From Siphonodentalium dalli (Eukaryota > Mollusca > Scaphopoda > Gadilida > Siphonodentaliidae): DNA of 64,000 nt. Below, piece after piece: positions 1 to 64,000 of this stretch. The stretch spans positions 83,550,324-83,614,323 of the forward strand of contig CP136061.1 in the NCBI GenBank assembly GCA_032622095.1, in the 5' to 3' direction. Within the stretch, counting starts at the first letter, position 1. Each line of letters starts with the position of its first letter. Both the position numbers and the translations under genes were made by a program. The notes under the pieces are model-generated. The model was not told where the DNA came from. It searched no databases and was given only the letters and a program-made list of their open reading frames with translations.

Positions 1-429
1 CGCATTCATAGCCAGCAAATAAGGCAGAAAGAATACAGAAACATTCCCCTAAGTGCACATCTGGACGATTGTGGACATGGGAAATTCACTGTATTTCCAT
101 TCTACAAAATGTTCACACGGGATACTATCAATAGAACATCTCAAGAAGATAGATTCATTGACCGATATTCATCAAAGTTGAACGCGTAATATGACATCAA
201 ACGGGCTGGTTCCCGGCGGAAGCAATTCGGAGTTATTCCCCGTAGGCTTTGTGACGTCATCATACAGATGGAGAGAAGTTACAAACAGTGAAATTCATGT
301 TTGTATAATGTCTACGGAACACAAAATAAAAAAAACATTTTAAATAATAAAAACTATAATCTGTACAGTAATATACAGATTCTTCAACAAATTCAGAGAG
401 CAATAAATTCAGAGAGTATATGTTGAATT
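1..429. other. No gene or repeat recognised
   Basis: AT-rich sequence with stop codons in all frames and no TIR, tandem unit or protein-like frame that I can see. It ends at the TTAA that opens the first family A element. Confidence 0.5.
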
Positions 430-957
430 TTAAAGGTGGATTATCCCTTTGTAAACATGTATTATATAGTTACCGGGGTATAAAATATTAGATCTGAATC
501 GAAGACTCCTGTCCGGAAATGCTTCTATCGATTAATATTAATATTATTTCTAATATTTTCTGGTCTAAACAGGTGTGTTTGTTCAGCTAACGAACAATAT
601 TGGTTACTGTTAACAGAAACCAGAAATTATATTGTGCAATTTTGTCACAAATAAACGTTAATTATACTCATTATCGCTTATATCTGTGGAACAAAACAGT
701 ACAAACAACCAATCTGTGACATTTGACATTCGTTGCGTAGCCGTAGGAACACTCCAGTGCTCTATATCGCAATACGGTCTCATCCGAATGGTCGGTTCTA
801 AAAATAGTAACATAAATGGGCCCGATTTAATTATCGAAATAAAATCAATATTAATTGATAGAAGCTTTTCCGGACATAGGTCTTCAGTTCATATCTATTA
901 TTTTATACCCACGCAACTATTTAAAATGTGTTATTTAAAGAGATAATCCATCTTTAA
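430..957 (+). mobile_element. Family A MITE, copy 1 (full length, TTAA-flanked)
   Basis: Non-autonomous inverted-repeat element of about 520 bp between two TTAA tetramers. It opens AGGTGGATTATC and closes GATAATCCATCT. Imperfect TIRs of about 110 bp include the paired blocks GGGGTATAAAATATTAGAT / TATTATTTTATACCC and TGCTTCTATCGATTAATATT / its complement with AATTGATAGAAGC. The interior has no transposase. TTAA duplications are characteristic of piggyBac-type transposition, but the AGGTGG terminus is not the usual CCC start, so the superfamily is an inference. The best-matching relative is the copy at 2507-3034. Confidence 0.85.
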
Positions 958-1255
958 GCACAATTCATTATTAAATGTGAAATTGCCCTCCCATACAGTC
1001 CATACGTGTAAAATGAAATACTCCACATTATACCACTTACACTATATTACTTCCATTAGTATCATATTTGGTTTAGTGTGTTTCCCCTTATATCATGGGT
1101 GTATGTTTTGACCAGTGGTCACATGGTCTCGAAGAACCTCGATCTAGGTTTTTTACACAAATCAACAGGTTTAGTACATCGATTTTGGGTTCTCCTAGTT
1201 CCGGGGAAACTCGAAAGATTTACACTCGTTTGAGTTTCGGCTTGCTTGTGTACAT

Positions 1256-1900
1256 TTTGTATCTGATGCTCATACCTTTTCTATTTACAGGCGATAAAGG
1301 ACTCCTGGCGCCAGATTCTGCCTTGTTCTCTTATTATGGTGACAATAAAGACAAGATTCCACCAAAAGTTCCGAAATCCGCACCTTCATGAGCTAAAATA
1401 AAGACATTTGTCATTTGTGCAAAAAAAAATTGCTGTCTGTTTCATTAAAATCATTTCCTGTTTACACATAAGCACATGTCTGTCATGCGCAGTGGCATGG
1501 TTTCATATTGGTTAATAAAACGTGTACTCCGCCCCCGACTCCGACCTGGGGAAAATGTATAAACGGAAGATATATGAACAAAAAAATTCTTTTGCTAAAT
1601 TATATGCTACTTTGCCAATTTATTATATATGTAATAAAAATATTACCGACAAAATTACTAACATACTTTTTAATAGCACAACAACAACAATAGCATTTTT
1701 GCTTCGAAAATAAACTATTTAGCCGGAATGAGAAAAAGTGTAGCCGAGTTGCTTTATTATCCAATTCTACTAAATGTTGTATAATACTTTTAACAAGTTG
1801 TAGAAATATATTGGTGATATGAAGTAATTGTTTTATTCAGAGAAGCATAATCAGTTCTCACATTTATCGTGGTGTCAAAAAATATAATCTATAGGCCTAC
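1256..1900 (+). repeat. Left arm of an inverted segmental duplication
   Basis: From about 1256 to 1900 this sequence recurs, reversed and complemented, at about 2473-3613, with only scattered mismatches. The right arm carries an extra family A element, so the arms differ in length. The arm contains a short terminal exon, its poly(A) signal and a noncoding stretch. Just beyond the homologous part, 1899-1948 is a degenerate second copy of 1526-1577 (CTCCGCCCCGACTCGGGG then GGAAGATATATGA). Confidence 0.85.
1291..1391 (+). CDS. Putative terminal coding exon (left copy), unknown protein
   Basis: A pyrimidine-rich tract ending CTATTTACAG at 1290 is a good 3' splice site. The following frame reads GDKGLLAPDSALFSYYGDNK and then a Lys/Pro-rich tail ending SAPS before TGA at 1389-1391. 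AATAAA follows at 1397-1402 and an A9 run at 1421, about 20 bp later, as expected of a cleavage/polyadenylation site or a retroposed 3' end. The inverted copy at 3476-3576 keeps frame, acceptor, stop and AATAAA although four bases differ in the coding part, three of them changing residues. I do not recognise the protein family and see no upstream exon in the window. The continuous frame further upstream from 1095 is most likely intron. Confidence 0.4.
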
Positions 1901-2357
1901 TCCGCCCCGACTCGGGGAAATTGTGTAGCCTATACTCGGAAGATATATGATACAATTGCATCACTATTCGTATATACTTTATTATTTCAATAAACTATAC
2001 GTCAACAAAGTCATAACATTGTTAACTTCATTTAAACAATACAAATGATTCTCCTATTACAATAAATTGTCGCCTACATCCAATAAAACGGACGACCAGA
2101 GGATGGTGCTTGCAGCTGTTATAGGGGAAAAACCAGGACAACGCAAAATATAACAAAACGGCTTCCACGAAGTCTGCTGGTCCCACGCCCAGATAAAGGA
2201 CGAGGATAGTTAAAATGAACACTGAATAGACACCGAATGAAAAACCCCGACGTTGGCTGCATGCTGCGTCGGAGGAGGAGTATACCGTACACTTGTGGTT
2301 ACCATTATTCTGTTGCAGTAAATCGATTCTGATAACTAAAGCTTATTTTGAAGAAAT

Positions 2358-2382
2358 GTTGTTGTTGTTGTTGTTGTTGTTG
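2358..2382. repeat. (TTG)n microsatellite
   Basis: Eight perfect TTG/GTT trinucleotides in the spacer between the two arms of the inverted duplication. Confidence 0.9.
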
Positions 2383-2506
2383 TATATACGCAATACGAAA
2401 GCAAACCTTATGCGCATTAGAATGCAAACACTGCTCGCGCAGAGCTATCAACGCGCGCCGGTGTGATTATGACCTTTTTTGACACCAGGACAAATGTGAG
2501 AACTCA

Positions 2507-3034
2507 TTAAAGGTGGATTATCTCTTTGTAAACATGTATTATATAGTTACCGGGGTATAAAATATTAGATTTGAATCGAAGACTCCTGTCCGGAAATGCT
2601 TCTATCGATTAATATTAATTTTATTTCGAATATTTTCTGGTCTAAAAAGGTGTGTTTGTTCAGCTAACGAACAATAGTGGTTACTGTTAACAGAGACCAG
2701 AAATTATATTGTGCAATTTTGTCACAAATAAACGTTAATTATAGTCATTATCGCTTATATCTGTGGAACAAAACAATACAAACAACCAATCTGTGACATT
2801 TGACATTCGTTGCGTAGCCGTAGGAACAACCCAGTGCTCTATGTCGCAATACGGTCTCATCTGAATGGTCGGTTCTAAAAATAGTAACATAAACGGGCCC
2901 GATTTAATATTCGAAATAAAATCAATATTAATTGATAGAAGCTTTTCCGGACATAGATCTTCAGTTCATATCTATTATTTTATACCCACGCAACTATTTA
3001 AAATGTGTTATTTAAAGAGATAATCCATCTTTAA
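2507..3034 (+). mobile_element. Family A MITE, copy 2, with its pre-insertion site preserved in the opposite arm
   Basis: Full-length element with TTAA at 2507-2510 and 3031-3034. It interrupts the right arm of the inverted duplication. Removing the element and one TTAA gives GAGAAGCTTAATGAGTTCTC, which aligns with GAGAAGCATAATCAGTTCTC in the left arm near 1840-1857. This supports TTAA as a true target duplication and AGGTGG/CCATCT as the element ends. Confidence 0.92.
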
Positions 3035-3475
3035 GCTTCTCTGAATAAAACAATTACTTCATATCACCAATATATTTCTACAACTTGTTAAAAGTATTAT
3101 ACAACATTTAGTAGAACTTGGATAAAAAAGCAACTCAGCTACACTTTTTCTCATTCCGGCTAAATAGTGTATTTTCGAAGTAAAAATGCTATTAAAAAGT
3201 ATGTTAGTAATTTTTTTCCGTAATAGTTTTATTACATATATAATAAATTGGCAAAGTAGCATATAATTTAGCAAAAGAATTTGTTTTTTTCATATACCTT
3301 CCGTTTATACATTTTCCCCAGGTCGGAGTCGGGGGCGGAGTACACGTTTTATTAACCAATATGAAACCATGCCACTGCGCATGACAGACATGTGCTTATG
3401 TGTAAACAGGAAATGATTTTAATGAAACAGACAGCATTTTTTTTTTGCACAAATGACAAATGTCTTTATTATAGC

Positions 3476-3576
3476 TCATGAAGGTGCGGATTTCGGAACT
3501 TTTGGTGGACTCTTGTCTTTATTGTCACCATAAGAAGAGAACCAAGCAGAATCTGGCGCCAGGAGTCCTTTATCGC
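3476..3576 (-). CDS. Putative terminal coding exon (right copy), unknown protein
   Basis: Minus-strand counterpart of the exon at 1291-1391, with the same length (101 nt), the same CTATTTACAG acceptor (ending at 3577), the TGA stop at 3476-3478 and AATAAA at 3465-3470. The frame reads GDKGLLAPDSAWFSSYGDNK and ends SAPS. Relative to the left copy it has Leu to Trp, Tyr to Ser and Ile to Ser, plus one silent change. A T10 run at 3437-3446 marks the poly(A)-like tail. Function unknown. The two copies could be two diverging genes sharing a 3' end, or copies of a retroposed or mobile 3' terminus. Confidence 0.4.
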
Positions 3577-3704
3577 CTGTAAATAGAAAAGGTATGAGCT
3601 TCAGATAGAAACTGATAGTAGGGAAGTAGAGTCTCAATACAGATGTATATCATGTATTGTGACTCAATAGGGTCTAGGTTCTCCCTGACCTGATAACACT
3701 AACA

Positions 3705-4698
3705 GCTGTATGTCTCGTGAGCCAGCAGTCTATAGCTAGTTAAAATCGTATCTAGTTCCACCCGAAGTGTAACTGATAACAATAAAGTTCACTGTATGGA
3801 AAAATTTCGTATCAATTATAAAATCGAACAAAGGACGATGGAAATATCGTATTCTGTTGAATAAGCTTTTTTGCTGGGTCGCGATTTTCAAGATGGCCGA
3901 TGGTTCTATATGGTCCGATTCCTAGCTTTTTATCCAACCCACCGGTAAAAGCCGGTAAAAGGTCAAAGTTGAGAAGTAGCATCCATTTGTTTACATTCGA
4001 CAGCTGAGTGGGAGAATTTGTTATCAACATTTTATGGCTTAATTTCATTTATTCTGAGTGCAACTACGTGTTTAAGAATTGTTTTGTGGCCATGTCATCT
4101 ATAGAGTTAGGATCTGGTGACGATGCAGACATTCAGACGCCCTTTTTTTGTCAACGAACTTCCCACAAGTAAAGTTACTGATAAATAGCGAGTTCTTGCG
4201 TTAAAAAAATAACTCAAAAACATACGTGATACATCCAATCCATCTACTGTGCGAAACATACGTATTGTATTTATCCAGGGTGAGTGTTTAATTAGTTTTA
4301 TGAAGTTCTCGCACCTGCGAATCGGTAACGACCTGTTGCTATTTTATTTTGGGAATTCCCAGACTGGAGCCGTATGCTAAAAATAGATGCTACTTGTTAA
4401 CTTTGACCTCCGGAGACCAAATGGCGGATTCACCACGACTAAGTGAAGTCACTTATTAACGTGCGTCTCAATATGTGGTTGTGTTTAGAAGCATCATTCA
4501 CAAAACGATAGATGACTACACAGTCTACAAGCGAAGAAGTGTGAAAACAACCTCTACAAACTACGCCTGTCCTTCTACTGTTTTGGTTGATTGGCAAATA
4601 AAGGCAAGACGCCGGCGAGCTTGATGTTTTGGTTCTTTCCTACGACACATTTCTCACAACAGTGTCGATAATGTTTTGTGATATTAAACTTTCCAGTG
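3705..4698 (-). repeat. Orphan copy of the zinc-finger gene upstream flank
   Basis: 3705-3858 plus 4457-4698 match the sequence directly upstream of the finger genes at 21340-21720 and 28170-28670, in the same orientation. Shared blocks include AACAAAGGACGATGGAAATA, TTAACGTGCGTCTCAATATG, ATTCACAAAACGATAGATGA and AAGACGCCGGCGAGCTTGAT. No fingers lie to its left, where a minus-strand gene would continue, so this is a flank without its gene. A roughly 600-bp inverted-repeat element sits inside it. Confidence 0.85.
3859..4456. mobile_element. MITE-like element inserted in the orphan flank
   Basis: The other two copies of the flank read continuously across GTTGAATTAACGTG, while here about 600 bp intervenes. 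The insert has subterminal inverted repeats: GGTCAAAGTTGAGAAGTAGC (from about 3961) pairs with GCTACTTGTTAACTTTGACC (from about 4390). The outermost 40 bp pair more loosely (GATGGCCGATGGT / ACCAAATGGCGG). No coding capacity. The target duplication cannot be fixed beyond a 2-4 bp AT-rich tract. Confidence 0.75.
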
Positions 4699-4958
4699 TA
4701 ACAGGTCCGGTCAGTGCTGGTGGATAATTGACAAAACAACTAAAGAGAAGGTGATTATTTATTCCATATACATCATAATTCCAACCTTTAAATATCAACT
4801 TTAACAGTATAACAAATGTATACCAAATAACTGACTATTTCACGTTGTGACCATGACTATATTCCAATAAGATATTCAAATTAATATAAATTCTGTCTTT
4901 GCTAATAGATAATTATAAAATATATAGGCTAACTGACACGTTTCAAAAGTGTCAGGAA
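4699..4958. other. No feature recognised
   Basis: AT-rich noncoding sequence between the orphan flank and the tandem tract. No splice-flanked frame or repeat relation seen. Confidence 0.4.
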
Positions 4959-5500
4959 TAATTATGATAAATAAAGATGGGTCTCTTTAAGACAAACTGT
5001 AATTTCAACGAGCTGCTTTAATCATATTTAAGGGTACTAGTATATTAAATATGTTACTTAAAACTAGAGGGTAATCAGAAGTGTCACATTAATTGACACA
5101 TTTAAAGAGCTGTTATAGCCATATCAACAGAGGTGTCACTTTAAATCATTATATATAAAGTGTGTTTATAGAATAATCCATTCAGAAGAGTCACTTTAAA
5201 TCACATTGAAAGTACATTTAAAGAGCGTACAGAGTCATAAATTTAGAGGGTGTGTCACTTTAAATAATCATCATATTTAAAGAGTATCATAAATACAGAT
5301 GGGTCACTTTAAGAAGTGGGCATATTTAAAAAGTGTTTATATAGTGCCAAAAAATGCAGAGGGATCACTTTAAGAAGTGAGCATATTTAAAGAGTGTTTA
5401 TATAGTGCCAACAATTCAGAGGAGTCACGTTAAGAAGTGAGCGTATTTAAAGAGCGTTTAGTGTTTTAAATTTAGTGGGGTCACTTTAATAAGTTATAAT
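4959..5500 (+). repeat. Degenerate tandem repeat, unit about 50-65 bp
   Basis: Seven or more diverged units with the core GTCACTTTAA(GAAGTG)..CATATTTAAAGAGTGTTTATA..GCCA..CAGAGG. The clearest units start near 5299, 5364 and 5425 (period about 61-65 bp), and units become more diverged to the left. The conserved parts are CACTTTAA and ATTTAAAGAG. No coding frame is maintained. Confidence 0.8.
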
Positions 5501-5574
5501 TTAGAAAATGAAATCCATAATTTAAGTTAGAAGTCGCGCTGGTTCATAGCAAGAAGATGGTTGGGCAAATGAAT

Positions 5575-6366
5575 CTACCCATTGATTCCTGAACAACTGA
5601 ACGAAGATTTAAAACAAATATTGCCACCTTATATACCCGAATAAGAAGGTAAGCAAGAAGCGGATTTGCGTTCTCTGGGTGGAGTATTCCATTCTGACCA
5701 ATCAGGCAACGCGAAACGAGTCAGAATGGATGACACCACCACCCGAGAGAAACAACCAACCAAACGCTCCTTCCTTAGACCTTCCTTCTGGGAGAAACTA
5801 CTACGAAAATTTGAAATATAAAAATACGAAATACAAATAAAAAATATGACAAACAAGCTATTGAAGAGAGTAAATTTTGTGAGGAACAAGAAGCAGATTA
5901 TTATTTTGAAAAGAATAACACAAGAAATTAAGCCATAGAGTAGCATATGCTTGAAACAATTAGCTGAAAAGATGTACACACGAAATTAGAAGAAGCGGCA
6001 ATGAGGTAATTTTATCACATTCCTCCCTACTAAAACAAGAATAATAGTTATACTATTATTTATAGTTTATAACTTTGGCACTTCTGATCGGTTGGAACAC
6101 TCTCCCTTCTGCAACCAGTTTATCTTGTTTCTACACACGAGATGTCCATCTATAGAAACAACCTCTTGATCCCGCGAGACCGATTTTGTAGGGGTCGGCA
6201 CGCGGAGGTGGACAACACCCCCTGTTGCAACCCGACGTCCACCAGCTGCGTCCTTCTTAGCCTTTTCGTGTTGCTGTACCAATTCCTCGCCAAGAACCTG
6301 CCTAGGGGGCAACTCGTCACCAGGGTCAACGAAGTCCTCATTGGACACTCGTCGCACGAGAACCAA
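5575..6366. other. Protein-like but broken frames, unidentified
   Basis: On the plus strand, about 5640-5810 reads as a plausible polar peptide (for example QEADLRSLGGVFHSDQSG, later FLRPSFWEKLLRKFEI) with stops on both sides. On the minus strand, 6366-6067 reads VRRVSNEDFVDPGDELPPRQ, then a Lys/Arg-rich part and IDGHLVCRNKINWLQKGE. Composition is less AT-rich than the flanks. Both could be decayed mobile-element ORFs, but I recognise no domain. An inverted pair CCATTCTGAC / GTCAGAATGG lies at about 5689-5730. Confidence 0.2.
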
Positions 6367-8224
6367 AGGGTGCTATGTCCCATTGGCACGTTTTGTGGGA
6401 AATCGATGTTGAAGATTCATGATCCGATTCTTCAAACTTAAATAGCTGTAATGTTGTTGTATTTGAGTTAAACGGTTACAATATATCACAACGTGATTCC
6501 ATGTGAATATTAATACCGAAAACCAAAGAGTTTTCGTGAAAAACGTGAAAACGTGTTTGGAGATAGAACTTTTATGCACAAAACTGCCACTTTGTCTCCG
6601 GGCTAAAAAGCACTCGGAGATAGAACATTATGGCTCGCCGGAACCTCATATTTTGGTGCGGACTAAAGGGTTCAATAACGGTACTGGTAATTGGTCAGTA
6701 CTGCGGGTTCGTTTTCTTGCATTTGCTTACGATTAACTTAGGTTCGTTACAAGGTATGTTGTAGCGTGTCTGTTACACACATATTATATATTGTTGATTT
6801 CTAGGAAGATGAGGGAAAAAGAATTTCTCCGTTGTATTCGAATGATATTTTAATTCAAGCTAATGACACCCATGAATCCAAAATACACACAGAACACAGT
6901 CTAATATTCTGAACACATCAGGTCAGTGTTAATCGCACGATATTTATCAAACGAGGATTTTATAGTCGAAAACTTAACAACAGGCAAAAATTCTTAAAGC
7001 TTTTAAAATGTCGGTAAAATGACGATCGGCAATCCGTACAGATTCCGCCACAAAAATATAGATAAACCAATCATTTGACAAAATCGTTTTCTCTGCACAG
7101 TGGTGTGACATGGTCTCAAATCGCGCCCTCGGTCGGATATGAAAACCTCGCACGCGACGTGGGACCCTATCATCCTCACTGGGCTGAGACAACTTAAATA
7201 TGATGGACACAGACAAAATACTTGATTTCCATAGAAAGTAATTTTTGGCAATGTGTGCAAAATGGTGCATGATCTCCGGGACACGATGCCTTTACAGCCT
7301 CTCACAATGGACGTGTGCTTGTGTGGTTAATAAATATCTTATATTATAAGGTATTCCTTCTCACGCAGGGAAATTGTTGAATCGAATAATACAATAACGA
7401 TCGTTACAACAGAACGTTTTCTTTTAAATCAAACAATATTGTGTTTCATACAATTTAACTTAAATGTTACATGCAGTCAACTCGAACCTTGACAAAGTTA
7501 ACTCGTTGTACCCTGCTCTAATTCCACACAATCATTCAATAAGCTTGGGAACAAGATTATTTTATTTGAACTCGGTAACGACCAAACGGCATGTATGATC
7601 AGGCACATATACACAACGTCATAATACTATTTAATTTCCTTTTTAAAAACGAGGCCGATATAACACCCATTTCAATTGGTAATATGTTGTCAAGGTACGA
7701 GAGCAGCTGCTCACGCCTCGTTTGGGTGAGACCATGCAACGAAAAATCTCATAAAGCAAACTTCAGCAAATTATGCGTGTCAGAAACAGACACAAATTAA
7801 AACACCCTGACTTGGTTTTAAAGTTACACATTTAAAACATGGCAAAAACTGACATAGACATAAAGGGACACAAGGACTTTAACGTTGGCATATATTGGCT
7901 ATGATTAAAATATATACCCATTGAAGACATTATTGAAAACTTAAATTCTGAGACACATCTGCGTTAATATCTTAATGAAAAAGTGTCCTGTTTGGAAGAA
8001 CTCAACAAATGAGAGTAAATGCGATGACTTCTTGACTTCAATGAACAATTTACATGATATTCGGCAAATAATATTTTCTTAACAATCCCGAACTAACACC
8101 ACATCACAATAATAATAATAATAATATTTTAAACTTAAAGTCACAATGGCTCTCAGGTGTGTAAACTATCGGCATAGATTTTAATCACTTGCAACAACTC
8201 AGTTTTCAGATCTTTCTACACTCT
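6367..8224. other. No gene recognised; recurring GGAGATAGAAC motif and an AAT microsatellite
   Basis: All frames are short and lack splice-site support. GGAGATAGAAC occurs at 6559-6569 and 6616-6626 and recurs at 9962-10325. (AAT)n lies at 8107-8126. I see no TIR-bounded element in 6640-8200. Confidence 0.4.
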
Positions 8225-8436
8225 TGGTACACTTTAACAAACAATAACATAAATGGGTCCAAAATTAAAACATCAGATGAGATAAGATTAATTTTATTTT
8301 AGTAGCATATATATGTACAACAACATGTGTTTTATATCGTTGAACATATCCGACTATAAATAACATTGATCTTATCTCATCTTATCGGATGGTGTGATTC
8401 TGGACCCACTTATGTTATTGTTTGTTAAAGTGTACC
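8225..8436. mobile_element. Foldback MITE, 212 bp
   Basis: The left arm starts TGGTACACTTTAACAAACAA and continues ..AACATAAATGGGTCC..GATGAGATAAGAT to about 8290. The right arm is its complement, from ATCTTATCTCATC at about 8370 to GTTAAAGTGTACCA ending at 8436. Arms of about 66 bp flank an 80-bp loop. No obvious target duplication and no coding. Confidence 0.85.
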
Positions 8437-8541
8437 ATGCTAAGGTCTTCATGTTCATTTTATAAAAGTTATTTCTACAGGAACAACCATTCGAAAAGAG
8501 GAAAGATGCAAATATCACTGTTCTACTGTACTTTTACAATT

Positions 8542-8698
8542 TTAGAGAGTTATTTGCGAAAAAATTACTTCATATAACTCCTTGTCGATTGCGGGAATCA
8601 ATCGCATCGTACTTCGTATGTCCTTGGCCTTCTCCGCGGGCAGCTTTTTTGGCTTAACCGTAGCTAGAACCTGAGGCAGATCATGAGTCTGCTGACTT
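8542..8698 (-). CDS. Candidate downstream exon of an unrecognised minus-strand gene
   Basis: The minus-strand frame reads SQQTHDLPQVLATVKPKKLP.. and ..STMRLIPAIDKELYEVIFSQ, ending at TAA (8542-8544). An AACAGCAG acceptor-like sequence precedes it at 8699-8706. Base composition is richer in GC than the surroundings. It is the nearest protein-like block downstream of the exon at 9076-9295. The splice phases I tried do not join the two directly, so at least one more exon would be needed, or the pairing is wrong. Family unknown. Confidence 0.25.
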
Positions 8699-9075
8699 CT
8701 GCTGTTCAAGGTTAAGCTTACCGCAATAAACTTCAACTCCGCAAAGACCTAACTCACACACGGGTTATTTCTTAATTGAGTCGGATTTCTACAACCCCTT
8801 GCAACATGAAAGAGCATTACCATTGGTTGCACTGGGTCTTATCAATGGATGACATGACTTATCTCGTCTATTGTCTACACAATCATGCAGGGCAACATGC
8901 AGGTGTGTACTTCTGTAGAAAGTCTATATTTATTGTGTATATGTTGACAAATCATGTAATTCCACGTGAACATTTATTTATTTTGTGTTTTTATTGTCGA
9001 TTTCGGCGGTCAGGGTTATATCGCGGTCGTAGAGAAGAGAAATCACTGGGATATTTTCACAGACAAACCACCTAC

Positions 9076-9295
9076 CTTCGGTGACTGCATGAACAGCAGC
9101 TCCCTCGGAAAAGCTGGTCCGAAATTCGCGAAGAACGGGAATCAAGCGTCGAACCTCCAGCGCAGAGAGGTCTATTGGCTTGGAGTCATAAACATTACAC
9201 GTTAGACAACCGAGACCCCTTTCCATGTGAACTGGGGTGACAAATAGGTTGTCTCTAATTTCCTGCATGCATTTCCTATCCAACGTTTCATACAT
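9076..9295 (-). CDS. Candidate first coding exon, unrecognised protein
   Basis: Starts at ATG (9293-9295) in the context ACCAAATG and reads MYETLDRKCMQEIRDNLFVT, then a Cys-containing segment and IDLSALEVRRLIPVLREFRT, to a strong donor CGAAG|GTAGGT at 9076/9075. The 73 or so residues look like real protein, with amphipathic helix patterns and no low complexity, and composition is less AT-biased than the flanks. No domain recognised. No intact acceptor/exon in the right phase was found further left, so the model is incomplete. Confidence 0.35.
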
Positions 9296-9359
9296 TTGGT
9301 TAATGAAATGACATCTTTATAGTTTTTTATCTTTTTTTTCTGATGGAATAAATTACAAT

Positions 9360-9505
9360 GGAGATAAACAAACTTCGTTTCGTTCGATTTTGGCCAAATA
9401 AACCGCGAACAAACTATTGGAGAACTCGCCTTTCAGTTTCGTTCTCCAATAGATCTTTCGCCGTCTATTTGACCAATATTGAACGGAATAAGTATGTTTA
9501 TCTCC
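9360..9505. mobile_element. Short hairpin element, 146 bp
   Basis: Imperfect palindrome. The left arm GGAGATAAACAAACTT.. (from 9360) ..CTATTGGAGAAC pairs with the right arm GTTCTCCAATAG..AAGTATGTTTATCTCC (to 9505). The arms are about 66 bp around a 13-bp loop. Several mismatches point to an old foldback MITE. Confidence 0.8.
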
Positions 9506-10533
9506 TAAATATCAGACGAGTTTCTATTTCATATGCAATATCCAATGAGGCTTAAATAGAAGTGGTCCCATTGTTCTGCCTGGTTGAACATTTGTGATTA
9601 TAACCTAATATGTTATATATGAACGTACATGTGTCATGTGGGTGTACAATGCATATCCCGCAAAAATATGTTACAACCATGACTATTTTCATGTTAGCAA
9701 ATTCGAATAGGAAGATCCAAAACCCCATAAACTAAACATTCCGGCGTCCCTATACATGGCTATGTTTGCGTGCTTCGGGTCTTTGCATGAAGTTTGGGAA
9801 TATAAGTAAACTATATATACGATAACCATACTATTTTTGTATTAGTTCAATTTAATATATAGTCATAAAAAATATACATGTATATAATAATAAATATATC
9901 GAAATAAGAAGGTTCTCAAGAGAGGAGGACGAACTGGGGTAGGAATTGTCAGAGCAAGAACGTTCTATCTCCCGCAACGTCATGCAGTGGCATGGATATT
10001 TGCTGCATATTATTTCAGGGCTAAAGGGTTCTATCTCCATATACCGACTACAACATGCCGCGTTACGTGGTTAAACGATAAGCAATGAGTAGCAAAATAT
10101 GTAAATTGGTAGCAGGGTCATATCTGCGTAAGATTAACATATATAGAATGAAAATGAAACGAACAAATCGTGAGAAATGCCTGCTTACATCATTGTATAT
10201 TATAGCATATTTTTCATAGCAGCCATTCGTCAATTTTTGATCACATGACGTATATCGTCATTTTCATTGGCTAAGGAGATAGAACCTTTTTGCTCGGATG
10301 AATTTGTTCGTTATGGAGATAGAGCCTAAATGCACTGCGTTTTATGAACGAACGGTGTATATAGGGTAAGTTATGTTTGGTTCATTCGATAGAAAATTCT
10401 CTTCCGATTCCAATGACACCCATAACTCATTTTCCCGCCAAAATGGACATAGAACCATTTGGTTCTCATGCGACGCACTGTCTCTGTCCAAAAATTATTG
10501 CGTTAACATAATTATTACCGAGGAACAGGTATA
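9506..10533. other. No gene; four sites related to GGAGATAGAAC
   Basis: Noncoding. GTTCTATCTCC at 9962-9972 and 10028-10038 (minus orientation) and GGAGATAGAAC or -GC at 10275-10285 and 10315-10325. Some sites share a neighbouring GGCTAA. These may be remnants of one dispersed repeat that also touches 6559-6626. Confidence 0.45.
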
Positions 10534-10670
10534 ACTCAATAGTGTTAAAGTGACATCAAATGAAATCGCCTTTCTTCGAACAGTGCCAGAGGTCAGTAGA
10601 GCTATTATGTCGCCAGCGAACATTTATAGCAATGTGGTAAACATTTGATGTCACTTTAACACTATTGAGT
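10534..10670. mobile_element. MITE with perfect 29-bp TIRs
   Basis: 10534-10562 (ACTCAATAGTGTTAAAGTGA and then CATCAAATG) is the exact reverse complement of 10642-10670. The core is 79 bp and noncoding. Perfect arms suggest a relatively recent insertion. Flanking bases (TATA.. / ..CAAA) show no clear target duplication. Confidence 0.88.
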
Positions 10671-11765
10671 CAAATGACATGCTGACAACGGTTACCCACA
10701 AAAAACCCATGACTGAAAACCTTTCGCATCAGGTATCCGGACAAAATGCCCTACAGATAAACGTGATATAGATGTTATACCTCTATAGACACATGTCATG
10801 TTTCTCACGTAATTTGACGTAAATGAATTAAAATGATTACAAATAAAGCATATTTGAGGTCAGGAATGGGGAATGGGGGTGTCCACTTCGGATATTCCAA
10901 GTGCACCCCCCCCCCCCCATTGGGGCTAAATTTTCCAATCAACTTTGCGGAAATTGTCCTAAATTTTCCAAATTTCGGAAATTCTGTAGATTTTCAAACT
11001 GAATAATAATAAAACATTTAAACTAGCCACCCACATAGGAGTCAAATTTGCCAACTAAAACATTCAAATTAGACAAAATTACAGGTAGAAATTTAACAAT
11101 TCCTACCAAATTCTACCTGGTCTGAAGTTTCCAAAATTTCGATTTTTGACCTCCGAATTTACAATGTTGAAAATTGAGGCAAATATTGTGGGGGTGTCAC
11201 CACCCCACATTACCCCTGTAGCGTTGTCCCTGCCCACACCACAAAACACACCACCCCACACACACATTCAAAACGTCACAATTGTGTCGACACCGCTCTG
11301 TATGCAGACATTCAGTTATACCAAATCATTTCGCTTACGGCTGTAACCAACTTAGCCCATAATTTAATTATTCCGCGATGGTATCCACGGCCTCCATGTA
11401 TACGTGAGACCACAAGCTATCGGCCATGATGCTTTCTTTTGCTGTAAACAACCCTAATGTGCAGACGTGTTCCGGCTTCCGGGCATTACAGGCGAGTATT
11501 CGTGTTCGCTATTTAGACAGATTATGTATATACAAAAACTAAGGTGTTACAATGGTCAATTAATGTTGTGGACAATAATGTAGCCATGCATGCATTCATT
11601 CTTTCATCAATTCGCAGCGTGATCGACACATGTCAAAATTTATTCTGAATACCACATCATTCATGAAATTGTAACAAAGATTACATATATGTTCGCATTA
11701 AATTTAGACATAGCTTGCCTTGATCACTTATTTACTTTATATCTTTTATTATACAGAGACGTCGG
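10671..11765. other. No gene; poly-C run
   Basis: Noncoding, with a C13 run at 10906-10918 and a C/A-rich patch around 11190-11290 that leaves a 66-codon frame open but repetitive in composition (Pro/Thr/His). I do not regard it as a gene. Confidence 0.45.
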
Positions 11766-13071
11766 AATAAGGTTATTCTATCGCGTGAAAATGTAGTTTT
11801 GTGAGAGTGATTTCACCCTTAGCCAGATCACAAATAAAAGGCCGTACATTACAATTAAATATTTTGCTAAACAGTCTATTATATCGCGTAAAATGTGGAG
11901 TTTTCACCCTTTGCCAATTCACATATAAATTCATTGTACAATATATCCATTATGTAATCCCGTTTTGAAGTTTTAATCGCGTAAAATTGTGATCATGGAA
12001 GGGTGATATCACCCTTTGCCATTTCACATATAAATTCATTGTACAATATATCCGTGATGTAATCCCGTTTTGAAGTTAGAATCGCATAAAATAGTGATCA
12101 TGGAAGGGTGATATCACCCTTTGCCATGTAACATATCAATTCATTGTACAATATATCCATTATGTAATCCCGTTTTGAAGTTTCAATCGCGTAAAATTGT
12201 GATCATGGAAGGGTGATATCACCCTTTGCCATTTCACATATAAATTCATTGTACAATATATCGATGATGTAATCCCGTTTTGAAATTATAATCGCGTAAA
12301 ACTGTGATCATGGAAGGGTGATATCACCCTTTGCCATTTCACATATAGTTATACATTCATTGTTCAATATATGCATGATGTAATCCCGTTTTGAAGTTTT
12401 AATCGGTAAAATTGTGATCATGGAAGGGTGATATCACCCTTTGCCATTTCACATATAAATTTATTGTACAATATATCCATGATGTAATCCCGTTTGACGT
12501 TTTAATCGCGTAAAATTGTGATCATGGAAGGGTGATATCAACCTTTGCCATTTCACATATAAATTCATTGTACAATATATCCATGATGTAATCCCGTTTT
12601 GAAGTTATAATCGGTAAAATTGTGATCATGGAAGGGTGATATCACCCTTTGCCATTTCACATATAAATTCATTGTTCAATATATCCATTATGGAATCGCG
12701 TTTTGAAGTTTTAATCGCGTACAATTGTGATCATGGAGGGTGATATCACCCTTTGCCATATCACATAATAAGTCCATTGTACAGTAAGTCCATGATGTAA
12801 TCCCGTTTTGAAGTTTGAATCGCGTAAAATTGCAATTGTGGCCATGGAAGGGTGACATCATCCTTTGCCAGTATCACATATATATTTACTTTACAATATA
12901 TCCATGATGTAATCCCGTCTTGAAGTTAGAATCGCGTAAAATTGTGATCATGGAAGGGTGATATCACCCTTTGCCATATCACATATAACTCCATTGTACA
13001 GTAAGTCCATGATGTAATCCCGTTTTGAAGTTTGAATCGAGTAAACTTGTGGTGATGGAAGGGTGATATCC
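11766..13071 (+). repeat. 105-bp-period satellite array with a conserved 18-bp palindrome
   Basis: About 12 units. The start of GGGTGATATC recurs at 12001, 12106, 12211, 12316, 12426, 12530, 12634, 12738, 12850, 12956 and 13061, giving periods of 105, 105, 105, 110, 104, 104, 104, 112, 106 and 105. Two more degenerate units lie to the left, from about 11766. Each unit carries AAGGGTGATATCACCCTT (a perfect palindrome), TTTGCCATTTCACATATAAA, ATTGTACAATATATCCATGA, TGTAATCCCGTTTTGAAGTT and AATCGCGTAAAATTGTGATC. The array ends abruptly at the middle of the palindrome (GGGTGATATC at 13061-13070), where retroelement sequence begins. Confidence 0.95.
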
Positions 13072-13395
13072 GGAATTTATAGAATTGTGTAGAGAACATG
13101 AGATACTATGCTTCTCTGAAACTAAAACGGATGATTGTGACCAACTAAACCTAACTGATTATACTTTTTATATGAAAAACAGATCCCAGCTGTCCAGGGG
13201 GAGATCAGGAGGTATTGTTATTGGGATTAAAAATGAGTTAGTAAGCTCAACCCGAATCATAGAGACAAAATGTCAATACGTACATTGGGTCGAGATTCAT
13301 TATGGGGAAAGTAAGATAGTAATTGGTGCGATCTATATTCCACCCGAAAATAGTCGGTACACCTCAGAAGATGCATTTACACAAATCCTGACTGA
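13072..13395 (+). pseudogene. Non-LTR retrotransposon endonuclease fragment
   Basis: The frame from 13073 reads EFIELCREHEILCFSETKTD, then GRSGGIVIGIKNEL and VHWVEIHYGESKIVIGAIYI, PPENSRYTSEDAFTQI. This matches the N-terminal half of an APE-type endonuclease (EEP fold) of LINE ORF2: the SETK block holds the catalytic Glu, followed by RSGGI and the YIPP block. The downstream His/Asp motifs and all RT domains are missing. The frame is intact but begins at the satellite edge and ends about where the minus-strand retroelement sequence begins. Its orientation is opposite to the adjacent ORF1 and leader, so this is a rearranged or independent fragment. Confidence 0.8.
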
Positions 13396-13958
13396 TTACA
13401 TATTTACCTCATGTCGGTGGTTTTGTATTGTTTGGTGGCACGTACATGTATCATTATTTAGGCTATTTGTATTAAGCCAAGTATCAGTTGGGTAGGACAT
13501 TATGCGATTTCTTATTTCATTATATGCGTGGTCTATTTCAGTCTGGTCCAACGGACCCATATCGACCTGACCTGCATGTGTATTTATAGCTGGCATCCCG
13601 TGTTCATGTGAATATTTATGCATGTTCAAATCAGACAATATCAAAGGGATGTCAGTACATGCACCATTACCTGAAGAATATTCCGGGCATGACAATGTCA
13701 TCCCGTCATTTGCGGTGTCATCATATACAGAAATAATATCATCATATATATCAACATAACTATTTTTACAATCATAAATATAGTTCATTTCGCGTGTGTT
13801 TCATCGTGTGCGCGAATGGTGTGGCTTTGGTGTAAAATTAATCTTGTTTCGGCAAGTAACTGTGATAAATCCGATGAGTCTTCCTTGGGACAAAAGCCCA
13901 CATTTATTCCGCTTGTTTGATCACGCTTTCCCGTTACTGAGTGTTGGTTAGCTGACAT
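13396..13958 (-). pseudogene. Retroelement region between ORF1 and the endonuclease (two overlapping frames)
   Basis: One minus frame starts ATG at 13956-13958 (MSANQHSVTGKRDQTSGINV.., ending ..THAK, TGA at 13785-13787). The next starts at the overlapping ATGA (13788) and runs to 13396 as an Asp/Asn/Tyr-rich peptide (MNYIYDCKNSYVDIYDDIIS, later SDLNMHKYSHEHGMPAINTH). The stop-start overlap resembles termination-reinitiation junctions of some non-LTR elements, but a decayed single frame is equally possible. No catalytic domain. It lies downstream of the ORF1 relic on the same strand and probably represents an ORF2 leader. Confidence 0.45.
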
Positions 13959-14138
13959 CTGATAACTCTGTTCGGCGCTTTATTCGAGCGTAGCTATCAA
14001 TAGACAATTCACAACCAGTTACTGTTGGTCGAAATTGGCACGACGAGATTGCACCATTATGACCGGTGATTGGCAGAAAGATATCGCGAATGTAATCTGA
14101 TTGTTTACAAACAATGGTAGGTGACATGCCTACTTTAT

Positions 14139-14662
14139 TTATAGCTGTTGGCGGGGAACTCCCTTCGATGGATTTTCCATATTATGGTTATTGTAATTCA
14201 ACATGTTCGTAGCTTGGCCTTGACGATCACACATTGGCGACATTTTATCGTTAAACCCGGTTTTCAGTGGGTATAAAAATGACATGTCTGTATAATCGTC
14301 TGTGTAACTATCATGGATAGACTCGCATGAGGTATCAGGATATGTACATGCTAAATATGTTTCAAGGTATTTTTTTTTAAAGAGCCATCATGTTGAGGGC
14401 TCGCTAAATTATTTTCAAAATATGTCGGGACTCTATTCCCGTATATTATTTCACGGGATTGTGTGAGTATATGCGATAATGTTTGGTAAGAGTGATTTAT
14501 TGTGTGTTCTGGACTGGGCGTGGTCGTTTTTGATTCACGGTTACACGAGAGAGCGTTTCTGTTTGTGCCATGTGTGATCTTCCAATTCAAGCCTTCAGTT
14601 TGATAGTCACCTGCCAAACTGTTGTTTTGGCATGGGATACATACATTGTTATTATTGAACAA
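14139..14662 (-). pseudogene. Retroelement leader region, broken at an A9 run
   Basis: The minus frame from 14662 is Asn/Thr/Ser-rich (CQNNSLAGDYQTEGLNWKIT..) and stops at 14351. Shifting frame at the A9 run (about 14369-14377) restores a continuous readout (KKYLETYLACTYPDTSCESI, then SYTDDYTDMSFLYPLKTGFN) to TAA at 14139-14141. Slippage in the homopolymer is the likely cause of the break. It sits directly downstream of the ORF1 relic on the same strand. No domain recognised. Confidence 0.4.
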
Positions 14663-14698
14663 TTAGTCATATTGTTTATTTTCCCCATCGGGCACACA

Positions 14699-16225
14699 TC
14701 AATCATACACCTTTGCTTGTTTGTTCTGTGCTTTCGGTGGAGTTGACAGGTTCCTTTTTCGGCTACCCTTAGCACCAGATGCCGATGCCTGAATGAACGA
14801 CTCAGTTAGTTTCTCCCTTCCGACTGGACTGAGATGAATGCCTCGCTTGTCCTTCTCATTGAATAGTTCTTTTCGCACTCCGTCGACGCCCGAGAACGTA
14901 TTGTATGTGTCAACGAATTCATACTTCTCCTTTTTGGAGCACAGCTTTTCCATAAAGTCATTCATGACTATGGCTGCAAAATTATGGTCCTGAGCTACCA
15001 AGCTATTTCCTCTTCTTGGTGGATTGGTGGAACACTACACATGCTCAGATTGGCATTGGGGAACACAGTTGCGATCTCAACAAGCGCCTCAGTCATGTTG
15101 AGTATAGCTGAGCTGGCACTTAAGTTATTTTTGGTGAGGTCATTGGTGCCAAGATGCACTATCACTGAACTCACACTTTCGGGCGATTTCCGACTATTTC
15201 ATCCTTCATAGCATTATCCAGCAGGTTTGATATATCTGCGTATGTTGCTCCACTAACCGAAAAGTTTTTGATGTTTGGCTTATTTACATTGAGTCCGACA
15301 CAGTTACTCGCACCCAGGATCACAGTGTTAACAGCTGGGCTTATGTCTTCAGCAGAGTCCGCATTAAGGTTAATCCAGTCCTCGAGGTTGTCGTGTGTAC
15401 CCCGTCGGTCATGACTATCGCTCACCTTGTCACGTTGATTGCCTTGTTGTGTCGGCTGTGGATCGCCGGCAGGCGGTCTTTGTTGTCTGTCCCGCTGACC
15501 TAGTCGCTCGGTGGCCTTGTTGTGTCTGCTGCGGGTCACCGGTAGGTGGTCTCTGATATCTGTCCCGCTGATCTAGTCGCTCGGGGCCTTGTTGTGTCTG
15601 CTGCGGATCACCGGTAGGTGGTATCTGTTGTCTGTCCCACTGACCTAGTCGCGCAGGGCAGTCTGCCATCACGTGACCAAAAATCAGACATCCTCGACAG
15701 TTGACGTCATAAGTACATTCTCGCCTGGTTTGAGTATCACTCAGACACTTCGTACATTTACGTTTGGCTTCGCATTGGTAATTATGGAGGTGTTGATCAC
15801 TACATGCTTGGCATGATTGCTTGGTGACGTCAGAATACACAGGAATGTTAATTTCACCAATGTTTATTGTACTAGGAATTTCCTTGCATTTGATCATTTG
15901 CACATAACGGGTACCATTTTCGACATTCCAATCTTTCACAAAGCCCCTTTTGAAGGTTCCATCCACTAATGTTCCATGTGCTGACAGTGCCGATATAATT
16001 TCAGAGTCATCCATAAAGATGGGCGCATCTTTCAGGGTGACATGAATGGCTTTGGTGTCGATATCTGCCGGACGCACAAATCTTCGATATTAGTATATCC
16101 CATTGTTTATTAGGTCGCTTTTAGCTGTTATGTCAGATAGGGTGATAAAGCACTCAGGTTCAGTTATTTGTACTGGTCGATTCGGTGTGTCCCGGTCCCT
16201 CCCCAGTGTCCAGTCAAAAACTGAT
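14699..16225 (-). pseudogene. Non-LTR retrotransposon ORF1 with zinc-knuckle-like and SGNH-hydrolase-like regions, broken
   Basis: Minus-strand ORF1 relic. In order: an N-terminal part (VQITEPECFITLSDITAKSD) with a TAA at 16090-16092; an RNA-binding-like part (KAIHVTLKDAPIFMDDSEII..); a Cys-rich part with CQACSDQH, CTKC and CRGCLIFGHVMADC (zinc-knuckle-like); three tandem 24-codon repeats built on PPTGDPQQTQQG; and an esterase-like part with LGASN (nucleophile block, Asp replaced by Ala), HLGTND (GxND block) and GIHLSPVG (His block, usual Asp replaced). Breaks: one stop, a +1 shift between the second and third 24-codon repeats (about 15520), and shifts near 15172 and 15020. C-terminal SGNH/esterase domains are known from CR1-like ORF1 proteins, so this assignment is a family inference. 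It is clearly non-functional as read. Confidence 0.8.
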
Positions 16226-16967
16226 AATTAATTGTGTTTTAAATCGAGGTAATTTGCATGGCGTTATGTATATTAGGATCTTAGAATTGTTCAGGCTCAG
16301 ATCTACATATTTTCTAGTAATGTTCGGCCCAATGGATTATGCCACCCCGGCTAGTGACAAAAGACTACTGATTCATTTATAATATGCTATACCATCCAGG
16401 CGGGTGTGAGGGACCAGTTGGGAAAAATCAAACCCCGACGGGTGGTGTGCATGCAAATGGAATTACGCGCAAACTTGTGAATTTGATATATGGTTCAAGG
16501 GGTATATTTAGAAGGTGGACAGCCCCCCTAACGCGGAGACAATCTGTAGCCACATCCCTGCAGTGTGTCTAGACTGCGTCTACAGCATCAACTATCACTC
16601 TATTAACCACAACCTGTAACTAATGCAATGAACAACGTTTTAGTGAAAAGATCGGGCCTTCCATATATAACTAAGTGCTAGAAGCCGCCTCGAAAGTTTG
16701 AACATAAAACCTGGCTTAAAATGACAACTTTATCAATGATGTTCGCCCATGAAATCTTGCAATAAATAGGTTAACGCATAGCTGACTTGAATTTAATACA
16801 ATTCATGAACCTATAAGGGAGAAAATCTTAGTGAACTGTTACCGGTCTATGGGACAAATCTACCCGTTCCAAATCGGTATGGCTTTATGCGCTGCATTGA
16901 AAGTACGCAAGTGACCACGACTATGTTCACCGATTTACCCGTACCCGTCGGACGGGTATCGCAAACT
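16226..16967. other. No gene recognised; possible 5' region of the retroelement
   Basis: The sequence to the right of the minus-strand ORF1 would be its 5' UTR. The open plus frame at 16384-16572 (PGGCEGPVGKNQTPTGG..) has no support beyond being open. A G+C-richer patch lies at 16380-16580. Confidence 0.3.
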
Positions 16968-17079
16968 CGCTATTAATTTATAGAAGCCTTTCCGGACAGG
17001 GCTCTTCAGTTCATAATTATTATTTTATACCCACGTAACTATTTCAAATGTGTTATTTAAATAGATAATCCATCTTTAA
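16968..17079 (+). mobile_element. Family A fragment, right terminus only
   Basis: Matches the last 110 bp of family A (AGAAGCCTTTCCGGACAGGG, TTATTTTATACCCACGTAAC, then AATCCATCTTTAA with TTAA at 17076-17079). The left half is missing. Confidence 0.85.
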
Positions 17080-17968
17080 ACTATGACTTCAATGAAGAAG
17101 AGTGTAGTAAAATTTTCTCAGAATACTTTTGCTGCTGTTTGGATACTAAATACAAGTGGTTTAAGTATAGAGTTAATACAAGAATACTGGGAACAAATAA
17201 GTTGTTAAATACAATTAATAAATCTTCCCAATAATGCTGTACCTTCTCTGGGTAACACAATGAAAGTATAATACATCTATTTTGGAACTGTGAAATTGTC
17301 AAAAATCTCTGGCTCGAGATGAAAACATGGGGCCAGAAAGATACGCATTTTGAAATGGAACTATCCCAAGTCATGGTTCCTTTTAAAACACAGATCGATT
17401 TTTACGTTTCTTATTCATCTTTGTTACAGATAATATGTATAATGCGAACATGCAAAACACTATACCTACCTTTACTAAAGTGAAATCAGAATTAAAAGAA
17501 TATTATAATATAGAAAGACTGGCATATTTCAGCTTATGCAAATATGAAGCATTTAATGCACGATGGACAACCTGCGAACATGCAAACACAGTGATAAAAT
17601 CAGCTTCATTGGTCATACCTTACATATATATGAAATTAAGCCAGCATCCGATAACATACTTGTGCCAAGATGAAATATGTAGACACAGAAGGAAAAGAAC
17701 AAACAAAACAATAACAAAACTCAACCAGTGGCCAATGTCTATCTTTCTTCCTTTACCCCACTTTTTTTTTGTATCTATTATTCTACCTTTTTCTCTTCTT
17801 TTTTTCAATCACCTATTTTTATTCCCTCTATTTTATTTTAGTTAGTTATTTTTCTTTTACTCAAATTATGCTCATTAAAATGTTTATTTTGTTACTACAT
17901 GTTTTTCACACTATAGTGTCGGTTGAAAATGATGAAATTATTTTGGGATATTAAAATATTTATAAAAA
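17080..17968 (+). pseudogene. L1/Tx1-like LINE ORF2 C-terminus and 3' UTR
   Basis: The plus frame from about 17081 reads EECSKIFSEYFCCCLDTKYK, WFKYRVNTRILGTNKLLNTI, a stop, CCTFSG, another stop, then ESIIHLFWNCEIVKNLWLEM. This is the C-terminal zinc-binding-like segment found after the RT domain in L1-group elements (C..C..HxFW.C). A different frame then reads TFTKVKSELKEYYNIERLAY to FNARWT (to about 17570), the usual LINE C-terminal tail. Frame changes and stops make it dead. An AT-rich 3' UTR follows to an A-run at about 17960-17968, consistent with a 5'-truncated insertion. Confidence 0.72.
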
Positions 17969-18023
17969 AACATCGCCGTTGAACTAGGAAGGGTTAAAGT
18001 TCCGTTAAACGTTGTCTATCTCT

Positions 18024-18285
18024 TCCAGTCCGGAATCACTTCTATCGATAAATATTGATTATATTTCGAATAGTTTCTGGTAAAAACACGTGTGATTATT
18101 TAGCTAACGAACAATGCTGGTTATTGTTACCAGAAATGTTATTGTGTAATGTTTTCACATGTCACAATAAACGTTAATTAGACTCATTATTGCTTATAAC
18201 TATATATGGAACAAAACAATACAAACAATCAATCTGGAACATTTGATGTTCGGAGCGTAGCATTCGGAACATTCTAATGATCGCT
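18024..18285 (+). mobile_element. Family A fragment, left half
   Basis: Contains CTTCTATCGATAAATATTGA, TTAGCTAACGAACAATGCTG, TCACAATAAACGTTAATTAG and ACAAAACAATACAAACAATC, which match the 5' half and middle of family A (470-740). The outermost 60 bp and the right half are absent. It is more diverged than copies 1 and 2. Confidence 0.8.
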
Positions 18286-18850
18286 ATGTTTTGAAAATAC
18301 TACTATATTCAATGTACAAAGTATGTGATCGCAAATACAACACTTTGGTACCTATGATTCTTGCTTACAAATACAGATAATTTAAAATAAAATCACTTCA
18401 AACACAATACAAATGCTTTAAAAATAATCACTACAAATACAATACTACAGAATACTATTACCCGCATCCCTGCTTGGTTCCCGGACACAATTTCCTAGTT
18501 TCACCATTTTGTTACAAGTTTTCGGCATTTTTACTAAAATATAACAACTGTCTCCCTGAAACGCATGGAATTGGATATTTTATTGTATAGTCATATTTTA
18601 AATAGATGTCGTAGAACTCGAATGAGCTTTTATTATAGGCATAGTTGTTTATTAACACAATTCACATTTTCACCATTTGTGTTTACATATATTCTTGTCT
18701 TTTTACCACAATAACGAATGTCATATCCTGGGATACAAGAGGAATTTAGATTTTATTGTATTGGTATATTAAAAAACACCAAAATGGCATTGCTTAGCGA
18801 ATTGGTTTTTTCCAGGACCAATAAGGTAAAGCAAAATTGACATAAAGGAA
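18286..18850. other. No gene; weak internal duplication
   Basis: AT-rich. 18510-18600 and 18665-18775 share a loose similarity (TTTCACCATTT.., ..ATTTTATTGTAT..), hinting at an old tandem duplication of about 160 bp. No coding frame. Confidence 0.35.
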
Positions 18851-18920
18851 ATTAATATGATCCTAGATCCTGAGAGACGCCCAGTTCACTCCCACTTGAC
18901 CTCCGGATCAGAAGATCGGC

Positions 18921-19181
18921 TTGCGGCAGATGTCACAACCTCCAGAAGAAGCACGGACACCGAACTCATCCCGGATGTCCCCGCCACTGTCTTCGATGTG
19001 GAGCTGGCAACACCACACAGCCAGTCCGCACCAAGGACAGAATCTACCACCTCCGTCCCCTGCGACGCCGAGATACCAAGAGACGCCGGCGTCGCCCTCC
19101 GAAGATGAAGCAGCAGCAGTGTCTAGGATGTTGGCACAAATCAAGAGAGACCAAGAAGAATGGGACCAATATCGACTCTAA
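18921..19181 (+). pseudogene. Candidate decayed ORF, Pro/Ser-rich then Gln/Lys-rich
   Basis: A G+C-rich patch in AT-rich DNA. The frame from 18921 reads MRQMSQPPEEARTPNSSRMS, a Pro-rich stretch, EDEAAAVSRMLAQIKRDQEE and WDQYRL, then TAA. Past the stop the same frame continues as a Gln-rich run, SQHSFYDSPI, a stop, and a Lys-rich segment, suggesting that the stop is a late mutation. The helical tail plus Gln/Lys-rich end recalls the C-terminus of Myb/SANT-like proteins of Harbinger-type elements, but there is no DNA-binding domain to confirm it. Its last 25 codons and downstream sequence are tandemly duplicated (19107-19786). Confidence 0.35.
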
Positions 19182-19786
19182 CAACAAGAACAACAACAAC
19201 AGCAGAACAATTCACAGCATAGTTTTTACGACTCTCCCATTTAAGGAGGAAAACCACCCAAGAAAAAGAAACAAAAGAAAAATGATGTCACAAATTGCTT
19301 CTTTTTTTATCCCATTTAAAATAAAGGCAAAAAAACATGAGGGGGTTAAGGAAAAGGTCTATCGGCCCTTTCGATAATCCCGGTGCTAGCCCCCCCCCCC
19401 CCAACCACTCTCTCAAAGAGCTGTATAACATTTCCCAGAGCTGAAGCAGCAGCAGTGTCTAGGATGTTGGCACAAATCAAGAGAGACCAAGAAGAATGGG
19501 ACCAATATCGACTCTAACAACAAGAACAAGAACAACAACAGCAGAACAATTCACAGCATAGTTGTTACGACTCTCCCATTTAAGGAGGAAAACCACCCAA
19601 GAAAAAGAAACAAAAGAAAAATGATGTCACAAATTGCTTCTTTTTTTATTCTATTTAAAATAAAGGCAAAAAAACATGAGGGGGTCAAGGAAAAGGTCTA
19701 TCGGCCCTTTCGATAATCCCGGTGCTAGCCCCCCCCCCCCCCCCCAACTACTCTCTCAAAGAGCTGTATAACATTTCCCAGAGCTG
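19107..19786 (+). repeat. Direct tandem duplication, unit about 336-343 bp
   Basis: 19107-19442 and 19443-19786 are near identical, from GAAGCAGCAGCAGTGTCTAG to TTTCCCAGAGCT. They differ mainly by a few substitutions, an AAGAAC insertion and poly-C length (C13 at 19390-19402, C17 at 19729-19745). The near identity indicates a recent event. Each unit ends with GGTCTATCGGCCCTTTCGAT, related to a block at 32116. Confidence 0.93.
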
Positions 19787-20320
19787 ATCTTAGCGGATTA
19801 TGGACATGTTGCTCATCAGGCTTTGCCCGACAAAATGATAAAAAAAACGCGTACTTAAAAGATATTCCTTGTTTACCTCGAATATGAGTTTCAACAAGAA
19901 GACTATCAGGCTACTGCTATCGTTGACTGATTTCCGTCACAATGGTATGTGAGAACCCCGGTATGTATTGTCATATGTTGGATCAAGTGACGGTTGCGTG
20001 ATGATTACCACCCAAATCACACGATGTTAGATGAGAACCCCGGCATGTACATGTATTGTCATATGTTGGATCAAGTAACCGCAGCTTGATGATTTACCAT
20101 ACAAGTCACACAATGGTATGTGAGAGAGAATCCCGGTATGTATTGTCATATGTTGAATCAAGTGATCGCTGCGGGAGAATGATTTACCTCACAAATCACA
20201 CAATTTTATGTGAGAACCCCGACATATGCATGATTTACCTCACAAATCACTGTGCCAGGCTTATCCCTGGTGGGGATTATCTTATGGGTCACCAAGATGT
20301 TCGATTAAATGATTTACCAC
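19787..20320 (-). pseudogene. Relic zinc fingers and 3' flank, downstream of the broken finger gene
   Basis: Minus-strand sequence beyond the finger gene's stop keeps finger-like readouts in shifted frames: SGKSFNQSN, later GKSFSRSDHLIQHM with TIHTG. The 84-nt periodicity persists (GTATTGTCATATGTTG recurs near 19967, 20055 and 20145). Thus the array was once longer. The outer part (19787-19930) matches 22985-23205, the 3' flank of the second tandem block. Confidence 0.65.
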
Positions 20321-22870
<2,550 letters not shown>

Positions 22871-22979
22871 TCCGGACATGGTTCTTCAATTCATATTTAT
22901 TATATTCCCACGAAACTTTTTCCCATCATATATTCTGGACCAATAAAAAACAGCAGAATTTACGTAATGGCCGTAAATA

Positions 22980-23206
22980 TGACCCTACTTCAAAGAGTTG
23001 TAGAACATTTGCCAGAGCTGATGTAAGCAGACTATGCACATATTATTCCCCGGGCTCTGCCCAACAAAATTACACGCACAAAACAAAAACGCTTGCTAAC
23101 AATGTATTCCGGGTATACCTCAAATTTGAGCTTCAACAACCAGACTGTCCGACTACTCAGATCGATGACTGATTTCCCTCACAATGATAGGTGAAAATCC
23201 CGGTAT
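22980..23206 (-). repeat. 3' flank of the second finger-gene block
   Basis: Matches 19745-19975 (TCAAAGAG.TGTA.AACATTT.CCAGAGCTGAT; GACTGATTTCC.TCACAATG). It shows that the finger gene at 26995-28155 belongs to a second tandem block. That block's 3' flank is now separated from its gene by 3.6 kb of inserted elements (23207-26820). Confidence 0.75.
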
Positions 23207-23271
23207 GTACAAGGGGGGGGGGTCGGAACAAAATTTCAGGCACGTATGCTGATTTTTTCCTTTCGACCCTA

Positions 23272-23815
23272 GTTGGGATTCACCTAGACCATGCCATGAA
23301 TCTCTACTATGGCTACCGCCCGTAGAGATCATATACCACCAGTACAAAACCTGGGATCTTTTTGAAGTTTTGACAGGGAACCTTATAAAGTAAAAAAAAT
23401 AACACGAGCAATATAGTTCTTAGTTATTTTCTGTTCCTTAATAGTGTACTCCACAATATGCGAAGGTCCCAACTCGAAATTGCATGTTTTTCTGTGACTT
23501 TTGTGAGCCGATATCGCAATAAACATTGAATTAATTACCCAGGAAAAGTTCCATAATTGTAAGAAACGCAAAGTAAAATCGCTCACAATGTAACTTAAAT
23601 CGTGAAATTTCGAGTTGGTACCTTCACCTACAGTGAATTTCATTATTAAGGAACAGATAATAACAAAGAAATATATTCCCTTTGTTATTTTTTCCGATTA
23701 TATAAGGTTCCCTGTCAAAACGTCAAAAAGTTCCCAGGTTTTGTACTGGTGGAATATGATCTCTACGGGCGTTAGCCATAGTAGAGATTCGTGGCATGAT
23801 CTAGGATTCATCCAC
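23272..23815. mobile_element. Family C long-TIR MITE
   Basis: Inverted arms of about 200 bp: 23272-23481 (CATGAATCTCTACTATGGCT, CCAGTACAAAACCTGGGA, GACAGGGAACCTTATA, GTTCCTTAATA, CCCAACTCGAAATT) pair with 23612-23815 in reverse complement. About 10-12% mismatches. Noncoding; inserted in family D. Confidence 0.88.
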
Positions 23816-23889
23816 CCACCCCCCGCGTCCAAATCTTTTGAAGTTTTCGATAGTTTTTTCCCCGACCATATTTGGACACCCACCCCAAT

Positions 23890-24388
23890 TTAAAAGATGG
23901 ATTATCTCTTTAAATAACAAACTTGTAATAGTTGCGTGGGTATAAAATAATAAACATGCACCGAAGACCCCCGTCCGGAAAGGCTTCTATCAATTAATAT
24001 TGATTTTATTTCGAATATTTTATTGGGACCGTTATTTGTTTATTTTTAGAACAGACCATTCGGATGATACCATATAGCGATATAGAGCATTTGGTTGTTC
24101 CGATGGCTAGGCACCGAACGTCAAATGGGGTTGTATTGTTTTATTCCATAGTTATACGCGATAATAAGTAAAATTAATGTTTATTTATGACAAAATTACA
24201 CCATACAATTTCTGGTCTCTGTTAACAGTAATACTATTGTTCGTTAGCTTAACGACCACACCTTTTTAGACCCGAAAATATTCGAAATAAATGAATATTA
24301 ATCGATAGAAGCATTTCCGGACAGGTTTAATATTTTATACCCCGGTAACAATATAATACATGTTTACATAGGGATAATCCACCTTTAA
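23890..24388 (-). mobile_element. Family A MITE inserted in family D, TTAA target duplicated
   Basis: Element between TTAA at 23890-23893 and 24385-24388. The flanks join as CACCCCAAT-TTAA-CACTAAAAC, which matches the uninterrupted CACCCCCATTTTAACACTAAAAC (minus strand, about 40024-40046) in the other family D copy. This is the second filled/empty pair for family A in the window. Internal blocks: GACCGTTATTTG, ATACCATATAGCGATATAGA, TTTCTGGTCTCTGTTAACAG. Confidence 0.9.
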
Positions 24389-24526
24389 CACTAAAACAGA
24401 GATTTGCGCGGGGAAATTCACTGTAAACAGCTGTATGTGAATTTATTGGCATACTATTTATCATGGTTGTTAACATTGACATGTAAATACGAACGAGTCA
24501 TTTTGGGGTCATTCGGCCAATAAAAC

Positions 24527-25641
24527 ATGGTTGCCAGCGGCCATCTTGGATTTCAAAATTCAATCAATGACACTATGGCAGTGGTTAGTTACGTTAGGAA
24601 GGACACCGGCAACGTGCATATCTCAAGCGTGATCACTAAACGTAACCGCGATGACATCGCAACCTTGACTGCCTCGAAGAAAATATGCCCAACCAAGACG
24701 ACAATGGGACAGGTAGTTAGTGACGTTCAGGTGCCAAAAGTACGGACTAGCATTAATGTCATGAAGACAGGGTCTTTGTCCATCACGACCACTGAACCGA
24801 TGAGAGTCCTTCCACAAGCAATTGATTCTCACTTCCATCTCAACCGGATACAACGGTCATTTGAATTGAGACCATCGACACATCTGTTGGACTTGATCAA
24901 GCAAACGCAAGATCGTGTCCAACCAGAGGTGCCAGTACAGCTGGTAGGGACTGTTCATGTCCTCTGCGAACCGGCTGATTACGAAAAGGCATATTTTTAT
25001 TTGGATTCGCCGCCGCTGGCTGTGGGATGCCACCCAAAGAAGTACGAGATGCTCCAAAGGCCTGACTGAATGGAAAGACTGGTGGAGTGAATGTACCATC
25101 CGAAGGTGGTGGCAGTTGGGGAAATTGGCTTAGACCGAACCTGTACATATAACCCAGCTGAGAAGGCTCGCCAAGACAAGATATTTGGGGAACTCCTCGA
25201 CCGGGCGCCAAAACATAAGCCAATTATACTGCACATTCGTGGGGCGGAAGACGACCGACGTCCCACGATGTCCTCAACACGACACTCGTCCAAATCCTGA
25301 GGGCAACTCACAGCGATCAGGTCATTCATCTCCATTGCTTCTTGGGGGTATCCGAACATGTATTTGCCTGGTTGCACCGTAGGCCCAACACCTATTTCGG
25401 AGTTACAGGACTGTGCTCTGTATTTAGTCAGGAGCAGAAACTAGGACTGGCGGCAATCCCCCTACACCGAATGTTGCTGGAAACGGATGCCCCCTATTTC
25501 CCAATGTCGAGGAAGAGGAAATTCAGCACCCGTGTGGTTATTGGAGAAGTGGCCCGAGTCGTATCCAAGATCCGCCGAGAGGGCATGGAGGAAATCCTAA
25601 ATCACACCGTGGCAAACGAGCGGCTGATATACCGGATTTAG
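24527..25641 (+). pseudogene. TatD-family metal-dependent nuclease, intronless and broken
   Basis: TatD (amidohydrolase-like) nuclease relic. Blocks in order: IDSHFHLNR (metal-binding HxH, about 24822), VGCHPKKYE (about 25020), VVAVGEIGLDR (Glu ligand, about 25105), IILHIRGAEDD (His ligand, about 25223), VIHLHCFLGVSEH (His ligand, about 25322), TYFGVTGLCS, RMLLETDAPYFP (Asp ligand, about 25471), and ..VARVVSKIRREGME to TAG (25639-25641). All expected metal ligands remain. Breaks: in-frame TGA after LQRPD (25067-25069), a second TGA 7 codons later, and a frameshift near 25260. The first ATG lies in family D repeat sequence, so the true N-terminus is unknown. The absence of introns suggests retroposition or a natural single-exon gene. 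Confidence 0.85.
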
Positions 25642-25649
25642 AAGCCTGT

Positions 25650-26280
25650 ATTGATAAGTCACCAGGGTTCGGAAGCAGGAATGCACCTACCGTAACGGAT
25701 GTGTGGCGGGTGTTACATTCTTTTTTCTAGCTTCACGTAACGAAAAGATAGGTTGTCATACTGGTAGTAATTTTACATAGAGGACCTTCCTGTGATAGCA
25801 AGGGGACATTGATTGATCAGGTTGTGTTAGGTTCCATTTTGGGTTTCGGAAACTGATATCTTGTATCTCATTTTTAGGCGTCATTGGGGGCATGGTGAAC
25901 CAGGGGCGGCACGTCCATATGTTGCTAACACCGATCCTTTTTTGGCTGGCGATCCTGTCAGGAGTCAGTCTCTAATTAGAAAGCACCTACCTCAGCGGAT
26001 GCTTGGCGGGTGTTATGTTATTCTCTTCTTTTTTTTCCAAAACCTGCGTTTCCTAATCCTAATGAAATTAGTTAAAGATAGAAGTAGCTTTTTTCATAGA
26101 GGACGTTCGTGTGATATCAAGGGAACCTTGATTAGATCAGGTTGTGTCAGGTTCCATTTTGGTTTTCGGAACCTGAGATCTTGCATCTCATTGTTGGGCG
26201 TCATGTGGGGCATAGTGAACTAGGGCAGCACGTCCATAGGTTGCTAACGCCGATCCATTTTTGGCTGGAGATATTGCTGC
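25650..26280 (+). repeat. Diverged direct duplication, unit about 310 bp
   Basis: 25650-25970 and 25971-26280 align with about 20% differences: CACCTACC..CGGATG..GGCGGGTGTTA, TTCATAGAGGACGTTCGTGT, TTGATCAGGTTGTGTTAGGT, GGCGTCATTGGGGGCATGGT, GCACGTCCATATGTTGCTAA, CGATCC.TTTTTGGCTGG. Located just downstream of the TatD-like stop codon. No frame is conserved. Confidence 0.85.
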
Positions 26281-26819
26281 TCTTAAAGTGGCTGACACTC
26301 TCCACATTGTAAATCTCCGAGGGCACCCAAGGTGATTTCTAAATATAGCTATTTTGGAGTGGAAGATTTCGGCCCTTTTCGATCAAAATGGGAGGGAGTG
26401 CTGTGGAAATGGGTAAATTAGTCAGGTTATCCTGAGATTGTACCGGAAACATTAGGCGATGTCACCGCTACGTGCCGGTCCTATTATCGAGTACTTCCGA
26501 CTTTCCGGGGAACCCTGGAATTCACATGATGACGTCACGACAACGGTCGATCTCTTTCGAACCACGTCATGGTCAGAACAAGACCAGAACTTTGAAAAGC
26601 TCTGACAACTTTTAGGAATATTCAGGAACATTGGAAGGTGAGTTGAATTTACTTTTCTTATTATTAGTTATAAAGAATAGAGCCAGCACCCCAACTATTC
26701 TTTATGATAATGATTTATCACACAGTAAGCTCCACCCAAACCTCTAATTAAAAAGCTATTTTAGGCAATAATTTTGGTAATAATTTTATAATTGGATTCT
26801 ATACCAAATAAACAATTTT
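26281..26819. other. No gene; single TGACGTCA palindrome
   Basis: Noncoding. A CRE-type octamer TGACGTCA occurs at 26530-26537 and a small inverted pair AAAGAATAG / CTATTCTTT at about 26672-26703. Neither has context that would support a regulatory call. Confidence 0.3.
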
Positions 26820-26994
26820 GAATTTACAAGTCACACAATGGTAGGTGAGAACCCCGATATGTATTGTCATATGTTGGATCAAGTGATCGCTGCGGGAGAA
26901 TGATTTACCTCACAAATCACTATGTCAGGCGTATCCCTGGTGTGGATGATCTTATGTGTCACCAATATGTTCGATTGATTAAATGATTTACCAC
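26820..26994 (-). pseudogene. Relic zinc fingers 14-15 beyond the stop of the intact gene
   Basis: Immediately after the stop the minus strand reads, one base out of frame, [20 protein letters not shown], then after another shift KSFSRSDHLIQHMTIHTG and TYHCVT. The stop of the annotated gene is created where DICG-K should follow: ATT-TGA-GTG in place of ATT-TG(N)-AGT-GGT-AAA. So the present C-terminus results from a one-base loss inside a finger. Confidence 0.75.
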
Positions 26995-28155
26995 TCAAAT
27001 ATCTGGGTCAGGCTTATTTCCGGTGTGGATCCTCTTATTGTGTGTCAACAAGATGTTCGATTGATTAAATGATTTGCCGCAGATGTCACAATGGTAAGGC
27101 TTATCTCCGGTATGGATTCTCTTATGTCTCACCAAGTCGCTCGACTGATTAAAAGATTTACTGCAGATGTCACAACGGTAAGGCTTATCTCCTGTATGTA
27201 TTCTCTTATGTCTCACAAGGTGACTCGAATGATTAAATGATTTCCCGCATAAATCACAACGGTAGGGCTTATCTCCGGTGTGGATTCTCTTATGTCTCAC
27301 CAGGTGACTCGAATGATTAAATGATTTCCCGCATATATCACAACGGTAAGGCTTATCTCCAGTATGGATTCTCTTATGTTGCACCAAGCTGCTCGATTGA
27401 TTAAATGATTTCCCGCATATATCACAATTGTAAGGCTTATCTCCGGTGTGGATTCTCTTATGTATCACAAATCTGCTCCATTGATTAAATGATTCCCCGC
27501 ATATATCACAATTGTAAGGCTTATCTCCGGTGTGGATTCTCTTATGTGTCACCAATCTCCTCGATTGATTAAATGATTTCCCGCATAAATCACAACGGTA
27601 CAGCTTATCTCCGGAATGGATTCTCTTATGTTGCACCAAGTTGCTCGATTGATTAAATGATTTCCCGCATATATCACAATTGTAAGGCTTATCTCCGGTG
27701 TGGATTCGCTTATGTGTCACCAAGCTCCCCGATTGATTAAATGATTTCCCGCATATATCACAATGGTAGGGCTTATCTCCAGTATGTATTCTCTTATGTC
27801 TCACCAGGTGACTCGAATGATTAAATGGTTTCCCGCATAAATCACAATTGTAAGGCATATCTCCGGTGTGGATTCTCTTATGTATCACCAAGTGGCTCGA
27901 TCGACTAAATGATTTCCCGCATAAATCACAATTGTAAGGCACATCTCCGGTGTGGATTCTCTTATGTATCACCAAGTCGCTCGATCGACTAAATGATTTC
28001 CCGCATAGATCACAACGGTAAGGCTTATCTCCAGTGTGGATTCTCATGTGTGTCACCAAGCCGCTCGATCGAGTGAACGATTTCTCGCATACGTCACAAT
28101 GATGTATATTGCCTATGTTGGTGGTCTCGTGGACATTCAGGTTAGCATCCCCCAT
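26995..28155 (-). CDS. C2H2 zinc-finger protein with 13 tandem fingers, intact
   Basis: 386-residue single-exon protein, presumably nuclear and DNA-binding. It starts ATG at 28153-28155 (context [28 protein letters not shown]). Thirteen 28-residue fingers occupy residues about 19 to 382 with pattern CDxCxKxFxxSSxLVxHxRIH. Helix positions -1,2,3,6 vary (RSSD, RSSH, HSSH, QSGS, QSSN, QSRR, QSSS, QSSD), while fingers 4, 10 and 11 share HSSHLVR. Linkers are almost all HTGDKPY, not the usual TGEKPY. Finger 6 ends HSGDKL and finger 13 has H-x4-H. No KRAB, SCAN, BTB or ZAD domain is visible in the short leader. The gene lies in a tandemly duplicated block with a broken paralogue at 20321-21323. Its C-terminus reflects a frameshift that cut off at least two further fingers. 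Confidence 0.93.
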   Translation of the reverse strand: MGDANLNVHETTNIGNIHHCDVCEKSFTRSSGLVTHMRIHTGDKPYRCDLCGKSFSRSSDLVIHKRIHTGDVPYNCDLCGKSFSRSSHLVIHKRIHTGDMPYNCDLCGKPFNHSSHLVRHKRIHTGDKPYHCDICGKSFNQSGSLVTHKRIHTGDKPYNCDICGKSFNQSSNLVQHKRIHSGDKLYRCDLCGKSFNQSRRLVTHKRIHTGDKPYNCDICGESFNQWSRFVIHKRIHTGDKPYNCDICGKSFNQSSSLVQHKRIHTGDKPYRCDICGKSFNHSSHLVRHKRIHTGDKPYRCDLCGKSFNHSSHLVRHKRIHTGDKPYRCDICSKSFNQSSDLVRHKRIHTGDKPYHCDICGKSFNQSNILLTHNKRIHTGNKPDPDI

Positions 28156-29020
28156 CGTGTCGAATTCTCACTATATATCAGCTGTATATATCCCGAAGCA
28201 GCAGTCTATAGATAGTTAAAATCTGTTCCAATTCGAACCGAAATCCATTAACACAGTGTAACTGATAATAACAAAGTTCACGATATGGAAGAATTGCGTA
28301 TCAATCGATCAATTATAAAATCGAACAAAGGACGATGGAAATATCGTATTCTGTTGAATTAACGTGCATGTCAATATGCCGGTCAGATCCCGGGGAATAA
28401 CATACATGTGCATAATCCGCTTACATCACATTATGTGGTTATGTTTAGAAGCATCATTCACAAAACGATAGATGAGTATACAGTCTACATGCGAGTAAGT
28501 GTGAAAACATCTACAAACTACGCCCGTCCTTCTACTGTGTGGGTTGATCGGCAAATAAAGGCAAGACGCCGGCGAGCTTGATGTTTGTATTCTTGTTCAT
28601 GTCACATTTCTCAACACAGTGTAGACAATGTTTTGTGATGTTAAATGTTCCAGCGTACTTTCGCGAACGCTTTACTTTTTCAAAGTGTTTTGTGTAGGCC
28701 ATCTCCATATATTTTTACTCGCGTCTATTAGAGCATAGTCCGGCCGAACTGGGGTGTAAACCAAACATTCTCTGTTAAAGTTGTTTTCTATGTTGATAAT
28801 TTATCACTGGGGCATCTTTATTGACATTCCGGTTGATTTGAATGTGCAGCGATTACCCCATACCTGCCAATCTCGGCCATTTGACAACGGAAACACCCTA
28901 CTGATCTCCATTGCTATATGGTATCGCATGAATGGTCTGTTCTAAAATAGAACAATAAAGTGTCCCATTCAATCATCTCATTTTATAATAAAATACTCGA
29001 AATAAAATCAATATTAATTG
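28156..29020 (-). repeat. Upstream flank (probable promoter and 5' UTR) of the intact finger gene
   Basis: Shared with 21324-22870 and in part with 3705-4698. It probably contains the promoter and 5' UTR of the minus-strand finger gene. Conserved pieces: AACAAAGGACGATGGAAATA, ATTCACAAAACGATAGATGA, AAGACGCCGGCGAGCTTGAT, AACCAAACATTCTCTGTTAA and TTATCACTGGGGCATCTTTA. I cannot place a transcription start. A short insert (28376-28432, GCCGGTCAGATCCCGGGG..) differs from the other copies. Confidence 0.7.
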
Positions 29021-29028
29021 ATTTCGAG
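28921..29028 (+). mobile_element. Family A fragment in the duplicated flank
   Basis: Same truncated right-half fragment as 22746-22870 (GGTCTGTTCTAAAATAGAAC; AAATCAATATTAATTGAT), cut at 29028 by the TCTCGAGA-type repeat. Confidence 0.75.
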
Positions 29029-29195
29029 AAAGAGTCTTGAGATATTAACATATTTTCTCGAGATCGTATGGCAAGATCTCAAGAAAATATGCAGAGATCT
29101 CAAGATAATATCGCGAGATACTAGTAATATGTTCAGAGCTTGAGATGCGCATGTCAGGATCTCAAGATGTGTCGAGATAACAATTAACATGTTGA
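29029..29195. repeat. Cluster of near-palindromic CGAGATCTCAAG motifs
   Basis: Interspersed variants of (T)CTCGAGA and TCTTGAGA / GATCTCAAGA: TTTCTCGAGATC, AAGATCTCAAGAAAATAT, AGAGATCTCAAGATAATATC, CGCGAGATACT, CTTGAGATGC, GGATCTCAAGATGTG, TCGAGATAAC, spaced about 15-30 bp. It looks like a degenerate dispersed repeat built from a short palindrome. Confidence 0.7.
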
Positions 29196-29632
29196 ATATT
29201 CAACTTTCAAGACACTTTTTTTTCTTGGACAATGTCACAAATCAAGAGTTAGCTAATTTTTGGCAAATTATTATTTATTTTTTTAGCCAGTGCAAACACT
29301 CTCACTGATTGTGATAGTACTGATACTAATAGCTGAATCCAATGTCAATCCGTGCGCAGCCATGGACTGGCACTGGTCGAGTCCAGAAATACATCACAAA
29401 ATTGACATTTTTACTAATTTAGTAAAAAAAATACTACTAGTAGACTAACATTTCGGCAGACACACAACTTTTCCTTGAATTATATTTCATATTTCGATGT
29501 ATAGAGTATGCGTTATGATTATTACACATGTCCGCTCGAATAAAGGGGATATTCGCTAGTATTTACATCAATTTTATTTTCACATGTTTTGCCAGTGACC
29601 GCGATATTTTTAATAGACGCTCAGTGACTCAC
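29196..29632. other. No gene recognised
   Basis: AT-rich sequence. If the exon at 29633-29892 is real, this would be its first intron on the minus strand. No downstream exon is visible. Confidence 0.35.
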
Positions 29633-29892
29633 CATTTTCGTACGCGATTTTCATCTCTTCGCCATCCAAGGTCTGGATCGTTTGGTGGTCTCACACCATG
29701 GTGATTTTGTGGTAATTCCGGCTCGTGTATGTACGCTCCCTTTGTCAAATTTAAAGTGTCTTCTGCTGACGAATCAGACGAGGAATAATCAGATCGCAAA
29801 AGATTTTGCTGTCCGCCATACTGACTACTGAGGGAATTCCCATGGTCCTCTATTACGTCACACGCTTTCTCGCAAATAACTGTTTCCGTCAA
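29633..29892 (-). CDS. Candidate internal or first exon, unrecognised protein
   Basis: The minus frame reads TETVICEKACDVIEDHGNSL, a Ser/Asp-rich stretch (DYSSSDSSAEDTLN), AYIHEPELPQNHHGVRPPND, DPDLGWRRDENR, and meets a good donor AAAATG|GTGAGT at 29633/29632. There is no in-frame ATG; the frame opens at about 29910 without a clear acceptor, so the start is unknown. Composition is less AT-rich than the surroundings. The acidic Ser-rich run followed by an EPE motif is seen in several unrelated animal proteins, so I do not name a family. Confidence 0.3.
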
Positions 29893-30604
29893 AATAGATA
29901 ATGAAGTGAGGCATCAGGCTATCATCCAGCCACCCACAGTCTTAAACACTCGTATTTTCAGACAGCGGGGGATTGTTTTCTTAAATAAGTGTGCATAACT
30001 GAATACAAATATGAATAAATGAACATATATTGAGAATTTTCGCGACGGCGACTTTAATTGTATACCATAGTGTCATTCCCCCATATATTATAATGAAGAA
30101 TAAAGCAGTCAGATATATTCCAGTCCAATGAAAACATTTGTTAATATGCAGTGTGGTCCACACACGCAGGGAGCAATCGACAGCATTTAGGCCACTGTGT
30201 TAAGAGATATGGTGGTCAGCTTTAACTTGGTTATGAAGCCATGTGCCAGAACTCATCTCAGCCCAATATTTCATTGAACAACATGAATGACATGAAAATT
30301 CTCAAATATTGAACATTATTTGTGGGTAGTTGTCTTTCTACGTGAAAATTGTCATAACATTTCATTAATCAAGAAAAACGTAGTCTCATATTCCAGGGCA
30401 TACAGGTGAAGTTAATGAGCTTGCAATAACCACTTGTTTGATGGTTCTTGAATTATGTATCATAATAACGACTTGTACCAAATTTCACAAATAAATTCCT
30501 GACAATTTTTGAGAAAATACATTTAGAAATACCCGGAAATTTTGGCAAACGTGCATGTGACCCTTAAGTGTAAGACTGAAGTACCACAGGAGACACATCT
30601 GCGG
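29893..30604. other. No gene recognised
   Basis: AT-rich noncoding sequence with short frames only and no repeat relationship seen within the window. Confidence 0.4.
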
Positions 30605-31241
30605 TTAAAGGGGTACTGTACACAGGAATAGACAATTTTTTTTATTTACTCCCATTGAAATAACTCTCAAGTTAGATTGTGTTCGTGTTATATGACTTTC
30701 GTATAAACCTAATTTAGCGAAGAAAATATTGATCTTGGAAAAAAAAATATTACGATTTCAAATTACGCGCCATAGAAGACTCAGGTTGCAGGAAGGACCG
30801 GAAGTTCATTGTTCACAGCTTCAATTGATGCATCCCATCTCTTCCATCGAACAATCTCACTCCCTATAAAACTAATTGACGCTTTATGACTCTTGTTTCT
30901 TTCTCCTTTTTTTCCGAATCGGTTATAGCGGGCCTTCCTTTTGCAGGTAACATGTTATGTTTGCAACTCAATAATGTTCGCGAACGGCCGTCGATAAAAG
31001 ACACTCGACAGATACGATTTCATGAACGGTAACTCGTACTGGCATAATTCGCCATTTTATGACTCCAGCCATAAATGATTTTATATTAAATAATTCAATT
31101 TTACTTTTGTGATAGCCTGTTAACAGGAACGTTTTCAGTAGACATAGTCGACTCAAATTAGTTATTTTAAAATATAATATTGATATTAGATCGCTATGGT
31201 CACCGGAAATTTAATGAAATTGGGGTACAGTACCCCTTTAA
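30605..31241. mobile_element. Family F element 1, TTAA-flanked
   Basis: TTAA at 30605-30608 and 31238-31241 enclose a 629-bp noncoding element with inverted ends AGGGGTACTGTAC / GTACAGTACCCCT. Inside are GACTCCAGCCATAAA (about 31059), also found in the larger F element at 31761, and a poly-T tract. TTAA on both sides suggests piggyBac-type target choice. Confidence 0.8.
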
Positions 31242-31591
31242 GTGAATTTCTATTATTTTATAGTAACGTTTACATAGATGTCACCGTTCAACTTTGTGTG
31301 ACAACTTGATAATGTCTAACACGATATATCGCGTGCATCATATATCTTTGGGAGCTATGCTAAACAATATACTAAACATCCGCAGGGCAACCTGTCAACA
31401 GATTAATGTGTATTGATTCGAGTGTGGGTTACATTTCATTTGTTCAAAGGCATGACATGGTACAGCAGCCGAAAAGGGGGGAATAACCTTTAAAATGGCG
31501 GCTGCATGGCGATCGAATTTTAATATCGGACATAAATGTCCAGGTAATGGTCATTACATTGATTCTGGGATTCAGAGACACGGTTATGTGG

Positions 31592-32968
31592 TTAAAGGGG
31601 TTCTGTACACAAAATTCGGCCATTTATGGGACCATCTCCTTTTATACTCAACAGAATATATGCAACAAATGAATCAATTTGAGAATGGATTAGTGCAAAA
31701 TACACTCGTGTTCTCTAAGAAGGATGCAAACAACAAGATAATTATAATGAAAATGATTTTATGACTCCAGCCATAAATTCAGTTTCATTATAATTACCAT
31801 GTTGTTTGCATCGTTGAGGGGGGAACGGGCGGGTCCAATCCCAGATTCCCAGGAAATAAATCAGCAAATCCCAGTTCCCAGGAAAAAAATATGCCATTTC
31901 CCAGTTCCCAGGAATTAAAAGCAAATCCCAGTTTCCAGTAAAAAAAAAGCCAGTTCCCAGGAATTAAAATATTATAATTTTATTATTATTATTATAGAGT
32001 ATCGACAAAACATACAAGTAATGGAGATCAATGTACATATATTGTATTTTTATGCTATCTTATGATTTACTTGCTACTGTCTGGCCAATTACATCATTGG
32101 GGTGAAGGAATATACCTCTCGGTCTATTCGACCATCCCGGGGTTAGCCCCCAAAACTACAATCCCTACATCATTTTACATGCCATAAAATGCGAACCTAT
32201 ATGCAAATCCATTGAACAGAATCAACAGATCACTCTTTACACTGATCTACACCACCGCAAATCAGGTACGGTATTCCCTAAATGTCCATGTGATGTATGC
32301 AAATTCATGTGGTCTCAATATATCTGAGACGGTTCGTGATTTGAGATTGTGCCCCATAACTGGAATGTTAGTATGAAAAACCAAGTCACAAACCAACTGA
32401 GAAATAGGAGACAACACGGATGAACACAAGTCACCAGATACAACAGCTTAGGTTGAAACTCGTGTAAATAATATGACTTTAAATTTTACTGGATACCAGC
32501 AGACTTTGTTGGTAGTTGTTACAGATGCACGGTATCGACAACCGCTGAATACTCCCTACAGAAAACTGACATTAAAAAGAGTTAAATAAATTATATATTT
32601 TTAATTTGACATAACGGTTTAATAAACATATATCTCAATAAACATTTGAACTATTAAAAATGGAAATCCCGATTAATTGGGGATAATTTCCGGGTCCCGG
32701 AAAATAATTTCAACCTTTCCCGGGTCCCGGTGGAATTCTGTTCCCGATTCCCGGAAAATTAAATCTGACGATCCAAATTCCCGAAAAATAAAAAGGGTCG
32801 ATCCCGGTGTCCCGAAAATACCCGTCCCCCTTCATCGTTCTTAAAACACGGGAGTATATTTTGCACTAAACCATTGCTCAAGTTCATGCATTTGTTGCAT
32901 AGATTCTGTTGAGTACAAACGGAGATGGTCCCACAACTAGCCGGATTTAGTGTACAGTACCCCTTTAA
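31592..32968. mobile_element. Family F element 2, 1.4 kb, TTAA-flanked, with long TIRs and short-repeat subterminal arrays
   Basis: TTAA at 31592-31595 and 32965-32968. TIRs of about 140 bp: GGTTCTGTACAC..TGGGACCATCTCC..ACTCAACAGAAT..ATGCAACAAATG..TAGTGCAAAATA pair with the right end in reverse complement. Next to the left TIR is an inner inverted pair (GATGCAAACAACA, 31723, with its complement at about 31800), then an array of TTCCCAGGAA-type units (31840-31965). Next to the right TIR is an array of CCCGGGTCCCGG and ATTCCCGGAAAAT units (32660-32820). No transposase frame. (ATT)n at 31976-31995. Confidence 0.85.
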
Positions 32969-33752
32969 ACATCGTCTCGTGGAGACATATGGACGACACA
33001 AGACATAAAACAAAGTTATATTTTTAACAATATGCGTACAATATTCTGCTGATATGTAGGTATGGAATAATCACCAATCATAAACGTCAAATTTTAAATT
33101 TGGTTATCGTTGATATTCATAGCGATTAATGATATTTTACTTAGTAAATCCAGATTAAAATAAGTTTAATATACCGGTACGTTCCGTTCCAGTTCCATTG
33201 TCTTCAATATTTTTGTGAACACTTAAATTTAATATTTCCGGATTTTACGACACAAAGCATGTGGTTTGTAATGCACACATGATATACATGTATAACGTAT
33301 AAGTTAAATCAATTCATAATAATGCTGTACTCAAAGTAAGGTTAACATTCATTTTTATCTTCAAGACTTGGTATTAAATATAGGTAAGCGATTAGCGATT
33401 TGTAAACTAACAGTGCATGCAGCCTTTCTTAAAGTTGTAATGCACACATGATATACATGTATAACGTATAAGTTAAATCATTCATAATAATGCTGTACTC
33501 AAAGTAAGGTTAAGTGAATACTTTTGTTTACCACAAAATTAGGTAGTTCAAAATTGACTATACTGTATACATTGATTGTATAGTCCAACTTTCCCCACCA
33601 CTGGCAACAGAGGGTTTTGTTCTAGTCAGCAAATGAAGGAAATTCACATATTCTCGAAATAAGTACCCCTCTCGACCGCGTTGGAACCGCTGTGAGACCG
33701 CATTGAAAAATTACCATAAAGTTGTAATGTGCATATATGAAGCGTAAACGGT
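32969..33752. repeat. Intergenic stretch with an 80-bp direct repeat
   Basis: 33267-33345 and 33437-33513 share TAATGCACACATGATATACA, TGTATAACGTATAAGTTAAA and TAATGCTGTACTCAAAGTAA, about 170 bp apart, with one or two differences. The rest of 32969-33752 is AT-rich and without recognisable genes. Confidence 0.85.
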
Positions 33753-34272
33753 TTAAAGATGGATTATCTCTTTAAATTACAAATTTGAAATAGTTGCGTG
33801 GGTATAAAATATTAGATATAAACTGACGACCCCTGTCCAGAAAGACTTCCATCAATTAATATTGATTTTATATCGGATATTTTATTGGGACCGTTTATTT
33901 GTCTATGTTTAGAACAGACCATTCGCGTGATACCATATAGTGATATAGGGCATTAGGCCATTCATATGGCTACGTACCAAATGCCCCAGATTGATTGGGT
34001 GTATTGTTTTATTCCATAGTTATAATCGACAATGAGTATAATTAACGTATATTTGTGACAAAATCTGACAATAAAGTTTCTGGTCTCTCTAAACAATAAC
34101 CACTATTGTTCGTTAGCTAAACAACCACACCTTTTAGGCCAGAAAATATTCGAAATAAAATTAGTATTAACCAATAGAAGCATTTCCTGACAAGAGTCTT
34201 CGATTCAGATCTAATATTTTATACCCTGGTAACTATATAATACATGTTTACAAAGAGAGAATCCACCTTTAA
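33753..34272 (-). mobile_element. Family A MITE, full length
   Basis: TTAA at 33753-33756 and 34269-34272, ends AGATGGATTATC / CACCT. Reverse orientation relative to copy 1, with intact TIRs and internal blocks (GGGACCGTTTATTTG, ATTCCATAGTTATAA). Confidence 0.9.
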
Positions 34273-34777
34273 CTATAGGCAGGAGCAGAATCAGTATTAT
34301 TTTCAAGCCACTAGGATCGGGATGGGGAAAAACGTAACAATTCATTGTCAACATAACTTTTGGGTCGATGGATCGTTGATACACTGCTACTACAGGTAAC
34401 GTTTAGTACAGTTTATATTATGCGGAAAAGAAATAAATCAGAAATCACGAGGGATAATGTGAAACGGTCTTAGGCGTAATCAAATATTAAACAGTGTTAC
34501 TCTACATCAATCAATAGAAAAACATTGAGATGCTGTTAGTATCGATACCCACCCTGGTTAAGTGCTCCTGTTATATATAGTATCATACCGTGGGCAAAGT
34601 GGTGCATTGTCGTGGTATTTTTTTAGTCAGAGAGATTCGAGGAAAAATAAACGTATGCATGAAACATTCAGGAATTGATTATGGCCGCTTAATCAAAACC
34701 AACACCAGGCTTTTAGCACATATTTTAAATATATATATATTTTGATAGGTTGGTACATGGCTTCCTTCGATTCTAAC
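34273..34777. other. No feature recognised
   Basis: AT-rich spacer between the family A element and the large foldback. Only a short AT dinucleotide tract (about 34725-34742) stands out. Confidence 0.4.
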
Positions 34778-35789
34778 CACAGAAGTTGGAATCACTGACT
34801 GTTATGCTATTTTTTGAGATTTTTTTGGAGTTCTAGGTATATAGTATTGTCAAGAATGGCAACTCCGATTGTCGAGGTACCCCCAAAACTCTTCACTTCG
34901 ACCCGTGAATTTCAACAACAAAAGCATAATTCTCAGGGTTTTCGGCATATTTCGTTAGAAACATCATTTATCTACAATCTTACCGCGAGCATAGCATCTA
35001 TTCGTTGATTTATTCCAGGTTTTATCGCACTTTAAAACATTTTTGTCACCTGTTAGCTCGGTGGTACCGCCGAAGTTTTCCGGACCTCCTCGTGTGTCTT
35101 CGGCAAAGCGGTTAGTACAGAACTGGCTACCAAAGATGGCTACCAAAATGGTTCGTCGAAAATTGTCAAAATTTGAGTGATATCAACATCAGTACAATTT
35201 TCCAACGCATTGATTCCCATTTATCGGGACAACAATTTTTCAAACAAAGCAGTATCTTCGTTAGATTCAAACCTGATAGTCACACACTAAGAGGGCATTT
35301 TGCAATTATGGCGAGCGATGAGCTCAATTGTTTTCAAATATGTACGAAAATCAGATGTCAATAGCTACGTGCAGACATGATTATCGATGAACGATTGCCA
35401 GTAAACATATGGTCCCAGTGGTTCATTCAGCAAATTGTGTTGCGCAAAAAATGCGTGATATGACATACCAGCTGGTATGATGCTACGCTGAAACCAGGTA
35501 ACATATTCTGATATATAATCAAGCATAAGAGAGAAATATTTCCCATTACAATTCACACAAGAGTCACACAACACCCACGTCCGCTTATATACTTTGAATT
35601 CTAGCTGGTTTATTTGCATCATACGCGGCACTTCACCCATAAGTGTATTGTAAACGTAGCTGTGGATATAACCTCGATCTGACTATATACCTATCGTGGT
35701 CCCGGCCATTCAAGTGTACCCTCCTCGCAACAAGAGAACACTGTTTATTCGAGCGGGGATTATGTCCGTCTTTCCCGACCCATGAATTG
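34778..35789 (+). repeat. Left arm of a 4.7-kb foldback
   Basis: About 1.0 kb, reverse complement of 38455-39447 with only a few percent differences, including a 15-bp length difference near 35460. It runs from CACAGAAGTTGGAATCACTG to CCCGACCCATGAATTG. Short reading frames are preserved in both arms on both strands, so conservation alone does not show coding. I recognise no domain in them. Confidence 0.92.
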
Positions 35790-36732
35790 GTAATTACAAC
35801 TCACATGGTCCCAATGAGGGAATATTCACTCTTATTTGATGATTGATCTATATACATCGCCTATAAATACGAATATTCCCCTCCGCTCACCGCAACTTAT
35901 ATGCTATCAGCATATAAGTGCACGAAGCATGTTATTATGTGTGAACCAGCACATGTTTGTATTACTCTGTATTATATTTTTAAGTACTAACAATTTCAGC
36001 AACGTTTTAAAGGTGAAAAGTCCACCACGGCTACATCTGAAACGTTTATTTCGTATTTACACTGTGTGATAATTGGATTGTTCGCTGGTGATTTTCAGAC
36101 AACCACTTTGTAGTTTATGTGTATCCGATGACCCTTTCAATAATAGTTAATCGTCTCAATATGTTCCGAAAACATCAAGGCTACTTAATTTCTCATTCGA
36201 TTGCTGAAATGATGAAGAGGTTGACGGTCTGCTAGCCCATTTTAAACAATAAATGTCTCCAAATAAATGGTATTTGGTGTAGTTCCGCAGAGTTCATCTT
36301 TTCGAAGTATTTTCCATATGTAGTCAACATTAGTTGTTGTGTTGCATACAGACCGGGCTATAATTTGGACCAGATCAGGCTTTTCCAGATTTTGATCCAC
36401 ACTGTCATGCCATGTGTGCTCCTGAATAGAAATAACTATCTGCTATGCTTTTATTTCTATAGTGCAATGGGCGGATAAAACAAATTGAATCGTGTGCATG
36501 CAACAATAAGGTATATCCGCATGCACCATCCGAACTGCAAACTTGAGGAAATACTTTGTAAACATGTTTATAAATATATCCAGTGATGTTACACAATTAC
36601 CATTCATCTACCCATAAGTGAGGGAGTAATCAACGCTGTAGTTTTATGATTGATTGATCGTTCGGTAGGAATTCCTCCCGATTGTGGTGATCATCATAAC
36701 ATAACGGTCATTATTGGATACTCTGTCTTTAG
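35790..36732. other. Loop of the foldback, left part: no gene recognised
   Basis: Noncoding sequence between the left arm and the LINE relic. No TIR, tandem or protein-like frame seen. Confidence 0.4.
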
Positions 36733-37021
36733 TTATTTGTTGATTATGCCTGGTAGGCAAATTTCTTCAGCACACGTTTTAAATATCTGATATATGAGAT
36801 CAGGACACATGGCCTTATGGGGTTTGATGTTTCGTAGCAATGCAGTTACATCGACGATACTGATCTCAGGTTTGACTATTGCGTCGACTGGTTTTGTTTG
36901 GTCTAGTTCGGGCAGTGAGGTGTTATTTTCCGTGAAGGCTGATTGGAATTGGTCCAACAAGCGAGACCACTGAGTCGCGGCCGTATTGGATTAATCCCGT
37001 CCCGTTCCATGTTTTCAGAGA

Positions 37022-37185
37022 TTCATCCAGCCCAGGTTCCGTGGTTTTAGTGATACAGGTCAGAGTTCTTGAGTAGCATTTACATATATGGAGATTTTTA
37101 ATATTCATGACTTCCATATATGGAAATGCTACTCCAGAACTTTGACCTGTTGCACTAAAACCACATAACCGGGTCTGATGGATCC
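37022..37185. mobile_element. MITE (family G) nested in the LINE
   Basis: Arms of about 74 bp: CCAGGTTCCGTGGTTTTAGT, ACAGGTCAGAGTTCTTGAGT, AGCATTTACATATATGGAG pair with CATATATGGAAATGCTACTC, CAGAACTTTGACCTGTTGCA, CTAAAACCACATAACCGGG. Loop about 10 bp. Confidence 0.85.
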
Positions 37186-37219
37186 AATATGGCGGGAGTT
37201 AGGAGGGTGAATAGACACT

Positions 37220-37606
37220 CTGATCGGTTTTCTGTTGTCAAAGTTATCCAGGTTCCTGAAATTGTTATAAAGTTACCCAGGTTGGAGAGGATTGTGATAA
37301 AGTTATCCTGGTTAATAACATTTCATGTTCAGCAACAAATTATTATTTTTTGCGATCAAAATGACGAACTTATACAGTACTAATATGTCTTAATTTATGC
37401 TTAGTAGAGGTTGTTACTTACCAAAACTGAACAATATTTCCCTCTGTCACTTTTAAATCGAGTGAGATTTGTTTAACCATGTACCTTTATTTTTGGATTA
37501 ACGTACTTGGTTAAACCTGGGTAACTTTGTCACAATTCTCTCCAACCTGGGTAACTTTATCACAAATTTAGGAACCTGTGTAACTTTATCACAGAAAACC
37601 GGTGAG
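37220..37606. mobile_element. MITE (family H) nested in the LINE
   Basis: Arms of about 95 bp. The left arm has CGGTTTTCTGTTGTCAAAGT, TATCCAGGTTCCTGAAATTG, AAAGTTACCCAGGTTGGAGA. The right arm 37512-37606 is its reverse complement (TCTCCAACCTGGGTAACTTT .. CACAGAAAACCGGTGAG). Each arm contains three spaced copies of AAAGTTA(C/T)CCAGGTT. Core about 195 bp, noncoding. Confidence 0.87.
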
Positions 37607-38239
37607 AGTGACATATTCAGCGTGAGTTAGTGGCAGGGCGTATATTATCTTTGCTTTCTCGGTGTCCTCGGTTTTTGGGGAATTACCTTAATTTTCCGTT
37701 GTTGTCGCGTCTCTCCAATGCTTTGGAGTTTTTGTTCCTTTCAGGCCCTTTGTAACGGTGTTGTTTATGTGGTGGATTTCAACTCCTTTGAACTCTGTTT
37801 TTGCATTGAATGCATTCTTATTTGATGTGTTTTGTAGTCGCCACACTGTTTAGATTTTTTGGCGTGTAGTCTATTTCCTTACAAACCTTTTTAAAGTTAC
37901 GCTCCGGTTGTTTCAGTCTGGCCACAGGTATGCATAGGTCAGTCACGACTATACCATGATCGCTGATGGGGTTTTTAACAATGGACGGGTTATTTGTGTA
38001 TAATAGATCAACAATGTATTTTGACGCGTTGTTTATGTATACGTACAAATTTGAGTCTACATTTTTTTGACGGAGAGTTGGGGTAAAGCTTCTTATACTT
38101 CTCTGTCAGCTGCACCAGGTTTTACAATTATTTGCGTCCAGTCTATGCCTGGGCAGTTAAAGTTGCCTGTTAGGATATGGTCTTGTTTTTATCGTTTAGA
38201 ACTTTCTTGGTAGCAGTCTCTAGTACTTCGTGCTCCGAC

Positions 38240-38260
38240 GATATATATATATATATATAC
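38240..38260. repeat. (TA)n microsatellite
   Basis: About ten AT dinucleotides at the 5' edge of the LINE relic. Confidence 0.9.
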
Positions 38261-38454
38261 ATGCACACTGAACACGGACAACCGAAATAGTCGAATATAT
38301 ACTATATATATTTTGGGACCTCTGTGTGTCTTTGTGTTAGCTATTATATATGGCTCAAACTTGCTATCTAAGGGTACAAATCCACGGGAATGGTCACCGG
38401 ACTGCTTCTGAGAACGCAGAGCACTCATTCTCCAATCCCCCGCCACCGCAGTAG

Positions 38455-39447
38455 CAATTCATGGGTCGGGAAAGACGGACATAATCCCCGCTCGAATAAA
38501 CAGTGTTCTCTTGTTGCGAGGAGGGTACACTTGGCCGGGAACACGATAGGTATATAGTCAGATCGAGTTTATATCCACAGCTACGTTTACAATACACTTA
38601 TGGGTGAAGTGCCGCGTATGATGCAAATAAACCAGCTAGAATTCAAAGTATATAAGCGGACGTGGGTGTTTTGTGACTCTTGTGTGAATTGTAATGGGAA
38701 ATATTTCTCTCTTATGCTTGATTATATATCAGAATATGTTACCTGGTTTCAGCGTAGCATCATACCAGCTTGTATGCCTGCGCAACACAATTTGCTGAAT
38801 GAACCACTGGGACCATATGTTTACTGACAATCGTTCATCGATAATCATGTCTGCACGTAGCTATTGACATCTGTTTTTCGTACATATTTGAAAACAATTA
38901 AGCTCATCGCTCGCCATAATTGCAAAATGCCCTCTTAGTGTGTGACTATCAGGTTTGAATCTAACGAAGATACTGCTTTGTTTGAAAAATTGTTGTCCCG
39001 ATAAATGGGAATCAATGCGTTGGAAAATTGTACTGATGTTGATATCACTCAAATTTTGACAATTTTCGACGAACCATTTTGGTAGCCATCTTTGGTAGCC
39101 AGTTCTGTACTAACCGCTTTGCCGAAGACACACGAGGAGGTCCGGAAAACTTCGGCGGTACCACCGAGCTAACAGGTGAAAAAAATGTTTTAAAGTGCGA
39201 TAAAACCTGGAATAAATCAACGAATAGATGCTATGCTCGCGGTAAGATTGTAGATAAATGATTTTTCTAACGAAATATGCCGAAAACCCTGAGAATTATG
39301 CTTTTGTTGTTGAAATTCACGGGTCGAAGTGAAGAGTTTTGGGGGTACCTCGACAATCGGAGTTGCCATTCTTGACAATACTATATACCTAGAACTCCAA
39401 ATTTTTTTTTAAAAATAGCATAACAGTCAGTGATTCCAACTTCTGTG
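38455..39447 (-). repeat. Right arm of the 4.7-kb foldback
   Basis: Inverted partner of 34778-35789. The plus frame at 38600-38827 (GEVPRMMQINQLEFKVYKRT, KYFSLMLDYISEYVTWFQRS) matches the minus frame at 35365-35640 of the other arm, but here a Trp codon is TGA and five codons are lost in frame. No family recognised. Confidence 0.92.
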
Positions 39448-39636
39448 ATTCTAACCATCACAATGTCTCCGTGTCTATAACAAAATCGTTTTCCGACCCA
39501 CCAGAAACTCGTGGGAGGTCCGCGACGTTGTGTGAGATTGACTGCCTCTGTTACTATCAAGCTTCGATATCAACAGCTCGGACATGCATTTCCGGAAAGG
39601 ACCGTAGGCCACTACCTTTACCATATCCGGGTTCGC

Positions 39637-40195
39637 ACAGGGGGGGGGGTGAAAAAAAATTACGGCACGTATGCCGGGGTGGGTGGGTGGTCAAAGCCAC
39701 CAACAAGCAATTTTTTCCGCAACTAAAAAAAAAAATTCCTGCTTGTTTTTGTTAGTGTTTTGGCAATGAGTTGGGCTTCAAAACCACTTTGAATGAGAGA
39801 AATAATTGAATTGTAACTGGTAAACTGACTGCAGGCAGTTATCGTGTTGTATTTTGTTGCAAATTTTGAAATACAAGATGACCGCTGGCAGCCATGTTTT
39901 TTTGGCTGAATGACCTCAAAATGACTCATTCCTATTTACCTGTCCATGTTAACATCCATGATAAATAGTATGCACATAAATTCATATACAGCTGTTTACA
40001 GTGAATTTCCCCCCGCAAATCTCTGTTTTAGTGTTAAAATGGGGGTGGGTGTCAAAAAATGGTCGAAAAAAACTGCCGAAAACGGAAACAAAGTTGGCGG
40101 TGGGGGTGGGCGGGTACAAAAAATGATCGAAAGGGAAAAAATGCCATATGTGCCTGAATTTTTTTTCCAACATCCCCCTGGTTCGCATGGAAATA
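39637..40195 (+). mobile_element. Family D element, uninterrupted copy
   Basis: Ends: G-run, TGAAAAAAAATTACGGCACG, TATGCC (left), and the complement of AAAAAAATTCAGGCACATAT, GGCATTTTTTCCCTTTCGAT (right). It contains the segment 39870-40040 that reappears reversed at 24389-24565. It provides the empty site for the family A insertion at 23890-24388. No coding; several poly-A and poly-G tracts. Confidence 0.75.
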
Positions 40196-40376
40196 ACCTC
40201 AGCCATAAATATACACGATATTCACGTAAAGCTACGGCCCTGGTAATAAGACGATGACTTGGACTCGTTATTATTATATACATGTAGCGCGATTAGGGAG
40301 AATGCAGAGGCGCAAAACAGATGAACAAATCAATAATTCAATAAGCAGTAAGTAGCGATAAATAGTATTAATACCA

Positions 40377-40915
40377 TTAGAGATGGATTATCTCTTTAAA
40401 TAACAAATTTTAAATAGTTGCGTGGGTATAAAATAATAAATATGAACTGAAGACCCCTGTCCGGAAAAGCTTCTATTAATTAATATTGATTTTATTTTGA
40501 ATATTTAATTGGGACCGTTTATGTGTCTATTTTTAGAATAGATAATTCGGGTGATATCGGTACCACATTGCGATATAGAGCATTAGGCCATTCCTATGAC
40601 TACATACATAATTCAAATGTCACAGATTGATTGGTTGTATTGTTTAACTTTGATTCCATAGTTATAAGCGATAATGAGTATAATTAACGTTTATTTGTGA
40701 CAAAATTGTATAATAAAATTTCTGGTTTCTGTTAACAGTAACCGCTATCGTTTGTTAGATAAACAACTACACCTTTTTAGACTAGAAAATATTCGAAATC
40801 AAATTAATATTAATCGATAGAAGCATTTCTAGACAAGAGTCTTCGATTATGATATAATATTTTATACCCCGGTAACTATATAAACCATGTTTACAAAGAT
40901 ATAATCCACCTTTAA
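40377..40915 (-). mobile_element. Family A MITE inserted next to a LINE C-terminus
   Basis: Full length; TTAG (mutated TTAA) at 40377-40380 and TTAA at 40912-40915. TIRs and internal blocks are complete (GGGACCGTTTATGTG; ATTTCTGGTTTCTGTTAACA). The minus-strand LINE frame at 40916-41129 runs into its right end. Confidence 0.88.
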
Positions 40916-41129
40916 GTATTTCACTCATTGTGATAGTATTTTGTTTTATGTTAGTACATGTTGACAGTAATCGCTGTCGCTCGGGTGACAGTCTCTCGCA
41001 TTCGAGAAGATAACGAAATTCATCTCCAATCTTTACAGAGCGGACATAGTCGGTCAGTTTGCTCAGGTTTTCGCCAGCGTGATTACTTGTTCTAAATTTA
41101 CACAATGTAATTCGGTTTACTACGTTCAA
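40916..41129 (-). pseudogene. Non-LTR retrotransposon ORF2 C-terminal fragment
   Basis: The minus frame reads NRITLCKFRTSNHAGENLSK, LTDYVRSVKIGDEFRYLLEC, ERLSPERQRLLSTCTNIKQ. The pattern KFRTSNH .. GDEF(H)YL(F)EC .. R is the post-RT C-terminal region of several animal non-LTR families. Upstream RT sequence is absent and the other side is cut by the family A element. The middle lacks the usual C..C pair. Confidence 0.7.
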
Positions 41130-41757
41130 CGTTAGATACTTTTCAAAAGATAAGTCATGATAAAAAAAATGTTATATCTTACCACGACTGGAGTTCAGTT
41201 TCAGTTTCCCCACTTAATAGAGATTATAGATCAAGTTCCATATACGAGATTCCCCTGTTGTATATGCGCATGTTCAATCACGTGTTTGAAATAGTCAGAT
41301 ATTTGCGATGTCTATTTAATGTGGGAGCCATGCGATCGTGGAAATGGTCGAGCCATTGATATTGTAACACGCTTCTAAACACAAGGGACATTAGCACGAC
41401 TGCGGTAAATAGGAAATAAATCTTAATCAATCATCGTTATCCATACACTTAAGAATGAATGAAATAACGTAACAACAAAATATGCAATATGTATATACCG
41501 ACTGTGTGGTAGCTCGTCAATAAGTGACTTCCGCTATATCGCAATCCACAACCTCACTCAACACATTCCTACTCGACATTCAAGGAACATCCCACTGACA
41601 AGAAAGAGACAAACCATCGAGTAACCAATAATCGATTTATCTAGACGTATACCATCCATGCATATAATCCAGTTAAATGCAACCACTGTGAGATACATAA
41701 TTATTTAGCCGTGCATTGTAAAATGAATCCTGACCGCCTATCGTAACATCTTTTCAT
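41130..41757. other. No feature recognised
   Basis: AT-rich noncoding sequence; no repeats or frames of note. Confidence 0.4.
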
Positions 41758-41893
41758 CTTTAAGGGGGCGGCACTAAGACAGTCTAGCCTGACTATGCCA
41801 CCCCCTCGAATATACAATGTAATATTTGTCAAATGTATCATGTATTAATATGTGTATATTGAAATAAAATATCCTATCCTATTCTATCCTACC
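41758..41893 (+). mobile_element. Probable LINE 3' end with pentamer tail
   Basis: G/C-rich stem-like stretch (GGGGGCGGCAC..CTGACTATGCCACCCCCTCG), AT-rich run, AATAAA at about 41862 and a tail of TATCC/TATTC pentamers (41869-41893). Short tandem 3' tails are typical of CR1/L2-like LINEs and their SINE partners. No ORF2 remains. Confidence 0.5.
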
Positions 41894-42639
41894 ACGGAGA
41901 CTATACAAAACGTCAATGTGAACGTATATTTTTGACTATTTTACTTGTTTTCGTTTGTGTTCGTTGTTTACAGTATTATGTGACTCTCCAATAAAAATGT
42001 TGCTGTCGCCAGAATTGGTGGACAGGCGGTCACAGTATTTTAGCGGTATCGTAAAAGAAAACACTCGTGCGTTAACGCAAGTATTTTTGAATTGTTACCC
42101 GACGTATGCATTTACGCAAATATTTTACGTTACGGGTTGAAAATGTTAAGTTACACAAGAGTATAAACGCACCATATTTTATTAAAAGGGGATTTGGTGT
42201 CAACTAATAGCGACTAGTACAGGACAATAGCAATAACAAAACGTAGACTGTTTAGTCGGAATTGGTTGACCACACCTTAGTGTGTCGATATTTTCTTCTT
42301 CTGAATTGAAGATCGCGAACTGACATGCGAACACAAACCAATCTCCCATTAGTCATCATATGGTTAAAAGTTGAACGGTATTTGTCAAGACTTCAATGCG
42401 TCCTTCTGGGATATATAATTCCGGTATAAAGGTAGTTCAATAATGTATACTATATATACTATTTCGATACCGGGGAAAACTGCGAATATTATTAGGTGTA
42501 TACTGTGGAGGGGAAATAGGCATGTGTAGTATATCAAGTGTATCATATATCACATTGAATATGGCGATGGCGCTTCAATGTGTGTGTATTATGTAGATTG
42601 CTATTAAAAGACTGGCATTGGCGGCATACATTTTAAAAC
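41894..42639. other. No gene; contains a copy of a dispersed repeat
   Basis: 42388-42530 (CAAGACTTCAATGCGTCCTT, TATAAAGGTAGTTCA, TATTAGGTGTA) is a diverged direct copy of 53650-53785. The open frame at 41955-42140 has no support. Confidence 0.5.
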
Positions 42640-42920
42640 AAAGGTAAACCACAGTAAGCCAAGGTCCATTGACGTAACACACTGATATGCCACGGTGCAC
42701 CATGCTGTGTACCGTGGTTTACCACACATCATTCCGCGGTAAACCCAGGTACGGTACATCAACATAACACCTTGGTGTACGTACCGCGGCGGACACATTG
42801 ATGCGCCGTGGTGTACCACGTCGCGTACCAAGGTAACCCAGGTGTATACAAACAACGCATTGGCATACCACGGTGCACCGAGTTGTGTACCATGTGATCC
42901 ACGATAACCAAGGTATGCTT
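42640..42920. repeat. Degenerate GTGGTGTACCACG repeat
   Basis: Many variants of TACCACGG/CCGTGGTGTACCAC and AAGGTAACCCAGG, in both orientations, spaced about 15-30 bp (for example CACGGTGCACCATG 42693, TGTACCGTGGTTTACCACA 42707, GCCGTGGTGTACCACG 42804, CCACGGTGCACCGA 42868). The minus frame across it is open only because the units are near multiples of three. Confidence 0.75.
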
Positions 42921-42934
42921 AACGTATGATATGC

Positions 42935-43197
42935 TTAAAATGGATTATCTCTTTACATAGCAATTGTTAAATAGTTGCGTGGGTATAAAATAGTAAATAT
43001 AAACTAAAGACCCCTGTCCGGAAAAGCTTCTATCAATTAATATTTATTTTATTTCGAATATTTAATTGGGATCGAAATAAAATTAATATTAATCGATAGA
43101 AGCATTTCTGGACAGGAGTCTTCGATTCAGATCTAATATTTTATACCCCGTTTATAACTATATAAAACGTGTTTACAAAAATATAATCCACATTTAA
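42935..43197 (-). mobile_element. Family A MITE, internally deleted
   Basis: Both ends and TTAA (42935-42938, 43194-43197) are present, but the middle of about 275 bp is missing. The junction reads ATTGGGATCGAAATAAAATT. Nearly all that remains is the two TIRs. Confidence 0.88.
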
Positions 43198-43204
43198 TGT
43201 ACAT

Positions 43205-43890
43205 CCTACTATCATAATGCATCATAGTATACTGCCTGTGGGCCAATGCAGAGCCACCCGTGCTCTCCCGTGATATCTTATGACCATATCGCCATTTAAG
43301 GTGTTAACGAACCCGGTCGTGAACGAGACGATTTGTTAATCTTCACCGTTTACGTTTAATAGAGTGTCTGGCTACAATTATTCATCAATATATAGTATAG
43401 TGTCCTGACGCACTTGTGTTCTTTTAGCCAACATAAAGGGGTTAATAAAAACCGGTGGTGGATGACACATCAAACAATTGTTTACAACCTATGCTTTGTA
43501 TTTATCATATTACCACAAGGGCATCATATTATACTGTCCGTGTGGCTATGGGGCCGCATGGGCTTGCCCTGGTTTGCACGAGCTTGCCCGTGCTCTTCTG
43601 GCTCATATCGTACTGGGTTAATGAACCCGGTCGTGAACGAGACCCGCGAGTCAATCTTCGCCGCTTACGTTTAATATATGTCTGGCTACAAGTAGTCATC
43701 GATATGTTATATAATGTCAACACGTCCCTGGATCTGCCCGAGCTCTCTCTCTCTCTCTCTCGTGTTCTTTTAGTCGACAATGGCATTTAAAGGGTTGATA
43801 AACCCGCCGGTAGATGAAACAGCAAGTCAATTAATGTTCACAACCTATGCTTTTTATGTATCCTAATGTCATAAGTCATCACCTCACGGG
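43205..43890 (+). repeat. Tandem repeat, unit about 300-350 bp, two and a part copies
   Basis: Units begin near 43210, 43505 and 43862. Shared blocks: GCATCATA.TATACTG.C.GTG, GAACCCGGTCGTGAACGAGA, TTACGTTTAATA, GTCTGGCTACAA, GTGTTCTTTTAG, ACAACCTATGCTTT, TATGTATC. Unit 2 carries (CT)n at 43743-43761. Diverged, so not recent. Confidence 0.85.
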
Positions 43891-43916
43891 CTCATGGGGT
43901 CGCCTCTGTATCCTTA

Positions 43917-44185
43917 AATTTTAAGGACCACAATGGACATATTAAGTCCCTTTTTGGGACTGACTGTGTCATCCTTGATAGCCCTCAGTATTTATCCTCC
44001 TATTTTCGATTAGTCTGTCCACCTACTGTCCTCTCTAACATCACTATCTTTACAGCCTGTCATAAGCCAACACAAATACATTCTCATTCAAATTTTCAGC
44101 GCTGTCAACTTTATTTATCTTGTAAATATTTATTTTAAAATGCTGATTGAATTTATCAAAATAAAAATCAATCATTCAAAGAGAT
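43917..44185 (+). mobile_element. Possible retroposon 3' end
   Basis: TTAAGGACCACAATGGACAT, GTCCCTTTTTGGGACTGAC (a short hairpin), then a T/C-rich stretch, TTGTAAATATTTATTTTAAA and AAAATAAAAATCAATC at about 44160. The layout resembles a LINE/SINE 3' region, but nothing coding supports it. Confidence 0.3.
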
Positions 44186-45889
44186 AAACAACAAACAAAT
44201 TACGCCGAGAAATTAGTTGACATGGCCTGAACGTTCAACAAGTGTACCGTATCCAATAGTCGGTACCATATATTTTCTGACGCAGGGAACAAAGAAATGA
44301 ACAGAGCTTGCTCATCATTGGTCCTCTTATATATTAGGTTTCGCAACATGTTCTCTTTTTAACCACAGTCCTAGGAATCACTGTCCATGTAATATTAAAT
44401 TTGATTAAAGTACAATAAATCAATGAATATATTACCTCTACTATTTAAAACAACTTACAGTTAGGCAACATCAGATTTTGTTATTATGTAAACCTGTCTC
44501 TCATTGGCTAATACAACTCACAGTGATCTATCACTAAAACGAACTATTGGATTTTTCGTTCGAAAAAAATGCATTTATCTCCCCACAATTGACATGTGAC
44601 AATTAAGTTAATTGTTCTTAATGGGCTCGTTGGGTCATAGCAACTCTACCTGGTCTGAGTTGTACATAAATCGTGATTTTCTATCCAAATATCAGCATAA
44701 ATTCACATTTATTGAAATTGTTGAAAATCATTTTTAATGACGCACAGCAACTTCCGGTAGTGTCTCTCTTCAGTTCGTTATTACACATTACTTATTTAAA
44801 ATTTGCAGCCAAACCCAGCACAAGTTATCTCCCATTGCCCCTCTTGATATGCGGAGCTAACCGGGAGCTTGGAATATAAAATTTGCTTTCACATCTCAAG
44901 GTATCAACCACCCCTAAGGTCCTACTTGAAAACATATAGATATATTAGTTTGAAATGGTCATTTCTACATTTCTCTAGTAATGAGAAGGAGTTAAAATGT
45001 GCACTTAGTAGTGTACAGCAGAGCCAGTTTTAACACACCCGACGTCTGTTTACTCACATCCGTAATCCCTTTTATTCGGATTATCAATGGTTGCGAATAA
45101 GCAAACTGGTATTTATAGAATGGATAATGTTTTTTCCAAAATCGTAAAGATTTCCACCGAGTTCACACCTGAAAGAATATTCGAGTAACTAACAGCTATT
45201 TTCTCGTAAGCGTTCAAGGTACTAACCATCTGAATACACCATCGTTTCAAGAAAAAAATAAGGAAAATGATTATATAAACTCAGAAAGCGCGAATGTTTG
45301 TGTGGCATAACATTTTAACTCTTGTAATTTCGTGAAAGTCATCTGCCAATGAAAATGCAGTATACAAACTTTTTACTTTCCAAACTGTTCTTTATATAAC
45401 TATAATAACTAAATATAAAATATTGATTTAATATTATTAAATAATATTTTATTCAACTAACAGTGATTCCTATGGACTGTGATTTAACAAATTATAGCGA
45501 TCTGGTCATACTAGTGCAGCAAAGACTTCAGTCACCAAAGTTATATGTGTGTGTACCTCCACAGAGAGATGACATTTCGCAGACAACGGTGAACTAGTTC
45601 CGATAAATTTGGAGAGGCGTGTATACACACTGCATCAAGAAATTTACATGCACGGAAGGGATCCCACACGGAAGTGTAACTACATGTAAACCCTCACCAA
45701 CTACATATATGCTTACTTGAAACCTGGTAATTTGAGAGTCCATCCTACATTTAATTAATGATTTAATCAACATAGCTGACTGATAATTAATAATAAATAA
45801 CATCAATTATTATTAACATGAATGACTCTGCAACCAACTCTTAATGACCGACCATATTGTGATATTTGCTAGAAATTATTTACGCGGTC
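44186..45889. other. No gene recognised
   Basis: 1.7 kb of AT-rich noncoding sequence. No TIR, tandem or protein-like frame seen. This would be the 5' side of the finger relic that follows. Confidence 0.45.
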
Positions 45890-47105
45890 GGACAGTTTTG
45901 ACGTCACACAAGAGAATTCACACCAGCGATCGCCCTTATGAATGTGATCTTTGCCAACAAATATTTACTACGTCCAGTTTGTTGACGTGTACATAAGAAG
46001 ATCACACCGGCAAACGGCCATATGAGTGCGACAAATGTCGGAAAACATTCAAGCATTCGAATCAGCTAGTTTAACGAGTCATAAAAGAACCCACTCCGGT
46101 GATCCCCCCATATCAATGTCATATATGTAACAAATCCTTCTCAGAATGGTCTACAGTGGATGACCTGACGGAACATAAAAGATTCCACTCTAGGGATCGC
46201 CCATATCTGTGTGATATTTGTGAAAAATCATTCATCGATTCGGGAAATTCGACTGACACAAAAGGATACTCTTCGATGATTGACCATATCAATGCGCTAT
46301 ATGCGAGAAGGCCTTCAAACACGCAGGCAACCTGATGAAATACAAGATTATTCATTCCGATGTCCAGCTGTACACATGTGATATATGCGAGAAAAGTTTC
46401 AGTCGGTCATATAATTTGGCTGCACACAACAGAATCCACTCTGGTGATCGCCCATATCAACTGTGATATCTGTCAGCAATCATTCATTACAGCGGGTTGG
46501 CCTGACAAAACATAACAGAATCCACTCCAGTTACGCCCCACATCAATGTGAATTTTGTGGGAAAGTATTCATTATCGCAGGCGACCTAACGAAACATTCA
46601 CTGCAGTGAGTCACCTGACAAAACATAAAAAAATCCACTCCGATCTACGCCCATTTCAATGTGATATTTGTGAAAAATCATTCAACGATTTGGGGAAATT
46701 TGACTGCACACAGGATGATACACACTGGAGATCTACATTATCTGTGCGATATATGCGGGAAAGCATTTAATCATTCAAGTGATCTAATAATTCATAAAAG
46801 AATTCACTCCTGTGACCGCCCATATCAATGTGACATCTGTAACAAAGCATTTACTGCAGTGAGTGACCTGACGAAACACAAAAGAGTGCATTCTGGCGAG
46901 CGCCCGTATCAATGTGATATTTGTGGGAAGTCATTCGCCTTGTTGGGAAATTTGTCTCAACACAAGAGGATACACACGGAAGATCGACCATATGAGTACG
47001 GTATATGCGGGGAAAGCATTTAATCATTCAAGTAATTTAACAATTCATAAACGAATCCACTCCGGCGATTGACCGTAGCAATGTGATGTTTGTAGGAAGT
47101 CATAA
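45890..47105 (+). pseudogene. Decayed C2H2 zinc-finger array, second subfamily
   Basis: About a dozen finger units on the plus strand at 84-nt spacing, with stops and frameshifts throughout. Readable pieces: [30 protein letters not shown] (46105), RPYLCDICEKSFIDSG, CDICEKSFSRSYNLAAHNRI, and three consecutive intact fingers at 46737-46974 ([60 protein letters not shown]). Linkers are HS(G/C)(D/E)RPY, unlike the TGDKPY of the 21-28 kb copies, so this is a separate lineage. Later units contain stops (GDWP with TGA, about 47067). No intact N-terminus. Confidence 0.9.
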
Positions 47106-47175
47106 CGTTTATCTTAAACCGACTGTCAATGGCTATTTGAATGTGGCGTTGTTATATTATAATTATATAAACACA

Positions 47176-47213
47176 TTAAAGGTGGGTTATCTCTTTGTAA
47201 ACATGTATTATTA
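47176..47213 (+). mobile_element. Family A terminal fragment
   Basis: TTAA plus the first 35 bp of family A (AGGTGGGTTATCTCTTTGTA, AACATGTATTA), then unrelated sequence. Confidence 0.75.
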
Positions 47214-48481
47214 GTCCAGGCACATTAGGTTTCACTACTGCAAACAATAGGGGAAAGCTGAATTTTCAAGGATTAATAAGAACATGTTTATGAACAACTT
47301 GGCAAAAGTCCCCTAGAATTCGAGTTTAGCTTTTTGAGATATCATGATTTTTCGTAATGGTGCAAATTCTGACTATATTCCATTAGACCATATGCAAATG
47401 CAGTCATATGTAGGCTAATTTATGGACTCAATCTTCACACATACCCGTCCATCATGGCGCAGATGTCGATAGATATGCGTAATTGATGCTAGAGCTTTAA
47501 TACTAACAGCCGATATTCCATAATTGTGATGACATTTATTGCCGAAGAGAGCATATAAATCGCATGGCGATTCAAAATGTTCCTAACAAATGAGGGCGAG
47601 TAAAGATATTCAGACGAAACGAGCTAAAATATGAACCATTATACTAGAACAGTGGTTAATTCAGAAAAGGAAAGTGATAAGATATATCGAACCATCACCA
47701 TCCTTAAGATTGTTTAGCCGGAAACATAGCACTACCCCCTAATACGTACGCCATGGCTTTGGATATCTGAAAGGCAAAAATACCACATAATAGTCCTGGC
47801 GTTTGGCGTAACAATTGTGCAAATGGTGATAACTCTATGAAACTTGGCACATAGGTTCCTTATACACTATTAATCAATTTCAGATGTATAGACAGTTGCC
47901 GCAATCGTTACCAAACGGGTGGTGTAATGGTCATTATGGACATATCCACCTTTGAAAACATACCACATGTATGAGTTTCTGGTAATTAACTGATATAACT
48001 GTTTCATAATATGGTATGAGTTTCGGGAAACTTACATGATATAATTGTTTCATAATATGCCATATTATGCTTTATATTGACAATAATGCATAACTAAAGG
48101 TTGTTGTGTTGTGTACTGATTGATTCTCGTGTGATTCTCGTGTGGCAAATTGGTATTGAGGTTTCATTGTTGCTACTTGCTAGGTAACCGCGATTGACAA
48201 ATCTTTCTTTAAACTGACAGACTATTCAGTTAGTTTGATCAGAATCACATACCTGTGTTGAGTTTATTATTGTTTTCTCCATCAATCGATTGTTGGAATA
48301 CATTTTAATGAGACATGTAAAAAAATATTGACCCACATTTATGTCGAGACCACCTGACCCCCCCCCCCCCCCCCCCCCCCCATGGAATCGGACATTCGCA
48401 CTACATTTGACAATGGCATCCATGCAGAACACTCTATCACGGTGTGGTAGCATCCGCATACTAGTTGCTATGCGGTAGGAA
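47214..48481. repeat. Intergenic, with a family J fragment, a 45-bp duplication and a C24 run
   Basis: 47790-47935 is a diverged copy of dispersed family J (ATGAAACTTGGCACAT.GGTTCCTTATACAC). 47969-48013 and 48014-48058 are two tandem units (GTATGAGTTTC..TGATATAA.TGTTTCATAATATG). 48358-48381 is a C24 run. No gene. Confidence 0.7.
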
Positions 48482-49124
48482 CTAACTATGTTTCCTTCCT
48501 ATCATGCCATAACTACATATATGTCATTACATGGTCATGAGTCATTTACAAGTCTATATGAGCTCATACATGAGCGTGGCCTATATTTTTGTCAGACTGA
48601 GATACCATGAACTACCCTTTGGAAACCGGCGACCATTTCCCATTTACATGTACATGGGCAGCCATGGGCCCATTACCAACCCATAGTTACTAAGGAACTG
48701 CATCTAATGACGTGTCTTAACTACTGTGTCCATGTCATAGAAGGGAACCTGGCCCGATGATATCATATATTTAGGGCTGGTTATATTGATTTGCCGTATA
48801 GACCTGGGTACAGGTAATGCGTTCATAACTATATGCACCTGTGTATTTGCACTACATTGGTGTTCATATGGGTCCATGGCGTATGCGTGGCTGTGGTAAA
48901 CACCTATGTAGTCATGTAGCATGCATGTACATTCATGGGATGGGTTCATGTCTTACATATAATTGTCTGGTAATAAGGTCATAACTGTTGGATAAGGTCA
49001 TAACTAAATCAGCCTGGATACATGGGCTGTCCAAAGTGGCCCGTCTCAATTTCATACCTATATGAGCCTGGGTCCATAGCCAGCTATGGCGTTGCACATA
49101 GGGCGTTGGTCGAATGGCTGAAAA
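48482..49124. repeat. Degenerate short-motif repeat region (GGTCCATGG / TATATGGCT)
   Basis: Many loose recurrences of GGTCCATGGC, CATATATG, TCATAACTA and CCTGGG. A comparable texture occurs at 50880-51010 and 55610-55990. Units cannot be fixed by eye. Confidence 0.45.
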
Positions 49125-49990
49125 TGGACGAGAATGGTACCATTTTTGGTGGGCAAATTCCATCAACATTTTTCTCAAAAGCTCATAATCTGAAGTTTAT
49201 CTGAGTGCTGGGGCGCACTGTGGCAGTGTAGCTTTGTGTGCAAAATTTGTGTTTCCATGGCAACAGAGGGTGTTTTTGGCCAGTATACAAAATATGCCTG
49301 TAATGGTCTACAACTAGAAAGTTTAAAGCAGTAACTCTACCTTTGCATTGATATGGGATGAAACCCTTGGTAGACTTTCTTTTGGCATGGGGGATTTCAT
49401 CGTTAGAGGTCAAGGTCATACACAAAAGTCCAAGGTCATTTACCAAAATATTAGGCTTTTTTTCATATCGGGTCATACATTTTCTACCCACAGGTTTTAT
49501 ATATTTGATCTGAATACGTAATCTTTGCTCCTAAATAAGCTGTAGCGTATATGCTGGACGGAGAACTGAGTTATTGTTGAAACTGACACGTCAGTCATGA
49601 GATATAGGCCTTTAAAATTGGTGACCATTTTCCAAAATGTGTCAAAATCGGTTATTTCCCATATATCATGCTTCTGTGTGCAGTCCAGGCCTCAGTGCAT
49701 GGAAATGTAAAAATTGCAGAAATTATGGTAAAAGCATGAAACTTCCAAACATATGTTCCTTAGACATAATCTTTTCATTTTCAGATATAGACCCAATGAA
49801 GATATGGCCCTTCTTAGCAACGGTTGCTAGGCAACTACCCAAAAGTATTAAATGCTTATATAAGGATGTATTACAATATTTCATTCAACTTTAGTTGTTG
49901 TGAATTGCATATTTGAGGTCTATGTGTGACATAGGATGAATTTCAAGACTTTGTTTCCTATCATAATGTCCATAACAACCGTTGCTATGC
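49125..49990 (-). repeat. Dispersed repeat family J, inverted copy
   Basis: 49125-49692 is the reverse complement of 51496-52040, and 49700-49880 of 56490-56650. It contains GTTTCCATGGCAAC (49251), TCAAGGTCA (49410), CAAGGTCA (49431), GTTGCTAGGCAAC (49823) and GTTGCTATGCAAC (49981). No coding. Confidence 0.85.
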
Positions 49991-51229
49991 AACTACCCAG
50001 ACAGTAAAATGTATATTTGGCACTCTTCTCGATGGAATTTTGGGAAGATTTGATGGTAGATTAGTCTGAAATACATGTTTACATATGGCTAACACATCAC
50101 ATGATATATGTCATATAGGGACGGATAGTTTCTACGGTTGGAAGGCGTCATTGCGACCGTTTTTAGAGACCAACCCATGTTATTTTTAAATTTCAAAAGC
50201 ATCGATGATCATAAATCAAGTTGTGGCTGATGAACAAAATTGACTATGCTGTCTTATATACATTGAATACTAACATTTCTGATGCACCTTGATTAGTTGC
50301 TACTATTTTAATCACTGACATAATATAATTATTGTTTTTTTTCTATCACATATTGGCATCAAAATGGGCAAAAATTCACTTTTCAGGTCTGTACCATTTT
50401 TTCAAGTAAAATGTAACTATAGCTGGTATCAAAGGTGCTTATGGTTTTTTTCTGTCATAAATGTGTCACACTGATGTGTTTGTAGACAAAATAACTGAAG
50501 ATGGCTTACAAAATGGAAACCAGATTTGGTAAAAAAAGAGTTGATTTTCCACATATATCCTAACATTATTCTCTGCTGTTCCGAAAGTGTAGCAAATTGT
50601 GACTCTGTTGGTTTTTAACCATGTTACTTTATCAACATACAACTAAAATTAATGTGCTTTTCTGGTTGTAACAGTACCTTCTGATATATGATAAATTCAT
50701 TTAAAAAGATGCAGTGTGGAATTTTGCCAAAAACGTCTCATATTTTGATTGAAATGCACAGAAACGGAACTGAGCGGGACCATATTATTTGGCTACTGTC
50801 GCACATTAGCATAAACAACGATTGACTTAATACATGTTGTATGTCGAAATGGTAGCCAGGGAGTGAATGTTGTGATGTGAGGTGAATAGTTATACAATGA
50901 GTGGCTATATGGTAATGGGTAGGGTCCACATTGAGATGCATGGGAATATAAGGAGTGGTCATGTGCGAGGTGGATATGCATACACATACATGGAGAGGAT
51001 CTATGGTAATTGATGTGGTGTATGTTTAAAACAAGAGTAGCTACACAGTTATCTGTGATGGGGATTGCTTTCATGACTAAGGCACTAGGGGTAGCGGATT
51101 ATGAGACAATTAACAAAACAAATGACCAAAATATCACATTTTTTCCAATGACCTTGACATTTGCAATTGACCTTGACCTTATATGTCTTAGTCGCCCAGT
51201 CAGTTTGATGGAACAATAATGAGTTAGCT
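49991..51229. other. No gene; paired TGACCTTGAC motifs
   Basis: Noncoding AT-rich sequence. TGACCTTGA occurs at 51149-51157 and TGACCTTGACC at 51168-51178. The open frames here (50738-51219) lack support. Confidence 0.45.
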
Positions 51230-52063
51230 ATGAGTTAACATAATTTCTTCAAACAAAGGTTCCTTGATTCTCAACAGCGTCTTTTTCAAATTTGTCTTCA
51301 AATATATGGTGCCGTTGTCATGGAAACCTGAATTTACAACGACATTGGTCGCCACCCCCACCTGGGCACGCCATCCAAAAAGTTTTCCCTATAACTAAGT
51401 AACATATATTTGTATAAATTTCATGCATTAGTCAACAAATTCACAATTCAACCCTTGAAGGACCCAAGATAAGTAAATAACTCTAAAATATACACACAAG
51501 CACGATATCTTGGGGAAATAACTGATTTTGACCCATTTTGGAAAATGGCCACAAAGTTTAGAGGCCTGTATCTCATGACTGGCTTGTCAGTTGCAACAAT
51601 ATCACAATTGTCCGAGTAGCCTATATGCTCTAGATTAATTCCGAGTAAAGATAACGTATTCAAAACTGATATATAAACTCAGTGGGTAGAAAATGTATGA
51701 CCCGATATGAAAAAAGCTAATATTTTAGTCAATGACCCTGACCTTTGTAAATGACGTTGACATCTAGTGGTGAAATCTGCAGTGTCAAATGAAATCCCAA
51801 CAAGGGTAGCACCCAATATCAATGCCAAGATAGAGTTACTGCATTAAACTTTCTTGGTATTGACCGTTATATGCATATTTTTTATACTGGCCAAAAACAC
51901 CATCCGTTGCCATGGAAACACACATTTTCAATACTAAGCTACACTGCCCCAGTGTGCCCTAGCACTGACATAAACTTTAGATTATGAGCTTTGAGAAAAC
52001 ATTTGGCAGAATTTGCCCACCAAATTGGTGCCATTTTCCATTTTTGGGGAGCCTGGCTCATGG
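51230..52063 (+). repeat. Dispersed repeat family J, direct copy 1
   Basis: About 830 bp, over 90% identical to 54461-55293 in the same orientation 3.2 kb away. Carries GTTGTCATGGAAAC (51314), GTTGCCATGGAAAC (51906) and spaced TGACC.TGACC motifs (51723). It ends TCATGGACTA exactly where a zinc-finger relic begins. Confidence 0.9.
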
Positions 52064-52360
52064 ACTAAACGCACATAAAGGTCATCACCAACAAATGGTT
52101 TGTGAAATATGCGGGAAGAGTTGTTCAACAAGGTCAAATTTGGCGTTACACGCTAAAAAAATATAAAAATAACGCACACACAGAACCGCGAGAATAATTT
52201 CAAAGAGAGTGAGAAAAGATGCATGCGCAATTCCAATTAGTCGAAATATGAATGTGCATCTAAACACCAGTCCGTACAGTTGCAACCTATGCAATGCAAT
52301 TTTTGCACAATGGACGTCCCAGCCAGATGCGACACATGAGAGAAGCGGCATGTGACAGCC
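52064..52360 (+). pseudogene. C2H2 zinc-finger relic
   Basis: LNAHKGHHQQMVCEICGKSC and STRSNLALHAKK (one finger, 52065-52160), stops, then NMNVHLNTSPYSCNLCNAIF (second finger start, about 52243-52305) running on in a shifted frame (QMRHMREAACD). Two to three fingers of yet another lineage, inactive. It abuts the end of the repeat copy. Confidence 0.7.
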
Positions 52361-54460
52361 TCGTGTGAAGGCACACATGCGATGTTTTTCGAGAGAGGAG
52401 AGAGACCGGACACATGCACGTGAACGTAAACTATGAAAACGTGTCCTAGCAATCATCGTTGTTATTTATTTGTGTTTGTTTGATTAAACATTTTATTTTG
52501 TTACTCATTTAAGACATTGAAGAGATACATATTTGCACATCATACTCTGGCAATATATATAGAGTGAGGTAATTTAAGGGCGATATCATATGGGACATGT
52601 TATAGGTCCACAAGAAAGGCCCGCTGTAAACCTTATCGCTTGTATCTTTCAAAAGGGTGTAGCCTGCATTTCGAACAAGATAAACGTTACCATCTTAAAA
52701 AGATATGTTCGACGATAACTTCGTTAATGCTTCGATATATAATAATGATAGTAACATGGATCCAAACAGGTGTAATTGTTTCTAGCAAGACCGGTTCCCA
52801 GGGGTGGATACTCTACACACTGGGCTACCGAACTGCTAATATAATGTAATCATAAGTTGTCAATACACGATATATTATAAAACCATTGGTTATCACACAT
52901 TTAGCAATTAAAGTTATGTACCTATAACCTGAATTGTGCGTGAGTACTCTCTGCTATAAGAATGACAGCAACATTGCGTGATATGACCACGCCTGTACCG
53001 CGTCCCTACAATGTACATGAAAACCATTCGATACTTCCTGTGGTATAAAGGGACTTCCGGTGATGCATCAAAATTCATTCAGGAAGGACTAACATGCCAA
53101 TAGCTTTACTACTAATTAATCATCAACACTTTAGCTAGTAGTGCATAACTACCATGATAAATAAACAAAACTCGTAATAAAAAAATGGAATGAAGTTTCA
53201 GAAACTAACAACTCGTGTCACAGCCGAAATATCTCTGGAACACGTACCCAGGTGCTGCTACTCACCACCCAGTGCGTGCACACTGTTCACACGCTAACAT
53301 ACGAAGTTATAATGCCACTTGATCAATCGATAATTGTATGTTTGATTGATAGCATATCGCGGTCAGTTACAACTTTAAACAGACATGGCTCATTCGAACT
53401 TCCAAAAATTTGATCTACGTAATTTGGGATTAGGTATAAAATAGGTTCACAAATACACTAAATATTGATATACCGGTTTCATAATTATTCTCTGAAAAAA
53501 ATACTTGCCATGGCCACAGCTGTTTTTAATTTTTCGCATAGAAGTCAAAAAAACGTTTTTTATGTCTACCATATCAGGAACACTGAACGCTCTCGTGCAG
53601 ATTTGTTTTTTATTGGGACCCAAACACCGTGTTCAAGTTGTATTCTTCATGACTTCAATGCACCTTTCTGAACACAGGATGCTCGTATAAAGGTAGCTCA
53701 GGTATTTATCGACCTATTGCGATACTGGGAATATTTCAAAGGGGAATACCATTAGGTGCATTTTAGAGCGAACCGTCATGTGGCTTTTAATAAGTTATTA
53801 AAAACTGCATTGTCTGCGAACACGATGCAAAAACAACAAAGAATACTGAAATAAATATTCATTACTAGCCATCGACATTATGGGCCACAAGTTGATCGAA
53901 GCCGCGAGGGATACCGTGCCAAGATGAAAACTGTGCATTTTATATCACACCTGGTTGAGAGTTATTTAAAACTGCATTGTCATTCTAGCTGGTTTAGGTA
54001 CGAGCAGACTTGGAAGTATGTCTGAATATAGATCCGAAAACATTATCACCTATTTGCATGCCGGTATTAAAGCGGCGACTTCACAGGGATTACGCGGGGA
54101 CGTCAACCATAATGATTGAAGACGTTAGTGCTCTAAAATAAATTTAGTTTCACGCGAGTAATGAATGTAAGCTTCAGTTTCTTCATATATTAACGCAAAT
54201 TATAGGCCAACTTGAACGAGACAAATGAAAAAAGGACACATTTTGCACATTTACAGTTAGCCTGAAAATACTATCATATGTCTAACTTTATCACTAAAAA
54301 CACAGGCATCTTGTTCAATATACACAACAGTTACACTCTGAATGTGTAAGTTTTGGGTGCACACTAACTTCTTAAAATTTCCCAGCTACATGTACATGCA
54401 CCAGACATAAACCAATGCGGATAAAATGTTGATCTTACTATGTAGCAATAAAACAATCCG
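52361..54460. other. No gene; one dispersed-repeat copy
   Basis: 2.1 kb noncoding. 53650-53785 is related to 42388-42530. AACTGCATTGTC recurs at 53806 and 53970 with similar flanks. Nothing else stands out. Confidence 0.45.
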
Positions 54461-55293
54461 AGTTAACATATTAATTTCTTCAAACAAAAGGTTCGTTGAT
54501 TCTCAACAGCGGCCTTTTCAAATTTTTCTTAAAATATATGGTGCCGTTGTCATGGAAACCTGAGTTTATAACGACATTGGACCCCACCCACCTGGGCACG
54601 CCCTCCAAAACGTTTTCCCTATAATTAAGTAACAAATATTTGTATAAGTTTCATGCTTTAGTCAACAAATTCACAATTCAACCATTAAAGGACCCCAGAT
54701 AAGTAAATAACTCTATAATATACACAAAAGCACGATATCTTGGGGAAATAACTGATTTTGACCCATTTTGGAAAATGGCCACAAAGTTTAGAGGCCTATA
54801 TCTCATGACTGTCTTGTCAGTTGCAACAATATCACAGTTATCCGAGTAGCCTATATGCTCTAGATTAATTCCGAGTAAAGATAACGTATTCAAAACTGAT
54901 ATATAAACTCAGTGGGTAGAAAATGTATGACCCGATATGAAAAAAGCTAATATTTTAGTCAATGACCTTGACCTTTGTATGTGACCTTGACATCTAGAGG
55001 TGAAATCTGCAGTGTCAAATGAAAGCCCAACAAGGGTAGCACCCAATATCAATGCCAAGATAGAGTTACTGCATTAAACTTTCTTGGTATAGACCATTAT
55101 ATGCATATTTTTTATACTGGCCAAAAACACCATCCGTTGCCATGGAAACACACATTTTCAATACTAAGCTACACTGCCCCAGTGTGCCCCAGCACTGACA
55201 TAAACTTCAGATTATGAGCTTTGAGAAAACTTTTGGTAGAATTTGCCCACCAAATTGGTACCATTTTCCATTTTTGAGGAGCCTGGCTCATGG
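54461..55293 (+). repeat. Dispersed repeat family J, direct copy 2
   Basis: Partner of 51230-52063. It contains GTTGTCATGGAAAC (54546), GTTGCCATGGAAAC (55136), TGACCTTGACC (54963) and a second TGACCTTGAC (54982). Ends TCATGGACTA, then diverges. Confidence 0.9.
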
Positions 55294-55294
55294 A

Positions 55295-55604
55295 CTAATC
55301 ATCATGTTTCAATATAAAGAAATTGTACCTGTTAACTTTTGCCAAGGGTGCTATGGGATATTTTGGGCTGGTTTTGTCACGATACACTTTTCGATTTAAA
55401 TACACTTACGAAAGTAGCCTTTTCGCTAAATGTTTATAAATATAAGGATTAACTGTCATGTGGACTGTTTTTATGGATATGTAACCGTGAGGTAAGTGGT
55501 CATAACTTGTATGTAAAACCCTTCGGGTTTTACACAAGTTATGACCACTTATCTCACGGTTACATCTCCATAAAAACAGTCCACATGACAGTTAATCCTT
55601 ATAT
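55295..55604 (+). repeat. Left arm of a 2.1-kb inverted pair, ending in a 164-bp hairpin
   Basis: 55295-55440 (TGTTTCAATATAAAGAAATT, TTAACTTTTGCCAAGGGTGC, ACACTTTTCGATTTAAATAC) plus hairpin 55441-55604. The hairpin arms of about 70 bp run from TATAAGGATTAACTGTCATG to AACTTGT and back, with apex GTAAAACCC-TTC-GGGTTTTAC. The whole 310 bp recurs inverted at 57089-57400. Confidence 0.92.
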
Positions 55605-57088
55605 AATGGGCTGGGTCCATCACCATAGATTATACTCTTGCATTTCTATAACACGGCATCGCTCCATTGCGGCCTCGGTGACCATGTATAACCAGCCTAG
55701 CATCGCGGTTATATGGTGTATGCCAATATATAATGGCTTATATGAAGCGGTCTGGTTCATGGACTAACATATCCTACGTCTATAGTCAATATGTATGGAC
55801 ATAGGTCCTGTGGCTATATATGTGCCTGGTCCTAACCTAACTAATGTAGGCTAGGTCCATGGTTAACATGTTGGTGGCTGACCCTATGTTCTTCATATAT
55901 AGTAGAGTGGCTCCGTGACTTACATTATACATCTAGCTGTGTTGGTCTATGGCTTATATAACTATTATGGCTCATATTAAATATAAGCAACAACTTTTCA
56001 ACTCTCACTCTCCCGATATCTGAACTGATGGAGCATAACGGATAATTGTACCCATATGAAAACTAAATTTGTAGCACATTATGGTTAGGCTCACATTAAC
56101 AACATTTATAACTGTTTTCACCATAAAAACGTTAATACTACCAGAATATCAGTCATATGTGCATTTTTGTATTTCGGGTATGACCCTGGCAACAATTACC
56201 ACTCATATAAGTAAGAATTATATGTTATTTTTTTCAGCCATATCAACACTAACAACAACTATTCTAATTGTTTTCAACATAAAAGTGCTATTAGGTGTAG
56301 TTTAGTTTGTTTAAGCTACCATAATATCAGTCATATGTGCATTTTTAGATTGTGTGTGTGTCCCTAGCAACCGTCACCCCCATGTAAGCAATAATTATGG
56401 TAATTGTCAGTCAGGTCAAAACTGACAACAATTATTTTCACCATAAAAATGTAGTTTAGTTTGTTAGAACACATAATATCCGTCAAATTCATTAATCCGA
56501 TGCTGGGTAGTTGCCTAGCAACCGTTGCTAAGAAGAGCCTGTCGCAAATATCGTCACATGTGAAAATGAGCAGTAGCGTATAAGGAACATATGTGCCAAG
56601 TTTCATGCTTTTATCACCCTTTTCATAGTTGGCGTGTTTTCTACAACAAGCACTTGGGCTAGCGGAAGAACAAAATGTGACGAGAGCCAGTTTAGGGGGT
56701 AGGGTTATGTTTTTACAAGTATTGACCACTTATCATATATATAGTTGCTAATCTCGCATATTATATTGCAGGATTGATATCTGTGTAGTTTTTAAAACAA
56801 ATTGATTGCGCCTACGTAATGAATAGCCCGAGAAATTTTACATCGAATAGGACAGTTTGTCTGAAAAAATCGTCATTTTTTGGGGTCATTATGTTATTTT
56901 ATATTAATATCTGCGAAATTCATTCAAATCCCCCCGTTGAATTTGTATCTCTGGTTCTTTAATTGGAAGTACTAATGATTCCGATCGATTTAATGTTGAA
57001 ATTTGATGAGTATTTCGGAGTGTTATTCTGTTACCGTTGCTATCCGCATATATAATTATCAGTTATACTAGCTCATTAGCGTCCGCTA
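55605..57088. other. Interior of the inverted pair, with a family J fragment
   Basis: 1.5 kb noncoding: degenerate GGTCCATGG/TATATGGCT texture at 55610-55990, then AT-rich sequence with two similar blocks (56140-56180 and 56325-56365, both ATATCAGTCATATGTGCATT), and a family J fragment at 56480-56740 with GTTGCCTAGCAAC (56510). No transposase or other frame. Confidence 0.6.
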
Positions 57089-57400
57089 TATAAGGATTAA
57101 CTGTCATGTGGACTATTTTTATGGAGATGTAACCGTGAGGTAAGTGGACATAACTTGTGTAAAACCCGAAGGGTTTTACATACAAGTTATGACCACTTAC
57201 CTCGCGGTTACACCTCCATAAAAATAGTCCACATGACAGTTAATCCTTATATTTATATACATTTAGCGAAAAAGCCACTTTTGTAAATGTATTTAAATCG
57301 AAAAGTGTATCGTGACAAAAAATCCCAAAATACCCAATAGCACCCTTGGCAAAAGTTAATAGGAACAATTTCTCTTCATATTGAAACCCGATGATGTATT
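57089..57400 (-). repeat. Right arm of the 2.1-kb inverted pair with its 163-bp hairpin
   Basis: Hairpin 57089-57251 (apex GTAAAACCC-GAA-GGGTTTTAC, the reverse complement of the left apex) followed by 57252-57400, the reverse complement of 55295-55440. A few substitutions distinguish it from the left arm, so both arms are old enough to have diverged slightly. Confidence 0.92.
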
Positions 57401-57920
57401 AAGTCAATCCTGCGCGAGTCCAATTGCGCCCAAAACATTACGCGTTCGTCTTTCCAAACCCAATGGCGTATCGATGGTGTTATGAGCTTGGTGTTTTGAG
57501 CCGTTGCGCATTCACCGATAAATAACTGCAACTAGCCACGTGGGCGCCGACCAATCAGAATGCTGGATTTAGTGATGACAACACTTAGTATGTAAATATA
57601 TAAGCTCGGTAAACTGATTGAACGAGACGGAGAAATAAAAACTTGATACACACTTGTGTTTAGTTGCAGCTACAAAATATAGGTCAATGGTTTACACATA
57701 TTTATTTAACAACATAATATGGTGACAGTATTGGAGGAGACGTTCTAAGTTAATATGGTTAATGTAGGTTAATAAATCGTTATAGGAGCAACTAATTGCT
57801 CCGAAATTCAGGATACGTGTTCAAGTTTCACACATGATATATTCGTTAGTTGGGTTGTTCTCACATAAGTGTAATTATAGGATATACTAAGTTCCCACTT
57901 ATATTTCCAAATGCCCACAA
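57401..57920. other. No feature recognised
   Basis: Noncoding; somewhat less AT-rich around 57420-57560 (GCGCGAGTCC, GGCGTATCGATGG). No supported frame. Confidence 0.4.
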
Positions 57921-58327
57921 TTAACCCTTTACCCAACAGAACGGCCCTGTGCCAATGCATTCTCTTATATATGCGAGTCGACCATAGGTCGCCTCGCATA
58001 TATGAGAGAATACACTGGCTTAACACATATTAAAGATGATAAAATTGTCAAAGAATGTAGAAAAATATTATAAAAATGTAAGAAAAATTATAAAATTGTT
58101 AAAGAATGTGAGAAAAAATGGTATATATGCGAGGCGACCTATGGTCGACTCGCATATATAAGATAATGCATTGGCACAAGGCATCACTGTAACCTCCACA
58201 ATGTGGTCAATAAACCGGTTCCAATGATATCCATATTTATATGGTGTTATTGAGACAGACCGAATATATTTTAGGCTGTTGAAGCTTTATTTGGGCGTTT
58301 TTGGCCGTTTTGTTGGGTAAAGGGTCC
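57921..58327 (+). mobile_element. Family I piggyBac-like MITE, copy 1, with two internal palindromes
   Basis: TTAA (57921) then CCCTTTACCCAACA at the left; TGTTGGGTAAAGGG at the right with a degraded flank. Internal palindromes at 57951-58019 (69 bp, GCCAATGCATTCTC..GGC) and 58120-58175 (one arm decayed), in opposite orientation around an AT-rich spacer. Right interior: GACAGACCGAATATATTTTA, GGCTGTTGAAGCTTTATTTG. TTAA plus a CCC-starting terminus is the standard piggyBac signature. Confidence 0.85.
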
Positions 58328-58399
58328 TAGAGTCATCACAAGTTATATGTGACCCGCCATATCAAATCCAGTCGTAAGTCGGGATTTGTTTTACCCTGT

Positions 58400-58468
58400 G
58401 CCGATGCATTCTCTTATATATGCAAGTCGACCATAGGTCGCCTCGCATATATAAGAGAATGCATTGGC
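58400..58468. repeat. Solo 69-bp palindrome of family I type
   Basis: GCCGATGCATTCTCTTATAT.. to ..ATATAAGAGAATGCATTGGC, with centre AAGTCGACCATAGGTCGCCT. It lies 73 bp outside copy 1 and has no TIR of its own. Confidence 0.88.
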
Positions 58469-59054
58469 CTAACAATTGTTTATCATTTTTTTTAAATAAA
58501 TGTTTCTGACAATTTTTAGGACATAAAATAAAAAACATCCATTACCCTGCAGGGAACCCCGCACATATATAGAAGAATATAGAAGAGTGTCGTCTGCTCA
58601 TGTTTGTTTGGGGCTCTGTATGGGTGAAATTATAAAGCGTCACATAATTAACCTGAGCACAAATATGATCTAAGCAAAATACTAAATAAAATATTTTAGC
58701 ACCCGACAATTTAAAATTGCGGGTGCGGACGGGTGCGAGAGCAATTGCATTGTGAATTGCATGATGTTAACTAACTCCAGTGAGGACATCAATTAATCCG
58801 CCCTGATGTGAGTGCCAGCAGCGACAAGCTGCAGCAGGACAAAGCCAAATGAGAAAGCTCATGTTTGTTTTGTTTTTTTATTTGGGGATGGGGTATATGT
58901 TTACACCAATGGTTGTTATACTGCTCACATGCGGAGAACCATGCATATATTTCGAAAACTAGTCCTTAGTGGCAAGGAACTCACATTTGTGTCTTTATTT
59001 TAAATATCTTGTACATGATCATACTGACGACCTCTCCGCTTAAATAGAGGTATA
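58469..59054. other. No gene recognised
   Basis: Noncoding. A small inverted pair around GCACCCG / CGGGTGC is seen at 58700-58733. The open frame at 58812-59003 lacks support. Confidence 0.4.
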
Positions 59055-59610
59055 ATAATATTAATAAGCTAATATCAAATATGAATATCATAGCTTGAAT
59101 ATATAAACAAGTAGTCACAACAAGAGGTTGCACCGCGGGTGCTGGGATACCCCCATGCTGAATATTGAAATATGGGCAGGTCGGAAATCAAATTATGAAA
59201 ATAAATGTGATGAACGAACAAATTGCTTGACAATTCGATCAAACGACGGTCGGAAATCAAACATTTTCAGATAAAGAAAGAGGGATAATGAGAACAACAT
59301 CAATGAGCCCTCATGATGCCAAGCATGCATACAAAATGTCATTGAGATCCGATAACTCATGGTTGAGATAAGAGCAGACGGACGGAAATCCAACATTTTC
59401 AGATAAACAAAGAGGGATAACTCTTGAGCGGAAAATGTGAACACAGTTATTGATGACAAACCTCCGTACCAAATTTCATTGAGATCCGATCACCCATGGC
59501 TGAGATATATGAGCGGACGGATGGCTAGACTGACGCATGGACTGACGGCCAGACAGACGGACGGACGCATGTAATCCACTACAACCCCATCTTATGGATA
59601 GGGGTAAAAA
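59055..59610 (-). repeat. Dispersed repeat with internal duplication and GACGGACG tail
   Basis: 59247-59372 and 59380-59508 are two diverged units: CGGAAATC.AACATTTTCAGA, TAAA.AAAGAGGGATAA, TCATTGAGATCCGAT.AC. Then a GACGGAC/GACAGAC tetramer-like tract (59512-59572) and CACTACAACCCCATCTTATG, GATAGGGGTAAAAAT. Repeats with this layout are common in mollusc genomes (recalled, not searched). Confidence 0.7.
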
Positions 59611-59927
59611 TATATATGGATACTCGCCGCACCCATTACCAGGTAACTAGCTACTCGCTTCGCTCATCCATGTGGATACTCGGCTAGTGGCTAAGTTAAA
59701 CTAAAAGCACGATAGTGTCTGTCCAACTGGAGTGAACCCTGTATATGAATATACATACAGTTAAATGAGTGAGAATCCATACGATGTTTCTCTCCATATC
59801 GTCCGCCAACATCTACACGCCAGCAAGTCAGATAATGACATATTTACATTATTACCTTTAGGACAAGATTCATGTCGAGCTGTGCGTTAATTGTTAACAG
59901 TATTTGTTTTCGTGATGATCCTAAAGG

Positions 59928-60868
59928 TACCCTCACACCATAGCGTATGCTGAAACCTATGAGTTGCGTGTAAAAAATATTTGTATACGCACCAAACGCA
60001 AGCGAAATCAACCATTTTGTCAATTTGTAACCTATTCGACCTATGGGTTGCGTGTGAGTTGCGTGTGGGTTGCATGTGGGTTGCGTGTGGGTTGCGTGCA
60101 GAACTTACGAGTTGCGTTTGAGTTGCGTTCAAAACTTACAAGTTGCGTTTGACCTGCGTGCTAGTTGCGTGGTATTTGCGAATATCTGTCACGTGATAAA
60201 ACCCTATAAAAATTGCCGATTCATTATTTTCTTCAGTACTGATTTGGTCATCGAAGAGTCAACATGTTGAAAGCTACCAAGAAATCAGATAAAAGTGATC
60301 CCAAAAGTTTATTTATACCATTTCTCAACACGCATGTAGTACGCAACTAACACGCAAATCACATGCAACTAATAGGTTGGATACGCAGGGCATAGGTTGG
60401 GGATACGCTGGGAATAAGCACAATAGGTTGGGGGTACGCTATACACGCAACATGATCGCAACAGGCACGCAACACGATCGCAAAATGATCGCAACAGGTA
60501 CGCAACACATTCGCAACATGTACGGTACCAAAACCTGGCCAGATACCTCAAATTTGGACCTGCGATCACCTGCGTTCATAACTTATGAGTTGCGTACCTG
60601 TTGCGATCGTGTTGTGTGCGTAGCGTACCTGTTGCGTCCCTGTTGCCTATAAATTGATCGCAGGCATTCGCAGAGAATTATTGAACATGTTCAAAATTTC
60701 CGAACTTACTCTGCGTGTGTCTGCGTGTGTCTGCGATCACCTGCGTGCTTGTTTCGTACTTCAAGCCTATACAACTTATTAGTTGCGCGTGAGTTGCGTT
60801 CGGAACTTATGACCACTATTTTTTATTCGCAACCATACGCAACTGGTGATCGCTATGGTGTGAGGGTA
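59928..60868. mobile_element. TIR element filled with GTTGCGT-type heptamers
   Basis: Ends TACCCTCACACCATAGCGTA and its complement CGCTATGGTGTGAGGGTAA. The 940-bp interior is dominated by GTTGCGT(G)/ACGCAAC units: forward at 59960-60175, reversed at 60325-60510, forward again at 60590-60650 and near 60785. CCTATAAATTGATCG and a non-repeat core lie at 60180-60320. No coding; open frames follow the repeat phase. Confidence 0.75.
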
Positions 60869-60974
60869 ACTTAAATGAAAGAGCATAATGTGCGATCGTC
60901 TTATCAATAATTTCATTCGTCTCAGTAGCGTCTTGTCTTCTGATAAATATTTCGTTTGTATAAAGCGCTATTTT

Positions 60975-61262
60975 GTATTCGCAGATGTTCACTGAGGTTC
61001 ACAGAGGTCCACATAGGTCGCAGATGTTCACAGATGTTCGCAGATGTTCACATAGGTTCACTGAGGTTCGCAGATGTTCACATATGTCCACATATGTTCA
61101 CAGTGGTCCGCCGATGTTCACAGAGGTTCGCAGATGTTCACATAGGTTCACATAGGTTCGCAGATGTTCACATATGTTCACATATGTTCACAGATGTTCA
61201 CATATGTTCACAGAGGTCCACATAGGTCCACATATGTTCACAGAGGTCCGCAGAGGTTCACG
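60975..61262 (+). repeat. Decamer tandem array
   Basis: About 28 units of 10 bp, consensus (G/A)(G/T)GTTC(A/G)CA(T/G)A with variants GATGTTCACA, TAGGTTCACA, GAGGTCCACA, GATGTTCGCA. All three plus frames stay partly open because the unit is 10 bp; not a gene. Confidence 0.93.
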
Positions 61263-61379
61263 GGTTCACGCTGTCGTTTTCCAAATGCAAAAATTATGTT
61301 CAATTGTCAAAATAATTGCAAGTGATTTCGCAATTTACGTTAATAAACCATCCATATCAAGGGATATCAGTACCAGCTT

Positions 61380-61880
61380 CGTTGTCGTTGTTGTCGTTGT
61401 TGTTGTTGTTGTTGCTGTCGTTGATGATGATTAGGATGATGGTGACGATGGATCTCACGACGATGACAACGGAGATGGAGATGATGATAATGATGATCAT
61501 GGTGATGATGACGAATGATATTGACATGGTGATGGTGATAGTAAACGGAATATGATGATGATGGTGATCACGATGATTATAATGAAGATGGAGATGGCGA
61601 TGTCGTTGATATGATGATGGTGATGAAATTATGATTATAAATGGTGATGATGGTAGTGGTGTCGGTGGTAGCGATGATGTTGATCAATATGGTCACTGAT
61701 GATGCTGACATGTAGTGATGATCGCATTGATGATGATTATGATGATGATGATGCTGGTGATGGTGGTGGTGGTGTGATGATGATGGTGAGTACATATGAT
61801 GGTGGTAACGATGATGGTGATTAAGATGATTATGTTGTTGATGACGATGGTGATAGAAAATGATAATGATGCTGATATGA
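61380..61880 (+). repeat. Imperfect trinucleotide tract (GTT)n then (GAT)n
   Basis: (GTC/GTT)n at 61380-61420, then about 450 bp of degenerate GAT/GGT/GAC triplets. Frames on both strands read through as Asp/Met or His/Ile/Thr runs, an artefact of the repeat. Confidence 0.93.
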
Positions 61881-62043
61881 ACACGAATTTGGAGTATAAT
61901 GGGATGGGCGCCGTAATATTTGCATATAATGACTTAAAGAGCACTAATGATTAGCAATAGTCATTACAAACTGAGAAGAGAGGTCACTTTCGTTTCCGGA
62001 GTGTCATGCAAAAGGTGATGTTTACATCAGGTGACAAATATTG

Positions 62044-62440
62044 TTAACCCTTTACCCAACAAACCGGCCAAAACCGGCCAAATAAAGCTTCAACAGCCTA
62101 AAATATATTCGGTCTGTCTCAATAGAACCATACAAATATGGATATCATTGGAACCGGCTCCTTGACCGCATTGTGATAGTTACAGTTAGCCCTGTGCCAA
62201 TGCATTCTCTTATATATGCGAGTTGACCATAGGTCGCCTCGCATATATAAGAGAATGCATTGGCCTAAAAACAAATTTTTTAACACTTTTTACCATTTTT
62301 TCTTACATTCTTTAACAATTTTATAATTTTTAATGTGTTAAGCCAATGCATTCTCTTATATATGCGAGGCGACCTATGGTCGACTCGCATATATAAGAGA
62401 ATGCATTGGCACAAGGCCCTTCTGTTGGGTAAAGGGTTAA
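62044..62440 (-). mobile_element. Family I piggyBac-like MITE, copy 2, intact, with two 69-bp palindromes
   Basis: TTAA at 62044-62047 and 62437-62440. Termini CCCTTTACCCAACA / TGTTGGGTAAAGGG. Inverted relative to copy 1. Subterminal CCGGCCAAAACCGGCCAAAT; near-perfect palindromes at 62196-62264 and 62342-62410, in opposite orientation around an AT-rich spacer with ATTCTTTAACAATTTTATAA. No transposase; presumably mobilised in trans. Confidence 0.92.
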
Positions 62441-63164
62441 TGACTTGAATCGTCACGAATAGTTTACTCATTATTTACTCGAGCAACGCTAGTAATAAAT
62501 TACAACAAGTACACAATATACATGAGCATGTTTCATTGCATGTTATTAATAATATTGCTTGATTAATTTCAAAATTATATATTGAAAACTTGTATAGCAA
62601 TAATTAACTGAACCTTGTAAAATAATTATACATATATTTATGTGTTTATTCCCCCATAATTTGAAGAGCATATAGCATGCATGTACTATTTTGACAAACG
62701 AATAACACAAGCAGACGAGAACATATACAGATGAGTAGTTCACACGAAATATGTCTGCTTGTTGTGCTATATACTATCGTTGATTTCAAATTCAAAGATC
62801 AATCCATATGTGGCGTGTAACATATAGTTATGGGGAAATGACGTACTTACTGCAAAAGTCATTATAAGTATTTATACCCAGTCAGATTGATTAGGCTGCA
62901 TGGCAACCGGATAGTCTATGTATATTATGTACATACATGCATATTCCATGTTTCACTCTATTTATTTTTTGTATACTATCTCCATTTATATTTCTCAATA
63001 TCTATTTATGTATTTTGGATCAGAGAATAAAGCATATATACGGGGTTGAAACTGGTTATATCAAATTGACACCTTTGTCAATATTAAATATATACACTGT
63101 AGTTGTATCTTAATGATTATAACACAGGTGGGGCATCGTGTATGACGGTGATGTTTACATAACT
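62441..63164. other. No gene recognised
   Basis: AT-rich noncoding sequence with short frames only. Confidence 0.4.
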
Positions 63165-63235
63165 ATTTTTATTTCTTTACCGGTCCCTGCGTCCTGATGT
63201 AATCGCTCTATAAATATTGATTGATTGTATCTTAT
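63165..63235 (+). mobile_element. Possible LINE/SINE 3' tail
   Basis: TCCTGATGTAATCGCTCTAT, AAATATTGATTGATTG and TATCTTATCTTAT form the kind of 3' end seen in L2-like LINEs and their SINEs (ATTG or pentamer tail). No tRNA-like head is recognisable upstream. Confidence 0.35.
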
Positions 63236-64000
63236 CTTATATTTGCCAGCCACCTGAATTGTTAAGAATGTGTGGCTACTGCGAGTGCGTAGTTGACATT
63301 CTTAAGCTGGTGATCCCAAACAGATAATAAATACATAAGTGTTTGTAATTGAAAGATAGACAGCAGGACGAAAAATGGGGATGGAAGCACAAGTTATATC
63401 AACTTAGAAAATATCTTCTCCCATAATATATTGGCCAAATTAACAACTCGAATTAGAACGGATGAATAAGATAAATAATTATATAATATAATCAAAGGGA
63501 TATGTCATGGATGAAGCAAACCGAATAATAATGATAGTAACATTTATGCTGGTTCGGAAGTAAACGCTGTGAATCACAACATGACAGTATTATGCGCAGG
63601 TGTAAAGGTTATTGAGCGATTTTATGTGTGTTCAGTTGCATAATATCATTGGTCCAATCTGTTTCTTCGTTGCCAAGACGTTAAATACATATTGTGGACT
63701 TGTTCGGTGCGTGAAATTGATCAGTTATTACTCATGTGTCAACATTGGGATTGTAGCATTCTACTAACATCGCCGAAATTTCAAACAAATCGACCATACC
63801 ACTCCATAGAAAACAACATCTGAACTTCGCTCAATTGTATATAATTACATCTCAATTCGGGCCGCAATTTCGGCGACAAACTAACACAAATTATTTCGCC
63901 ATCGAGAGTCATTATATTTAATTAATGTATAAGAATGACTGCGTGTGTTGTCAATTTGGATTAATATTCATAAAAAATAACTACTTTGAGCACCCTACCG
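63236..64000. other. No gene recognised
   Basis: Noncoding to the window end. A small inverted pair GTTAAGAATGT / ACATTCTTAA is at about 63260-63305. Nothing else stands out. Confidence 0.4.

Follow-up and report, generated by a model that had tools for sequence, protein, structure and literature searches.

Facing palindromes in a young TTAA-flanked MITE family of Siphonodentalium dalli are shared with MITE families that have different ends

The DNA analyzed here, referred to as the window, is a 64,000-nucleotide stretch of the Siphonodentalium dalli genome, and positions 62044-62440 hold a short element whose structure could be read directly. The element body spans 389 bp (62048-62436), which is too short to encode a transposase, and lies between two TTAA copies, the left (62044-62047) and right (62437-62440) target duplications. 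It begins with a 14-bp terminal inverted repeat, CCCTTTACCCAACA, on the forward strand (62048-62061; direct reading and a mismatch-tolerant count) and ends with the complement of this repeat on the reverse strand (62423-62436); over 26 nt, counting the TTAA, the two ends are 88% complementary. With up to two mismatches allowed, the 14-mer terminus was found four times in the window, where 0.41 hits would be expected by chance; no shuffle out of 100 gave as many. The left repeat is followed on the forward strand by a left arm (62062-62188, delimited by match extents and by eye), by palindrome 1 with its flanks (62189-62268, with its core at 62196-62264 and the T of its mismatch in the outer arm) and by an A+T-rich spacer, read directly (62269-62337), after which palindrome 2 with its flanks (62338-62417, core 62342-62410) lies on the reverse strand and faces palindrome 1. 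Both are 69-bp near-palindromes with 3-nt loops (94% for the first, which has 33-nt arms, and 97% for the second), and they are inverse copies of each other within an 80-nt inverted repeat (62189-62268 and 62338-62417, 96%). Direct reading therefore confirmed what a first-pass annotation of this DNA had described, namely an element between TTAA copies that has 14-bp termini and contains two near-palindromes of 69 bp in mirrored orientation.

The same annotation had reported a second copy with the same layout, which holds only in part. The copy at 57921-58325 (reverse strand) is an older, diverged member of the same family, here called family A; it is inverted and about 85% identical to the element at 62044-62440, its far end reads GGGTCCTAG with the TTAA lost, and one of its palindromes is truncated, matching over 54 of 69 bases. 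It differs by 12.47% substitutions from a consensus built on 29 full copies, more than any other of these copies. A third palindrome in the window (58400-58468), absent from the first-pass annotation, lies inside a fragment of a different family, family C (58348-58636, forward strand, right edge placed by eye), which starts with a TGTGACCCGCC end preceded by TA at 58346-58347. At window 58041-58099, and at 7710-8060 of the fetched locus L022, the spacer next to the palindromes grows into an A+T-rich, AAAATTGTTAAAGAATGTAAGAA-like tandem repeat. Elsewhere in the window, a C2H2 zinc-finger open reading frame was found at 26995-28155 (reverse strand), and the reading-frame or repeat arrays at 20230-21271 and 46587-47063 also resemble zinc-finger units. 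A minisatellite of 11 copies of 105-bp units with 88% matches occupies 11904-13070, and a 215-aa open reading frame at 15430-16077 (reverse strand) combines a cysteine/histidine knuckle-like spacing with a 72-bp repeat and is possibly gag-like.

Family A is a large, young MITE family. The exact 18-mer TTAACCCTTTACCCAACA, consisting of TTAA and the terminus, occurs 91,612 times (45,784 forward and 45,828 reverse) in the nine long contigs counted, which represent 2.23 Gb, while its reversed control was found on neither strand (0 and 0); the number of copies in which both ends are perfect is therefore no higher than about 45,800. A genome search with the whole element gave 40 full-length matches, 98-100% identical, these being the 40 scored out of 2,357 first-look candidates. 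When the first 90 of 100 listed A ends were paired, the last 10 being set aside because they represent one strand only, 70 made 35 pairs and 20 were unpaired; 34 of the pairs were spaced 233-470 bp and one 2,406 bp, although this stretch is no fair sample of the genome because it is partly tandem array. On contig C1, at about 735-926 kb, A copies recur regularly at about 14.56 kb and then at about 11.17 kb, representing large A-carrying tandem arrays. The 29 full copies differ from their consensus by 0.00-12.47% substitutions, with three at 0.00%; the 20 chosen by similarity range over 0.00-1.00%, the window copy stands at 1.26% and the 8 neighbors met by chance at 0.51-12.47%. In 20 unselected 3-kb stretches (60 kb), no A element was found where about 1.2 were expected from the genome count, and this zero is counted against the explanation that we favor below.

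Insertion of family A is precise and occurs at TTAA. TTAA flanks both sides of 27 of the 29 full copies (the exceptions are L023 6531, with TTAG, and window 57921), a figure favored by the choice of most copies by similarity, with a query that included the TTAA. In L016, an A copy is nested in the TTAA of another A copy; with the insert and one TTAA removed, the host reads through and is 97% identical to another A. Moreover, an A copy in L023 is nested in an element of a further family, D, and the rejoined sequence, TTATATTCT-TTAA-CAGACTTATT, is identical over its length to the corresponding part of the uninterrupted D in L011. The earlier identification of a MITE with TTAA duplication is thus supported both by the 91,612 exact ends and by insertions into the TTAA of known repeats.

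Further analysis showed that the palindrome is not family A's own but is common to other MITE families, which the first-pass annotation had not seen. Family B has the form TTAA-CCCTTTCATGACTGGAGC ... CATCATGAAAGGG-TTAA and measures about 250-430 bp, with TTAA on both sides in 4 of the 7 copies that have both ends in view (by eye); family D starts with TTAA-CCCTTTCAGTGCCAGG, measures about 250-480 bp and carries one palindrome only. The TGTGACCCGCC ends of family C are preceded by TA, and its superfamily is less certain, as it is known from one complete copy (L026) and two left ends (window 58348 and L038). The left arm of family A was not seen in the other families when the best stretch of each partial match was considered and the sequences were read by eye, since partial matches elsewhere begin at element base 133 or beyond. 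With a palindrome profile, 98 copies were detected across a total of 324 kb, made up of the window, 20 selected loci of 10 kb each and the 20 unselected 3-kb stretches; by outer flank these represent 59 A, 23 B (including one, at window 58122-58175, that is A by position), 4 C, 3 D and 9 unassigned; the unselected 60 kb contained four of them, one strong and three weaker. A 21-base stretch of the palindrome had no match in viral contigs.

Genome-wide, the A-type palindrome centre was found 127,660 times and its control 0 times when the pattern accepted T or G at one mismatch base and A or C at the other. Among the first 100 centre places, 55 are located inward of an exact A end at a distance of up to 450 bp, 6 more form A-spaced pairs and 39 do neither; with the tandem array at 735-930 kb set aside, 35 of 70 do neither. 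Some of those 39 centres may be damaged A copies, and a few B copies carry an A-type centre as well (L016 3820 and L022 7635). Palindrome and terminus, searched separately as had been proposed, do co-occur: among 25 A copies whose two ends are exact, two matching centres were seen in 12, one in 5 and none in 8, so that 17 of 25 hold at least one and the arrangement is not a one-off. A one-off was also ruled out by the 40 full-length matches, the 91,612 ends and the 127,660 centres. The 8 exact-ended copies that lack a matching centre suggest, in turn, that mobility may not need the palindromes.

Comparison of the palindromes themselves revealed that the arms are mostly complementary. In 72 ungapped palindromes (19 distinct; 21 of 93 were excluded for gaps or missing ends), pair 28-42 is T/C in 71 and C/C in one, and in the larger set this pair, located near the loop, reads T/C in 88, C/C in one and A/C in one of the 90 palindromes that have both letters, 8 more lacking one or both. 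Within the profile set, pair 30-40 is GC in 69 and TA in 20, and pair 31-39 is AT in 70, CG in 21 and GC in one. Between lineages, both members of the pair differ at 30-40, 31-39 and 5-65, the arms reading for instance GACC/GGTC as opposed to TCCC/GGGA, a covariation that spans two or three lineages and therefore represents few independent events. All 100 listed centres read T and C at the mismatch, which is weak evidence alone because a family this young would show few single changes at any base; what lends weight to the fixed mismatch is its retention across families. If the mismatch is read as an arrow, all 32 pairs of neighboring centres less than 400 bp apart among the first 100 listed places face each other, 13 of them being repeats of one tandem array region and 19 lying outside it. 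The fetched loci also include two B arrays (L013 and L025) that add same-direction palindromes and nested copies (L016) that mix the order.

Taken together, family A is probably a recently active, gene-less TTAA MITE of the piggyBac type that is moved in trans, with palindromes that represent a module shared with at least three differently ended families and kept because it aids spread. A transposase made elsewhere in the genome would cut and paste family A, as follows from the TTAA evidence together with established knowledge of MITEs, and this mover would be a piggyBac enzyme. The module may have passed among MITEs when one element inserted into another, or when palindromes recombined, which seems the most likely kind of route. 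That it has been retained suggests that it plays a part in propagation: hairpins in a pair, or a protein site with two-fold symmetry, could help the carrier to spread, for example as a binding site for the transposase or a host factor, or by bringing the ends together. A bolder version, in which facing 69-bp palindromes with one obligatory mismatch form a portable propagation module that unrelated TTAA and TA families acquired independently, in which selection keeps both arm pairing and direction, and whose carriers make up much of the MITE load of the genome, is doubtful.

A less likely, though possible, explanation is that the palindromes are passive, representing the functionless inside of an old MITE that was inherited while the ends were swapped by recombination. 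Selection does not act on MITE copies one by one, the palindrome layout could simply descend with each family, and the palindromes are easily deleted, as was seen in three of four A copies that had been picked for odd length and hence give no rate: in L062 both palindromes have collapsed to one that retains the two outer flanks, L063 has lost half of one and L064 half of each, with both intact in L065. Palindromes are, however, known to be unstable, which makes their survival in young copies notable even though the evidence for breakage comes from this selected handful. Both palindromes have been retained in most of the young copies fetched despite that instability, arm pairing survives changes on both sides, and the mismatch and the facing order are retained across families, all of which argues against passive palindromes.

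It seems rather unlikely that the pair of palindromes represents a mobile element in its own right (with CCCTGTGCC...GGCACAGGG as ends and probably TA as target) that inserted independently in families A, B, C and D. TA directly precedes the module in 3 of 3 D, all 4 C, 2 unassigned and 1 of 59 A palindromes, but the remaining A flanks and the 12 commonest B flanks lack a TA immediately ahead of CCCTG. The pair in L026 lies between TTTA and TAAA, and a C-like inside occurs with other left flanks in two copies (L025 9664 and L028 9821), although L028 retains GGATTTTTTTA and may therefore be a broken C. In addition, family D has one palindrome only, and an empty module site was not found in the DNA examined.

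As for the enzyme that could move family A, 128 matches to the piggyBac transposase domain (PF13843), many of them intact, came from 116 of the 649 candidates scored, and there were none in 14 control genomes. Many matches in the 562-aa frame list one TGA stop, as if they represented an amplified dead copy. Ends of families A, B, C and D were not found in the 3' flanks, about 0.3-1.0 kb past the domain, of 12 transposase copies, one taken from each of 12 groups defined by the length of the reading frame and by score; as two of these flanks share a stretch, fewer are independent. A looser end pattern gave an identical GGGTTAG string in L052 and L059, which is not an A, B or D end and was rejected. 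The 2.4-kb A-end pair (C1:6269628-6272033), the only long pair examined, contains no transposase and was rejected as an autonomous A, since it represents an A copy into which about 2 kb of DNA flanked by TTAA has been inserted. This insert (L061, about 303-2297) has TTAAAGGA ends and no open reading frame above 100 aa. The designation "piggyBac-like" in the first-pass annotation is thus consistent with the TTAA, the CCCT ends and the intact PF13843 genes of the genome, while a transposase with these ends was not found in the flanks examined. Kolobok and Sola3 elements likewise duplicate TTAA, and this, together with the 12 flanks without a piggyBac partner, would fit ends that belong to one of these superfamilies. 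Such an assignment is improbable, given that the family A ends fit the CC[C/T]T rule, inverted, with CCCTTTACCCAACA at both ends, and that their CCCTTT start also agrees with coral piggyBac terminal repeats as given in the available text of PMC2872659. For families B and D the same TTAA border was read.

In foldback elements the inverted repeats are the ends, and piggyBac-MITEs of Xenopus have internal tandem repeats. The elements described here are, like both, non-autonomous DNA elements that form hairpins or bear repeats, but unlike foldbacks they have palindromes that are internal and mirrored. The Xenopus elements are cited in the report on the CMITEs of Acropora (Wang et al. 2010, PMC2872659), which are the closest system found in the literature; a search for four exact sequences of the present elements found no paper in the literature library used. 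As far as the accessible part of that report goes, CMITEs measure about 100 bp with a 75-bp inside and reach an estimated 1,600 copies in A. millepora, compared with 250-480 bp (389 bp for the window element) and tens of thousands of copies here. Shared features are the TTAA duplications, CCCTTT-type ends that differ between families, nesting with other elements, and an inside better conserved between families than the ends, as seen here in the palindrome common to A, B and D. The facing 69-bp palindromes with a fixed mismatch set the present families apart, as paired palindromes are not described for CMITEs in that part of the report, and one carrier family, C, differs in having TA at its edge. 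The present elements are therefore most like CMITEs, of which they represent a variant rather than an instance. In piggyBac and piggyBat, according to the accessible text of PMC11707139, paired cysteine-rich transposase domains bind short palindromes near the ends (19 bp in piggyBac and about 14 bp or less in piggyBat); a TTAA transposon with palindromes close to its ends is what the two systems share, but those found here measure 69 bp and are common to several families, and protein binding would be a lead to follow. The origin and role of the conserved MITE inside were left open in the CMITE report, as far as seen in its accessible text. In the present families, the common inside has a defined structure that shows signs of constraint, namely paired changes, a fixed mismatch and a fixed facing order, and with very many young copies at hand its role in transposition is directly testable. 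Annotating repeats by internal similarity would merge families whose ends differ.

Folding of the window element gave -200.2 kcal/mol for the whole (z -21.5) and -53.4 and -55.5 kcal/mol for the single hairpins (z -14.0 and -14.4). The proposal that it folds at three levels stands insofar as the whole element and both hairpins are very stable, but the whole-element fold and the hairpin folds exclude one another because the former pairs the palindromes with each other. A typical animal pre-miRNA is unlike an unbroken 27-bp stem, which is what the hairpins offer, and the microRNA-like role that had been suggested found no support. That transcribed hairpins yield microRNA or siRNA is very improbable: despite the stability of the hairpins, a comparison of the window with Rfam at gathering thresholds found no match, folding is common to any MITE inverted repeat, and a transcript would presumably not need facing pairs just within the element ends. 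Two decayed B-family hairpins are less stable, at -22.6 and -38.4 kcal/mol. Another repeat (CAGTAATGCCCTAA..TAATCGACTCC) lies in or beside family B elements in L011 (4120-4350) and L023 (8940-8990), and in L011 it includes a long hairpin.
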